NCBI GenBank assembly: GCA_030697685.1
Contig: JAUYPF010000030.1
Location: 1 to 45,220 of the forward strand
Source of the DNA: a bacterium
GTDB lineage: Archaea; Nanobdellota; Nanobdellia; SCGC-AAA011-G17; GW2011-AR17
DNA: 45,220 bases
Direction: 5' to 3'
Part shown: one piece after another, positions 1 through 45,220 of the stretch
Numbering within the stretch: the stretch's first letter is position 1
Layout of the letters: the number at the start of each line of letters is the position of its first letter
Notes under the pieces: model-generated
Database searches by the model: none
Seen by the model: only the letters and a program-made list of their open reading frames with translations
Told to the model about the DNA's origin: nothing
Program-made: the position numbers and the translations under genes

Positions 1-317
1 CAATTGTCTCTTAAAAAAACAGGATTTAACAAAGGATGATCTTCTAAATGGTCTACATCAACCACTCTATCATCAAAGAAAAACATGCTTTTATCATCAA
101 CTTTTCCCTGCACTTGAGGGCAACCATAAAACCAATTGTCCCACACATCAGTATTTCCGAATGCTCTTTGTCGTCCTAAACCACTATTCCCAAAAGGGAC
201 TTCAGTAGCGTTATATACAGACTCCAAAGCACAGATTAATGCTTGATTCTTATCTGGAACATAATGCATTGAACCAGTTAAAGGCTGACTTCTATGAATT
301 GCGATTGTTTTTACCAT
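1..317 (-). CDS. DGR target-like protein, 5' part of a second copy (runs off the left edge)
   Basis: Reading leftward from an ATG at 317-315, the first 105 residues are visible and the frame is still open at base 1. An AAAGGAG Shine-Dalgarno lies a few bases upstream and a TATA box at 364-373, so the start is well placed. The last 36 residues match the same region of the target gene at the right end of the window (2 amino-acid changes). The 3' part, where a variable repeat would lie, is outside the window. I do not recognise the N-terminal domain. It begins MVKTIAIHRSQPLTG, has no signal peptide or membrane segment and is probably cytoplasmic. This copy supplies the N terminus missing from the right-hand copy; together they suggest a protein of about 274 residues. 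Confidence 0.8.
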   Translation of the reverse strand, partial: MVKTIAIHRSQPLTGSMHYVPDKNQALICALESVYNATEVPFGNSGLGRQRAFGNTDVWDNWFYGCPQVQGKVDDKSMFFFDDRVVDVDHLEDHPLLNPVFLRDN

Positions 318-363
318 TTTTCTCCTTTACACCCTTTTTCTTGTTATTTAGGATCTTTCCTAG

Positions 364-373
364 TTTATATATT
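364..373 (-). promoter_or_regulatory. TATA box of the left target copy
   Basis: On the minus strand this reads AATATATAAA, about 50 nt before the ATG at 317. Transcription would start near 340 and leave a short leader carrying the AAAGGAG site. Confidence 0.5.
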
Positions 374-417
374 TTTTGTCTTTTTAAAGGAGTAACCTCT
401 CTATTACTTAGACATTT

Positions 418-663
418 TTACCCTTTTTCTATCTTTTTTCTTAATTGCCCGATAGAACTAAAGGTTTTACCATAACCCTCTTCTTCAATATTTTTTAATT
501 TTTCTTTATACTCAGGCCTTAATTTTTCTTCTAGAAATTCTTGTTCAAATTTTTTGATGACCAAATTAATAGCCTCAGATTTTGTTTTAAGGCCATATTT
601 TCCTTTTACTATAGTCAAAACCCTGTCTTCATGCTCATTGAGCTGTATCATTGCTTGTACCAT
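418..663 (-). CDS. DUF2683-like antitoxin (ribbon-helix-helix type)
   Basis: This 81-residue protein starts MVQAMIQLNEHEDRVLTIVKG and continues with KSEAINLVIKKFEQEFLE, the pattern of DUF2683, a small family common in DPANN archaea and methanogens. The beta strand plus two helices at the N terminus suit a ribbon-helix-helix DNA binder, and the charged C terminus (LRPEYKEKLKNIEEEGYGK) would bind a toxin. Such genes usually sit next to a RelE-type toxin, but only 100 bp separate its stop from the next gene and no toxin frame is present, so this looks like an orphan. A TATA-like CATAATATAATG about 26 nt upstream suggests a leaderless message. The family call comes from memory of the sequence pattern. 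Confidence 0.65.
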   Translation of the reverse strand: MVQAMIQLNEHEDRVLTIVKGKYGLKTKSEAINLVIKKFEQEFLEEKLRPEYKEKLKNIEEEGYGKTFSSIGQLRKKIEKG

Positions 664-746
664 TATGTTTTATAATAAAACATTATATTATGTAATCTTT
701 TCTCTTTTTTGAAAAAGTGTAGAACAGGGTTGTATACCAGATTCGT

Positions 747-1163
747 TTACATTTGTCCATTGTAAAAATCTAACTTCTCTTTTAATTTTTCTTTTATTTC
801 ATCATCAAAAGTTGCAAGCTTTAGACCATAATAAGAAGCATATGCAGTAATTAGAGCATCAGCACCTTTTACCCCATAATTTATTGCAAAACTACAAGCG
901 ATAGGCAGAATTTCTTCATCCATTTCTTGTTTTGAGAGTATCCCTTTTCTTTGCCATTCTTCTACTTTTTTATAGGCACGTTCAGCACTCTCCTTATTTG
1001 TTCGTCTTCTTAATGCACTGCAGATTTCTACAAGAACAAGGTCCGGAATACATGCTTGCAATTCTCCATTAAAAATATTTGTGAAGATTTCTTCCGCTTT
1101 ATGTTTGTGTTTATCATTAATAAACAGAGAGACTATTACAGAGCTGTCAAGGAGAATATTCAC
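747..1163 (-). CDS. vapC: VapC-type PIN-domain ribonuclease toxin
   Basis: This 138-residue protein has the four acidic PIN residues in their usual places: D6 in NILLDSSVIV, E46 in LVEICSALRR, D101 in VKGADALITAYA and D119 in LATFDDE. PIN toxins of toxin-antitoxin pairs are Mg-dependent endoribonucleases that typically cut tRNA or rRNA. Its start overlaps the stop of the upstream AbrB-like gene by 4 nt (ATGA), the usual arrangement of a translationally coupled VapBC pair. The size is normal and all catalytic residues are present, so it should be active. The exact RNA target cannot be read from the sequence. Confidence 0.88.
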   Translation of the reverse strand: MNILLDSSVIVSLFINDKHKHKAEEIFTNIFNGELQACIPDLVLVEICSALRRRTNKESAERAYKKVEEWQRKGILSKQEMDEEILPIACSFAINYGVKGADALITAYASYYGLKLATFDDEIKEKLKEKLDFYNGQM

Positions 1164-1405
1164 TTTCTTTGTTCCCTTACTGCTTCCACAGAATCAACAT
1201 CTTTTGGCCAATGTTTCGCTATAGCTCTTCTAATTTCATGAATCTCTAAAAATTCTTTTTGTGGGTCTATAGGTTTAATTAGTATTCCTTTTGTACTCAC
1301 AATTGTCTCTATATAACAACCTGGTTTTAAACCAAACTTGTCTCGTAATTCTTTCTTGAGGAGAATTTGTCCTTTTGGCCCAAGTTTTACTAGGGAGGTA
1401 TTCAT
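1160..1405 (-). CDS. vapB: VapB antitoxin, SpoVT/AbrB swapped-hairpin type
   Basis: An 81-residue protein whose N terminus (VKLGPKGQILLKKELRDKFGLKPG, shown here in parts: GPKGQILLKKELR, FGLKPG) is the classic AbrB DNA-binding fold; the C-terminal part would wrap the PIN toxin. It precedes vapC and overlaps it by 4 nt. The minus-strand TATA box CTTATATA at 1428-1435 is 23-30 nt ahead of the ATG, so the message is probably leaderless and could be repressed by the VapBC complex binding at the promoter. No operator repeat is obvious. Confidence 0.85.
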   Translation of the reverse strand: MNTSLVKLGPKGQILLKKELRDKFGLKPGCYIETIVSTKGILIKPIDPQKEFLEIHEIRRAIAKHWPKDVDSVEAVREQRK

Positions 1406-1427
1406 ACTTACTCTAAAGTATTACTTC

Positions 1428-1435
1428 TATATAAG
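1428..1435 (-). promoter_or_regulatory. TATA box of vapBC
   Basis: CTTATATA on the minus strand, centred about 26 nt before the vapB ATG, which fits a leaderless transcript. Confidence 0.5.
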
Positions 1436-1458
1436 TATTTCTATTACTCTACCCAAAG

Positions 1459-1467
1459 TTATATAAA
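1459..1467 (+). promoter_or_regulatory. TATA box of the exosome/proteasome operon
   Basis: TTATATAAA lies 62-70 nt before the ATG of the Pop5 gene, giving a leader of about 40 nt. It is the only strong TATA box seen ahead of the seven tightly packed genes, so it may drive the whole operon. Confidence 0.5.
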
Positions 1468-1528
1468 TAAAGAGACTTATTTGAGCTATAGATGAGAGAA
1501 GGAGAACGGACATTTTCTCTGTAGAAAC

Positions 1529-1876
1529 ATGAAATTAAAGGCTGTATTGCCTAGTTTGCGGGAAAAAAAGCGTTATATTGCTTTTGAAGTGCAAACAGAA
1601 AAGGCATTTGGACTTGAAGTTGTGAAAAAAAACATCGAGCAGAGCATGAAAGGGTTTCTTGGAGACCTGGGTATGGCTCGAGCAGGGGTTATTTTTCTCA
1701 ATGATTGGAAACAAAACAAAGGTATTATAAAAGTGAATACAAAATATGTTGATGAAATAAAAGCATCTTTAGCACTTGTACAAGAGATTGCTCAAGAAAA
1801 AGCAATTGTTCGAAGTATTGGAGTTTCAGGAGCTTTAGAAAAAATACGAGATTCATACTTTAAAGGAGGAAACTAA
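1529..1876 (+). CDS. rnp2: RNase P protein component 2 (Pop5)
   Basis: A 115-residue protein of the Rpp14/Pop5 family, starting MKLKAVLPSLREKKRYIAFEV and carrying the GDLGMARAGVIFLNDW and GIIKVNTKYVDEIKASLALV segments typical of archaeal Pop5. It pairs with Rpp30 to activate the catalytic domain of RNase P RNA in tRNA 5' maturation. It is the first gene of the operon and ends 2 nt before psmA. Pop5 next to the proteasome alpha and exosome genes is a conserved archaeal arrangement linking RNA processing and protein turnover. Confidence 0.88.
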   Translation: MKLKAVLPSLREKKRYIAFEVQTEKAFGLEVVKKNIEQSMKGFLGDLGMARAGVIFLNDWKQNKGIIKVNTKYVDEIKASLALVQEIAQEKAIVRSIGVSGALEKIRDSYFKGGN

Positions 1877-1878
1877 AA

Positions 1879-2583
1879 ATGGAAGGAACACACCAAATGA
1901 TGGGGTACGATAGAGCAAGTACCATGTTTAGTCCTGATGGACGACTATTACAAGTAGAATATGCAAAGGAAGCAGTGAAACAAGGAAGCACTGCAATTGG
2001 AGTTGTCTGTAAAGATGGAGTTATTCTTATTGCAGACAAAAGAGTTGCAGACAAACTGATTGTTGCAGAAGCTGTCGAAAAAATATTCCAAGTAGACAAA
2101 CATATAGGAGCTACTGCTACTGGATACATCATGGATGGAAGAATTCTTGTTGAGAGAGCACAACTTATTGCACAACAACATCAAGTTACCTATTCTGTCC
2201 CTATTGATACAATTACATTAGTAAAAGAAATTTCTGATATCAAACAGTCGTATACACAATATGGAGGAGCACGACCTTTTGGAGTGTCTATTCTCTTTAT
2301 TGGTGTTGATGATGAGAAACCAGTACTCTTTGCGACAGAACCTACAGGTATTTTCTTTGAATACAAAGCTGCAGCATTAGGCGAAGGTGCAGAAGCTGTA
2401 AAAGAATTATTGTATAAAGAATATTCTGAAAGCATGAGTATGGAAGATGGTATCAAAATGTGTATTCGCGCATTGAAAAAAGTTCTTGGAAAAGATTTTG
2501 ATGCACGAAGAATTGATGGTGCTTTTGTTGATATTAAAGAAAAGAACTATCAACTTATTGATAAAAAGAAATTTAGAGTATAA
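1879..2583 (+). CDS. psmA: Proteasome subunit alpha
   Basis: A 234-residue 20S proteasome alpha subunit. The N-terminal gate and H0 helix signature is clear: GYDRASTMFSPDGRLLQVEYA, here GYDRAST, then FSPDGRLLQVEYAKEAV, followed by GSTAIGVVCKDGVILIADKR. Alpha subunits form the outer, non-catalytic rings that control substrate entry and bind the regulatory ATPase. Length is normal. It is spaced 2 nt from both neighbours. No beta subunit is present in the window. The start at 1879 leaves a normal alpha N-terminal tail. Confidence 0.96.
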   Translation: MEGTHQMMGYDRASTMFSPDGRLLQVEYAKEAVKQGSTAIGVVCKDGVILIADKRVADKLIVAEAVEKIFQVDKHIGATATGYIMDGRILVERAQLIAQQHQVTYSVPIDTITLVKEISDIKQSYTQYGGARPFGVSILFIGVDDEKPVLFATEPTGIFFEYKAAALGEGAEAVKELLYKEYSESMSMEDGIKMCIRALKKVLGKDFDARRIDGAFVDIKEKNYQLIDKKKFRV

Positions 2584-2585
2584 AA

Positions 2586-3287
2586 ATGGTACGCGTAGAT
2601 CAAGCAATCATAGCAAGACTGAAAAAGGAAGGAGAAACTTTTGAGATCCTTGTAGATTGTAATAAAGCACTGGCTTATAGAGAAGGAAAAATCAAAGAAA
2701 TCTCTGAAGTTCTTGCGTCAAAAGAAATTTTTGCTGATGTGAAGAAAGGATTGCGTGCATCTGAAAAAGAAATCAAACGAATCTTTAAAACAGATACATT
2801 TGAAGCTATTGCAGATAGCATTATTAAAAAAGGAGAAATTCAAATTACTGCAGAGCATCGAAATACATTACGCGAAGAAAAAAGAAAACAGATTATACAA
2901 TTTATTCACCGTAATGCTATTGATGCGAAAACAGGACATCCACATCCATTACAAAGAATAGAAACTTTGATGGAACAAGCGAAAATAAAGATTGATGAAT
3001 TTCATTCTGTAGATGCACAAGTACAAGAAGTTATTAATAAATTAAGGCCGTTTATTCCTATTAAATTAGAAATGAGAGAATTAACACTCATTGTACCGAC
3101 TAAATATGCACATGCTGTTTTTGCACATGTGAAAAAAGAAATAAAAGTGCTCAAAGAACAATGGCAGAGTGATGGGAGCTTGAAAATTATTATAGAAATT
3201 CCTGCTGGTATTCAAGAAGAGGTTGAAGATAAACTCAATGCATTAAGCAAAGGAGAAATAGATATCACAATATTAAACAAAAAATAA
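2586..3287 (+). CDS. sdo1: Ribosome maturation factor SBDS (SDO1)
   Basis: A 233-residue SBDS protein with the three expected domains: the N-terminal FYSH domain (about residues 1-90, with the conserved ILVDCNKALAYREGK segment), a central helical domain (GEIQITAEHRNTLREEKRKQ) and a C-terminal ferredoxin-like domain (after about residue 160). SBDS helps release the anti-association factor aIF6 from the large ribosomal subunit. It sits between psmA and rrp4, its standard position in archaeal exosome operons, with 2 nt and 12 nt gaps. Confidence 0.95.
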   Translation: MVRVDQAIIARLKKEGETFEILVDCNKALAYREGKIKEISEVLASKEIFADVKKGLRASEKEIKRIFKTDTFEAIADSIIKKGEIQITAEHRNTLREEKRKQIIQFIHRNAIDAKTGHPHPLQRIETLMEQAKIKIDEFHSVDAQVQEVINKLRPFIPIKLEMRELTLIVPTKYAHAVFAHVKKEIKVLKEQWQSDGSLKIIIEIPAGIQEEVEDKLNALSKGEIDITILNKK

Positions 3288-3299
3288 GGAGAAATAACA

Positions 3300-4001
3300 A
3301 TGAGTAAATTAATAGTTGAAGAAAGGCAAGTGGTCATCCCAGGAGATGTGCTTGCAGAAGGAATGGATTTTCTTCCAGGAAAAGGCGCTTTTCGTGAAGG
3401 AGATAATATTATCTCATCTCGATTAGGTATTAGCAATATAAGTGGAAGAATTTTGAATGTGAATCCATTAGCTGGACGTTATGTTCCAAGACGAGACGAT
3501 GTTGTGATAGGATATATTAAAGATATGTCTTACAGTTCATGGTTTGTTGATGTAGGTTATGCTTATGAAGCATCACTTTCTATGAAAGATGCAACAGCAG
3601 ATTTTATTGAGAGAGGTTCTAGTTTGAGTGATTATTTTGCAATTGGTGAAATTATCTTGACAAGAATTAGTAATGTGACTAAAGAAGGAAATATTGATCT
3701 TACTATGAAAGCACCAGGTTTGAGAAAGCTTCATAGTGGAAAAATTATAGAGATTACCGCTTCTAAAATTCCACGAGTTGTTGGAAAACAGGGAAGTATG
3801 ATCTCTCTCATTAAAGATAAGACTGGATGTAGTATTTTTGCAGGGCAAAATGGAAGAATCTGGATTAAAGGAGCAAGTCCTGAAGCAGAAAAATTGGCAA
3901 CAGATGCAATTCAGTTGATTAATGATAAAGCACATACTTCTGGACTTACTGAAAAAGTAGGTGTGTTCTTAGAGAAGCATACATTGGAGATGCAAAAATG
4001 A
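3300..4001 (+). CDS. rrp4: Exosome RNA-binding subunit Rrp4
   Basis: A 233-residue protein with the Rrp4 layout: N-terminal domain (VVIPGDVLAEG), S1 domain (GRYVPRRDDVVIGYIKDM, here RRDDVVIGYIKDM) and a C-terminal KH domain with the GKQGSMISLIKDKTGC loop. Rrp4 forms the cap of the archaeal exosome and feeds RNA into the Rrp41/Rrp42 ring. An AGGAG motif precedes the ATG. It overlaps rrp41 by 4 nt. Confidence 0.95.
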   Translation: MSKLIVEERQVVIPGDVLAEGMDFLPGKGAFREGDNIISSRLGISNISGRILNVNPLAGRYVPRRDDVVIGYIKDMSYSSWFVDVGYAYEASLSMKDATADFIERGSSLSDYFAIGEIILTRISNVTKEGNIDLTMKAPGLRKLHSGKIIEITASKIPRVVGKQGSMISLIKDKTGCSIFAGQNGRIWIKGASPEAEKLATDAIQLINDKAHTSGLTEKVGVFLEKHTLEMQK

Positions 4002-4708
4002 AATATACAAAAAGATTAGATGGAAGAAAATTTGATGAGCTCAGACCAATGAAGGCTGAAGTCGGTGTTGTCAAAAATGCAGTTGGTTCTGCACGCTTCC
4101 AAATTGGAAAAACTGTTGCGATTGCAGCAGTCTATGGTCCTAAGGATTTGTTTCCTAAGTTCCTTCAAAAGCCACAGAATGCATTATTGAGATGTTATTA
4201 TAATATGATGGCTTTTTCTGGATCTGGAGAAAGAGTACGACCTGGAGCAAACAGACGAAGTAAAGAAATTAGCATGGTTATTGAAAAGGCTTTTGAGCCA
4301 GTTCTTGATTTGAGTGAATTTCCTAAAGCTGTTGTTGATGTTTATATTGAATTGATACAAACAGATGCAGGAACACGTTGTGCAGGTATTTGTGCAGCGT
4401 CCCTCGCATTGGCAGATGCAGGATTTGATATGAAAGATCTTGTCTGTGCAGTATCCTGCGGACTTGTTGGAGATCAAGTTGTTGTTGATCTTGATAAGAC
4501 TGAAGAAGATTTTGAGGGTGGTGCAGTAGATATTCCTATTGCAATGCTTCCACGAACAGGAGAAATAACACTTTTACAGCTTGATGGAGAAATTAGTAAA
4601 GATGATCTCAAAAAAGCAATAGAAGCAGGAAAAGAAGCCTGCCAAAAAATCTATGAGATACAAAAAGCAGCATTGCGCGCTAAGTATGCTCAGGAGGTAG
4701 TCGCATGA
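3998..4708 (+). CDS. rrp41: Exosome catalytic subunit Rrp41
   Basis: A 236-residue RNase PH-type protein starting KRLDGRKFDELRPMKAEVGV. The family core is intact: RVRPGANRRSKEISMVIEKA with the RNA- and phosphate-binding arginines, DAGTRCAGICAASLALADAG, and the VDIPIAMLPRTGEITLLQLDG region that carries the catalytic acid. In archaea Rrp41 is the active phosphorolytic 3'-5' exoribonuclease subunit in a hexameric ring with Rrp42. It overlaps rrp4 and rrp42 by 4 nt each. Confidence 0.95.
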   Translation: MKYTKRLDGRKFDELRPMKAEVGVVKNAVGSARFQIGKTVAIAAVYGPKDLFPKFLQKPQNALLRCYYNMMAFSGSGERVRPGANRRSKEISMVIEKAFEPVLDLSEFPKAVVDVYIELIQTDAGTRCAGICAASLALADAGFDMKDLVCAVSCGLVGDQVVVDLDKTEEDFEGGAVDIPIAMLPRTGEITLLQLDGEISKDDLKKAIEAGKEACQKIYEIQKAALRAKYAQEVVA

Positions 4709-5481
4709 TGGTCTCACGAGAATATATTGAATCTGTTATTGCAAAACAGATGCGTATGGATGGAAGAAAATTCGATGAATATAGACCTATTACCATTGAA
4801 TATGGTATTTCTTCAAAATCAGCTGAAGGATCAGCACGTGTCAAGATTGGAGATACAGAAGTTGTTGCAGGTGTGAAGTTAGAATTAGGAACACCATTCT
4901 CTGATAAACCTGATGAGGGATCTATTATGGTGAATGTTGAGCTTCTACCACTCTCTTCAACACTCTTTGAATCTGGACCACCAAGTATTGATGCTATTGA
5001 ACTCTCTCGTGTTACTGACAGAGGAATACGAGAAAGTAATGCACTGGACTTCAAGAAACTTTGTGTGAAAACAGGAGAAAAAGTTTGGCTTGTATTCATT
5101 GACATCTACCCAATTAATGCTGGTGGAAATCTATTTGATGCATGTAATCTTGTTACGCTTGCAGCATTGCGAGATGCAGTTTTCCCAGCACTTACTGCAG
5201 AGAATAAAGTAGACTATTCAAAGAAGACAAAGACAAAGCTTCCTTTGAGTAAACTTCCTATTGCATGTACGGTATGGAAGGTACACAATGAATTTATTGT
5301 TGATCCAACTATAGAAGAAGAATTGGCAGCCCATGCACGATTAAGCACTGTGTTTACAGATGATGGAAAAATATGTGCTATGCAAAAAGGCGGAGAATCT
5401 CCTTTGACTAGTGAAGAGATAAGTACTATTCTTGATCTTGCAGAAAGAAAAACGCAAGAATTGAGGAGGCATTTCAAATGA
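4705..5481 (+). CDS. rrp42: Exosome subunit Rrp42
   Basis: A 258-residue RNase PH-fold protein, the structural partner of Rrp41 in the exosome ring. Typical Rrp42 segments are QMRMDGRKFDEYRPI, EGSARVKIGDTEVVAGVKLELG, VDRGIRES-like TDRGIRESNALD and the INAGGNLFDACNLVTLAAL motif. It is longer than Rrp41, as usual. The message reads ATGATG at the start; either Met is possible. The overlaps with rrp41 (4 nt) and rpoK (4 nt) show strong translational coupling. Confidence 0.95.
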   Translation: MMVSREYIESVIAKQMRMDGRKFDEYRPITIEYGISSKSAEGSARVKIGDTEVVAGVKLELGTPFSDKPDEGSIMVNVELLPLSSTLFESGPPSIDAIELSRVTDRGIRESNALDFKKLCVKTGEKVWLVFIDIYPINAGGNLFDACNLVTLAALRDAVFPALTAENKVDYSKKTKTKLPLSKLPIACTVWKVHNEFIVDPTIEEELAAHARLSTVFTDDGKICAMQKGGESPLTSEEISTILDLAERKTQELRRHFK

Positions 5482-5690
5482 AAGAATCTTTTACTAAATA
5501 TGAAAGAGCACGAATTATCGGAGCACGAGCTTTGCAAATAGCAATGGGAGCACCTATCTTACTCAAAATGAAAAAAGATGATTATGAGAAGATGCGATAC
5601 AATCCTATTAATATTGCAAAAAAAGAGTTTGAAGAAGGAGTTCTTCCTCTGAGTGTGAAGAGGCCTTTTCCACAGAAATCTAAACATTAA
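5478..5690 (+). CDS. rpoK: RNA polymerase subunit K (Rpb6/omega homologue)
   Basis: A 70-residue protein with the diagnostic RpoK/Rpb6 core KYERARIIGARALQIAMGAP followed by a proline- and lysine-rich tail (LPLSVKRPFPQKSKH). RpoK is a small core subunit that helps assemble archaeal RNA polymerase. It closes the exosome operon, overlapping rrp42 by 4 nt; in many archaea this position is taken by ribosomal protein L37Ae and RpoP. It ends one base before the convergent nitroreductase gene. Confidence 0.93.
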   Translation: MKESFTKYERARIIGARALQIAMGAPILLKMKKDDYEKMRYNPINIAKKEFEEGVLPLSVKRPFPQKSKH

Positions 5691-6284
5691 TTATTTCCTT
5701 TTTATTTTCTTCTTTATGTCTTTTTTTAAATTTTCTAGATGTGAAGGAAACTCTGTAAATTTTTTCTCCCAATTATTAAAATAGCTAATATAACTTGGTT
5801 CTTCTCTCAAGGATGGTTTTTTTGTTTCATCAGAATAGCCTAAAGTAATAATTATTTCTGGGTCGATATCCTCTGGGATGTCTAAAATTCTTTGTACAGC
5901 TTCGTTATCAAAAGCACCTACCCAACAAGATGCAAGACCAAGGTCATATGCAACTAAAGTAATGCCAAAAGCAAAATTGGCACAATTTTGAATGCTATAC
6001 ATTCTTCCTAATTTCCCATAATGATTTTTTACATCGTTGTGATCATTACAAATCACAAGAAAGACAGGAGCTTCTATCATCCAATTTTGTTCGACACAAG
6101 CATCTGCAATTTGTTGTCTCTTTGCTTGATCGGTTACTACTATACATTTCCAATTTTGGAGATTTCCAGAAGAAGGAGCAAAGCCTGCAAGGTCTATTAT
6201 TTCTCCTAGTGTTGCAAGAGGAATGTCTTTGTCTTTATATTTGCGAATAGATCTTCTTCCGAGGTAGACATTTTTGAATTGCAT
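5691..6284 (-). CDS. Nitroreductase-family FMN oxidoreductase
   Basis: A 197-residue protein with the nitroreductase signatures RRSIRKYKDKDIP near the N terminus (FMN phosphate contact), APSSGNLQNWKCIVV, and the CWVGAFD and IITLGYSDE segments towards the C terminus. Members form FMN-binding dimers that reduce nitro compounds, quinones or flavins with NAD(P)H. The physiological substrate cannot be inferred. A TATA box near 6308-6317 (TTTATAAATT on the minus strand) is about 26 nt ahead of the ATG, so the message is likely leaderless. Confidence 0.9.
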   Translation of the reverse strand: MQFKNVYLGRRSIRKYKDKDIPLATLGEIIDLAGFAPSSGNLQNWKCIVVTDQAKRQQIADACVEQNWMIEAPVFLVICNDHNDVKNHYGKLGRMYSIQNCANFAFGITLVAYDLGLASCWVGAFDNEAVQRILDIPEDIDPEIIITLGYSDETKKPSLREEPSYISYFNNWEKKFTEFPSHLENLKKDIKKKIKRK

Positions 6285-6318
6285 TTCTTTTCTTTAGGTA
6301 AAGAGAATTTATAAATGT

Positions 6319-7314
6319 TTATGCTGCGAGTTTTTTAGGGATTGCGCCACGATTGACAAGATCTACAAGTTGGGCAGTACTTGCTTGTATCGCTCTGTCT
6401 TGTTCTTGAAGAAGAGGTATAACCTGACTGAGTATTTGATTTACTCCATGAGCAATTTGAGCATGTTCCTTTTGAATAGATCTTGCTTCTTGGGTTATTG
6501 TAACTTCAGTTTGCAATTTGGTATTTATTATCATTTGTTGTTCTTCAATATTTTGTAATTCTGGAAGAATAGGGTCTTTCTTTAAAGAAGATTTCATCTT
6601 ATCCAATGCAGTAGACTGGGCCTTTAAGAGATTTTCTCTTTGTGTTACACTTTCTTCTAAAGCTCTTGAAAGTTCTATATTTTTTTGTTCAAAGGGTTGT
6701 ACTCTCTCTTCCAAAGGCTTTATTCTTTCTGCAATTTCAACAATTCTTCCATAGGTATTATTTTCTACGGTTACATGATACTTTTCAATCTCTCTTGCAA
6801 TTTCTAAAGCTCGTTTTTCTATTTTTCCTTGGCCTCTGATTCCTGCTTTTAAATCATCAATTAATTTTCCTACATATTTTCTATCTTCTTTGTATGAGGA
6901 TTTTAAATCATTTAAAATTTTTCTTCTCTCACTAATACACTGTTCCTGTAATTTGACACTATTCGTCATAATTTTTACATTTTCAGAATTAAAATTTTGT
7001 GTTGAGCTAATATTTCTAAGAAGACTCATAGCATCTGAGTCAGCGCTATAGCCTTTTCTTACTAGAGACTCCTCTTCTCCTTCCTCAGCACTTTCTTTTC
7101 TTGCTCTTTCTTCTCCATTTCTTCCTTTTGTCCAATCATCCATAAGATTTCCTAAACCACGACCTGCAAGCTTTCCCATAGACCTTGTCCCAAAGCCAAA
7201 AAGAGAAAGGATTGGTGCAAAAACTATTTTATAAAGTATCCAAAGAACAAAGACCACTAAAAGAATAATAACAAAAGTAAGAACACCACCACTGAGCAAA
7301 TTCCCTAGAGCCAT
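6319..7314 (-). CDS. Membrane-anchored coiled-coil protein, unknown function
   Basis: I do not recognise this gene. With the ATG at 7314 it encodes 331 residues: one N-terminal membrane segment (about residues 10-30, VLTFVIILLVVFVLWILY), a glycine/arginine-rich stretch, an acidic linker (ESAEEGEEES) and then about 220 residues of charged heptad-like helix with many E, K, Q and R and almost no glycine. That is a membrane-tethered cytoplasmic coiled coil. A longer version from 7353 would place its start codon on top of the divergent ligase start (7352), which is unlikely. A TATA-like CTTAATAA lies about 25 nt before 7314. Confidence 0.75.
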   Translation of the reverse strand: MALGNLLSGGVLTFVIILLVVFVLWILYKIVFAPILSLFGFGTRSMGKLAGRGLGNLMDDWTKGRNGEERARKESAEEGEEESLVRKGYSADSDAMSLLRNISSTQNFNSENVKIMTNSVKLQEQCISERRKILNDLKSSYKEDRKYVGKLIDDLKAGIRGQGKIEKRALEIAREIEKYHVTVENNTYGRIVEIAERIKPLEERVQPFEQKNIELSRALEESVTQRENLLKAQSTALDKMKSSLKKDPILPELQNIEEQQMIINTKLQTEVTITQEARSIQKEHAQIAHGVNQILSQVIPLLQEQDRAIQASTAQLVDLVNRGAIPKKLAA

Positions 7315-7321
7315 AGTAATC

Positions 7322-7331
7322 TTTAAATAAA
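7322..7331 (+). promoter_or_regulatory. TATA box of the DNA ligase gene
   Basis: TTTAAATAAA is 21-30 nt before the ligase ATG at 7352, so the ligase message is probably leaderless. It lies in the 37-bp spacer between two divergent genes. Confidence 0.5.
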
Positions 7332-7351
7332 TCAAACTTATTAAGGTTTCC

Positions 7352-9208
7352 ATGCAGTATACACAATTAGCTGAGCTTTATGCTCACTTAGAAAAAACTT
7401 CTAAAAGATTAGAAAAAACTTTTCTTCTTGCTGAATTTATTAAAAAATGCTCTCAAGAGGATTTACGAAATATTATGTATCTTCTTCAAGGAAGAGTGTT
7501 TGCACATGCAGATGAAAGAAAATTAGGCATGAGTTCTCAACTTCTCATTAAAGTTATTTCTCAAGCTACTGGAGAGAATAAAGAAACTATTGAAAATGCG
7601 TGGAGACATGAAGGAGACCTTGGGTTTGTTGCTGAAAAATTTATTGTGAAGAAAAAACAGAAAACACTTTTTGGAAAAGCTTTGACTGTTGGAAAAGTTA
7701 TAGATAATATTTCTAAGCTTGCAGAAATGGAAGGAGAGGGAACTGTACAAAGGAAAGTTGCTTTGATTGCAGAGTTGTTGAGTTCTGCATCTGCTTTAGA
7801 AGCGCGATACATTGTTCGTACTGTCGCGGAGGATTTGCGTGCTGGTATTGGAGATAGTACACTGCGGGATGCATTAGTTTGGACTTTTTACCCAAGAGTT
7901 ATAGGAATATTTTTTGTCTGTGATTCTTGCAAGGCATTGATACCAAATACTGGGAAATGTCTTATTTGTGGAGAAAAGATTGAACAAAAATTCTCTGAAG
8001 CGATTGAGAAAAAAATTCCTAAATATGCTTTTGTTCCAAAAGATGAAAAAGAAGGAAGGGATATTTATAATAATTATTTAGAAGAAGTGCAGCATGCATT
8101 TAATGTGAGCAATGATTTTGGAACTATCGCAGAATTATTGAAGGAAGAAGGACCTGCAGGATTGAAACATACTCTCCTCACAGTTGGAAAACCAATCAAA
8201 GCAATGCTCTATCCAAAGGCAAAAGATATTGCTGAAGGATTTGAAGTTGTTGGAAAGCCTGCTTTATTAGAACCTAAGTTAGATGGTTTTCGTATGCAAA
8301 TTCATAGAAATAAAGATAATATTAAGTTATTTACACGAAACCTTGAAGATGTCACAAAACAATTTCCTGATGTTCTTGTAGCGGTAAAAAATCATGTTCG
8401 ATCAAAAGATTTTATTCTTGATTCTGAAGCTGTTGGTATTGATCCAAAAACAAAACGTGTTGTTCCTTTTCAACAGATCTCTCAAAGAATAAAAAGAAAG
8501 TATGATATTGAAAGTACTGCGAAAGATGTTCCTGTTGTTGTTACTATTTTTGATATTATAGAACTTAATGGAGAAACACTTTTAGATTTATCCTTTCTGG
8601 AAAGAAGAAAACTATTGAAAGCAATTGTCAAAGATGAAAAATATGTTATTGAAGTGATTGAACAAATTTCTTGTTCTGATATTGATAAAGCTGAGAAGTA
8701 TTACAAGGAATGTTTAGTTAAAGGACATGAAGGAATTATGATGAAAAGTATGGAAGGCACATATACACCAGGAAAAAGAGTAGGGCAAGGTGTCAAAATA
8801 AAACCTGTGATGGAATCTTTGGATCTTGTTATTGTTGCTGCAGAATGGGGAGAAGGAAAGCGAGCAAATTGGCTGAGTAGTTTTACTGTTGCATGCAGAG
8901 ATAAAGATACACTTAAAGACATTGGAAAGGTGAGCACAGGGCTCAAAGAAAAAAGTGAAGAAGGTGTTAGTTTTGAAGAACTTACTCAAGAATTAAAGAA
9001 AAGTATTTTGCAAGAAAAAGGAAGGCAAGTTATGGTAAAGCCAAAAATTGTTGTTGAAGTTCTTTTTGAAGAGATTCAAGCATCACCAAGTTATAGTTCA
9101 GGATATGCATTGCGTTTTCCAAGGATTATTCGTTTGCGAGATGATAAAGGAGTACAGGATATTTCTACTTTAAAAGAGATTGAACATTTTTATAGAGAAC
9201 AGAAGTGA
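7352..9208 (+). CDS. lig: ATP-dependent DNA ligase with zinc-ribbon insert
   Basis: A 618-residue archaeal DNA ligase I-type enzyme that seals nicks in replication and repair. Order: helical DNA-binding domain (about 1-250), nucleotidyltransferase domain with motif I EPKLDGFR (adenylated Lys at residue 309), later motifs FILDSEAVG, EGIMMKSMEGTYTPGKR and GVKIKPVMESLDLVIVAAEWG in part (KIKP and LDLVIV), then an OB-fold domain. An unusual C-X2-C-X9-C-X2-C cluster (residues 190-206, CDSC and CLICG) interrupts the DNA-binding domain and should bind zinc. No frame damage is seen. Confidence 0.95.
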   Translation: MQYTQLAELYAHLEKTSKRLEKTFLLAEFIKKCSQEDLRNIMYLLQGRVFAHADERKLGMSSQLLIKVISQATGENKETIENAWRHEGDLGFVAEKFIVKKKQKTLFGKALTVGKVIDNISKLAEMEGEGTVQRKVALIAELLSSASALEARYIVRTVAEDLRAGIGDSTLRDALVWTFYPRVIGIFFVCDSCKALIPNTGKCLICGEKIEQKFSEAIEKKIPKYAFVPKDEKEGRDIYNNYLEEVQHAFNVSNDFGTIAELLKEEGPAGLKHTLLTVGKPIKAMLYPKAKDIAEGFEVVGKPALLEPKLDGFRMQIHRNKDNIKLFTRNLEDVTKQFPDVLVAVKNHVRSKDFILDSEAVGIDPKTKRVVPFQQISQRIKRKYDIESTAKDVPVVVTIFDIIELNGETLLDLSFLERRKLLKAIVKDEKYVIEVIEQISCSDIDKAEKYYKECLVKGHEGIMMKSMEGTYTPGKRVGQGVKIKPVMESLDLVIVAAEWGEGKRANWLSSFTVACRDKDTLKDIGKVSTGLKEKSEEGVSFEELTQELKKSILQEKGRQVMVKPKIVVEVLFEEIQASPSYSSGYALRFPRIIRLRDDKGVQDISTLKEIEHFYREQK

Positions 9209-9267
9209 CAAAATTGTCGTCTGAAGTATGGGTGAAAATATAATTTTTCTTTAAAACAACAGATACA

Positions 9268-9275
9268 TTTATATA
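9268..9275 (+). promoter_or_regulatory. TATA box of the TrmB-like gene
   Basis: TTTATATA lies about 25 nt ahead of the palindrome at 9296-9311, so the predicted start of transcription falls on that palindrome. Confidence 0.5.
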
Positions 9276-9295
9276 GAAGTTTCTATTATTGTTGT

Positions 9296-9321
9296 TTGTT
9301 ACGAGTAACAATACGTAACAA
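9296..9321 (+). promoter_or_regulatory. Palindromic operator ahead of the TrmB-like gene
   Basis: TTGTTAC-GA-GTAACAA at 9296-9311 is a perfect 7-bp inverted repeat with a 2-nt centre, and a further GTAACAA half-site follows at 9315-9321. The site covers the expected transcription start, a position where a bound repressor blocks archaeal RNA polymerase. Autoregulation by the downstream TrmB-like protein is the simplest reading, inferred from position. Confidence 0.55.
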
Positions 9322-9345
9322 TTTATTATTATAAAAAAGAGGGAG

Positions 9346-10194
9346 ATGATCCCAGGGGGAAATGCTAAAATGATCGTTAAAGAAGAATTTTTAAATCAGT
9401 TACGACAACTTTTCAGTCTTAACCTGTATGAGGTGAAGATTTGGACTGCATTGTTATCTCGAGGAATATCTACAGCAGGAGAACTTTCTGAAATTGGGGA
9501 TGTTCCACGAAGCAGAACTTATGATGTTCTGGAAAGTCTTGAAAAAAAAGGTTTTATTATTATGAAATTAGGAAAACCTTTAAATTATGTTGCTGTTGAA
9601 CCACAGGAAGTTGTTGAACGCGCAAAGAAACTTGTGCATAGAGATGCAAAAGAACAAGTGCGAAAAATTGAAAGTTTGCGTGGAGGAGATCTTCTTGGTG
9701 AATTAGATTCATTATACAAACAAGGTATTGAATTTATTGAACCTTCTGATCTTTCTGGTGCATTGCGTGGAAGACAGAATGTATATACACATATGGAAAG
9801 CATGATTAAAAATGCAAAAAAGAGTGTGTATATTATGACTTCTTCTAAAGGACTTGTAAGAAAAGCAGATGCATTGAAATCAACATTGCAAGCACTTGCA
9901 AAAAAAGGTGTTGATATTCGTATTGCTGCACCTATTGATAAAGAAAGTGCTGCAATTGCAAAAGAATTTTCTGAATTTGCAAAGGTAAAATCTGTAGAAA
10001 AACTCGATGCACGTTTCTGTATTGTTGATGATACTGAATTGGTGTTTATGATTATGGATGATAAAGATGTTCACCCAACTTATGATATTGGTATTTGGGT
10101 TAATACTCCATACTTTGCGAGTGCTTTGAGTAGCTTGTATAATCTTGCATGGAAAAATATGAAAGATGCAAGTGTTATTGCAAAGACTGTTTAA
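9346..10194 (+). CDS. TrmB-family transcriptional regulator
   Basis: A 282-residue protein with an N-terminal TrmB winged helix (LNLYEVKIWTALLSRG, then GELSEIGDVPRSRTYDVLESLEKKGF in part: VPRSRTYDVLESLEKKG) and a C-terminal PLD-like TrmB effector domain (NAKKSVYIMTSS, DARFCIVDDTELVFMIMDD). TrmB proteins usually respond to sugars or central metabolites. The start is uncertain: the ATG at 9346 follows GGGAG, while a second ATG nine codons on follows AGGGGG. Its ligand cannot be read from the sequence. The gene stands alone behind its own operator. Confidence 0.85.
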   Translation: MIPGGNAKMIVKEEFLNQLRQLFSLNLYEVKIWTALLSRGISTAGELSEIGDVPRSRTYDVLESLEKKGFIIMKLGKPLNYVAVEPQEVVERAKKLVHRDAKEQVRKIESLRGGDLLGELDSLYKQGIEFIEPSDLSGALRGRQNVYTHMESMIKNAKKSVYIMTSSKGLVRKADALKSTLQALAKKGVDIRIAAPIDKESAAIAKEFSEFAKVKSVEKLDARFCIVDDTELVFMIMDDKDVHPTYDIGIWVNTPYFASALSSLYNLAWKNMKDASVIAKTV

Positions 10195-10316
10195 TTTTTT
10201 TATTTTTATAAAATTTTTCTTGAATATTTGCTTTGTAGCACTCTAAAAGGTTTTTTACGTTTTTTGTAGGTCAAAGCTATATTCTTTTAAGTTTTAGGCC
10301 TTTTTATAAGGAATTT

Positions 10317-10370
10317 ATACTTACATTACATGTAATTTTTAAGTATATTTATAAATAGATACTTACATTA
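10317..10370 (+). promoter_or_regulatory. Promoter of the tandem-HTH gene bracketed by direct repeats
   Basis: The 12-mer ATACTTACATTA occurs at 10317-10328 and again at 10359-10370, on either side of a TATA box (TTTATAAATA, 10347-10356). The first copy runs into a perfect palindrome, ATTACATGTAAT (10325-10336). Repeats on both sides of a TATA box suggest a repressor-controlled promoter, perhaps autoregulated by the HTH protein that follows. Confidence 0.5.
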
Positions 10371-10380
10371 AGCGTATTGT

Positions 10381-10902
10381 GTGGTAGCTAAGAGAAGGAA
10401 AAAGAATAGCATTATTACTAATTCTCCTAGTTCTTTTTCTCAAGAATTGCTTTCTTTACTAAAAAAATATGATATTTCTCCTGCTACAGCACAGAAAGAA
10501 TTGGAAAAACTTTCACCAATGCCTCCAACAGAAGAAAGTTTTCCTCTTTCTATTATTACAGAAAATCTTACTGTCTTTGAATCTCTTGTTATTTATCTTA
10601 AAGAGGAGAGAGAATATTCTTTGCACCATATTGCAGAGATTCTTGGAAGAAACGAAAAAAATCTTTGGCATACCTACCACAATGCAACACAAAAGAGGAC
10701 TACAAAAATTATTGTAGATCTTTCTTCTCCCAGTGTGCCACTGAATATTTTTACAGAGCAAAAACTCTCTCCTCTTGAAACACTTGTTGTCTATCTGAAA
10801 GAAAAGAAAGAACTTAGTTACCACACTATTGCGAAACTTTTGTGCAGAGACGACAGAACTATTTGGACAACGTATATGCGAGCGAAGAAAAAAGATGCCT
10901 AA
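10381..10902 (+). CDS. Tandem helix-turn-helix DNA-binding protein
   Basis: A 173-residue protein, probably with a GTG start, made of two copies of a 45-50 residue unit. Unit 1 (about residues 57-106) has LTVFESLVIYLKEEREYSLH and IAEILGRNEKNLWHTYHNA; unit 2 (about 122-171) has LSPLETLVVYLKEKKELSYH and IAKLLCRDDRTIWTTYMRA. Each resembles a sigma-region-4 or Trp-repressor-type HTH: 'hhhYLKEEKELSYHxIAxLLxRDxRTIWTxYxxA'-like spacing. I do not know a named family. It overlaps the giant surface-protein gene by 8 nt, so the two are translated together and it may regulate the pair. Confidence 0.75.
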   Translation: MVAKRRKKNSIITNSPSSFSQELLSLLKKYDISPATAQKELEKLSPMPPTEESFPLSIITENLTVFESLVIYLKEEREYSLHHIAEILGRNEKNLWHTYHNATQKRTTKIIVDLSSPSVPLNIFTEQKLSPLETLVVYLKEKKELSYHTIAKLLCRDDRTIWTTYMRAKKKDA

Positions 10903-13900
10903 ACTTCCACAAGCACGGAAATTGGAACAGAGGAAGCGTGAACTAGTGCAAACACTTGCATATACAAAGAGGCTGAAACAAAATTTAGAAATTTATAACC
11001 AGAAACTAGATTCTTCTTATAATGAAGGAAAAATACACTACCTACAATATAAGGATGCACAAAGAAAAGCCCTAGAAGGAAGATCTGTTCAAGAATGGAT
11101 ACAGTATTATGATCAATGCATTTCTTATTATGAAAAAGAAATTGCTTATAACAACACTCTTGTTCAAAAAGAAATACCTAAACAATTATGGACTTTTGTC
11201 CTTAGTATTATCCTTCTTTCTCTCATAGGATTCTCTGCATATACTGGATATGATACATTTGTAGAAACAACTGTGAGTGAAGAAGTAGCAGAAACATCTC
11301 CAGTAGAAGAAGTTGTTCAAGAAGAAGTTGTAGAACAAACTATAGATTCTGAAAATACAGAAAGTGCAGCTGATATTCCTGAAGCAAATATTCTTCCTAT
11401 TGAAGAAGATATTGTAGAAGAATTGCCTTATGAAGAGAATAATGAGAGTGAAGAAACTCCTTTTGAAGATAAGAATCAATCAGAAGAAGAAATAGAAATA
11501 CCTTTAGAAGAAAATCAAAGTGGAATTATTATCCCCCAAAATAATTTCAATGAAGAAGAGCAAATTGTGATTGTCATTAATGAAACTAAAAAAGTTATAG
11601 AAAATATTAGCATTGTTATTCCTTTTGAAAATATTAGTGAAGAAATTGTAGAGATTAATATTTCACAGAAGCAGAACTTTACTTTAGAGTTTGAAAATAT
11701 TACAAATTTAAGTTTTGGAAATATTAGCCTTCCCATAATAACATTCCAGGAAAATCTTACTCAATATAATGCTCGTGTAGGAGATGTTGTCCGTTGGGAT
11801 AAAAAAATAAGCTTTGCTAATGAAACAACATTTGTTTCTATAGAACTGCCAAAGAATGCAGAACTTATTTCTGTTACAGAAAGTGGACAAGAAATCTCTC
11901 TTTCTGCAATAAAAGTAAACTCTTCTGGAATTCTTGTTGATGTACGAAGCACTAATATTCTTACTGAAGAAGCTATTCCTCTTTCTTTCTTTGGAGGATT
12001 ATTTAATTTATTAGGAGATTTCTTTAATAGTATTACTGGTTTTGCTGTGCTTGAAGAAGAAATAATTTCTAAAGAAGAAAATATTAGTCTTATTATAGAA
12101 GAGAGTATGAAAGAAATAGTTGTTGCATACTATACAGAAGCTCCACAAGCATTTGAAGAAAATAGAGCAAATGGAAAGAAAGTTACGATAAGCTCTGAAA
12201 CACACTATGAAAATATTCTTTCTTACACAACAGTTCCAGATATAGAAGTAAGTAATATACAACTGTATTGGCTTGTTAATGATACAAGAAAACTCTTTAG
12301 CTTTGATGCATATGATACAAATAATAATAGTCTTATTGACTATATTGAATGGATAACACCAAGCCTTTCCAATCAAAGTTTTGAAGTAGATTTAATAATT
12401 TTAACTGTACAATCGTATCCTACTGTGGGAGGTAATTGGACTGTGCAATTCAATACTACAGGGACTGCAACATTAACTATCAATGCATATAACAATACAC
12501 AATGGTCTAATGATAGCCTTGATAAGGATTTGAAATTCCTTGATGTCTTTTGTGGAAGCCAAGTACAAAACTATAATTGGACAAATTCTTCTGTAGTTAT
12601 AGAAAATTATACTTGTAATAATGTTGGAACTGAGACAAGTATGCCTCTCACTTTAGGTATACACACTTTACAATTTGTGTATGGAAATAATACAAAATAT
12701 GCCTACAATGAAGCAAATTATGCTACGTGCCCAGATAGTGCAGGGAATGTGACCATTAATGTGAACACAGTTTGGTCTAATGCAAGCTTTAATTGTAATT
12801 CTATTGAAATTATTAGTAATGCAATTCTTACTTTGAATAATACAGCTGCTGGAAATACAACAATTACTATTAATGCAAATAATATTAACATTACTTCAGG
12901 GGCGATGATCTCTGTTTCTGAACAAGGATTTCTCCCATTACAAGGGTCTGGAGCTCCTAGTTCTGATCTTGATGCAGGTGCAGGATATGGAGGACAAGGT
13001 GGAGAAAGTGGTTCTGGAGCAGGAGGATTTGGATATGGGAGTGTCACGCAGCCTCTTGATCTTGGAAGTGGAGGAGGAAGTTCTACAAGAGCAAAAGGAA
13101 GAGGGGCTGGTGCAGTTTATTTGAATGTTACAGAAACTCTTACTGTTAATGGAATCATTAATGCAAGTGCTACTATTTCAAATGAGGGAGGCGGGTCAGG
13201 AGGAAGTATTTACATTAACGCTACAAGAATCCAAGGTTCAGGATTGATTACTGTACAAGGAGGTAGAGTCACTGCTTCAAATGATGGAGCAGGATCTGGA
13301 GGAAGAATTGCTATTTATTATAGTCAAAATAATTTCACTGGACAACTCAATGCTTCTAGTGGAGGAGCTGCTGCTACTTCAACATCTACTGCAGGTGGAG
13401 GAGCAGGAACTATTTATTTAAAATCTGATAACCAAACATATGGAGAGCTTTTCATTGATAATAATAGAATTATGAGAGCTGCTCCAACTACTATTAATAG
13501 TACATTCTTGAATAAAGTAACACTTGATAATTTAACTATTTCTAATTGGTCTTATGTTATCCTGGAAAATATTGCTAACCTTAGCATTAACAATACTCTC
13601 TTCGAAATTGACAATGGAACAACATTTTACCAAAATGCTCCATTTATTAGTTTACGTGTTACTAATCTTACTATAGGAGGAACAGTTCGATTAAGCAATG
13701 CATATACTTTCAATAATGCTATGGATGTTCTTATTCAAAGTACAGGTATTCTTTTTCATAGAAATAATTCTAATATTCAAGAATTTAGTTTGAATATTAG
13801 TGCAAGGAACTTTACTATTCTCAGTGGCGGACTGATTAATCTTTCTGACACAGGATACCAAAATGGAAGTGGTCCAGGAACAGCTCCTTCTGGATCTAAT

Positions 13901-16129
13901 GATGCAGGTGCAGGATATGGAGGACTTGGAGGTGAAGGTAGTTCAACAAGCGGTGGATCTCAATATGGAAGTGTTACTCAACCTTTAGATCTTGGAAGTG
14001 GAGGACACTCCGGAACAAGTAATGGATTTGGTGCTGGGCTTCTTAGATTAAACATTAGTAATACTCTTAGTATTAATGGGACTATTGATGTAGGGGCAGT
14101 TAGTTCAGGAGAAGGAGGAGGATCCGGAGGAAGTATTTATATTAATACAAGTTCTTTTACTGGTGTTGGAAGCCTTTCTACAGATGGTGGATCTCTTTCT
14201 ATTGCAAATGATGGAGGAGGATCTGGAGGAAGAATTGCAATCTACTATGGAAATAAAAGTTTTACTGGAACTATAAGTGCTAGTGGAGGAACTTCTGCGG
14301 ATATCTCACCACTGGCTAATCAATTTGGAGGTGCTGGAACTATTTATATGAAGGCATATAATCAAAGCTATGGAGATCTTCTTATTGACAATGGAAGAAT
14401 AGGTAATGGTACACAGACTATTCTTAATAGTACTTTCTTCTCATTAACTAATTTAGATAATTTTACTATTTCTAACTATTCACGTGTGATTCTTCAGGAT
14501 ATTTCCAACTTAACTATCAACAATACTATATTTGAAATTGATAGTGCATTTACTGAATTTTATCAGTATGCGAATTTCCATGCACCGAGATTAGAAAACT
14601 TTACTATCAGTGGAACTATTCTTTTTGGAACAAATTCCACTTTCAATAAGAGCATGAATGTTTGGATTACAAGCACAGGAAATGTTTCACATAAGGACAA
14701 TACTCCTACAACATATAATAGAGTTAACATTACTGCACGTAATTTAACTATTCTTTCTGGTGGAGTCATTAATGTTTCTTATGCAGGATATATACAAGAT
14801 ACTGGACCAGGAACACCTTCAGGAGCAAGCAGTGATCAAGGTGCTGGATATGGAGGACAAGGAGGAAGTAGTGTTTCTGCAAAAGGAGGAGATGCATATG
14901 GAAGTTTCACTGCACCATTTGAATTTGGAAGTGGTGGAGACTTTGGAGCTACAGGTATTAATGGAAGAGGAGCAGGAGCTATTTATTTGAATATCACAGA
15001 TACCATTATTGTAAATGGAACTATTAGCGCAAGTGCATTGCCTGCTGCAGAAGGAGCAGGATCAGGAGGTAGTGTTTATATTACTAGTACACTCTTTACA
15101 GGTGTTGGAAATATTCTCTCAGAAGGAGGAAGATCTACTATTATAAATGATGGAGCTGGAGGAGGAGGAAGAATTGCTTTGTATTTTATCAATAGGACTT
15201 TTAGCGGAGCAATTAGTGTTTCTGGAGGAAGTTCTGGTAGTGCCGGACTTGAAGGTGATAGAGGAAGCCTTTTCATCTGCCAATATGTTAGTGGTATGAC
15301 TTGTATTCCTACAGGAAATCTTAGTACTCAAGTCAGTAATGGAAGTATTATTCTTAGAACAGAATTTAGCCATAACTCTAGTTTTGTTGTTAATCAAACC
15401 ATGAATATTTCTTGGCCATTTAGTTCTATGAATTGGACCATTGAAAGTAATAACTTTAGTGCTTTTGTTATCAATAATCTTAGTGGGGTTAATGTTTCTA
15501 CAAACTTTAGTATTTATGATAATGGAACAATCAATAAGAGTCTTATCAGTGATGCAAATGGGGCATTGGCTCTCTTTAACATGACTGCAGTTGGAACCCA
15601 TGATATTTCTGTGCGAAGAAGTGCTGATGTTTCTGTTGTTGGAATAAATATTGATGATGGAGCGATTGCTTTTGGCTCAGGATATTATAATGCAAGTTGT
15701 ACACAAGGATATTCTTCCATTAACTCTAATACTAGCCGATCTTGTTGGATAAATACTACAGCCTTTCCTGAAACAGCAGACGTGCATCTCATTTCTAATA
15801 ATGGAACTGTGGCTGTGAATGTCACTGCAAGTTTACAGATTCAAGATGCAGAAGCACTTTTCTGTGGAAGCTCTGGAGGATGCAGCATAACAGATACTGC
15901 TCTCATTTCTATCGCTGCGGATAATAATGAAACCAACTCCTGTACTGGATTAAGTACTTTTAATAATCTCTCAACACATAATAGCAATAGAACTGCATCT
16001 CTCTGTAATTCTCTTGCTTCTGCAGATAGTGGAGACCAGATTAAAACATGGATGCATTTCCAAGTACCAAGAGATACAACTGTTGGAGCGAAGAGTCTTG
16101 TTATTGTGTATGAAGCTCTTGCTGCATAA
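10895..16129 (+). CDS. Giant glycine-rich surface protein with three beta-repeat modules
   Basis: The ATG at 10895, inside the end of the preceding gene, gives 1744 residues (an upstream start would bury it deeper in that gene). Layout: about 95 cytoplasmic residues of charged helix; one membrane segment (about 98-116, LWTFVLSIILLSLIGFSAY); a long acidic stalk of E, V, I and N; an LLGDFFNSITGFAVLEEE segment of the kind common in DPANN surface proteins; then three modules at about 12900-13430, 13800-14360 and 14750-15270, each with GAGYGGxGG, YGS, LGSGG, GGGSGGSIYIN and SGGRIAIYY blocks, likely a beta-helix. N-X-S/T sequons are abundant, so glycosylation is likely. No C-terminal anchor is seen. 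Role inferred: adhesion or envelope structure. Confidence 0.85.
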   Translation: MPKLPQARKLEQRKRELVQTLAYTKRLKQNLEIYNQKLDSSYNEGKIHYLQYKDAQRKALEGRSVQEWIQYYDQCISYYEKEIAYNNTLVQKEIPKQLWTFVLSIILLSLIGFSAYTGYDTFVETTVSEEVAETSPVEEVVQEEVVEQTIDSENTESAADIPEANILPIEEDIVEELPYEENNESEETPFEDKNQSEEEIEIPLEENQSGIIIPQNNFNEEEQIVIVINETKKVIENISIVIPFENISEEIVEINISQKQNFTLEFENITNLSFGNISLPIITFQENLTQYNARVGDVVRWDKKISFANETTFVSIELPKNAELISVTESGQEISLSAIKVNSSGILVDVRSTNILTEEAIPLSFFGGLFNLLGDFFNSITGFAVLEEEIISKEENISLIIEESMKEIVVAYYTEAPQAFEENRANGKKVTISSETHYENILSYTTVPDIEVSNIQLYWLVNDTRKLFSFDAYDTNNNSLIDYIEWITPSLSNQSFEVDLIILTVQSYPTVGGNWTVQFNTTGTATLTINAYNNTQWSNDSLDKDLKFLDVFCGSQVQNYNWTNSSVVIENYTCNNVGTETSMPLTLGIHTLQFVYGNNTKYAYNEANYATCPDSAGNVTINVNTVWSNASFNCNSIEIISNAILTLNNTAAGNTTITINANNINITSGAMISVSEQGFLPLQGSGAPSSDLDAGAGYGGQGGESGSGAGGFGYGSVTQPLDLGSGGGSSTRAKGRGAGAVYLNVTETLTVNGIINASATISNEGGGSGGSIYINATRIQGSGLITVQGGRVTASNDGAGSGGRIAIYYSQNNFTGQLNASSGGAAATSTSTAGGGAGTIYLKSDNQTYGELFIDNNRIMRAAPTTINSTFLNKVTLDNLTISNWSYVILENIANLSINNTLFEIDNGTTFYQNAPFISLRVTNLTIGGTVRLSNAYTFNNAMDVLIQSTGILFHRNNSNIQEFSLNISARNFTILSGGLINLSDTGYQNGSGPGTAPSGSNDAGAGYGGLGGEGSSTSGGSQYGSVTQPLDLGSGGHSGTSNGFGAGLLRLNISNTLSINGTIDVGAVSSGEGGGSGGSIYINTSSFTGVGSLSTDGGSLSIANDGGGSGGRIAIYYGNKSFTGTISASGGTSADISPLANQFGGAGTIYMKAYNQSYGDLLIDNGRIGNGTQTILNSTFFSLTNLDNFTISNYSRVILQDISNLTINNTIFEIDSAFTEFYQYANFHAPRLENFTISGTILFGTNSTFNKSMNVWITSTGNVSHKDNTPTTYNRVNITARNLTILSGGVINVSYAGYIQDTGPGTPSGASSDQGAGYGGQGGSSVSAKGGDAYGSFTAPFEFGSGGDFGATGINGRGAGAIYLNITDTIIVNGTISASALPAAEGAGSGGSVYITSTLFTGVGNILSEGGRSTIINDGAGGGGRIALYFINRTFSGAISVSGGSSGSAGLEGDRGSLFICQYVSGMTCIPTGNLSTQVSNGSIILRTEFSHNSSFVVNQTMNISWPFSSMNWTIESNNFSAFVINNLSGVNVSTNFSIYDNGTINKSLISDANGALALFNMTAVGTHDISVRRSADVSVVGINIDDGAIAFGSGYYNASCTQGYSSINSNTSRSCWINTTAFPETADVHLISNNGTVAVNVTASLQIQDAEALFCGSSGGCSITDTALISIAADNNETNSCTGLSTFNNLSTHNSNRTASLCNSLASADSGDQIKTWMHFQVPRDTTVGAKSLVIVYEALAA

Positions 16130-16862
16130 TCAATGGGCGAAAAACAAAGAAAGGATATTCTTTTATATTTTCTAAAGTGTCAGAAACAATTACAATAGTA
16201 TTTTCATTGGGATAGTTTGTGAGTTCTTTTATTTTAAATCCATATTCATATTTTTTTAATTCAGACCAATCAAGATCTTTTTCTTTGTAGACATTGAGAT
16301 TACAACCACGTTTCATCATTTTTATTCCAGCTTTTATGGAGTTAGAATCTTGTAATAAAAGTACCACATGCGATTCTTTTGTAATGGGAAGTCCCCCTGG
16401 TCCAGGAATACTCTCTGTGAAAATGTAACTATGCCCATTCATGATTTCTATTTGAATATTTATTTCTGGATCTTTGAGTTTTACTTTTGCATTTGTTTTT
16501 TCTACGACATACGCACCAATTTCTTTTTCTATATCTTGTGAAGAAATGAAATAGTCTTCCATTCGTTTACAGCTTACTCGAAATGTTCCTTTTGTGTAGA
16601 ATTTTAGTGCTTGTTGTTTTATTTCTTCAAAGTCTAAAGAATATTCTGTTGCATAAGAATAGGAAGCTAGACCAAAAACATATTGTAATTGTGGACATTC
16701 TTCATTGGTAAAGATTGTAATCCTCCCATGAATTCTTTTCACATCTGTAAAAGGAATATTATTCTTTGTGAGGCATTCACGAATATTCTTTTGTAAGGCC
16801 TTCTCAAAAGGCACGCGATTTTTGCCTTTGAGGAATATTTCATTGTAACGGATGATTATCAT
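16101..16862 (-). CDS. ThiI-like protein: THUMP half with a decayed PP-loop domain
   Basis: A 253-residue protein. Residues 1-75 match the ThiI N-terminal ferredoxin-like domain (MIIIRYNEIFLKGKNR), about 76-160 the THUMP domain, ending GPGGLPI as in ThiI. A shortened PP-loop domain follows, but the ATP-binding SGGxDSP has become LLLQDSNS (residues 168-175), while flanking MMKRG and FRPLI remain. It therefore keeps the tRNA-binding part and has lost adenylation. The missing activity is encoded at 33127-33744. The 3' end overlaps the convergent surface-protein gene by 29 bp. Expected role: presenting tRNA for 4-thiouridine formation at position 8. Confidence 0.8.
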   Translation of the reverse strand: MIIIRYNEIFLKGKNRVPFEKALQKNIRECLTKNNIPFTDVKRIHGRITIFTNEECPQLQYVFGLASYSYATEYSLDFEEIKQQALKFYTKGTFRVSCKRMEDYFISSQDIEKEIGAYVVEKTNAKVKLKDPEINIQIEIMNGHSYIFTESIPGPGGLPITKESHVVLLLQDSNSIKAGIKMMKRGCNLNVYKEKDLDWSELKKYEYGFKIKELTNYPNENTIVIVSDTLENIKEYPFFVFRPLIMQQELHTQ

Positions 16863-16915
16863 ACGATTGAAGAAATTAAGTAAGCTTTATAAAGCATTTC
16901 CCTACCAAAAAGAGT

Positions 16916-17929
16916 ATGGTAAAGAAGATTATTCGAACATATAAAGATCAAAAGAACTATCAGGTAGTGCCATCTGCAGATGTGGATCATCTTCCTAAAG
17001 TTGAAGGATATAATTTTGAAAAAGCATTTGATTTAGGGAAGTTTCTTGAGAGTTATGCACATACAGGGTTCCAAGCAAGTCATTTTGCACATGCTGTTCA
17101 CATTGTTGAAGAAATGAGAAAGGAAGAGGCAACTATCTTTTTAGGATATACTTCAAATATGGTTACATCTGGTATTAGAGATGTTATACAATTCTTAGTT
17201 AAACACAAACATGTGCATGTGCTTGTTACTACAGGTGGGGGTATTGAAGAGGATATCATCAAAGTTCTCAAACCCTTCCATGTGGGAAAATTTCAAGTTT
17301 CTGGAAGAAGTATGTTGGAAAAAGGAATTAATCGAACAGGAAATATCTTTATTCCCAATGATCGATATCTTTATTTTGAAAAATTTATTCAGCCTTTCTT
17401 AGATAGAATCTATAAAGAACAAAAAGAAGAAGGTATTATTCATTGCTCTCAAGATATTACGAGAGAATTAGGCAAAGAAATTAGTAAAGAAAAACACTGT
17501 GAAGAGTCTATTCTTTATTGGGCATATAAAAATAATATTCCAGTTTTCTGCCCTACATTGATAGATGGATCTTTTGGTGATCTGGTCTATTTTATGAAGC
17601 AAAGACATAAAGAGTTTGTTCTTGATATGAGTGAGGATACAAAAAAAATTGTAGATATTGCTTTGAATGCGGAAAAAACTGGGGCGATTATTTTAGGAGC
17701 CGGAGTTGCAAAACATTTTATTCTGAATGCGAATATTTTTCGAGAAGGATTAGACTATGCGGTGTATATCAATACTGCACAAGAGTATGATGGCAGCGAT
17801 TCTGGGGCAGAAGCAGAAGAAGCAATTACTTGGGCAAAGATTCAAGCAAATGCTTTGCATGTAAAAGTGCATGCAGATGCTACTCTTGTTTTTCCACTCT
17901 TAGTTGCTGGGACTTTTGGGAAGAGATAA
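16916..17929 (+). CDS. dys: Deoxyhypusine synthase
   Basis: A 337-residue enzyme that moves the aminobutyl group of spermidine to a lysine of translation factor aIF5A. Family signatures are strong: GYTSNMVTSG, VTTGGGIEED, and the active-site region GAGVAKHFILNANIFREG with catalytic Lys at residue 266, followed by YAVYINTAQEYDGSDSGA. Length matches archaeal and eukaryotic enzymes. It stands alone between a convergent-type ThiI fragment and nrdJ and depends on an aIF5A gene outside the window. Confidence 0.96.
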   Translation: MVKKIIRTYKDQKNYQVVPSADVDHLPKVEGYNFEKAFDLGKFLESYAHTGFQASHFAHAVHIVEEMRKEEATIFLGYTSNMVTSGIRDVIQFLVKHKHVHVLVTTGGGIEEDIIKVLKPFHVGKFQVSGRSMLEKGINRTGNIFIPNDRYLYFEKFIQPFLDRIYKEQKEEGIIHCSQDITRELGKEISKEKHCEESILYWAYKNNIPVFCPTLIDGSFGDLVYFMKQRHKEFVLDMSEDTKKIVDIALNAEKTGAIILGAGVAKHFILNANIFREGLDYAVYINTAQEYDGSDSGAEAEEAITWAKIQANALHVKVHADATLVFPLLVAGTFGKR

Positions 17930-17932
17930 GTG

Positions 17933-17990
17933 TTTAACCACTACATTTATCGAATATATTACTCTTTTCTGTTTCTTTTTAACCACTACA
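17933..17990 (+). promoter_or_regulatory. Paired direct repeat upstream of nrdJ
   Basis: TTTAACCACTACA occurs at 17933-17945 and again at 17978-17990, 45 bp apart, ahead of the nrdJ TATA box. The spacing is close to four helical turns, so both sites face the same side of the DNA. A regulator of deoxynucleotide synthesis is the likely reader; I cannot tell which. Confidence 0.5.
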
Positions 17991-18014
17991 CTGTTTAAGA
18001 GTGTGAAAGAAAGG

Positions 18015-18022
18015 TATTTAAA
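18015..18022 (+). promoter_or_regulatory. TATA box of nrdJ
   Basis: TATTTAAA about 35 nt before the nrdJ ATG, giving a leader of only about 10 nt. Confidence 0.4.
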
Positions 18023-18053
18023 TTATCTTTCCATTAAATAAAAAGAAAATAGT

Positions 18054-20102
18054 ATGTTCTCACATGTAAAAAAGAAGGATGGTGATTTTGAAAGCTTTCA
18101 TGTAGATAAGCTGAGAAATTCTATAGCAAGAGCAATGAAAGATGCAGGACAGAAAGATAGTAGTACAAAGATTCTTCACCAAGTTCTGCATAGATTCAAA
18201 AAGAAACAAGGTATTAGCCCACATACAGAAGATATTCGAAAAAATGTTGAAGATGTGTTGCTTGAACAAAAACTTCATTCTGTTGCAAAAGCATATCTCT
18301 TTTATACTAAAAAAAAGAATCCTGAAGAAACGCTTCGTCATTACTTTGGAAAAAAACATGATCTGCCTTTAGGGAAAAATGCAGTCACTGTATTACAGCG
18401 AAGATATTTGCGAAGAGATGCATCAGGAAAAACTATGGAAAGTCCTGAAGATATGTTCCGAAGAGTTGCAAAGCATATTGCTTCTGCAGAACAAAAGAAA
18501 GAGCAGATAAAATGGGAGCATGAATTTTATCAAGTATTAAGCACATTAGATTTTCTTCCGAATACTCCTTGTTTAGTCAATGCTGGTACAAAACTTAATC
18601 TTGCAGGATGTTATGTGCTTGATGTCCCAGACTCTTTAGAAGGGATTTATGATGCACTCAAAGTCTCTGCGTTAATTTTTCAGAGTGGAGCAGGTGTGGG
18701 TTATTCTTTTTCTCAACTAAGAGGAGAAGGAAGCCGTATTGCTTCTACAGGAAGAGCTGCGTCTGGGCCTGTTTCTTTTATGGAAATTTTTGATAGATCT
18801 TGTGAGACTATGAAAAATGGAGGTATTCGCAGAGTGGCAAGTATGGGAGTGCTGCGTATAGACCATCCAGATATTTTTGCATTTATTACTGAAAAAGCAA
18901 AAGGAAGATTACAGAATTTTAATGTGTCCGTTGCAGTTACTGATGAGTTCATGAAAGCAGTGATTCATAACAAAGAATATTGGCTGAGAGACCATAATGG
19001 AAAGAAAACACATAAATTAAATGCACGAGAAGTGTTTGATTTTCTCTGTGGGCAGGCTTGGGAATGTGGCGATCCAGGATTATTGTTTATTGATGAGATT
19101 AATAGAAAGCATCCGATGAAAAAACTAGGAACAATTGAAGCAACAAACACCTGTGGAGAAGAGCCATTACTAGCAAATGAAAGTTGTGTGCTTGGATCCA
19201 TTAACCTTACACATATGGTCCAAGGAGAAAAAATAGATTGGCCGAAGCTTGCAAAGACTGTGAACATTGCTGTGCGATTCCTTGATAATGTGGTGAGTGT
19301 GAATAACTATCCTACAAAAGACATCCAAGATATGTGTTTGGCAAATAGAAAAATAGGTTTAGGGATTATGGGATGGGCAGATATGTTGCTTGCACTCAAA
19401 ATAAAATATGATTCTGAAAAAGCATTGCAGCTTGCAAAAGAAGTCATGCGATTTATTCGAAAGCATGCCGAGCAAAGTTCAGAGAAACTTGCAAAAGAGA
19501 AAGGAGTTTTTATTAATTATAGTAAAAGTAATATAAATAAAAAGAGAAGAAATGCAACCGTTTTGTCTATTGCCCCTACAGGAAGTATTAGCTTAATCGC
19601 AGGGGTATCCTCTGGAATTGAGCCACTTTTTGCGCTTTCGTATGTACGAGAAGCTCTTGGAGGAGTCAAACTTTTTGAGTCAAATAAACAATTAGAAGAA
19701 ATTGCACGGTATAGGGGATTTTATAGTACGGGATTTATGCAGGCTATTGCAAAGAATGGGTCTATACATGGGATGAAAAATATTCCCAAAGATGTACAAG
19801 AACTTTTTGTGACTGCTTTAGATATTCCTCTTGAATGGCATGTGAAAATGCAGGCTGTGTTTCAGTCAGAAGTAGATAGTGCTGTTTCTAAAACTATTAA
19901 TCTTCCAAATAATGCTACAATAGGAGATGTGAAGAGAGCATATATGCTTGCATGGAAAGAGAAGTGCAAAGGCATTACTGTGTATCGATATGGAAGCAAA
20001 GAAAAGCAGGTATTGTATTTAGGAGAGCATTTGCAGCAAGAACATACTCAGGTGCATGGAGAGTATTCTGGTGGATGTATTGGGAAGGATTGTTATTTCT
20101 AA
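18054..20102 (+). CDS. nrdJ: Class II (adenosylcobalamin-dependent) ribonucleotide reductase
   Basis: A 682-residue protein that makes deoxynucleotides without oxygen. It has an N-terminal ATP cone (about residues 1-95) for allosteric control, then the catalytic barrel. Visible active-site residues are C186 (NLAGCYVLD) and C378 (ANESCVLGSINL), the redox pair, and the radical site N365-T-C367-G-E369. The C-terminal GGCIGKDCYF carries the shuttle cysteines 675 and 680. No separate radical-generating subunit gene is adjacent, as expected for the B12-dependent class. Cobalamin would have to be made elsewhere in the genome or taken from a host. Confidence 0.92.
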   Translation: MFSHVKKKDGDFESFHVDKLRNSIARAMKDAGQKDSSTKILHQVLHRFKKKQGISPHTEDIRKNVEDVLLEQKLHSVAKAYLFYTKKKNPEETLRHYFGKKHDLPLGKNAVTVLQRRYLRRDASGKTMESPEDMFRRVAKHIASAEQKKEQIKWEHEFYQVLSTLDFLPNTPCLVNAGTKLNLAGCYVLDVPDSLEGIYDALKVSALIFQSGAGVGYSFSQLRGEGSRIASTGRAASGPVSFMEIFDRSCETMKNGGIRRVASMGVLRIDHPDIFAFITEKAKGRLQNFNVSVAVTDEFMKAVIHNKEYWLRDHNGKKTHKLNAREVFDFLCGQAWECGDPGLLFIDEINRKHPMKKLGTIEATNTCGEEPLLANESCVLGSINLTHMVQGEKIDWPKLAKTVNIAVRFLDNVVSVNNYPTKDIQDMCLANRKIGLGIMGWADMLLALKIKYDSEKALQLAKEVMRFIRKHAEQSSEKLAKEKGVFINYSKSNINKKRRNATVLSIAPTGSISLIAGVSSGIEPLFALSYVREALGGVKLFESNKQLEEIARYRGFYSTGFMQAIAKNGSIHGMKNIPKDVQELFVTALDIPLEWHVKMQAVFQSEVDSAVSKTINLPNNATIGDVKRAYMLAWKEKCKGITVYRYGSKEKQVLYLGEHLQQEHTQVHGEYSGGCIGKDCYF

Positions 20103-20170
20103 TGGAAATATTTTCCATAATTTTTAGAAAGAGTAGAATAAAATAAAAATAAGAAAATAAAAAGAAAAGT

Positions 20171-20437
20171 TTATCTTCTTTTCTTTACAGCTTTTTTAGC
20201 GGTTTTTTTTCTTCCACCACGAGACATTGCTGCTGCTGCTACATTTCCTTGTTTGTCAATGAAATATAACATACCAGATTCTCTTTTAATTCCGCACTTT
20301 GCGACAACTTCTTGTTTAAATGAACCTTTCATACCAGGTCGTTTCATTTTAACTCTTGCTGCGTCACCTGTTTTGTTTACAAAGTATAAGAAACCAGGCT
20401 CTCTCTTAATTCCACACTTCACTAAAACTTTTGCCAT
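20171..20437 (-). CDS. Small protein with a duplicated CGIKRE-YFxxK-G unit and basic tail
   Basis: An 88-residue protein built from two copies of a unit of about 38 residues: KCGIKREPGFLYFVNKTGDA at 8-27 and KCGIKRESGMLYFIDKQGNV at 46-65, then a lysine/arginine tail (GGRKKTAKKAVKKRR). The tail suggests nucleic-acid binding, and each unit has one cysteine. I recall similar small proteins in DPANN genomes but know no function. A perfect GAGGTGAT Shine-Dalgarno (20446-20453) and a minus-strand TATA box near 20486-20494 mark a leadered and probably strongly expressed gene. Confidence 0.8.
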   Translation of the reverse strand: MAKVLVKCGIKREPGFLYFVNKTGDAARVKMKRPGMKGSFKQEVVAKCGIKRESGMLYFIDKQGNVAAAAMSRGGRKKTAKKAVKKRR

Positions 20438-20445
20438 TTTTTTAA

Positions 20446-20453
20446 ATCACCTC
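20446..20453 (-). promoter_or_regulatory. Strong Shine-Dalgarno site of the 88-residue gene
   Basis: GAGGTGAT on the minus strand, 8 nt before the ATG, is complementary to the 16S rRNA 3' end. It shows that this mostly leaderless genome also uses SD-led initiation. Confidence 0.7.
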
Positions 20454-20510
20454 GATTTTTAATAAGAGTTTGTAGACGGCGGAAGTATATAAACTTTGCT
20501 ATCTTCGAGG

Positions 20511-20520
20511 ATATATTTAT
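20511..20520 (+). promoter_or_regulatory. TATA box of the lgt gene
   Basis: ATATATTTAT is 26-35 nt before the ATG at 20546, which supports that ATG over the GTG at 20531 as the start. Confidence 0.45.
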
Positions 20521-20545
20521 ATACCTCAGAGTGTTTTTAAGCCGG

Positions 20546-21310
20546 ATGTGGGCATATAACCTTAATCCTGTACTTTTTTCCATTTGGAGCTTAGAAATAC
20601 GCTGGTATGGAATAATATATGCTTTTGGCTTTCTTCTCGCATTATTCTTTTTATTAAAAAATCGGCGGGAAATAGGACTTAACAAAGATGAGAGTTATGA
20701 TCTTCTCTTTTACCTTATGCTGGGGGATATTATTGGTGCGAGATTATTTCATGTGCTTTTTTGGGAGCCAAGCTTTTACTTTAGTAATCCTTTGCAGATT
20801 CTTTACCTTTGGAATGGAGGATTGGCTTTTCATGGAGGGCTTGTTGGGGTTATCCTTGCAGCATGGGTATATTGCCGAAAGAAAAAAATATCTTTCTTGA
20901 AAGTTGCTGATCTCTTAAGTATTCCTGCGTTGATTGGACTAGGCTTAGGAAGGATTGCAAATTTCATTAATGGAGAACTAGTTGGCACTGTTACAACTGT
21001 ATCTTGGTGTGTTGATTTTAGGGATGGACTTTGTAGACATCCTTATGTACTTTATAGTGCAGTAAAGAGATTTGCACTTGCGGGAGTATTATATGGCTTA
21101 CAAAAATATAGAATATTCAAAGAGGGGTTTATTTTTTGGCTTATGATTTTTGGTTTAGGAATTGGAAGATTTGTTCTTGATTTTATGAGAGAGGATGTAT
21201 TATATTTAGGGCTGAGTGTTGGACAGTGGATGTCATTGCTTATGCTTGTTCTTGCTCTTGCCGTTCTTTTCCATGGCTATAAAGATGATTTAAGAAAGAT
21301 ATTTAAATAA
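20546..21310 (+). CDS. lgt: Prolipoprotein diacylglyceryl transferase (Lgt)
   Basis: About 254 residues with seven probable membrane segments. Lgt hallmarks are present: the early IRWYGIIYAFGF helix, GGLAFHGGLVG with the essential histidine loop, and the family signature GLGRIANFINGELVG (here GRIANFINGE), plus a late GRFVLDFMRED segment with conserved Arg. In bacteria Lgt transfers diacylglycerol from phosphatidylglycerol to the lipobox cysteine of lipoproteins. It is unusual in archaea. Start chosen at the ATG 20546 from TATA spacing. Neighbours give no substrate. Confidence 0.9.
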   Translation: MWAYNLNPVLFSIWSLEIRWYGIIYAFGFLLALFFLLKNRREIGLNKDESYDLLFYLMLGDIIGARLFHVLFWEPSFYFSNPLQILYLWNGGLAFHGGLVGVILAAWVYCRKKKISFLKVADLLSIPALIGLGLGRIANFINGELVGTVTTVSWCVDFRDGLCRHPYVLYSAVKRFALAGVLYGLQKYRIFKEGFIFWLMIFGLGIGRFVLDFMREDVLYLGLSVGQWMSLLMLVLALAVLFHGYKDDLRKIFK

Positions 21311-21329
21311 GGAATTTCTCGAAGAGGAG

Positions 21330-21731
21330 ATGATTACTTGTGAAGAATGTAAAGGCGCATGCTGTCGAGAAGTTTCTGTAGAAATGGATACTCCTGTGAA
21401 TTTAGAAGACTGGGATGTCATTAAATGGATGGTGGCACACGAGAATATTGCAGTCTTTCAGGATCAGGAGAATGATTGGCTTGTTGAATTCAAAACAAAA
21501 TGTAGTAAACTTGATGTGAAAAATAGATGCACTATTTACAAAGTTCGGCCTAAATTATGCAATGAATATCCAGTAGACGATTGCATTATTAATGCTGATG
21601 AGCCTGCAGAAAAAATACGATTTGATACCATGGAAGAAGTAGAAAAATATATTGAAGATGTTGTTAAAGCAGAACTATTAAAGAAAGAAGAAGAGAAAAA
21701 ACTAGTAAATACAGAAGTCTGTGAAGCTTAA
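21330..21731 (+). CDS. YkgJ-family CxxCxnCC metal-binding protein
   Basis: A 133-residue protein of the YkgJ/UPF0153 type, with CEECKGACCRE at the start, C in KTKCSKL, C in NRCTIYKVRPKLCNEYP and a final C in DDC. These cysteines are thought to bind zinc or an iron-sulfur cluster; the function of the family is unknown. It follows lgt by 19 nt and may be co-transcribed. A GAGGAG precedes the ATG. Its last 4 bases overlap the convergent ABCE1 gene. Confidence 0.85.
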   Translation: MITCEECKGACCREVSVEMDTPVNLEDWDVIKWMVAHENIAVFQDQENDWLVEFKTKCSKLDVKNRCTIYKVRPKLCNEYPVDDCIINADEPAEKIRFDTMEEVEKYIEDVVKAELLKKEEEKKLVNTEVCEA

Positions 21732-23503
21732 GTATAATAATATTTGTTTGTTTTCTTCTGTTCTATATCTAATTGAGAACCAGGTTTATTTATTCTTGGA
21801 CGACCTGTTTCTTTGTCCATGCGATAAGTTACATTTAACATCTTGAGAACTTCATTCATACCATCTTTCTTAGATAATGGACCTATAACTGTTCCTTCTT
21901 TCCCAGGGATACCTTTGAAGACCAACATTGCATCTCCTACATATTCTAAAAATTGGACATCGTGGTCGACAACAATTGCACAAGTTTCATTTTTAATCAT
22001 AAAATCCTGAATAACTTCTGCAATCTTTAAACGATCTTCTACATCAATAAATGCTGATGGCTCATCAAAAGCATAGACGTCTGCTTTCAATGAAAGCGTA
22101 ATTGCAATGTAGACCTTTTGTAATTCTCCACCAGAAAGCATAGAAATATTATTGTTGATAATAGCTTGTAAATTTAATTTTTCTAGAATATTTTGTTTGA
22201 ACCAACCGCTATCTTGGCCTTTTGCCACACGATCGAGCCATTCTTTTACCGTTCCTGACTCCGCTTGAAGATCCTGTGGTTTATAGGCAATTTTTACTTT
22301 GCTTGTTAAAATTCCTTTGTCAGGCTTGATTAAACCAGCAAGCATTTTCAAAAAAGTTGTTTTTCCCAGACCGTTTGAACCTGTGATAGTCAAAACATCC
22401 CCTTTTCGAATTGTTCCTGCATTTACTTTCATATGAAATGCTGGAAATTTTTTTTCTAATTCTGGCCATTCAAAAAGAATTGCTTGTTTTGTATCTTTTT
22501 CTATTCCTTTATTGAAAATAATTTTATAATTTCTAAAGCGAATGTTATCATCTGGAAGAAAGCCATCAAGATATTCATTAATTCCTCGACGAATTGGTTT
22601 TGTCTGAGAAACAATACCATAGACTGCTGCTTCCCCATATAAAATTTGTAATTCATCGGAAATATAATCTAAAGTTGCAAGATCGTGCTCTACAACAAGG
22701 ATTGTATTATTATTTTCTTCAGCCAGAGAACGAATTAGTTTTGCTACTTTCATTCTGCTGGTGATGTCTAAAAATGATGCAGGCTCATCAAAGAAATAAA
22801 AATTTGCATCCTTCAAATAGGTTGCTGCGATTGCAAGACGCTGCATCTCTCCACCAGACAGATCTTTCACGTCACGATCAAGAATATTTTCCATTTCTAA
22901 GAGTTTGATTATCTCCTCTTTTTTTCCCTTTTGGTCTACTTTTGCAAGAAGATCTTTTACTTTTCCTTGTGCTTGCTTTGCAATGAGATCTACTGCTTGT
23001 GGTTTGTATGCTACTTTTATATCGCCTGCTTTTACTTTTTCTAGGAACTTTTGCATTTCTGTTCCTTTAAACATTTTAATGAGATCGTTAATATCCCCAG
23101 GCTTTTCAGGATCGCCCAAATTAGGCTTTAGTACTCCTGAAAGAATTTTTAGTGCAGTAGATTTTCCAATTCCATTTCTACCTAAAATCCCAACAACTTT
23201 TCCTGGCATTGGAACTGGAAGATTAAAAAGAATGAATGAATCTTTGCCAAAACGATGAATAGGCCGTTGTGTAAGCTTATCAGGAAGCTTTACCATGTGG
23301 ATTGCACCAAAAGGGCAAATATTTACACAGACTTGGCAGGCATCTGTTGCAATGTCCTCGTTGATTTGTGCTTTGCCATCAGGGCCTTTCACAATTGCTT
23401 CTTTACCAGCACGATTTAATGGGCACATACGAATACAGAGAAAGTCACCACAGGCTATTGGATTACATTTTTCCTTGTCAATAACAGCGATACGTCTTTG
23501 CAT
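21728..23503 (-). CDS. abce1: ABCE1/Rli1 ribosome-recycling ATPase
   Basis: A 591-residue soluble twin-ATPase that splits the 70S ribosome after termination. An N-terminal ferredoxin domain with eight cysteines for two 4Fe-4S clusters (CNPIACGDFLCIRMCP and CQVCVNICPFGAI) is followed by NBD1 (Walker A GRNGIGKST, signature LSGGEMQRLAIAA, Walker B FYFFDEPASFLD) and NBD2 (Walker A GSNGLGKTT, signature LSGGELQKVYIAI, Walker B VYAFDEPSAFID). All catalytic motifs are intact and the length is standard. Confidence 0.97.
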   Translation of the reverse strand: MQRRIAVIDKEKCNPIACGDFLCIRMCPLNRAGKEAIVKGPDGKAQINEDIATDACQVCVNICPFGAIHMVKLPDKLTQRPIHRFGKDSFILFNLPVPMPGKVVGILGRNGIGKSTALKILSGVLKPNLGDPEKPGDINDLIKMFKGTEMQKFLEKVKAGDIKVAYKPQAVDLIAKQAQGKVKDLLAKVDQKGKKEEIIKLLEMENILDRDVKDLSGGEMQRLAIAATYLKDANFYFFDEPASFLDITSRMKVAKLIRSLAEENNNTILVVEHDLATLDYISDELQILYGEAAVYGIVSQTKPIRRGINEYLDGFLPDDNIRFRNYKIIFNKGIEKDTKQAILFEWPELEKKFPAFHMKVNAGTIRKGDVLTITGSNGLGKTTFLKMLAGLIKPDKGILTSKVKIAYKPQDLQAESGTVKEWLDRVAKGQDSGWFKQNILEKLNLQAIINNNISMLSGGELQKVYIAITLSLKADVYAFDEPSAFIDVEDRLKIAEVIQDFMIKNETCAIVVDHDVQFLEYVGDAMLVFKGIPGKEGTVIGPLSKKDGMNEVLKMLNVTYRMDKETGRPRINKPGSQLDIEQKKTNKYYYT

Positions 23504-23528
23504 ATGTAGGAAAAGAAAAAGAAACTTT

Positions 23529-23657
23529 TTAAGCCTTGTGCTTAGCTTTGTTGTGGGCGAGAAGATCTTGTACTTCTTTTTTACACATTTTACAGATTCC
23601 TTCAGGTCCTTTTAGAATTTGTTTTGGAAGTTTTCCTTCGAATGATTTTTCTCTCAT
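23529..23657 (-). CDS. 42-residue C2H2-type zinc-finger mini-protein
   Basis: A short frame between ABCE1 and the alkylation-repair gene, starting MREKSFEGKLPKQILKG and ending LLAHNKAKHKA. It carries CKMC then H-N-K-A-K-H, a C-X2-C-X9-H-X4-H spacing that could hold one zinc. It lies 16 nt after the alkD-like stop and 25 nt before the ABCE1 start on the same strand, fills the gap, and is very lysine-rich with no rare features. No Shine-Dalgarno is seen. Support is the motif and context; it is too short for certainty. Confidence 0.5.
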   Translation of the reverse strand: MREKSFEGKLPKQILKGPEGICKMCKKEVQDLLAHNKAKHKA

Positions 23658-23673
23658 ATTTTATTTTATGGTC

Positions 23674-24378
23674 TTAGGCTTTAAATGTCTTTTGCATATA
23701 GAGGCTTCTCTTTTCTTCTGGAAAACGTTCAATCGCGTATCTCAACATAGTTCTTGGCATAATTTTGTAATTTTTTTGTAAAAATTCTTCCTCTATAATT
23801 TGGTCTTTCTTTCCAAGTTCACGTAACATCCAACCTGTTGCTTTATGAATCAAGTCATGTTTGTCATTTAGGAGTATTTCTGCAATCTCTAAAGTTTCTT
23901 TGAATTTATTTTTTTTTATAAAATAAAGAGTTGCAAGGATAGCAATACGATGTTCCCACATTGAAGAAGATTTTGCGAATTTATAGAGGATAGTTTTATC
24001 TTTGTCAAAAAGATATGCACCTACAATATTTGGAGTAGTACAATCAATAAGATCCCAATTGTTGATATATTTTCTTTGTTTTATGTAAAAATCAAAGATT
24101 TTCTTCTTCTCTTTTTCATTAGCTTTCTTGAATTGTTCTGTAAGAATTACTAAAGAGGTAAAACGATATTCATGAGTAGGATTTTTTAAAAAATACTCTA
24201 AATCTTTGAAATTAAGAGAGAGATATTTTTTTGCAATTATTCTCTGTTGAGGAACTGTGATACCTAGAAATATATCACCTTCTCCATACTGCCCTTTTCC
24301 AGTTTTGAAAAAATCAGCATAAATTTTAGCCTTTTCTTCATTTTTCAAAGAAAGTAAATCTTTTTCTAAAGGATGCAT
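23674..24378 (-). CDS. DNA alkylation repair protein, AlkD-like
   Basis: A 234-residue all-helical HEAT-repeat-like protein. Family marks are KGQYGEGDIFLGITVPQQR near the N terminus, WDLIDCTTPNIVGAYLFDK, SSSMWEHRIAILATLYFIKK, and IHKATGWMLRELGKKD. AlkD-type enzymes excise bulky cationic alkylated bases without flipping them out. The conserved Trp, Asp and Arg of the active cleft (WD and WEHRIA) are present. The 42-residue gene follows on the same strand. Confidence 0.92.
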   Translation of the reverse strand: MHPLEKDLLSLKNEEKAKIYADFFKTGKGQYGEGDIFLGITVPQQRIIAKKYLSLNFKDLEYFLKNPTHEYRFTSLVILTEQFKKANEKEKKKIFDFYIKQRKYINNWDLIDCTTPNIVGAYLFDKDKTILYKFAKSSSMWEHRIAILATLYFIKKNKFKETLEIAEILLNDKHDLIHKATGWMLRELGKKDQIIEEEFLQKNYKIMPRTMLRYAIERFPEEKRSLYMQKTFKA

Positions 24379-24490
24379 AGTCTTTTTAGAAGAAAGTTGT
24401 TTTTAAAAATATTCCTTTTAGAATATTAACAAAGGAGTGATAGTAGAGCTAAGGAAAAAGCTATTAAAGAGAGTCTTATTTGTAATTTCT

Positions 24491-24631
24491 ATGGTAGAAA
24501 AATGTGCACTTTGCAAAGAGAAAATTGAAAACACTTTTCTCGGGAAAATACGTGGAACGTTCATTAAGAAAAAAGTAGTGTGTAGTACATGCCAGAAGAA
24601 GTTTGGTGCTGATGTTGTTAAACAACTCTGA
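24491..24631 (+). CDS. 46-residue zinc-ribbon mini-protein
   Basis: From the ATG at 24491: MVEKCALCKEKIENTFLGK, then VVCSTCQKKFGADVVKQL. Two CxxC knuckles 24 residues apart form a single zinc ribbon. A TATA-like CTATTAAAG 24-32 nt upstream supports a leaderless start here rather than an upstream GTG at 24437. It ends 4 bases before tRNA-Thr(CGT). Function unknown. Confidence 0.65.
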   Translation: MVEKCALCKEKIENTFLGKIRGTFIKKKVVCSTCQKKFGADVVKQL

Positions 24632-24634
24632 ACT

Positions 24635-24707
24635 GCCCCAGTGGCTTAACCGGTAGAGCAATTGCTTCGTAAGCAATAGATTGGGGGTTCAAATCCCTCC
24701 TGGGGCT
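24635..24707 (+). tRNA. tRNA-Thr (anticodon CGT)
   Basis: Full cloverleaf, 73 nt, no intron. Acceptor GCCCCAG pairs with CTGGGGC; D arm GCTT/GAGC; anticodon stem ATTGC/GCAAT around loop TTCGTAA, anticodon CGT; T arm GGGGG/CCCTC with loop TTCAAAT. The discriminator base is U, as in archaeal tRNA-Thr. CCA is not encoded. Its 3' 19 nt overlap the end of a gene on the other strand. Confidence 0.95.
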
Positions 24708-25054
24708 TCTTTTTTATTTGTATTTAGGAGAAAGCCATAGTGCCAGGAAGAGAGATATTCTTTTGCTTGCTTTTCTGATGTGCCTGATTTTGTGTATGCT
24801 TCGTATTCCCATTTGTATCTCCGAGGATTATAGAATAATGGTAGAGCAAAGATATAGAGAAAGAGAAATTTTACAAGACCTTGTTCTTTTTGTTGTTGCA
24901 GATGTATTTTCTCATGTTTAATTATTCTTTCTTGTATTGATTTAGGCAATGTAGAGAAATTTTTACAGACATAGATATGTGGAGAAATGGTTGTTGTCAC
25001 ATTTGAATTTGCAAAGATTGTAAACCACCACAGCCAAGACTTCTTTTTTATCAT
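24689..25054 (-). CDS. Small HExxH metallopeptidase-like protein
   Basis: A 121-residue protein with HEKIH (in RIIKHEKIHLQQQKEQG), a zincin-type zinc motif, a hydrophobic stretch (KFLFLYIFALPLFY), and a downstream KWEYEAYTKSG whose Glu could be the third zinc ligand. Small zincin-fold proteins with this layout occur in many bacteria and archaea without known substrate. The last codons (APGGI) are read from the antisense strand of the tRNA-Thr T arm and acceptor, so the gene ends inside the tRNA gene. Confidence 0.65.
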   Translation of the reverse strand: MIKKKSWLWWFTIFANSNVTTTISPHIYVCKNFSTLPKSIQERIIKHEKIHLQQQKEQGLVKFLFLYIFALPLFYNPRRYKWEYEAYTKSGTSEKQAKEYLSSWHYGFLLNTNKKEAPGGI

Positions 25055-25089
25055 CTCTTTATCTAAGCACTAAAGATTTAAAAAACTAT

Positions 25090-25362
25090 TTAGAATCCAA
25101 AACTATCAGTAAATTCTTTAATCTGTTGGTAATCTGTTAAGAACTTTAAACCTTTATTTGTAATGATATATTTCCTTGTCTCTTTCTCTTCACGCTCTTC
25201 TACCATTGCTTTTTCCATTAACTCAGCAACATATCGCTTCATAGAATCATGAGAAAGATTGGATTTGTATAATAAATGAGTAGGTTTTATAGTCCCACCT
25301 TTATCTCGAATGGCCTCTAAGATGTCCTTAATAATATCAAGCTTTTCTCTTCTCTCGCCCAT
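25090..25362 (-). CDS. Archaeal winged-helix regulator
   Basis: A 90-residue protein with the pattern of archaeal one-domain winged helices: RREKLDIIKDILEAIRDKGG, then IKPTHLLYKSNLSHDSMKRYVAEL for the recognition helix region, and a wing YIITNKGLKFL. Such proteins (ArnR1-like) regulate nearby genes. It overlaps the upstream membrane-protein gene by 26 bp, which makes co-expression certain and a functional link likely. Confidence 0.85.
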   Translation of the reverse strand: MGERREKLDIIKDILEAIRDKGGTIKPTHLLYKSNLSHDSMKRYVAELMEKAMVEEREEKETRKYIITNKGLKFLTDYQQIKEFTDSFGF

Positions 25363-26005
25363 ATTGTAAAACCCTCACAAACATAAAAAATAAGACTGCA
25401 AACCCTAGTAATTGTAAAATATCTGCAACCACATAAAAGATAGAGTTATAATAGACCATTGCTAAGAAGAAAATTTGTGCACAGGCTAGAAGGTAAAAAG
25501 AAATAAAAACAAGCTTTGCATTAAAGTTCTTTTTCTCTAAATAGTTAGTATAAAATTGATGCCCTAGGAAAAATAAAAGTAAAAAAGAGACAATATGAAA
25601 TTTAATATAATATTGGTAGGAAAAAACGGTGAAGAGAAGCATGAGAGTAAAGAGTAAGATGATTACTTTCTTTTGTTCAATCTTTAAAGTCACCACTAAT
25701 AAAAGTGTTAATGCTGCAAACATGAAAAGCATATGTAATAGGAAACCATAATCAAAATTGGTGAGAATATTATTTAATGTATTTGATATATGCATGGTTA
25801 ATGCTAAATTAACTAAGGAATAAATTAGAAATGAAATGGACATTAATACAAATGCTGCGCTGAAGTAATAGTACTTCTTTTCATCAGTCATCTTATAAGC
25901 TTTATAAGACATTGCTGCAATGAGCAAGGTTACTATAATGTAAATAAGCCCAAAAAGTGCATCAATCCCACGGAACCAATATGGCCCATTAAGCAATAAA
26001 ATCAT
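25337..26005 (-). CDS. Seven-helix membrane protein coupled to a winged-helix regulator
   Basis: A 222-residue protein with about seven hydrophobic helices separated by short charged loops (KMTDEKKYYYF, KIEQKKV, YLEKKNFNAK). The layout resembles 7TM sensor or 7TM-like domains of archaea, but I see no diagnostic family motif. It comes first in a two-gene unit with the winged-helix gene, overlapping it by 26 bp. Inference: a membrane sensor with a cytoplasmic DNA-binding partner. Confidence 0.75.
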   Translation of the reverse strand: MILLLNGPYWFRGIDALFGLIYIIVTLLIAAMSYKAYKMTDEKKYYYFSAAFVLMSISFLIYSLVNLALTMHISNTLNNILTNFDYGFLLHMLFMFAALTLLLVVTLKIEQKKVIILLFTLMLLFTVFSYQYYIKFHIVSFLLLFFLGHQFYTNYLEKKNFNAKLVFISFYLLACAQIFFLAMVYYNSIFYVVADILQLLGFAVLFFMFVRVLQYGREKRKA

Positions 26006-26129
26006 TATTCTTCGTGCAAAACTCCTTGTTTATAAGTCTTGTGGAAAGTTGTTATGGAGAGTGTGTTCTAGTTCTTTATAAATGCTATTTGTATATTTAT
26101 TTTAGAAATACTTGCATACCTTTTCACAG

Positions 26130-26168
26130 GTTGGAAGTTCTCCCTCCCCAAACTGAGGCTTCCAATCT
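26130..26168 (+). other. Hairpin followed by a T-rich run
   Basis: GGTTGGAAG (26130-26138) pairs with CTTCCAATC (26160-26168), 9 bp with one G-T pair and a 21-nt loop, followed by T-rich sequence. It could be a terminator or a small structured RNA in the 236-bp spacer between divergent genes. Nothing else is seen in that spacer except the TATA box at about 26207-26216 (TTTATATATT) for the next gene. Confidence 0.35.
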
Positions 26169-26241
26169 TTTTTCTCCTTTTTATTTATTCTTGATTTTTC
26201 CTCCATAAGGTTTATATATTTTTCCTATCTTTTTTTCATTT

Positions 26242-26658
26242 ATGACACAAACATCCCTTTTCCAAGACCCTGAACTCAGACCTATGCAAACACTTTCTTC
26301 TTCTGATAAAGAAACACTTGAGATCATTGCACAACGTGCCGCAGAATATCCTCTATTATATGGAGGGCATTTACGTGATGGATATAGAACTTCTACAGCT
26401 GAGCAGAGACTAGGTATTATACTGGGCAGACTTAAAGGCGGGCCTTCATCTCATAATTATCTTGTTTGTCATACTGGAGTCATAATTGGTTATCTCTCTA
26501 TTTGGGGCGGTTATGATCCACATGAAATGGAAGCTGGCCGAGGAGAAATAGAATTAGGATTCTTAGATCCATTGAAAAGGCAGTATGAAGGACTTCTACG
26601 AGTAAAGGCAGAAGGAATACTCTCTGAATTAGAGAAAGCTGATGCAGATGACTGGTGA
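26242..26658 (+). CDS. Hypothetical protein, possibly a short GNAT-like domain
   Basis: A 138-residue protein. The middle, NYLVCHTGVIIGYLSIWGG followed by GEIELGFLDPLKRQYEGLL, resembles strands 2-4 and the acetyl-CoA loop region of a GNAT acetyltransferase, but the fold would end soon after that point, so an active enzyme is doubtful. The TATA box ends about 26 nt before the ATG, giving a leaderless message. It lies just ahead of tRNA-Leu(TAA). Confidence 0.6.
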   Translation: MTQTSLFQDPELRPMQTLSSSDKETLEIIAQRAAEYPLLYGGHLRDGYRTSTAEQRLGIILGRLKGGPSSHNYLVCHTGVIIGYLSIWGGYDPHEMEAGRGEIELGFLDPLKRQYEGLLRVKAEGILSELEKADADDW

Positions 26659-26708
26659 GAACTTTGTGAAAAGTTTTATAAAGTATTGAAAGATTTTTCT
26701 AGACATAT

Positions 26709-26862
26709 GCGGGGGTTGCAGAGCCTGGTCAAAGAAATGGAGTTAAATATCTATTTCGACTTGATGCGCAGGACTTAAGACCTATGGATAGACTCTGAAG
26801 GCAGAGTCAGTAAGATATCCTGTCCCTTAGTGGGTCCGAGGGTTCAAATCCCTTCCCCCGCA
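26709..26862 (+). tRNA. tRNA-Leu (anticodon TAA) with two introns
   Basis: Acceptor GCGGGGG pairs with CCCCCGC, discriminator A. D stem GCA (26718-26720 region) pairs with TGC at 26765-26767 only if about 31 nt (26734-26764) are removed, giving an intron in the D arm. The anticodon loop CTTAAG-A (anticodon TAA, 26776-26778) and stem CAGGA/TCCTG close only if 37 nt (26780-26816) are removed, the canonical 37/38 intron; that intron contains the hairpin GACTCTG/CAGAGTC. A long variable arm and T loop TTCAAAT complete a class II tRNA-Leu of about 86 nt. Intron ends can shift by a base or two. Confidence 0.88.
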
Positions 26863-26907
26863 TTATATTTTAGAAAAGTTTATTAATTTTTTAATCCTCT
26901 TATTTTT

Positions 26908-27708
26908 ATGGTTTCTTTAGTATCAACTGCTTATCTGATTGGAAAAGTAATGGGTGATGGGCATTTAGAGAAAACTCTTGGTTCCTGTTATTTTATTTCT
27001 GGTGATGAAAAACAACTATTGTTATTAAAAAAGTTTATAATCCAGGAATTTGAGATTAATAAGGATAAATTTAGCCTTAAAAAATACTTTACTAAAAAAG
27101 GTATAAGCTACAAACTAAGGATTAGTTCTGTTAATTTTTGTAAATTCCTTTTTTCTCATGATGCCCCAAAAGGCAGAAAAGTTGAACAAGCTTTTTTCGT
27201 CCCTATTTGGATATTAGACCATAAGAATTTCCAAAAAGCTTTTTTACAAGGTATCCTAGAAGATGAATTAACTACTATTAAAATAGAAAAGTCTAGTCAT
27301 TCAGTAGCTATACAGTTTAAAATGTCTAAAATTAAAAATCTTTATTCAGAGCATGAAGTCTTTATGATGCAAATTAAAAATCTACTCGAAAACTTTTCAA
27401 TTGAATGTGGTGAACTAAGGTTTCAAGAAAATAAAGAAGACCTCTCTAAATTTAGATTTTATTTCCATATACAACGCAATAAAAGAAATTTAATTAGATT
27501 TAAAGAAAATATAGGTTTCTGTTTAAATATTCAAAAATCGCAGGAACTGGAAAAAACTTATCAAATATTAAAGAAGACCTTACGACCAGAAGTTAATAAA
27601 ACAGAAATCTTGATATTTAGGCAGAGTGGGTTAAGTATTAGACAAATAGCCTCTAAAACAAATATTAGTTCCACCCATGTCCATAGAATTCTTCAAAAAT
27701 TTAACTAA
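26908..27708 (+). CDS. LAGLIDADG homing endonuclease with C-terminal HTH
   Basis: A 266-residue protein with two LAGLIDADG-type helices, AYLIGKVMGDGHLE (about residue 9) and FLQGILEDELTTI (about 112), so a monomeric double-motif enzyme; the second motif has E-D-E in place of the usual D-G. The C terminus (IFRQSGLSIRQIASKTNISS, then THVHRILQ) is a resolvase-like HTH that may add DNA specificity. It begins 46 bp after tRNA-Leu(TAA), whose two introns are plausible homing products. It is free-standing, not inside an intron. Confidence 0.85.
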   Translation: MVSLVSTAYLIGKVMGDGHLEKTLGSCYFISGDEKQLLLLKKFIIQEFEINKDKFSLKKYFTKKGISYKLRISSVNFCKFLFSHDAPKGRKVEQAFFVPIWILDHKNFQKAFLQGILEDELTTIKIEKSSHSVAIQFKMSKIKNLYSEHEVFMMQIKNLLENFSIECGELRFQENKEDLSKFRFYFHIQRNKRNLIRFKENIGFCLNIQKSQELEKTYQILKKTLRPEVNKTEILIFRQSGLSIRQIASKTNISSTHVHRILQKFN

Positions 27709-27715
27709 TTAATTA

Positions 27716-27949
27716 TCATTTCAATCCAAAGAAAGAAGATTTTTTTTGCACAACTGGTTCTGCAGGTGCTAACCAATGAAAATTATTGTGTACTTTTTTC
27801 TTGAGATCATCTAATTGTGCCTGAATATCTTTTACACGATCTGAAGCTGCACCTTGCCGTGAAGCATTAATTTCATTTCGTAAATGGTCAAATAAAGGGA
27901 CTATTCTTTGCAAGTCTTCTTTGAGTTCTTGAATTGGATCCTTTGGCAT
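27716..27949 (-). CDS. Small coiled-coil hypothetical protein
   Basis: A 77-residue protein: charged helices (PIQELKEDLQRIVPLFDHLR, then VKDIQAQLDDLKKKVHNNFHW) with heptad spacing and a short tail ending SSFFGLK. No family is recognised. It has no membrane segment. It lies between the two homing endonuclease genes, unrelated to either by sequence. Confidence 0.65.
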   Translation of the reverse strand: MPKDPIQELKEDLQRIVPLFDHLRNEINASRQGAASDRVKDIQAQLDDLKKKVHNNFHWLAPAEPVVQKKSSFFGLK

Positions 27950-28035
27950 GCTTTATTAGGAGTATTTGTGCTTTTTAAAATTTTAGATACTGTTGTAGTT
28001 GATAAAGCTAAACTAACCCTTAATAAAGAAATTAA

Positions 28036-28139
28036 AGCCTCAGCCGCGATTTGAACGCGGGACCTCTTGCTCTTCGGACCAACTTACCAAGCAACTTAGC
28101 GAATTTCTTCTGTGCTATACCAGGCTAAGCCACTGAGGC
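28036..28139 (-). tRNA. tRNA-Thr (anticodon GGT) with two very short introns
   Basis: On the minus strand, acceptor GCCTCAG pairs with CTGAGGC, D arm GCT/AGC, T arm CCGCG/CGCGG with loop TTCAAAT, discriminator U as in archaeal tRNA-Thr. The anticodon stem CTTGC/GCAAG and loop TTGGTAA appear only after removing 17 nt (28111-28095, between stem bases 27 and 28) and 13 nt (28084-28072, at 37/38). Anticodon GGT at 28088-28086. The mature tRNA is then 74 nt. The overall resemblance to tRNA-Thr(CGT) at 24635 supports the assignment. Confidence 0.82.
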
Positions 28140-28775
28140 ATTAATTTTCTTTAGATGCCTAGGATTTGAGAATCCTATCATTAACATCCACTTCTTTAGT
28201 TGCTCATGTCCATAAACCTCTATATAAAATTTTCTGTTTGTTCTTTTTGAGGTATATATCTCAAAATATTTACTTAATAGAGCTTTTAATTGTAGAAATA
28301 AACCTTCATTTGCAATTTGTAAAGTTATTCTTGGATATGGCTTCTTGTAAATAGACCTTTTATCAAAATAGACACAACCATCAGTATCAAAAATCCCTCT
28401 AATTGTAGCATATATAAACTCTTTTTTCCCAGATATTATCTCTTTAGGAATTTTCACAAAATAAACTTTTTTTCCTTGTGGAAATTGAAAGCGCTCTTTT
28501 AACATATAGAATAATATTTTTGATTGAAAATTTACTCTAAGAGTATTTTTCTTTTTCCGGATGTATGGCTTCATCCCAAATAATTTCTTTGTAATAGGAG
28601 TAATAGTATTGTTGTAATATCCATTATCTAAATTAGCATCTCCAGTAAATTGTATTACATACTTTCCTGGTTGATAAGAATTATAGAATGCATCGCCTAT
28701 AAATGCGCCTACAAACTCACAAAGCTCTCTATTAAGAGCCATATTTGGATCAAAAGAGTAATTTACTTTCCCCAT
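28125..28775 (-). CDS. LAGLIDADG homing endonuclease ending inside tRNA-Thr
   Basis: A 216-residue protein with two LAGLIDADG helices: CEFVGAFIGDAFYNS (about residue 19) and ATIRGIFDTDGCVYF (about 122), both with the catalytic Asp. The two half-domains around them are typical of archaeal intron-homing enzymes. The gene is upstream of tRNA-Thr(GGT) on the same strand and its last codons (A-S-V-A-stop) are the first bases of the tRNA, so the TAG stop is part of the D loop. A TATA box at 28792-28805 (TTATAAATAAATG on the minus strand) gives a leaderless message that would run on into the tRNA. Confidence 0.88.
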   Translation of the reverse strand: MGKVNYSFDPNMALNRELCEFVGAFIGDAFYNSYQPGKYVIQFTGDANLDNGYYNNTITPITKKLFGMKPYIRKKKNTLRVNFQSKILFYMLKERFQFPQGKKVYFVKIPKEIISGKKEFIYATIRGIFDTDGCVYFDKRSIYKKPYPRITLQIANEGLFLQLKALLSKYFEIYTSKRTNRKFYIEVYGHEQLKKWMLMIGFSNPRHLKKINASVA

Positions 28776-28805
28776 TTATTCTACCATAGAACATTTATTT
28801 ATAAG

Positions 28806-28920
28806 TTCTGCGCGCACCTCGTGCCAAGCTGTCCGCGTGTCCATGAGGTTGAATTCAAAGGATATAAGGCTTTAAATGACAAAGTAGTTTTGTCCAAGAC
28901 TTGTCAAATCCCCTGAGGCT
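28806..28920. other. GC-rich non-coding block, possible structured RNA or tRNA relic
   Basis: This stretch between the endonuclease promoter and the cysteine-rich gene is much richer in G and C at its left end than its surroundings. ACCTCGTG (28816-28823 region) can pair with CATGAGGT (28842-28849 region), 8 bp with one G-T pair. It ends CTGAGGCT (28913-28920), identical to the 3' acceptor and discriminator of tRNA-Thr(GGT). No complete cloverleaf can be drawn and no reading frame is convincing. Confidence 0.35.
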
Positions 28921-28947
28921 TTTTCTTATTATTTTAAAGTAAAAAAA

Positions 28948-31900
28948 CTAAGGGCCTTCTCCAAACATGTGGCCTAGGAGTTCCATTGCAGTTCCTAATT
29001 CAGAAATAGGTGATACAGAAATATCTCCACTTGCAAATCCAGCAGTAATTTTTGTAATCATGATTCCTGCATCAATTGCGCCGCCAATATTTTCTTGTAA
29101 AGAATCTTCTACCCATTCTGGATGTTCTACTCTTCCATCTTTTTCCATAGTAGAAATTAATCCATAAATAAAATCAAAATCAATTTCTATTGTAAGATCC
29201 TGTTCTTTTTCGTAATTTATTACAGGCTTTACTTGGAAAAGATTTTCTTCTGATATAGAAAAGTCCACAATAAAAAGAGATTCATCTCCTTCATTGATTG
29301 TAATCTTTGCATCTAAAGATCCATCTTCATATTCTTCCGTTAACTCTCTTATACGGCTCATAGCTTCTGGGCTAGAACGAAGTTCTTCTAGCTCTTCTAC
29401 ACTAGGACCAGACTGTTCTCCTTCTTCACCAGGGAAATGACCTTCAAGAGCTGCAGTTTGAAATTCCTCTTTCACGAGTTCTTTTGGAGGAAATATTCCT
29501 AATTTCATATATGGAGTATTTATTTCTCGTTCAAATTCTTCTGCATATGCTGGCTCTTCCCAAATTTCTATACTTCCTCCTTCAAATTCGTATTCTAATT
29601 CTAATGGAGTAAGTGTTGGGAACTCTTCATCTAAACATTGAGAACTTCGTGCTAATTGCCTTGTATTCTCAACAATGCTCCAATACATAGTATGTATTGC
29701 TTCAATATTGGTTTCCCACTCTTTTGTATCTTCTGTTAATAAGCCTGCGAATATATTTTCTATAAATTCTTGATCTGTTAAGGAATATTCAATTTCTGCA
29801 CGTTGTCGTAGAGCATCTTCTTTTTCTTGTACACACCAATCGCTACCTAAACTATTTTCTATTTCACTTCTCTGTTGATTTAGCTCATCAAAAGGTTCTC
29901 CCCATGTATCAAAATGTATCCAAGACTCAACTTGTCCATTGGGAAATGAAGTACAACCGCCTGAAAAAGATAATGCGCCTTTATCTTCCTGCCATGTTGA
30001 TCCTTTGAAACAACCAAAGCTCATTACTACTGCACTATCATATGGAGCACATGTTGGTGCGGCACAATCTTCGTTACTTGCACAAGAAGAACATTCCTTG
30101 CCTTCTGATTCGCAATCCCACCAAATTCCATCACAGTTTGAAAAACCTTCTGTACATTGGCAGTTTCCTTTCTGTTCATCACAATACTGATTTAGACCAC
30201 AACCTCCTGCACAGAGTTCTCGTGTTCCTCCACAAGTTGGATCAGATGTTTCACAGCCATCACTTCCGTCTTCATTACAATCAAAAAATGTGTCTTTACA
30301 ATAACATTCTCCTCTAAATGTATCACAGCCTTGATTGTCTGCACAATCTTCATCTATTGTACATGTCTCTGCTGTAACTTTTCCTGTGACTACATTTGCA
30401 TCTGTTGCCCAAATAATAAAACCAGTTATAGAAGCTTCTGTTATTTGTTTTTTATTTGCTTGAGGGATATTTTGTATTTCTTCTTGTTGTTGATTACTTT
30501 CTTCTACTATCTGGATTATTTCTTGAATACTTTCTTGTTGTATTATTTCTGTTTCTTCATTTATAGGAATTAAAAAACCACCCTCAACTAGTTGATTATA
30601 ATTTTCTTCAGGAATTTCTTTACATACACCATTTGAACAAATGTCCCTTTCTCCTGCACAGTCACTTTCTAGAGTACATGATTGACCAGTTTCTAGAGGA
30701 TCTTGTTCTACAAGTATATTTTCACAGAAACCACTTGTACATTCTTGATTTATGGAACATTCTTCAGCTGCAGTACAGGATTTTTTGTTTGTACAATAGC
30801 CATAGGAACAGAATTCATTTTCCGTACACTCTCCTTGCAATGTACAAAGTTTTCTACACACTCCTTCTTGTAGTGTTTCTCCTTCTGCACAGACTGCAAG
30901 CTCTTCTGTTGTTAAACAGGATCCTTCATGACAAAAACTATTTTCTGCACAAGATTGTGTTTCACATGCAGAAATATCTTGACAATCAAATAATTGATCT
31001 TCATCATTATCTAAGCCATCAATACATATTTCTTGTTTCTCCCCGCAACTTGACATATCTGTACAGGTTCCATCACCATCACAATCATAAAACCCTTCTT
31101 TACAGACACAGAGAGATCCTTCTAAAACTTGATTTTCTCCACAAAATTCTTGGCCACAAGGAACTGTTTGTTTTTGTATTCCTGCTTCTGTTTGACAAGA
31201 ATATATTGTACATGGGAAAGGTTGGAGTGTTCCTTCACAAATATATGTTGTATCTGTACATGGTGTATATTGTTGTTGTTCACTGCATACAAATAAAACT
31301 TCATCATCACAAAGGCTATAACAAACTTCTTTTTGCATACCTGTAGAAATTTCATCACAAGTTTGGTAACATGCTGCATTTAAAGACGGAGCTTTACAAA
31401 TGGTACAAGGATCACAGGTTTGTGCGCAATTGATATCTGCTTCTTCGAAACTCTCATATTGTGTACGACATTCTGTACATGGAGAACATTCATTAATACA
31501 ATCATTGACTTCAAGGGTTTGTAAAGAATCTTCACAGGCTGTACATTCAGAGCAAAAACTTTGCTGCCTACAATTTTCATTACAAACATTACATCCAGAA
31601 CTTTCACAGATTTCATTACAATATTCGCCACCACTTGTTCTATCACAAGACCAACATTCTTGACAAGAAGTTTCATAACAATCATTTCTACATTCTCCAC
31701 AGCCTCCACCACAAGCATTTTGGCAGAATTTACCACAGGTTTTTGCACAATCTGGATCACTACAATCTACTACAGTATCTCCATCGTCATCTATTCCATT
31801 TTCACAATCTTCTAGACCGCCTAAAGCATAGGTACATGCACCAGCTATACATGCTTCTTCTTGTACATTACAAGTTTCTTCATTAGTATTTTGGCACCAT

Positions 31901-33081
31901 GCATCTTGATGTTCTATAGTATTTGTTGCTAATCTTTGTTCGTAGCGACGCTCTTGTACTGTTTCCGTTTCTATAGATCCAAAATCTCCAAGAATATTCT
32001 GTAATTGGGACTTTCTTTTTTCAAAATCTTCTTTATCATTTTGTACAGGGTTTTCATTATTATAATATTTTTCACTTAAGACTTCATTTAACGCTTGCAT
32101 TTTATCTTGGTTACTTGCTAATGAATCCCAAGAGGCTTCTTCATCATCAATTCTTTGCATCTGAGAGTACATTTCTTGTAGCGTTGTTGTTAATTCTGCT
32201 TCCAATTGTTCTATTGTATAATTCGGAAAACTATCTCTATTGTATTCTCCAGAATCACTTGCTCCACTAAAATCTATAGGACTATCAGATCTTGGATTTA
32301 ACCATATATTCATCCACGGCCATTGACAGGAGTCTGCACATTCTGGCATGCTTACTAAAAGAGTTACTTCCATATTTTCACCTTCAAAGAACTCTAGATT
32401 CCAGCGTTCACTTTTTTCATTGCTTTGTAAAGATCCTGAAGGAAAAATATCATTCATTACTGATTCACAGTTTGCTTTATTTTGATCTACATATTGCCTT
32501 ATTTCTCTCTCTGCTGCAACAACTAAAGCAGTTGTCTCTGTTGGAGAACCTGTTCCTTGAAGATATGCATTCCCAGAAGATTCAATTTCTGCTAAAGCAC
32601 TATCAATATCTAGAGTCAATTCCTTTTTGTATCGTATCTGAAAATCTGTCCAATAATACAATGTTTGTTCACCATTATTATCATATATGTGAGGCCATGC
32701 ATTAAAACTCATTTGTATTCGTTTTCCATCAAAAAGAATTTTTTCAAACCAAGGGACTTCTTCTTCCAATTTTGTATTTTTATCTGTTGAGCTTGACCAT
32801 GCTTGCTTTGTATAGCCTTTTGGAACTCCAAAGAATTGTTCTGCTGCATCTGCAGTGATACCAGAGGGACCACGCTCTTCTTGATTAAAACCTCCCAGAA
32901 TCTCATTCACTTTATTTCTCGTTAAAGAACCTTGAATAAGAAGTTCGAGATAATCTATATTTCCCATTTCATATTGTTCTGCATAAATTATTAAATTCGA
33001 AATTTCTCCATCCACAGTTTGTGCAGATACAAGAGGAATAGATAGGAGAATAAAAATACTTAGGATTAGATTTCTTTTCAT
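28948..33081 (-). CDS. Giant cysteine-rich secreted protein
   Basis: A 1377-residue protein from the ATG at 33081 (a GTG two codons earlier is possible). A signal peptide (MKRNLILSIFILLSIPLVSA) is followed by about 380 mostly acidic residues, then about 600 residues of cysteine repeats: EGF-like and granulin-like CxxxC patterns and two copies of a C-x-G-I/L-D-D/N-D motif (CENGIDDDGDTVVDCSDPDC and CIDGLDNDEDQLFDC) that look like calcium-binding loops. A mid-protein ITGFIIWATDANVVTGKV segment is like those in other DPANN surface proteins. The C-terminal 350 residues are cysteine-poor. No membrane anchor is clear. Role inferred: disulfide-stabilised envelope or cell-cell contact protein. Confidence 0.85.
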   Translation of the reverse strand: MKRNLILSIFILLSIPLVSAQTVDGEISNLIIYAEQYEMGNIDYLELLIQGSLTRNKVNEILGGFNQEERGPSGITADAAEQFFGVPKGYTKQAWSSSTDKNTKLEEEVPWFEKILFDGKRIQMSFNAWPHIYDNNGEQTLYYWTDFQIRYKKELTLDIDSALAEIESSGNAYLQGTGSPTETTALVVAAEREIRQYVDQNKANCESVMNDIFPSGSLQSNEKSERWNLEFFEGENMEVTLLVSMPECADSCQWPWMNIWLNPRSDSPIDFSGASDSGEYNRDSFPNYTIEQLEAELTTTLQEMYSQMQRIDDEEASWDSLASNQDKMQALNEVLSEKYYNNENPVQNDKEDFEKRKSQLQNILGDFGSIETETVQERRYEQRLATNTIEHQDAWCQNTNEETCNVQEEACIAGACTYALGGLEDCENGIDDDGDTVVDCSDPDCAKTCGKFCQNACGGGCGECRNDCYETSCQECWSCDRTSGGEYCNEICESSGCNVCNENCRQQSFCSECTACEDSLQTLEVNDCINECSPCTECRTQYESFEEADINCAQTCDPCTICKAPSLNAACYQTCDEISTGMQKEVCYSLCDDEVLFVCSEQQQYTPCTDTTYICEGTLQPFPCTIYSCQTEAGIQKQTVPCGQEFCGENQVLEGSLCVCKEGFYDCDGDGTCTDMSSCGEKQEICIDGLDNDEDQLFDCQDISACETQSCAENSFCHEGSCLTTEELAVCAEGETLQEGVCRKLCTLQGECTENEFCSYGYCTNKKSCTAAEECSINQECTSGFCENILVEQDPLETGQSCTLESDCAGERDICSNGVCKEIPEENYNQLVEGGFLIPINEETEIIQQESIQEIIQIVEESNQQQEEIQNIPQANKKQITEASITGFIIWATDANVVTGKVTAETCTIDEDCADNQGCDTFRGECYCKDTFFDCNEDGSDGCETSDPTCGGTRELCAGGCGLNQYCDEQKGNCQCTEGFSNCDGIWWDCESEGKECSSCASNEDCAAPTCAPYDSAVVMSFGCFKGSTWQEDKGALSFSGGCTSFPNGQVESWIHFDTWGEPFDELNQQRSEIENSLGSDWCVQEKEDALRQRAEIEYSLTDQEFIENIFAGLLTEDTKEWETNIEAIHTMYWSIVENTRQLARSSQCLDEEFPTLTPLELEYEFEGGSIEIWEEPAYAEEFEREINTPYMKLGIFPPKELVKEEFQTAALEGHFPGEEGEQSGPSVEELEELRSSPEAMSRIRELTEEYEDGSLDAKITINEGDESLFIVDFSISEENLFQVKPVINYEKEQDLTIEIDFDFIYGLISTMEKDGRVEHPEWVEDSLQENIGGAIDAGIMITKITAGFASGDISVSPISELGTAMELLGHMFGEGP

Positions 33082-33126
33082 ATACACAGCTCTTTTTATT
33101 TTGCTAAGAGTTTCTTCTATTTAAAT

Positions 33127-33744
33127 TTAACTAAGAAATATTATTTCTGCTTTGGCTAATTGTTTTTTGATTAAAATGTCAAGATCTATTTTTTCTAATT
33201 CTTTTTGGATTTTCTCTGGATCTGATCGTGTTGCAGGATTTTTTGGACCAAGAAGACAGCAAAGTTCAGGGCCTTTGGAGATTTCAAATGTTCCTATCTT
33301 TTTTCCATGATTCATAATTTCAATTTTATCATAGGTAAGTAAAGGACGAAGAATGGTCATTTTAATAGGCTTTGAAATTGAAACAAGATTACTTAATGTT
33401 TGACTGGATACTTGAGAAAGATTTTCTCCTGTAATGAGAAACTCTGCTTTTTCTTTTTCTGCAATCATTTCTGCTGCTCTTAACATTGCAATTTTCGTGA
33501 GAATAAAATAATATCTATGTTGGCATTTTGAAACAATTTCTTTGAAAAGATCTGCATATGGTACAAGATAAAGTTTTTTTATTCCTAATTGTTTTTGTAA
33601 ATGCTTTACTTTTTCTATTTCTTGTTCATCGGTCAAGGGCATTTGATGAAAATGAATTGTTATGATTTCTAGTCTCTCTTTTAGGAGATCTATTGCTACA
33701 GGGGAATCTTGTCCACCAGATAATAATGCAATTGCTTTTTTCAT
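33127..33744 (-). CDS. ThiI PP-loop (AANH) half: tRNA 4-thiouridine synthase catalytic domain
   Basis: A 205-residue stand-alone PP-loop domain: MKKAIALLSGGQDSPVAIDL with the intact SGGxDSP ATP site, then LITGENLSQVSSQTLSNL, ILRPLLTYDKIEIM and PELCCLLGPKNPATRS with the conserved Cys pair, all ThiI features. It lacks the ThiI N-terminal and THUMP domains, which are encoded separately at 16101-16862. The ATG at 33744 is preferred over a TTG two codons earlier because the TATA box (33768-33779) is about 28 nt upstream. Expected role: adenylation of U8 in tRNA before sulfur transfer. No rhodanese domain is present. Confidence 0.88.
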   Translation of the reverse strand: MKKAIALLSGGQDSPVAIDLLKERLEIITIHFHQMPLTDEQEIEKVKHLQKQLGIKKLYLVPYADLFKEIVSKCQHRYYFILTKIAMLRAAEMIAEKEKAEFLITGENLSQVSSQTLSNLVSISKPIKMTILRPLLTYDKIEIMNHGKKIGTFEISKGPELCCLLGPKNPATRSDPEKIQKELEKIDLDILIKKQLAKAEIIFLS

Positions 33745-33781
33745 AGACAAAACTGAGAAAGAAAGAGGTATATAAATTTAC

Positions 33782-34390
33782 TTAATAATATTTTTCTTCA
33801 AAAATTCTCTTTTGTACATCCATATCAACAATCCTATTTGCCATGAATTTTGCCTGTCTTGTTGCATATTCTATGACATCATCATAACTTTCAGATTCAG
33901 AAACAGGAAGTTCTATATGTGGAATAGCCTTTTCTTTGAGATATTCTTTGATCTTTTGATCAATTTCTTTCTGCCAGTTTCTATCTACAGAACGAACACC
34001 ATCCTCAATGAGACCATAAGGAGATACTGGCGTTTTGAAAAGATAATTATAAGTTTCTGCATGATGCAAAACAAAAGGCTCTAACCAAGAAGGAATGGCT
34101 TGCTCTTCATTTTTATATGCTTCTTGTGCATACACATAATTATCTACTACACTGCGGTCACACAAAACATAATCATAAGTGTCTTGATATTCCCTCTCCC
34201 ATTGTGCTTGTGTAAGGATAATCCAATTTTGTGCGAGAACATTTCCATGAGAGCCTTTGAAATATGGGCAGGCGCGGGCAACTTCACGAATAATTCCAAC
34301 ATTTTTTCCTTTTGCTTTTAATACTCCAGCAAGAAAATAGACTAGGGTAGTCTTAAATGTTCCATGAGAACCTATGACTGCTATTTTCAT
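33782..34390 (-). CDS. P-loop nucleotide kinase-like ATPase (AAA_28/NadR-like)
   Basis: A 202-residue P-loop protein. Walker A is GSHGTFKTT at the N terminus (MKIAVIGSHGTFKTTL); a DRSVVDNYVYAQEAY segment carries the Walker B-like acid and lid-type arginine; IIREVARACPYF resembles the substrate site of NadR/AAA_28 kinases. It is translationally coupled to the upstream thymidine kinase-like gene (4-nt ATGA overlap). Substrate unknown; a nucleoside or nucleotide is plausible from the family. Confidence 0.75.
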   Translation of the reverse strand: MKIAVIGSHGTFKTTLVYFLAGVLKAKGKNVGIIREVARACPYFKGSHGNVLAQNWIILTQAQWEREYQDTYDYVLCDRSVVDNYVYAQEAYKNEEQAIPSWLEPFVLHHAETYNYLFKTPVSPYGLIEDGVRSVDRNWQKEIDQKIKEYLKEKAIPHIELPVSESESYDDVIEYATRQAKFMANRIVDMDVQKRIFEEKYY

Positions 34391-35055
34391 TTTGTCTCCT
34401 CTTTAAAATCTGGGTGATTTTCTGGTCTTAGATAGTGATCATGGCAACGAGGTCTATATTCTATTTTTGCTCCTGCTTTGATATCCCCAGTGATAATATT
34501 CTTTTTTCCATGATAAGGGACAAGGCTCTCTTTTCTCTCTTGGCCTTTTCCTTCTACTACTAATAACTGGCTATGCACCCCTTTATTTGTACAGCCTGGT
34601 TCTTTACAAATACCATGATAAAATTCTTTACACTCATCAGCTTGTGACATTAAATATGCTGCATTTGGAAAAACACGATCGCCATAATCATTAATTAGAA
34701 AAGCTGCGTGAACAACATTTCTTCTGCTCAATAAAGTGTCTACTACCTTTTGGAGATTTTGATTAAACATATGAGCCTCATCAATTAAAACAAAAAGATC
34801 TTTTCTTCCCACGAGTTCTAGAATTCTTTCTGGTTGATCTTCTGGAATAGTAATTGCTTCAATAGTTGGGCCAGCTCTAGAAATTAATTCTGCCTTTCCT
34901 AAATCAATTCCTTCACGCTCAGAATTTTTTGGTTTGAAAGCCTTAAACCCATAATGTGTCCCATCGCGGATACGTTGGAGATCTAGAATTGCGTAGGCTG
35001 TCTTTTGCCCCCCCATCCCACCTGGGTAAATCACCAATTTTGGACCTTCATACAT
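34387..35055 (-). CDS. Thymidine kinase-like protein with altered P-loop
   Basis: A 222-residue protein resembling type II thymidine kinase: Walker B LFVLIDEAHMFNQ (TK1 has DEAQF), a lasso-like region, and zinc-binding cysteines CKEPGC and a later RPRCHDHY. The N-terminal P-loop is GGMGGQKTA where TK1 has GPMFSGKTT, so the glycine before the lysine is Gln. Some ATP binding may remain but activity as a thymidine kinase is uncertain. It overlaps the next P-loop kinase by 4 nt, so the two probably act in one nucleotide pathway. Confidence 0.7.
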   Translation of the reverse strand: MYEGPKLVIYPGGMGGQKTAYAILDLQRIRDGTHYGFKAFKPKNSEREGIDLGKAELISRAGPTIEAITIPEDQPERILELVGRKDLFVLIDEAHMFNQNLQKVVDTLLSRRNVVHAAFLINDYGDRVFPNAAYLMSQADECKEFYHGICKEPGCTNKGVHSQLLVVEGKGQERKESLVPYHGKKNIITGDIKAGAKIEYRPRCHDHYLRPENHPDFKEETK

Positions 35056-35144
35056 ATTTTTGATTTAGCAGCAAAGACGCTTTATAAAAACTTATATAGA
35101 TAAATATAGAAACTTTTTTATACATACAAAAGGAGTAGAATCCT

Positions 35145-35753
35145 ATGAAACTTGTTCTGCTTGGAAAACCACTCTCTGGGAAAGGGACGCAAGCTGCATT
35201 GCTTTCAAGGGCATTAGATATCCCTGTTCTTTCTTTTGGTGCGCTTTTTCGTAGGGAAGTGGAAAAAAAGAGTGTTTTAGGGAAAAATGTAGAAGAATAT
35301 ATGAAAAAAGGAAAACTTGTTCCAAATAGATTTACTTTTCCTCTCCTTCAAAAATATTTGCCTAAAAAGGATTTTATTTTAGATGGCTTTCCTAGAAATC
35401 TTGCGCAAGCAAAGGCTTTGGAAAAAATGTGTTCTATTGATTTTGTTATTGATGTGCATTGTTCCAATAGGCTCATCCAAAAGAGAATTATGGCCAGAAG
35501 AAGCTGCCCAAAGTGCGGAAAGATCTATGGTTTAGATGTGCAACCCCTAACAAAAGGGATTTGTGCTTGTGGTGCTAGGCTCATACAAAGGAAAGATGAT
35601 ACAAAGGCTATTGTTAAGAAAAGATTAGCTGTATATACAAAACAAAGTGCTCCTTTGATTGCATACTATAAACATAAAAAAATCTATTTACAGGTTTCCG
35701 GAGAAAAAAATAGATATTCACTCGGAAAAACTATTTTAAAAAAGATTTCTTAG
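35145..35753 (+). CDS. adk: Adenylate kinase with zinc lid
   Basis: A 202-residue adenylate kinase: P-loop GKPLSGKGT, NMP-binding region LSFGALFRREVEKKS, FILDGFPRNLAQAKAL, and a lid with a CPKCGKIYG...CACG zinc cluster (about residues 121-143), then RKDDTKAIVKKRLAVYTKQSAPLIAYY. It balances ATP, ADP and AMP. This is the bacterial-type enzyme, which is common in DPANN. An AAAGGAG precedes the start. Divergent from the TK-like gene. Confidence 0.93.
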   Translation: MKLVLLGKPLSGKGTQAALLSRALDIPVLSFGALFRREVEKKSVLGKNVEEYMKKGKLVPNRFTFPLLQKYLPKKDFILDGFPRNLAQAKALEKMCSIDFVIDVHCSNRLIQKRIMARRSCPKCGKIYGLDVQPLTKGICACGARLIQRKDDTKAIVKKRLAVYTKQSAPLIAYYKHKKIYLQVSGEKNRYSLGKTILKKIS

Positions 35754-35832
35754 GATTATTGCAGCATCACCAAGCCTTGAAAAAGGAGAAAAGCGAAACT
35801 ATTATATAGAAAATTTCCTATTGAATTTATTT

Positions 35833-36069
35833 ATGGCTCAAACCATTATCCCACAAAAGGGACCATTATTTGCAAGCAAAAATGATTCCGTTGCTGAAAA
35901 AAGTTTTTTGCAAAGAGTATTTTCTCACAAAAAGATTCTTATCCTAATCTTTGTTCTTGTTATTGTAGCACTTATTTTTTATATTTTTATGACTAATTAT
36001 GCTGCTCAGTTAGGAGAAAAAACTTCTTTACTTTTTGTTATTCCTTCTTTGGGCTCATCTGAGAAATAA
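35833..36069 (+). CDS. Small single-span membrane protein
   Basis: From the ATG at 35833, 78 residues: a 40-residue cytoplasmic head (MAQTIIPQKGPLFASK), one membrane helix (ILILIFVLVIVALIFYIFM) and a short outside tail. The TATA box ATTATATAGA (35801-35810) lies 23-32 nt upstream, supporting this start over a TTG at 35821. No family recognised. Confidence 0.65.
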   Translation: MAQTIIPQKGPLFASKNDSVAEKSFLQRVFSHKKILILIFVLVIVALIFYIFMTNYAAQLGEKTSLLFVIPSLGSSEK

Positions 36070-36267
36070 TTTTATGGATTTTTTGCTCCGTTTTTGTATT
36101 AATTGTCTCTGAAAATATTACACACACCATTTTTTTATCACTTTTTTATTTATTTTTTTAGAAGTTTATATATTTTTTGAAAGAATGATGTGCCAACTTT
36201 CTTGGTATTACCTTATGTTATATAGGGTGAGGGAAAGAGATTTATATGTATTTCTATGGGTTCTCTT

Positions 36268-36309
36268 ATTGTCCACAAAAAAGAAAAGTTTATATATAAT
36301 GTGGACAAT
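36268..36309 (+). promoter_or_regulatory. Inverted-repeat element around the fic promoter
   Basis: ATTGTCCACA (36268-36277) and its reverse complement TGTGGACAAT (36300-36309) bracket a TATA box (TTTATATATA, 36289-36298) located 21-30 nt before the preferred fic ATG at 36319. A protein bound to both arms would close the promoter. The same element, inverted, follows the gene at 37230-37271. Confidence 0.65.
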
Positions 36310-36318
36310 CCCTCTATT

Positions 36319-37227
36319 ATGGCATATGTTGATAAGATAAAATCTGGAAGAAAGATGTTCTACTATCTTGGAAAGACTATTCGCATAGGAGAAAATGAAT
36401 GGAAAAAGATACGAATTAAACTTGGAGAAAAAGAGCCTACTCGGGAAGAATTAGGAAAAAAACTAAAAGAACTTAGGCTTGAAGTATACAATGTTTACAA
36501 TAAGGATTATCTTGATGCCAATAAATTAGAAATTATTGATGATTTCAAAGAAGTTTTTAATAATCATCGTAAAACTATACCTAAAACAATAATAGAAAAA
36601 GAAGAGACAGATTTTCTCATTAGGTTTACTTACAATTCTAATGCTATTGAAGGAAATAGACTTACACTTAGAGATACTTATTTAATTATTAAAGAAAAAC
36701 AAATCCCATCAGGTGCTCCACCAAAGGATTATAATGAGGCTATTAATGGGAGGGAAGCATTTGAATTTGTTCAAAAATATAAAGGGAAGCTTACTATTGA
36801 ATTTCTTGAAAAAATAAATGAGATATTAACACAAAATACAGGAGTGACATACCCTGGAAGAGTGCGGTTTTTTTCCGTAAAAATTGAAGGGGCTGATCAC
36901 ATTCCTCCAGAATCTGAAAAAGTACGCCCTTTATTAAAAAAGATGATCTTATTTTATTATAAAAATAAGCGTAAAATTCATCCTTTTATCCTTGCATGCT
37001 TACTTCATGCACAATTTGTTGAAATACACCCTTTTGAGGATGGAAATGGGAGAACCGGAAGAGTGCTTATGAATTGGATTTTAATGCAAGCAGGATACCC
37101 AAAAATATTTGTTCCAGTGAAATTGAGACAGAAATACTATGAGTCAATTGATTTGCATAACAAAAAAGACTTCAAGGGTTCCTGTGAAAAAATGTTTGAA
37201 ATAGTAGTTGAACAGTTTAAGCTTTGA
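36319..37227 (+). CDS. fic: Fic-domain AMP transferase, self-inhibited class II
   Basis: About 302 residues from the ATG at 36319. The Fic active loop is complete, HPFEDGNGRTGR (residues 237-248), so AMP (or another nucleotide group) transfer to protein hydroxyls is likely. The N-terminal inhibitory helix motif NSNAIEGNR (about 106-114) matches the S/T-xxx-E-G/N rule, placing it in the class with N-terminal autoinhibition. A longer frame from 36256 would overlap the promoter element and is rejected. The gene is a stand-alone cassette between two inverted repeats. Targets are unknown. Confidence 0.9.
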   Translation: MAYVDKIKSGRKMFYYLGKTIRIGENEWKKIRIKLGEKEPTREELGKKLKELRLEVYNVYNKDYLDANKLEIIDDFKEVFNNHRKTIPKTIIEKEETDFLIRFTYNSNAIEGNRLTLRDTYLIIKEKQIPSGAPPKDYNEAINGREAFEFVQKYKGKLTIEFLEKINEILTQNTGVTYPGRVRFFSVKIEGADHIPPESEKVRPLLKKMILFYYKNKRKIHPFILACLLHAQFVEIHPFEDGNGRTGRVLMNWILMQAGYPKIFVPVKLRQKYYESIDLHNKKDFKGSCEKMFEIVVEQFKL

Positions 37228-37229
37228 TT

Positions 37230-37271
37230 ATTGTCCACATTATATTTATTCTTCTCCTATTTGTGGACAAT
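37230..37271 (-). repeat. Inverted copy of the fic promoter element downstream of fic
   Basis: ATTGTCCACA (37230-37239) and TGTGGACAAT (37262-37271) have exactly the same 22-nt spacing as at 36268-36309. Read on the minus strand, most inner bases also match, including a TATA-like AATAAATATAATG, so this is a homologous element in opposite orientation, facing back into fic. It could end a mobile cassette, drive an antisense RNA, or be a second regulator site. Confidence 0.65.
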
Positions 37272-37294
37272 AAAATTTAACTAGAGGAATAGGA

Positions 37295-37378
37295 TGCGCG
37301 GGACAGGATTCGAACCTGCGTAAGCACTAAGCTGACAGATTTTGAGTCTGTTCCGTTTGACCGCTCCGGCACCCGCGC
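37295..37378 (-). tRNA. tRNA-Leu (anticodon CAA)
   Basis: Class II tRNA, 84 nt, no intron. Minus strand: acceptor GCGCGGG pairs with CCCGCGC, discriminator A; anticodon stem ACAGA/TCTGT around loop CTCAAAA, anticodon CAA; long variable arm; T arm CAGG with loop TTCGAAT. Complements the tRNA-Leu(TAA) at 26709. Confidence 0.95.
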
Positions 37379-37493
37379 AATGAGATAACAGAAAAATAGA
37401 TATTATTTAAACATTTCTACTTAGAAAAAAGGAATGTGGCTCTTTCCAATGGCTGCAAAAAGCAAGGATACACCATTTATTTTCTTCATGTTT

Positions 37494-38051
37494 TTATACA
37501 AAAAAGTTTGTATCTGTTATATCTATAACTTTATCACATATTTGGGATAGTTCTTTAATAAGATATTTATTCTTAGGATCTTGAATCCCCACTATAATCC
37601 CATCTATGTTATTTACACGCAATTTTCTTACAAAGGAATGAGCAAATTTTATTGTAGCATCTTTTTCATTATATAAACTCAGTGTGTTCAAGGAATCAAG
37701 AAAAACAAAAGAAGGTTTTTCTGTTTTCATTACTGTAGATAATGCAATGCTTAAATTTGTCAGACTTTGTTGTGTCTTTAAAAAATAACAATTTGGGATA
37801 TCATACTCATTTTTTGTAACACAATCTATAAAAAAAAGTTTATTTGCATCTATTTTTCCCATATTCAAAGTATCTACAAGATTTCCATATGGTCTATTGA
37901 GGCTAATATAAGCACCATTTCTTTTTGCGAGATCCATCCAATATTTAAGAAGAAAAAGATTTACATCTTGATAATGCTGATGAGGAATAATGACAAGAAC
38001 AATCGCATTCTTTGGAAGATTATCTAATTTTTTCCTCATCAATTCATACAT
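37494..38051 (-). CDS. RecA/KaiC-fold protein lacking a P-loop
   Basis: A 185-residue protein resembling the core of archaeal RAD55/KaiC-like signalling ATPases: a Walker B-like FVFLDSLNTLSLYN strand and the KIDANKLFFIDCVTK strand, with helices between. The expected Walker A is replaced by IIPHQHYQDV, so it should not hydrolyse ATP. A GGAGGT Shine-Dalgarno-like site lies upstream, a little far from the ATG. A KaiC-like ATPase with intact Walker A is encoded at 39959, which may be its active relative. Role unknown. Confidence 0.65.
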   Translation of the reverse strand: MYELMRKKLDNLPKNAIVLVIIPHQHYQDVNLFLLKYWMDLAKRNGAYISLNRPYGNLVDTLNMGKIDANKLFFIDCVTKNEYDIPNCYFLKTQQSLTNLSIALSTVMKTEKPSFVFLDSLNTLSLYNEKDATIKFAHSFVRKLRVNNIDGIIVGIQDPKNKYLIKELSQICDKVIDITDTNFFV

Positions 38052-38134
38052 ACCTAAAAATAAGACCTCCTTCTTTATTATTTTATGCCTATCGAAACGT
38101 TTATATTTGTTTATATCTTGTTATACATGAAAAT

Positions 38135-39292
38135 ATGGTGGATGAAAAAAAAATTCTTTTACTCCTTGTATTTGTTATCGGAGCTGTTGTTTTTGTTTCC
38201 TTTAGTCCTGGACTTACAGGATATAGTATCCTTCAAGAAAAAAGCGATGAATCTGTGCTTGTAGAAAATGCTTTGCCAGGAAGCACTATAAGAGCAGAAT
38301 TGAATCTTGCAACAAATACAGATAGTTTGAGCTATGGAAAACTTCTTGCAACCGGAGAAGCAAGTTCCTGGATTAGTTTTATTTCTGAAGAATATGCATT
38401 TTTTCCAGATATGCCTACAGAGATTCCCATTTATATCAGTATCCCAAAAGATATTGAAGAAGGAGAATACGAAGCAAAAATAGCAGTCCTTGCTGTTTCC
38501 AAAGATGGAGAAAAGAGCCTACTAGAAGATCAAATTATATCTTATATTTCTATTCATATTATTGTAAGCAATAAGGAAGAAAGAAATGGTTTTGCTTTGG
38601 AAAATTTTACTGTGTATACAACAGAACAAAGCGGAAATATTTATTTTCAAACAGAAATTAAGAATAAAGGAAATACTATAGAAAAGCCTGAAATTATTTT
38701 TTCTGCTTACGATACTGAAGGTATTCTTGTTCTTGAAAAAACTTTAACTCCTAGTTTCTTAGCATATGAAGAAAAGGAGTTGGTCTCTTCCTTTGCAGAG
38801 AAACTTCCTTTGGGAAAATATTATGCCAAATTGCAGATAGGAGAAGAAAGTAAGAGTGCTAGCTTTTCTATTGTTGAGGATAATAGTTTGAAAAGAAAAG
38901 GAGAGATTGTTTATTTAGAAAACAAAATAAAAAAAGATAATCTTGTTCATATAGAAGTCTATTTTAAAAATTCAGGAGAAGGAATTGAGCATGCAACACT
39001 TTCAGGAGAAATCTTCCATAATGATGAGGTTGTAGGAACATTTCAAACAGAAGCACAAAATATTCTTCCTGGAGATTATGGCATCTTCAAATATAGCTAT
39101 GCAGAAGCTCTTGATGGGGCTTATAGCCTCAATGCAGAAATTCATTCTGGGAATATTGTTCTTGCAGAAAGCAATACAGAATTTTATAGTTCTAATGCCA
39201 TTCGTTTAGAAAGCAATGTTGTAATTATTATTAGCCTAGTTATGTTACTCCTTTTAGTCTCTCATTTTATGCTTTCTCGGAGGAAACAATGA
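38135..39292 (+). CDS. Surface beta-domain protein with N- and C-terminal membrane helices
   Basis: From the ATG at 38135, 385 residues: a membrane or signal helix (ILLLLVFVIGAVVFVSF) followed by the SPGLTGYSIL motif seen in DPANN envelope proteins, then about 310 residues of immunoglobulin-like/CARDB-like beta domains (EIKNKGNTIEKPEIIFSAYD, YFKNSGEGIEHATLSGEI), and a C-terminal helix (VVIIISLVMLLLLVSHFML) with RRKQ at the end. A TATA box at about 38100-38117 supports this start. It heads a four-gene overlapping operon. Confidence 0.8.
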   Translation: MVDEKKILLLLVFVIGAVVFVSFSPGLTGYSILQEKSDESVLVENALPGSTIRAELNLATNTDSLSYGKLLATGEASSWISFISEEYAFFPDMPTEIPIYISIPKDIEEGEYEAKIAVLAVSKDGEKSLLEDQIISYISIHIIVSNKEERNGFALENFTVYTTEQSGNIYFQTEIKNKGNTIEKPEIIFSAYDTEGILVLEKTLTPSFLAYEEKELVSSFAEKLPLGKYYAKLQIGEESKSASFSIVEDNSLKRKGEIVYLENKIKKDNLVHIEVYFKNSGEGIEHATLSGEIFHNDEVVGTFQTEAQNILPGDYGIFKYSYAEALDGAYSLNAEIHSGNIVLAESNTEFYSSNAIRLESNVVIIISLVMLLLLVSHFMLSRRKQ

Positions 39293-39408
39293 GTAAAGTT
39301 GTCATGTTAAGTGTAGGATTTCTCAGTTCTAGCCTTGGCTTTGCTTTTTTTGTCTATTTACGAAAGATGAAAAATAGATTGAAAAAAAGGATTTTGCGAG
39401 GGAAGTAA
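39289..39408 (+). CDS. 39-residue single-span membrane protein
   Basis: Start overlaps the previous stop (ATGA) and its TAA stop overlaps the next ATG (TAATG), so it is locked into the operon. The product, MSKVVMLSVGFLSSSLGFAF then FVYLRKMKNRLKKRILRGK, has one membrane helix and a strongly basic tail, expected inside the cell. Too short for family assignment, but the precise overlaps at both ends make it very likely to be real. Confidence 0.75.
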   Translation: MSKVVMLSVGFLSSSLGFAFFVYLRKMKNRLKKRILRGK

Positions 39409-39962
39409 TGAAAGCAATCTTTTATCTTTTTATTGTATTCTCTCTTGTACTTTTAGGGATTTTTTTTATTGTTTCACAGGCAGTTACTATTTTAGGTTTT
39501 TCTGGAGAAAGTTTTTTTGGTGGAGAAATATGGAGAATTCTTAGTTATCCTTTAGCACATGTGGGTATAAGCCATCTTCTTGAAAATCTTGTTGCACTTT
39601 TTATTGTTATCCTCCTTTCCTATGAATTAAATCTTAGTATGAAAGAATTTACTCTGGTCTTTTTGCTTTCTGGTATTCTTGTTGCTATCTTTAGCGGCAT
39701 TCTTTTTCCTTATCTTCTTATTGTTGGATCATCTTTAGGAATTTATAGTATCTTTGGTGCGCTGGCATTAAAAGACCAAGAAATAATGCCACAATATCTT
39801 TTTCTTGGGATTTTTGGAATAATAATCTTTTTAAACGCTGCTTACACTATTTATACCAGCAATGATTATACACAGTCAGCATATCATGCTGCAGGATTTA
39901 TTAGTGGTGCTGCATTAATCAGTGTTAGAAAATTGCGAAGGAAAAAGAGGATACTGCAATGA
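39408..39962 (+). CDS. Rhomboid-family intramembrane protease
   Basis: A 184-residue protein with six membrane helices. Rhomboid marks in order: GEIWRILSYPLAHVGISHLLEN with the HxxxN oxyanion residues, LIVGSSLGIYSIFGALAL holding the catalytic serine in a G-x-S motif (GSS in place of the commoner GAS), and SAYHAAGFISGAAL with the catalytic histidine. It should cleave membrane proteins. It overlaps the mini membrane protein and the KaiC-like gene; the surface protein at the head of the operon is a natural candidate substrate, as inference only. Confidence 0.88.
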   Translation: MKAIFYLFIVFSLVLLGIFFIVSQAVTILGFSGESFFGGEIWRILSYPLAHVGISHLLENLVALFIVILLSYELNLSMKEFTLVFLLSGILVAIFSGILFPYLLIVGSSLGIYSIFGALALKDQEIMPQYLFLGIFGIIIFLNAAYTIYTSNDYTQSAYHAAGFISGAALISVRKLRRKKRILQ

Positions 39963-40663
39963 AAAAAATTCCTGTTGGAATCAAGGGTATTGATGCTCTC
40001 CTTTTAGGAGGGATACCAGAAGGGAAATCTATTCTTGTTTCTGGAAATTGCGGGGCAGGAAAAACAGTTTTTGCTTCTCATTTTATTTCTGAGGGTTTAC
40101 GAAACAATGAAAATGCAGTCTATATTTCTTTAGAGCAGGAAAAAGGAAAACTCATGATTGATCTGCAAGAAATGGGGATTCATTGGCATCCTCATGAAAA
40201 AAAAGGAAAACTTAAAATTATTGGTGGAAATTTTGCTTCTCTTCGAAGGCTAAAAGAAAAGAGAAAAGCTCGTTCTACAGATCTTATCCAGGAAATTGTA
40301 GAAGTTGCCCAAGAATTAAAAGCAAAACGTGTTGCTATTGATTCTGTGAATCTTCTCCTTTCTCTTTTTGATGATGCAAGTGAACAAAGAAATTGTTTTG
40401 CACAACTTAATTATGAACTGCAAAAGCTTGGCTGTACTGTTCTTTATACTTGTGAAGTCCCAGAATATACACCAATGATTAGTTGGTTTGGATTTGAAGA
40501 ATTTGTTGTTGATGGTGTTTTTATGCTCAGAAGACAATCGGATAATAAACAAACCTCGCAAAGGAGTATAGAAATTGTGAAGATGCGAGGATCTGGGCAT
40601 AAAGAAGGAAGTTTTCCTCTGCGAATTAGTGATAAAGGTATGGAAGTCTTATTAAAATTTTAA
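39959..40663 (+). CDS. KaiC-like RecA-fold ATPase
   Basis: A 234-residue single-domain KaiC/RadA-like protein: MKKIPVGIKGIDALLLGGIP, Walker A GNCGAGKT (about residues 30-37), SLEQEKGKLMIDLQEMG, Walker B VAIDSVNLLLSLF and a late MRGSGHKEGSFPLRISDKG motif, all standard for archaeal KaiC-domain proteins. These ATPases act in signalling or motility control. The start overlaps the rhomboid stop by 4 nt. It converges with the radical SAM gene 1 base away. Confidence 0.9.
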   Translation: MKKIPVGIKGIDALLLGGIPEGKSILVSGNCGAGKTVFASHFISEGLRNNENAVYISLEQEKGKLMIDLQEMGIHWHPHEKKGKLKIIGGNFASLRRLKEKRKARSTDLIQEIVEVAQELKAKRVAIDSVNLLLSLFDDASEQRNCFAQLNYELQKLGCTVLYTCEVPEYTPMISWFGFEEFVVDGVFMLRRQSDNKQTSQRSIEIVKMRGSGHKEGSFPLRISDKGMEVLLKF

Positions 40664-40664
40664 T

Positions 40665-41708
40665 TTACTGAATTTGTATTAGAGAAATTTTTTGTATATT
40701 TTGTTTTATTCTTTTTAAGTATTCATTATTTAATTTATCTTTGATTTTATTTTTGAGATCTTCGTCTAAAGAAAGCTTTTCTACTTCTTTATTCCAATCA
40801 ATAGAAGGAAGTTTTGTTAAGCTACCTCTCATTGTTCGCCTAGCAGTTTTTACTTGTGCTTCAATATCCTGTGCTTGTTTTTTTCCAAACAATTTTGTTG
40901 CTTGAAATTTAGAAATAGAATTTGCGCCTACAGAAAGTAATAAGGCAACCCTGTCAGCTCTATTTTCCCAGATCCCACATTGGATATCTAATTTTGGGAA
41001 TGCTATGCGTAGCTGTGCTATCCACCATGCTTGTTCTTCTGCACTTGGAATTGCTGCATGTTCAAACATTGTCCCTTTTTGTGGAATCAAACCATAAACA
41101 TGAATTTTTGTAATTTGATATTTTTTTATAAAATCTTTTACTAGCTCTATATCTTCTCTTTTTTCTCCCATACCTACAATGAAAGTCATTGCACAATCTA
41201 ACTCTAGTTCTTTTGCTTCCAAAAACATTTTCTCATAAGGTGCAAGTGGTTTTGATGGACAAACAATTTTATGTAATTCTGGATTAATTGTTTCTGTAGA
41301 ACCTACAACTCCCTTGATATAAGGACTATATCTTTTCAGAAAAGGTTTTGCTAATGGACCAACAGAAAGCCATAGCTTCTCTTGAGTTATTTCATATGCT
41401 GCTTTAAGAAGAGATTCAATTTCTTCTGGTGTAAAAGCGCCAATTCCTCCAGTAAAAAAACCAATATCCCATCCAAGATTCTTTGCAAGAATAAATTCTG
41501 CAAGAATAGATTCTGTTGTTCTCTTTGTTTCTTGAGGATTTTTTCCATATGGTTGTGTGCTCATATAACAAAAAGTACAATCACCAATGCTACATCCCCA
41601 ACTAAAGAAAATTGCACGTTCAAAAGCTATTTCCTTTCCAAAATTTTTTTCATGTATTTTATTTGCATTCTCAAAAAGAGACTTGGTTTCTGCTGTAAGT
41701 ATGGGCAT
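40665..41708 (-). CDS. Radical SAM protein with CX4CX2C cluster motif
   Basis: A 347-residue radical SAM enzyme. The cluster motif reads FFSWGCSIGDCTFCYM, C-X4-C-X2-C instead of the usual C-X3-C-X2-C. Further barrel features: GFFTGGIGAFTPEEIESLL (SAM-binding GGE-like region is GGI), LWLSVGPLAKPFL, VVGSTETINPELH and FIVGMGEKREDIELV. The layout is nearest BioB/HydE/LipS-type enzymes. Substrate unknown. A TATA-like sequence lies near 41735-41745. Convergent with the KaiC-like gene. Confidence 0.85.
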   Translation of the reverse strand: MPILTAETKSLFENANKIHEKNFGKEIAFERAIFFSWGCSIGDCTFCYMSTQPYGKNPQETKRTTESILAEFILAKNLGWDIGFFTGGIGAFTPEEIESLLKAAYEITQEKLWLSVGPLAKPFLKRYSPYIKGVVGSTETINPELHKIVCPSKPLAPYEKMFLEAKELELDCAMTFIVGMGEKREDIELVKDFIKKYQITKIHVYGLIPQKGTMFEHAAIPSAEEQAWWIAQLRIAFPKLDIQCGIWENRADRVALLLSVGANSISKFQATKLFGKKQAQDIEAQVKTARRTMRGSLTKLPSIDWNKEVEKLSLDEDLKNKIKDKLNNEYLKRIKQNIQKISLIQIQ

Positions 41709-41823
41709 AAAAATTTTCTCTCCTTATAGGTTTATAAAGTTTTACTTAATGTTTTAATGGAGATTTTAAGCCTAAAAAAGGCTATTAGAAAGCTTTAAAA
41801 ATAGAGGTTTAACTATACAGATT

Positions 41824-42108
41824 ATGACAAAGTATAAAATTATCTTTGATCGAAAAGTGTGTATTGGAAGTGGTGCCTGCACCTCTGTATGTCCAGAAAA
41901 CTGGGAGCTTGTAGAAAAGAATGGGGAATTTAAAGCAAAACCAAAAAAGCTTGAAATTTCTGAGGAAGAATATACAAGCAATGCAGAAGCTGCAGCAATT
42001 TGTCCTGTTGAATGTATTCAAATTGAAAAAATCAAAACCAAGAAAAGAATGATTGATGAAGATCATTCAGATGCAGATGATGAAGAAGATGATGAAGATT
42101 TAGATTAA
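41824..42108 (+). CDS. Single-cluster ferredoxin with acidic tail
   Basis: A 94-residue ferredoxin. The cluster motif CIGSGACTSVCP has Ser where the second Cys of a 4Fe-4S site is usual, and a distant ICPVECIQ supplies the last Cys. A 3Fe-4S cluster or a Ser-ligated 4Fe-4S cluster is likely. The C-terminal 25 residues are almost all Asp and Glu after KTKKRM, an unusual extension. It may donate electrons to the radical SAM enzyme encoded divergently next door. The stop overlaps the convergent peptidase gene by 4 nt. Confidence 0.88.
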   Translation: MTKYKIIFDRKVCIGSGACTSVCPENWELVEKNGEFKAKPKKLEISEEEYTSNAEAAAICPVECIQIEKIKTKKRMIDEDHSDADDEEDDEDLD

Positions 42109-43190
42109 GCTTTTTCGAATTCTTTTTGTACATTAAATGAATATCTTGAATTCTCCATAATTATTTCTTGTTTATTTCTATAAAAAAGTTTTACTAGTTT
42201 AATCTTTATTTTTGCTTCTTTTGTGTAAATAATATCTATATGTACTGCATCTGCAGGATCTTTAAAATTAGAAATGCCTACTGTACCGCCCATATACTCA
42301 TTGTAGCCATATGCCCAGTGCAGGCCTTCAATCTTTTCATCCTGCAAGACATTGTTGATATAGACTGCTTTATCATTACAACCAAAACCTAACTCTGCAA
42401 TATTTGCACGTGCTGGATCTTCAAAAAAATATTTTTGCATTTCTCGAGATTTTGGAGAATCTGTAATGACATCTATAATTTTATTTTGTTTTACTTCATA
42501 CACAAGTAAATGATTTTCATGATACACAGGAATAAAGCCATGTGTTCTTGAACCATTTTCATCATACAAAGCAATGTATGCTTCTCCAGAAGGAAAATTA
42601 ATTGCTTGACCTGATTTTGTACAGTTACCATCATCTGTAAAAGCAGTTCTTTTTTGCAAATCAAAATAAACTTCATGGCCCGTAGAGAAAGTCACTAATG
42701 CTCCTTCTGCTTCAGTTAGTTTTTTTGCGAGTATGCGTGCTTTCTTTGCAACAAGTTTATAGTCAGCATTTAGAGCAGACATGTCCATGTTTACCCCAGG
42801 CATACTTGCACAGCGAAATTGTTGTTTTTTTATTCTGATCTCTAAAGGGCCTGTTGCTGAAAATTTTGTTATTGCTAGGACAATATCTTTTTTTCCAACA
42901 GAATTAAGTTTTTTTTCTAAGTTTATTTTTTTCTTGTTTTGAATCGCTTGCTCTGGTAAAGGGGCACCATCACCGCCTGTTGGTTCAAAATAAATAATGG
43001 GTTCTACTGTACAGTGCACTTTCTTTGCTAGCTCTTCAAATGCTTTGAGCCATGCATGAGCCATATCACGCCTTTGAATAAAATCAAGATCTACTTTTTT
43101 TTCTAGTAATGGAAAGTCATTGAGAATAATTATGTTTTCTCCTTTTTGAGGGTTGAAGACATCCCCCAGGAGTTTCTGGAGATTTTGCAT
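42105..43190 (-). CDS. M29-type (thermophilic) aminopeptidase
   Basis: A 361-residue metallo-aminopeptidase. Metal-site regions of the M29 family are visible: NFPSGEAYIALYDENG (Glu), IAELGFGCND (Glu, with the following Asn), LHWAYGYNEYMGGTVGISNF (His, with catalytic Tyr nearby) and AVHIDIIYTK (His and Asp). It trims N-terminal residues from peptides, useful to an organism that lives on scavenged amino acids. It starts 14 nt after the reverse transcriptase stop on the same strand, so it may be transcribed with the retroelement, though its own TATA-like site (43212-43222) is present. Confidence 0.82.
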   Translation of the reverse strand: MQNLQKLLGDVFNPQKGENIIILNDFPLLEKKVDLDFIQRRDMAHAWLKAFEELAKKVHCTVEPIIYFEPTGGDGAPLPEQAIQNKKKINLEKKLNSVGKKDIVLAITKFSATGPLEIRIKKQQFRCASMPGVNMDMSALNADYKLVAKKARILAKKLTEAEGALVTFSTGHEVYFDLQKRTAFTDDGNCTKSGQAINFPSGEAYIALYDENGSRTHGFIPVYHENHLLVYEVKQNKIIDVITDSPKSREMQKYFFEDPARANIAELGFGCNDKAVYINNVLQDEKIEGLHWAYGYNEYMGGTVGISNFKDPADAVHIDIIYTKEAKIKIKLVKLFYRNKQEIIMENSRYSFNVQKEFEKA

Positions 43191-43204
43191 GATTATATAA
43201 TGAC

Positions 43205-44299
43205 CTACAGCTTATTAAAATTTGTGTATTTTAGTAAACGGTTTACTTCCTTAGAGGAGACTTCTTGAGGATAGAATTCTTCTAAACTTTTTGCTTTTTT
43301 TAGTCTCCAACGTATTGTATTTGCATTAGAGATATGAGCAAAAGTACCCTCTAAAGAATTGTAAATATCGTCAAAGGTTATTTTTCCTTTTTCATATGCT
43401 TGTTTTTGTTCTAGGATTCTTCGATCTATCTTCCTTATATTTACTTTTTTTAATATTCTATGATAGTAAAATATTCTAAAGCCTAAAAAGCTTACTCCTT
43501 CTTCTAGAGAGATTATTTTGGATTTTCCTTTATGTAAAGTTATCTTTAGATTTTCCTCTAGAAATTGATTTAGAGTTATTTTTACTTGTTCTAATCTCTT
43601 TTTATCCTTGTCTAAGATGATAAAATCATCCACGTAACGAATATAATATTCTTCTTTTAGATTATGCTTCACAAAGATATCTAACTCATGTAAGTATACA
43701 TTTGCAAAAAATTGGGAGGTTAGATTTCCTAGGGGCATACCCTTTCCCTTTTGTTTACCTTGATAATTACCTATAATTATTTTGATTATGCTGAGTACTT
43801 TTTCATCTTTGATTTTCTGTTTTAGGATATTGATCAAAATCTCTTGGTCTACTGTTTCAAAGTATTGTTTGATGTCTGCTTTTAGAACGAAACACTCTAA
43901 AATATTATTTTTTGAAACTTTTCTTTTAAAAGTGTTAAACCTTTCTAATGCTTTTACTGTTCCTTTTCCTTTTCTATTTGCATAAGAATCATAGATAAAT
44001 ATATTTTCATATATAGGCTCTAGGATGTTACAAATGGCATGATGCACAACTCTATCACGAAATGCAGATTTAGAGATTTTTCTTGTTTTTGGATCGTGTA
44101 TAATAAATGTTTCTAATGGCTTTGGGCGATATACTTGAAGCAAAAGCTCTGCTTGTAACTGAAGCAGATTCTGCTTAAGATTTTTCTCAAATTCTTTCAC
44201 ATAAGGCTTTTGCGTTTTTCCCTTTCTTGCTTTTTGGAATGCAAGAAGAAGATTTTCGTAGGAACAAAGCTCATGCCAGAGATTTTTGTATGTTTTCAT
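43205..44299 (-). CDS. Diversity-generating retroelement reverse transcriptase
   Basis: A 364-residue RT with no maturase, endonuclease or integrase domain. Motifs: RDRVVHHAICNILEP (RT1/2), LKADIKQYFETVD with the first catalytic Asp (D142), KGMPLGNLTSQFFANVYL (residues 186-203), YYIRYVDDFIILDKD with YVDD at 222-225, then the GVSFLGFRIF thumb-side motif. The GNLTSQ sequence follows the DGR rule (hydrophobic-G-xxx-S-Q) and not the QGxxxSP of group II intron RTs. Length is typical for DGRs. The ATG overlaps the TGA of the template-repeat frame, and AGGA precedes it. No Avd-like accessory gene is adjacent. Confidence 0.96.
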   Translation of the reverse strand: MKTYKNLWHELCSYENLLLAFQKARKGKTQKPYVKEFEKNLKQNLLQLQAELLLQVYRPKPLETFIIHDPKTRKISKSAFRDRVVHHAICNILEPIYENIFIYDSYANRKGKGTVKALERFNTFKRKVSKNNILECFVLKADIKQYFETVDQEILINILKQKIKDEKVLSIIKIIIGNYQGKQKGKGMPLGNLTSQFFANVYLHELDIFVKHNLKEEYYIRYVDDFIILDKDKKRLEQVKITLNQFLEENLKITLHKGKSKIISLEEGVSFLGFRIFYYHRILKKVNIRKIDRRILEQKQAYEKGKITFDDIYNSLEGTFAHISNANTIRWRLKKAKSLEEFYPQEVSSKEVNRLLKYTNFNKL

Positions 44300-44487
44300 G
44301 TTCTTTTTCCTAGCAAAGCTGAGGCTATTCCTAACAGACGCGCGTTATTGTTGTTTAGATTGTTGTTGCCATTCAGGTTGTTATTGTTATTGAACACAGA
44401 CAAACGCCCCTCTGCTTTAGTCTTCTTGCTCAGAGTGCACTGCTGCTTCAGACCTTCGCTTTCGCTACCAGTTGTTGCAGCTGTATT
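44296..44487 (-). pseudogene. Start-less frame carrying the template repeat (target-gene 3' relic)
   Basis: One frame is open for 63 codons across the TR and has no usable start: ...AATTGSESEGLKQQC, TLSKKTKAEGRLSVF, five Asn, L-N-G, three Asn, L, four Asn, ARLLGIASALLGKRT, stop. The GRLSVF and ARLLG ends equal those of the target protein, and the frame is the same as in the target. Its TGA stop overlaps the RT ATG (ATGA). It looks like the copied 3' end of a former target gene that has become the non-coding template. Confidence 0.75.
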
Positions 44488-44531
44488 TCATACCTTCTTT
44501 TAGGCGTAGCAAAAAGACTTGTAGCCTCAGC
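44318..44531. repeat. 10-bp inverted repeat flanking the template repeat region
   Basis: GCTGAGGCTA at 44318-44327 and TAGCCTCAGC at 44522-44531 are exact reverse complements and enclose the TR and about 110 nt on its upstream side. In an RNA they could close a large stem around the TR. The rest of 44411-44604 holds no gene. Confidence 0.5.
44330..44410 (-). repeat. DGR template repeat (TR)
   Basis: An 81-bp sequence 30 bp upstream of the RT, matching the VR at 44744-44824 without gaps. On the coding strand it has an adenine-free 18-nt 5' end, 48 nt holding 13 AAC/AAT codons, and a 15-nt GC-rich 3' end. All 14 differences from the VR are at TR adenines (11 A to G, 3 A to T); none of the C, G or T positions differ. 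This is the signature of adenine mutagenesis by DGR reverse transcription. Confidence 0.97.
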
Positions 44532-44604
44532 CAACTTTCTTTACGCACAGAGAAAGATGCTAAGACAAGAATAAGAATAAGAAATAAAAATATAAGTTTT
44601 TGGG

Positions 44605-45220
44605 TTATTCAGAAGGTATGCCAGATAAACATTCTTCAAGGCATGCTTCAGGAACAAATTTTTTCAAATATGCTTCAAGCATGACTTTTTTTGCAGCGCC
44701 TTCGGCGCTGGAGCTCGCTACGCTCGCCACACCACGACGTACCCCTAACAGACGCGCGACATCGCTGCCTAGATAGTCGCTGCCATCCAGGTCGCTATTG
44801 CTAATGAACACAGACAAACGCCCCATCGCTTTTTCTTGTTCTGCATCTTGTAGAGCACAATAAAGCCTAATGTTTTTTCCATGCTTGGTTTCATGTGCTT
44901 GGAGATAGGATTTTATTTCTGCTTCTGAGAGACCTAAGAAAGCTTTTAGATAAGCATGATCTTTTGCTGCATATAAGTCCAAAGAGGTATTTATTTTTCC
45001 CAAATCTGTATGCGCAAGAGCACGAACAGCAGAACCTTCAACACGAGATAATTCTACTAAAGCAGAAAAATACTCTTGAGAAACAGGTAAAGAACCATTT
45101 TTCATTTCAGACCAATTGTCTCTTAAAAAACCAGGATTTAACAAAGGATGATCTTCCAAATGATCTACATCAACCACTCTATCATCAAAGAAAATCATGC
45201 TTTTATCATCAACTTTTCCC
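44605..45220 (-). CDS. DGR target protein with internal variable repeat (5' end beyond the window)
   Basis: The frame is open to the right edge; 204 residues are visible. Compared with the copy at 1-317, about 70 N-terminal residues are missing, so the full protein is about 274 residues. The variable region (about 44746-44824) reads GRLSVF-ISNSD-L-D-G-SDY-L-GSDV-ARLLG, each dash-separated group replacing Asn codons of the TR. A 45-residue tail follows (GVRRGVASVASSSAEGAAKK to CLSGIPSE), so the VR is not at the extreme C terminus. The part before it is helical and charged, without signal peptide. I do not recognise the scaffold; a C-type-lectin-like display fold, common in DGR targets, is possible but not shown. 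Confidence 0.93.
   Translation of the reverse strand, partial: GKVDDKSMIFFDDRVVDVDHLEDHPLLNPGFLRDNWSEMKNGSLPVSQEYFSALVELSRVEGSAVRALAHTDLGKINTSLDLYAAKDHAYLKAFLGLSEAEIKSYLQAHETKHGKNIRLYCALQDAEQEKAMGRLSVFISNSDLDGSDYLGSDVARLLGVRRGVASVASSSAEGAAKKVMLEAYLKKFVPEACLEECLSGIPSE
44694..44710. other. GC-rich hairpin 3' of the variable repeat
   Basis: CAGCGCC (44694-44700) pairs with GGCGCTG (44704-44710), a perfect 7-bp stem with a 3-nt loop, 33 nt downstream of the VR in the direction of the target gene. DGRs often carry a hairpin or cruciform just after the VR that promotes retrohoming. Confidence 0.65.
44744..44824 (-). repeat. DGR variable repeat (VR) in the target gene
   Basis: An 81-bp match to the TR at 44330-44410. 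Twelve of 13 Asn codons of the TR are changed here, giving I, S, (N kept), S, D, D, S, D, Y, G, S, D and V. Two codons carry two changes each (AAC to GGC, AAC to GTC). The shared 15 bp at the 3' end (CGCGCGTCTGTTAGG) would serve as the site that primes cDNA synthesis. Confidence 0.97.
45113..45220 (-). repeat. Segment repeated at the left end of the window (1-108)
   Basis: Bases 45113-45220 align with bases 1-108 without gaps at 104 of 108 positions. The four differences give two amino-acid changes (Gly/Val and Ile/Phe) and two silent ones. The repeat is part of the target gene coding sequence. Confidence 0.9.

Follow-up and report, generated by a model that had tools for sequence, protein, structure and literature searches.

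One chromosomal diversity-generating retroelement (DGR), with one reverse transcriptase (RT) and one template repeat (TR), almost certainly serves, by mutagenic retrohoming, three or more paralogous genes for AvpA-like C-type lectins. The window, meaning the whole stretch of DNA that was analysed, is the entire contig C37 (45220 nt) of a 1.07 Mb genome in 65 contigs that is 92% complete. The element lies at the right end of the contig, and as judged from its sequence it was confirmed as a genuine chromosomal DGR of known archaeal type in a DPANN-range archaeon.

Table 1. Features of the DGR and of target copies in the window (contig C37)
Feature	Position	Strand	Details
DGR RT	43205..44299	-	364 aa, intact, no simple-repeat tract; PF00078 8e-25; 8ub7 E 7e-46; LGNLTSQ, YVDD
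IMH*-like TR end, TTAGGAAT	44327..44334	-	read from sequence; compare published TGGAAT
TR	44330..44410	-	81-nt core; repeat match reaches 44418
C-terminal 204 aa of target gene (AvpA-like C-type lectin family)	44605..45220	-	start beyond contig end; 5ioo profile E 2.9e-45
Hairpin CAGCGCC-GAA-GGCGCTG	44694..44710	-	within target ORF, 30 nt after IMH; compare published GRA-loop hairpins
IMH-like VR end, TTAGGGGT	44741..44748	-	same in all three VRs; compare published TGGGGT
Variable repeat (VR)	44744..44824	-	14 differences from TR, each at a TR adenine
N-terminal part of another target copy	3..317	-	95% identical to C47 target residues 1-105; broken by left contig end

On the minus strand the gene order is target, TR, RT, with the TR intergenic and the variable repeat (VR) within coding sequence. 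A repeat search of the window returned the pair as 44330-44418 / 44744-44832, with 81% identity and a spacing of 414. The 81-nt TR core contains 28 adenines, of which the mutable core holds 27, and with 28/81 positions being A, the chance that all 14 TR/VR differences fall on A is 2e-8. A preliminary description made from the sequence alone had proposed a DGR with an 81-bp TR, an 81-bp VR in the neighbouring gene, 14 differing sites confined to adenines, 27 adenines in the mutable core and the order target-TR-RT on one strand. The VR coordinates and the counts proved exact when re-counted over the core, and the DGR identity was borne out by the DGR-like RT with LGNLTSQ, adenine-only differences in three VRs, the IMH and IMH*, the GAA-loop hairpin and the AvpA-type target. 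The suggested DPANN placement also fits, the nearest named records being Woesearchaeota and Nanoarchaeota. The element had been called complete, but the target ORF runs past the end of the contig, and the span given for it (44296-45220) holds the TR, the VR and the target but leaves most of the RT outside.

DGR hallmarks had likewise been ascribed to the RT and were recovered by structure and motif comparison. Against all solved structures, 8ub7 was the best match (160 bits), and group II-type RTs came next at 83 bits. The 8ub7 entry, labelled just 'Reverse transcriptase', is presumably the DGR RT of the Bordetella phage. Motif 4 follows the DGR pattern [IVL]GxxxSQ, ending in SQ rather than SP, and the catalytic box is YVDD. 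A genome search gave one RT match; at 92% completeness, the assembly may lack another RT or TR. For Avd, no minus-strand ORF of at least 40 aa lies between TR and target, and PF05635 matched nothing, its controls being silent too. Some DGRs do without Avd.

The candidate cis elements of the window match, by their sequence, those of nanoarchaeal DGRs, for which a TGGGGT/TGGAAT pair was described along with trinucleotide loops of the GRA type inside the target gene (PMC4372165). The hairpin is nearly unchanged in all three targets and was called from its exact inverted repeat and its position only. Folding energy of the wider hairpin region was no better than that of shuffled sequence, and as shuffles fold equally well it was dropped as evidence. 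In the proposed mechanism, the RT would copy a TR transcript and make errors at template adenines only; in target genes, the resulting cDNA would then take the place of the VR, upstream of the IMH/hairpin site.

The rewriting had been thought to concern one protein, but when the TR was searched against the genome, two additional VRs turned up on other contigs (C36:6413-6500 and C47:8426-8514). Each differs from the TR at 13 positions, adenines only, so that summed over the three VRs (14+13+13) 40/40 differences lie at TR adenines. Not all 40 are independent, because some substitutions are common to two or three VRs, e.g. core A37G, A55G and A56G. At least one VR varies at 23/28 TR adenine positions, and 0/53 non-adenine positions differ in any VR or between targets. 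The target paralogs are 69-76% identical, and the flanks upstream of their VRs (395-450 aligned bases) differ by 10-21% between target genes. At this flank rate, the chance of unchanged non-A positions is 4e-6 for the window VR (VR1) and C36, 5e-3 for VR1 and C47, and 2e-5 for C36 and C47. Overwriting therefore came after gene divergence, and the simplest reading of these sequences is that all three VRs would have been overwritten from the window TR.

Further target copies, or the same ones, may be represented by the N-terminal part at the left end of the window and by a similar N-terminal part at the right end of C55 (C55:36936-37034), which is also broken by its contig end. There are therefore at least three targets, perhaps four or five. 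Contigs end inside target copies as if the assembly broke at repeated targets, and C55 may join the right end of C37. The C47 target adjoins a diphthine-synthase-like gene (the name was read from its sequence), and in a second species of the genus, G021, a target of the same subfamily lies beside such a gene as well (L094 1-1216; compare L019 8628-9374 on G000:C47). Thus, by gene neighbourhood, the remote target locus seems to be conserved and vertically inherited within the genus. Two more AvpA-like proteins are encoded in the same genome, at C48:31476-31652 (L021) and C28:2314-2589 (L020). The C48 gene keeps a GGGGTACGTCGTCGTG stretch resembling the IMH region, and its VR does not match the window TR. 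The TR search had no match at either of the two, and they were not counted as further targets of this TR; possibly they are targets of another or lost template.

The same evidence bears on other explanations of the three VRs. If the DGR were a fossil, once active, its VRs would now be passively inherited via gene duplication, and the paralogy of the target copies together with the substitutions common to several VRs would be in line with this. However, the RT is intact with its catalytic YVDD, and the non-A VR positions are unchanged despite the divergence of the flanks; a fossil is considered unlikely. Still less probable is that the window TR serves its neighbour only and that the C36 and C47 VRs stem from other DGRs, lost or unassembled. 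The incomplete and fragmented assembly would leave room for such elements, and at least two DGR RTs are often present in related genomes, but all three VRs match the window TR at every non-adenine position, and the C36 VR fits it slightly better (85% identity) than the neighbouring VR does (81%). Practically negligible is an RT from a group II intron, retron or defence system beside an unrelated repeat. The closest NCBIfam RT model is indeed a group II RT (163 bits), but this is under its cut-off of 300, and no group II, Drt or retron model scored the RT above its threshold. A DGR RT is by far its best solved relative, motif 4 has SQ and not SP, the adenine-only pattern recurs in three VRs, so that differences unrelated to adenine, which this explanation would require, are excluded, and an IMH and a hairpin are present.

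Service of several targets by one RT and TR is thus the preferred reading, under which the window DGR would still be active and homing in trans presumably happens at present. In 2015 it was left undecided whether RT-less nanoarchaeal VRs are fossils or remotely diversified (PMC4372165); for the RT-less VRs of the window genome, the sequence pattern favours remote diversification rather than fossils.

The full-length target copy on C47 has 274 aa and no Pfam match. A single-sequence search found AvpA (5ioo) as its closest solved relative with an E of 2e-4, and a profile of nine sequences matched 5ioo over almost the full length with an E of 2.9e-45, so that a scaffold not recognised in the preliminary description can be recognised as AvpA. 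AvpA was also rank 1 in a fold search with an AlphaFold model of the target, which is of low confidence (pLDDT 48) and gives weak support. AvpA is the archaeal DGR variable protein in which a C-type lectin fold was seen; its VR is internal, and the hairpin lies in the DNA of the extension that follows (PMC5006420). Targets of the window type have the same layout, and they would be ligand binders in contact with host cells or viruses.

The 40 changes in the three VRs comprise 27 A to G and 13 A to T, with no A to C. Taking the window VR together with ten relatives, 146 adenine changes were counted, 88 to G, 55 to T and 3 to C, shared ancestry reducing the number of independent events. For DGRs, all three wrong nucleotides are described to be used roughly equally (PMC8144416), whereas A to C is almost absent here (3/146). 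Selection on the protein may contribute to this skew.

With the nanoarchaeal DUSEL4 DGRs and AvpA (PMC4372165, PMC5006420), the window element shares the AvpA-type target, whose VR is internal and whose C-terminus is extended, the GGGGT/GGAAT IMH pair, the GRA-loop hairpin inside the target gene, an AAY-rich TR and RT-less VRs elsewhere in the genome. The DUSEL4 IMH is TGGGGT and that of the window TTAGGGGT; the window target is only distantly similar to AvpA by single-sequence search, and unlike in the DUSEL4 DGRs, three target paralogs correspond to a single RT and TR. Common with the DGR of Bordetella phage BPP-1 are the RT type, the order target-TR-RT on one strand, adenine mutagenesis, and an IMH and hairpin downstream of the VR. 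In contrast to BPP-1, the window element lies on an archaeal chromosome with no Avd found nearby, its VR is not at the C-terminus, and its target belongs to a different C-type lectin subclass. Similar DGR RTs were found in 43/103 genomes of the order, and DGR RTs in 109/378 genomes of the class; DGRs are highly represented in Woesearchaeota (PMC8421398). In G018, of the same genus, the order target-TR-RT is the same, with an own VR and TR.

Relatives of the window RT point to a further level of control. In this class, slipped-strand phase variation probably turns DGR hypermutation on and off, with the length of a tract in the RT gene deciding whether a whole RT is made; having no tract, the window RT would stay in frame permanently. 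Many RT genes have such a tract (poly-G, poly-C, GA or CT), in most cases in the loop ahead of motif 4, and its length would set the frame. In a search of the order's genomes, the RTs of several relatives were found as two halves, broken near residue 183, where a run of 9-10 G lies just before motif 4. A pattern search found a G-run within 30 nt of the PLGN codons in 7/103 genomes of the order and 16/378 of the class, and a reversed-pattern control gave no match. Further RTs are interrupted at this loop by repeats of GA, CT or poly-C. Poly-G also occurs at a second site, around residue 237, and in G054 around residue 130. The window RT has no G/C run of 7 or more inside or near its gene.

Across the class, approximately 39/147 RT genes carry a simple repeat of one of these four kinds, for the most part at a single loop, the 147 sampled genes including split genes among the matches listed. 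The tract-bearing loci of relatives are L047, L055, L056, L099-L105, L121, L139-L148, L155-L165, L167, L171, L199, L202, L207, L222, L231, L241 and L248. Among the matches listed, 30/39 tract-bearing RTs are split and 9/39 in frame (2/9 with the tract near the 3' end), 5/108 RTs free of a repeat are split, and 30/35 split RTs break at the tract, most halves containing no stop. Frame offsets of 0, +1 and +2 are all present. Two paralogous RTs of G315 share a tract at an identical position, one being out of frame with G8 and the other in frame with G9. The out-of-frame elements of G098, G039, G321, G173, G196, G262 and G202 and one out-of-frame element of G315 retain TR/VR pairs, roughly 70-96 nt long and differing at adenines only, as found by a scan that reports only stretches free of other mismatches. 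Since adenine-only pairs are retained, these out-of-frame elements were recently active. Runs of at least 9 G occur 55 times in the 103 genomes of the order, 10 of them in RT genes by position, and RT genes make up about 0.1% of the sequence or less. On a tree, a minimum of 12 changes of the tract trait fall on well-supported branches. As a rule CGAA(C) comes after the poly-G, and it does so in two codon frames and two places in the gene (e.g. L099, L121, L144 and L147). At L115 (end of G025:C22), the contig ends in poly-G followed by AGATCGGAAGAGCGTC, presumably residual sequencing adapter.

Other causes of the split RTs were weighed against phase variation. Programmed frameshifting was rejected as a general cause, as all three offsets occur and the repeats are of four kinds. 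Plain pseudogenes were rejected as well, given the concentration of splits at the tract, the mostly stop-free halves and several clean TR/VR pairs among the matches listed. Transcriptional slippage at the RT tracts could act, and assembly can miscount homopolymer length, but an assembly error hardly creates homopolymers.

Homopolymer or dinucleotide tracts are typical of bacterial phase-variable genes. The relatives of the window RT, though not the window RT itself, have in common with these the poly-G, poly-C and dinucleotide tracts within an ORF and the occurrence of all three frames; unlike in the bacterial genes, it is the RT of the hypermutator that would be switched, and this in archaea. 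A partial search of the literature returned no account of DGR RTs under phase variation, and an on/off repeat switch of a DGR RT seems not to have been described.

The window shows clearly that a single archaeal DGR can match three or more targets lying apart from one another, and thereby bears on the question posed in 2015. Its relatives suggest a second, faster genetic switch acting on the mutator in archaea, which, if true, would explain how a hypermutation system can be kept without constantly mutating the receptors.
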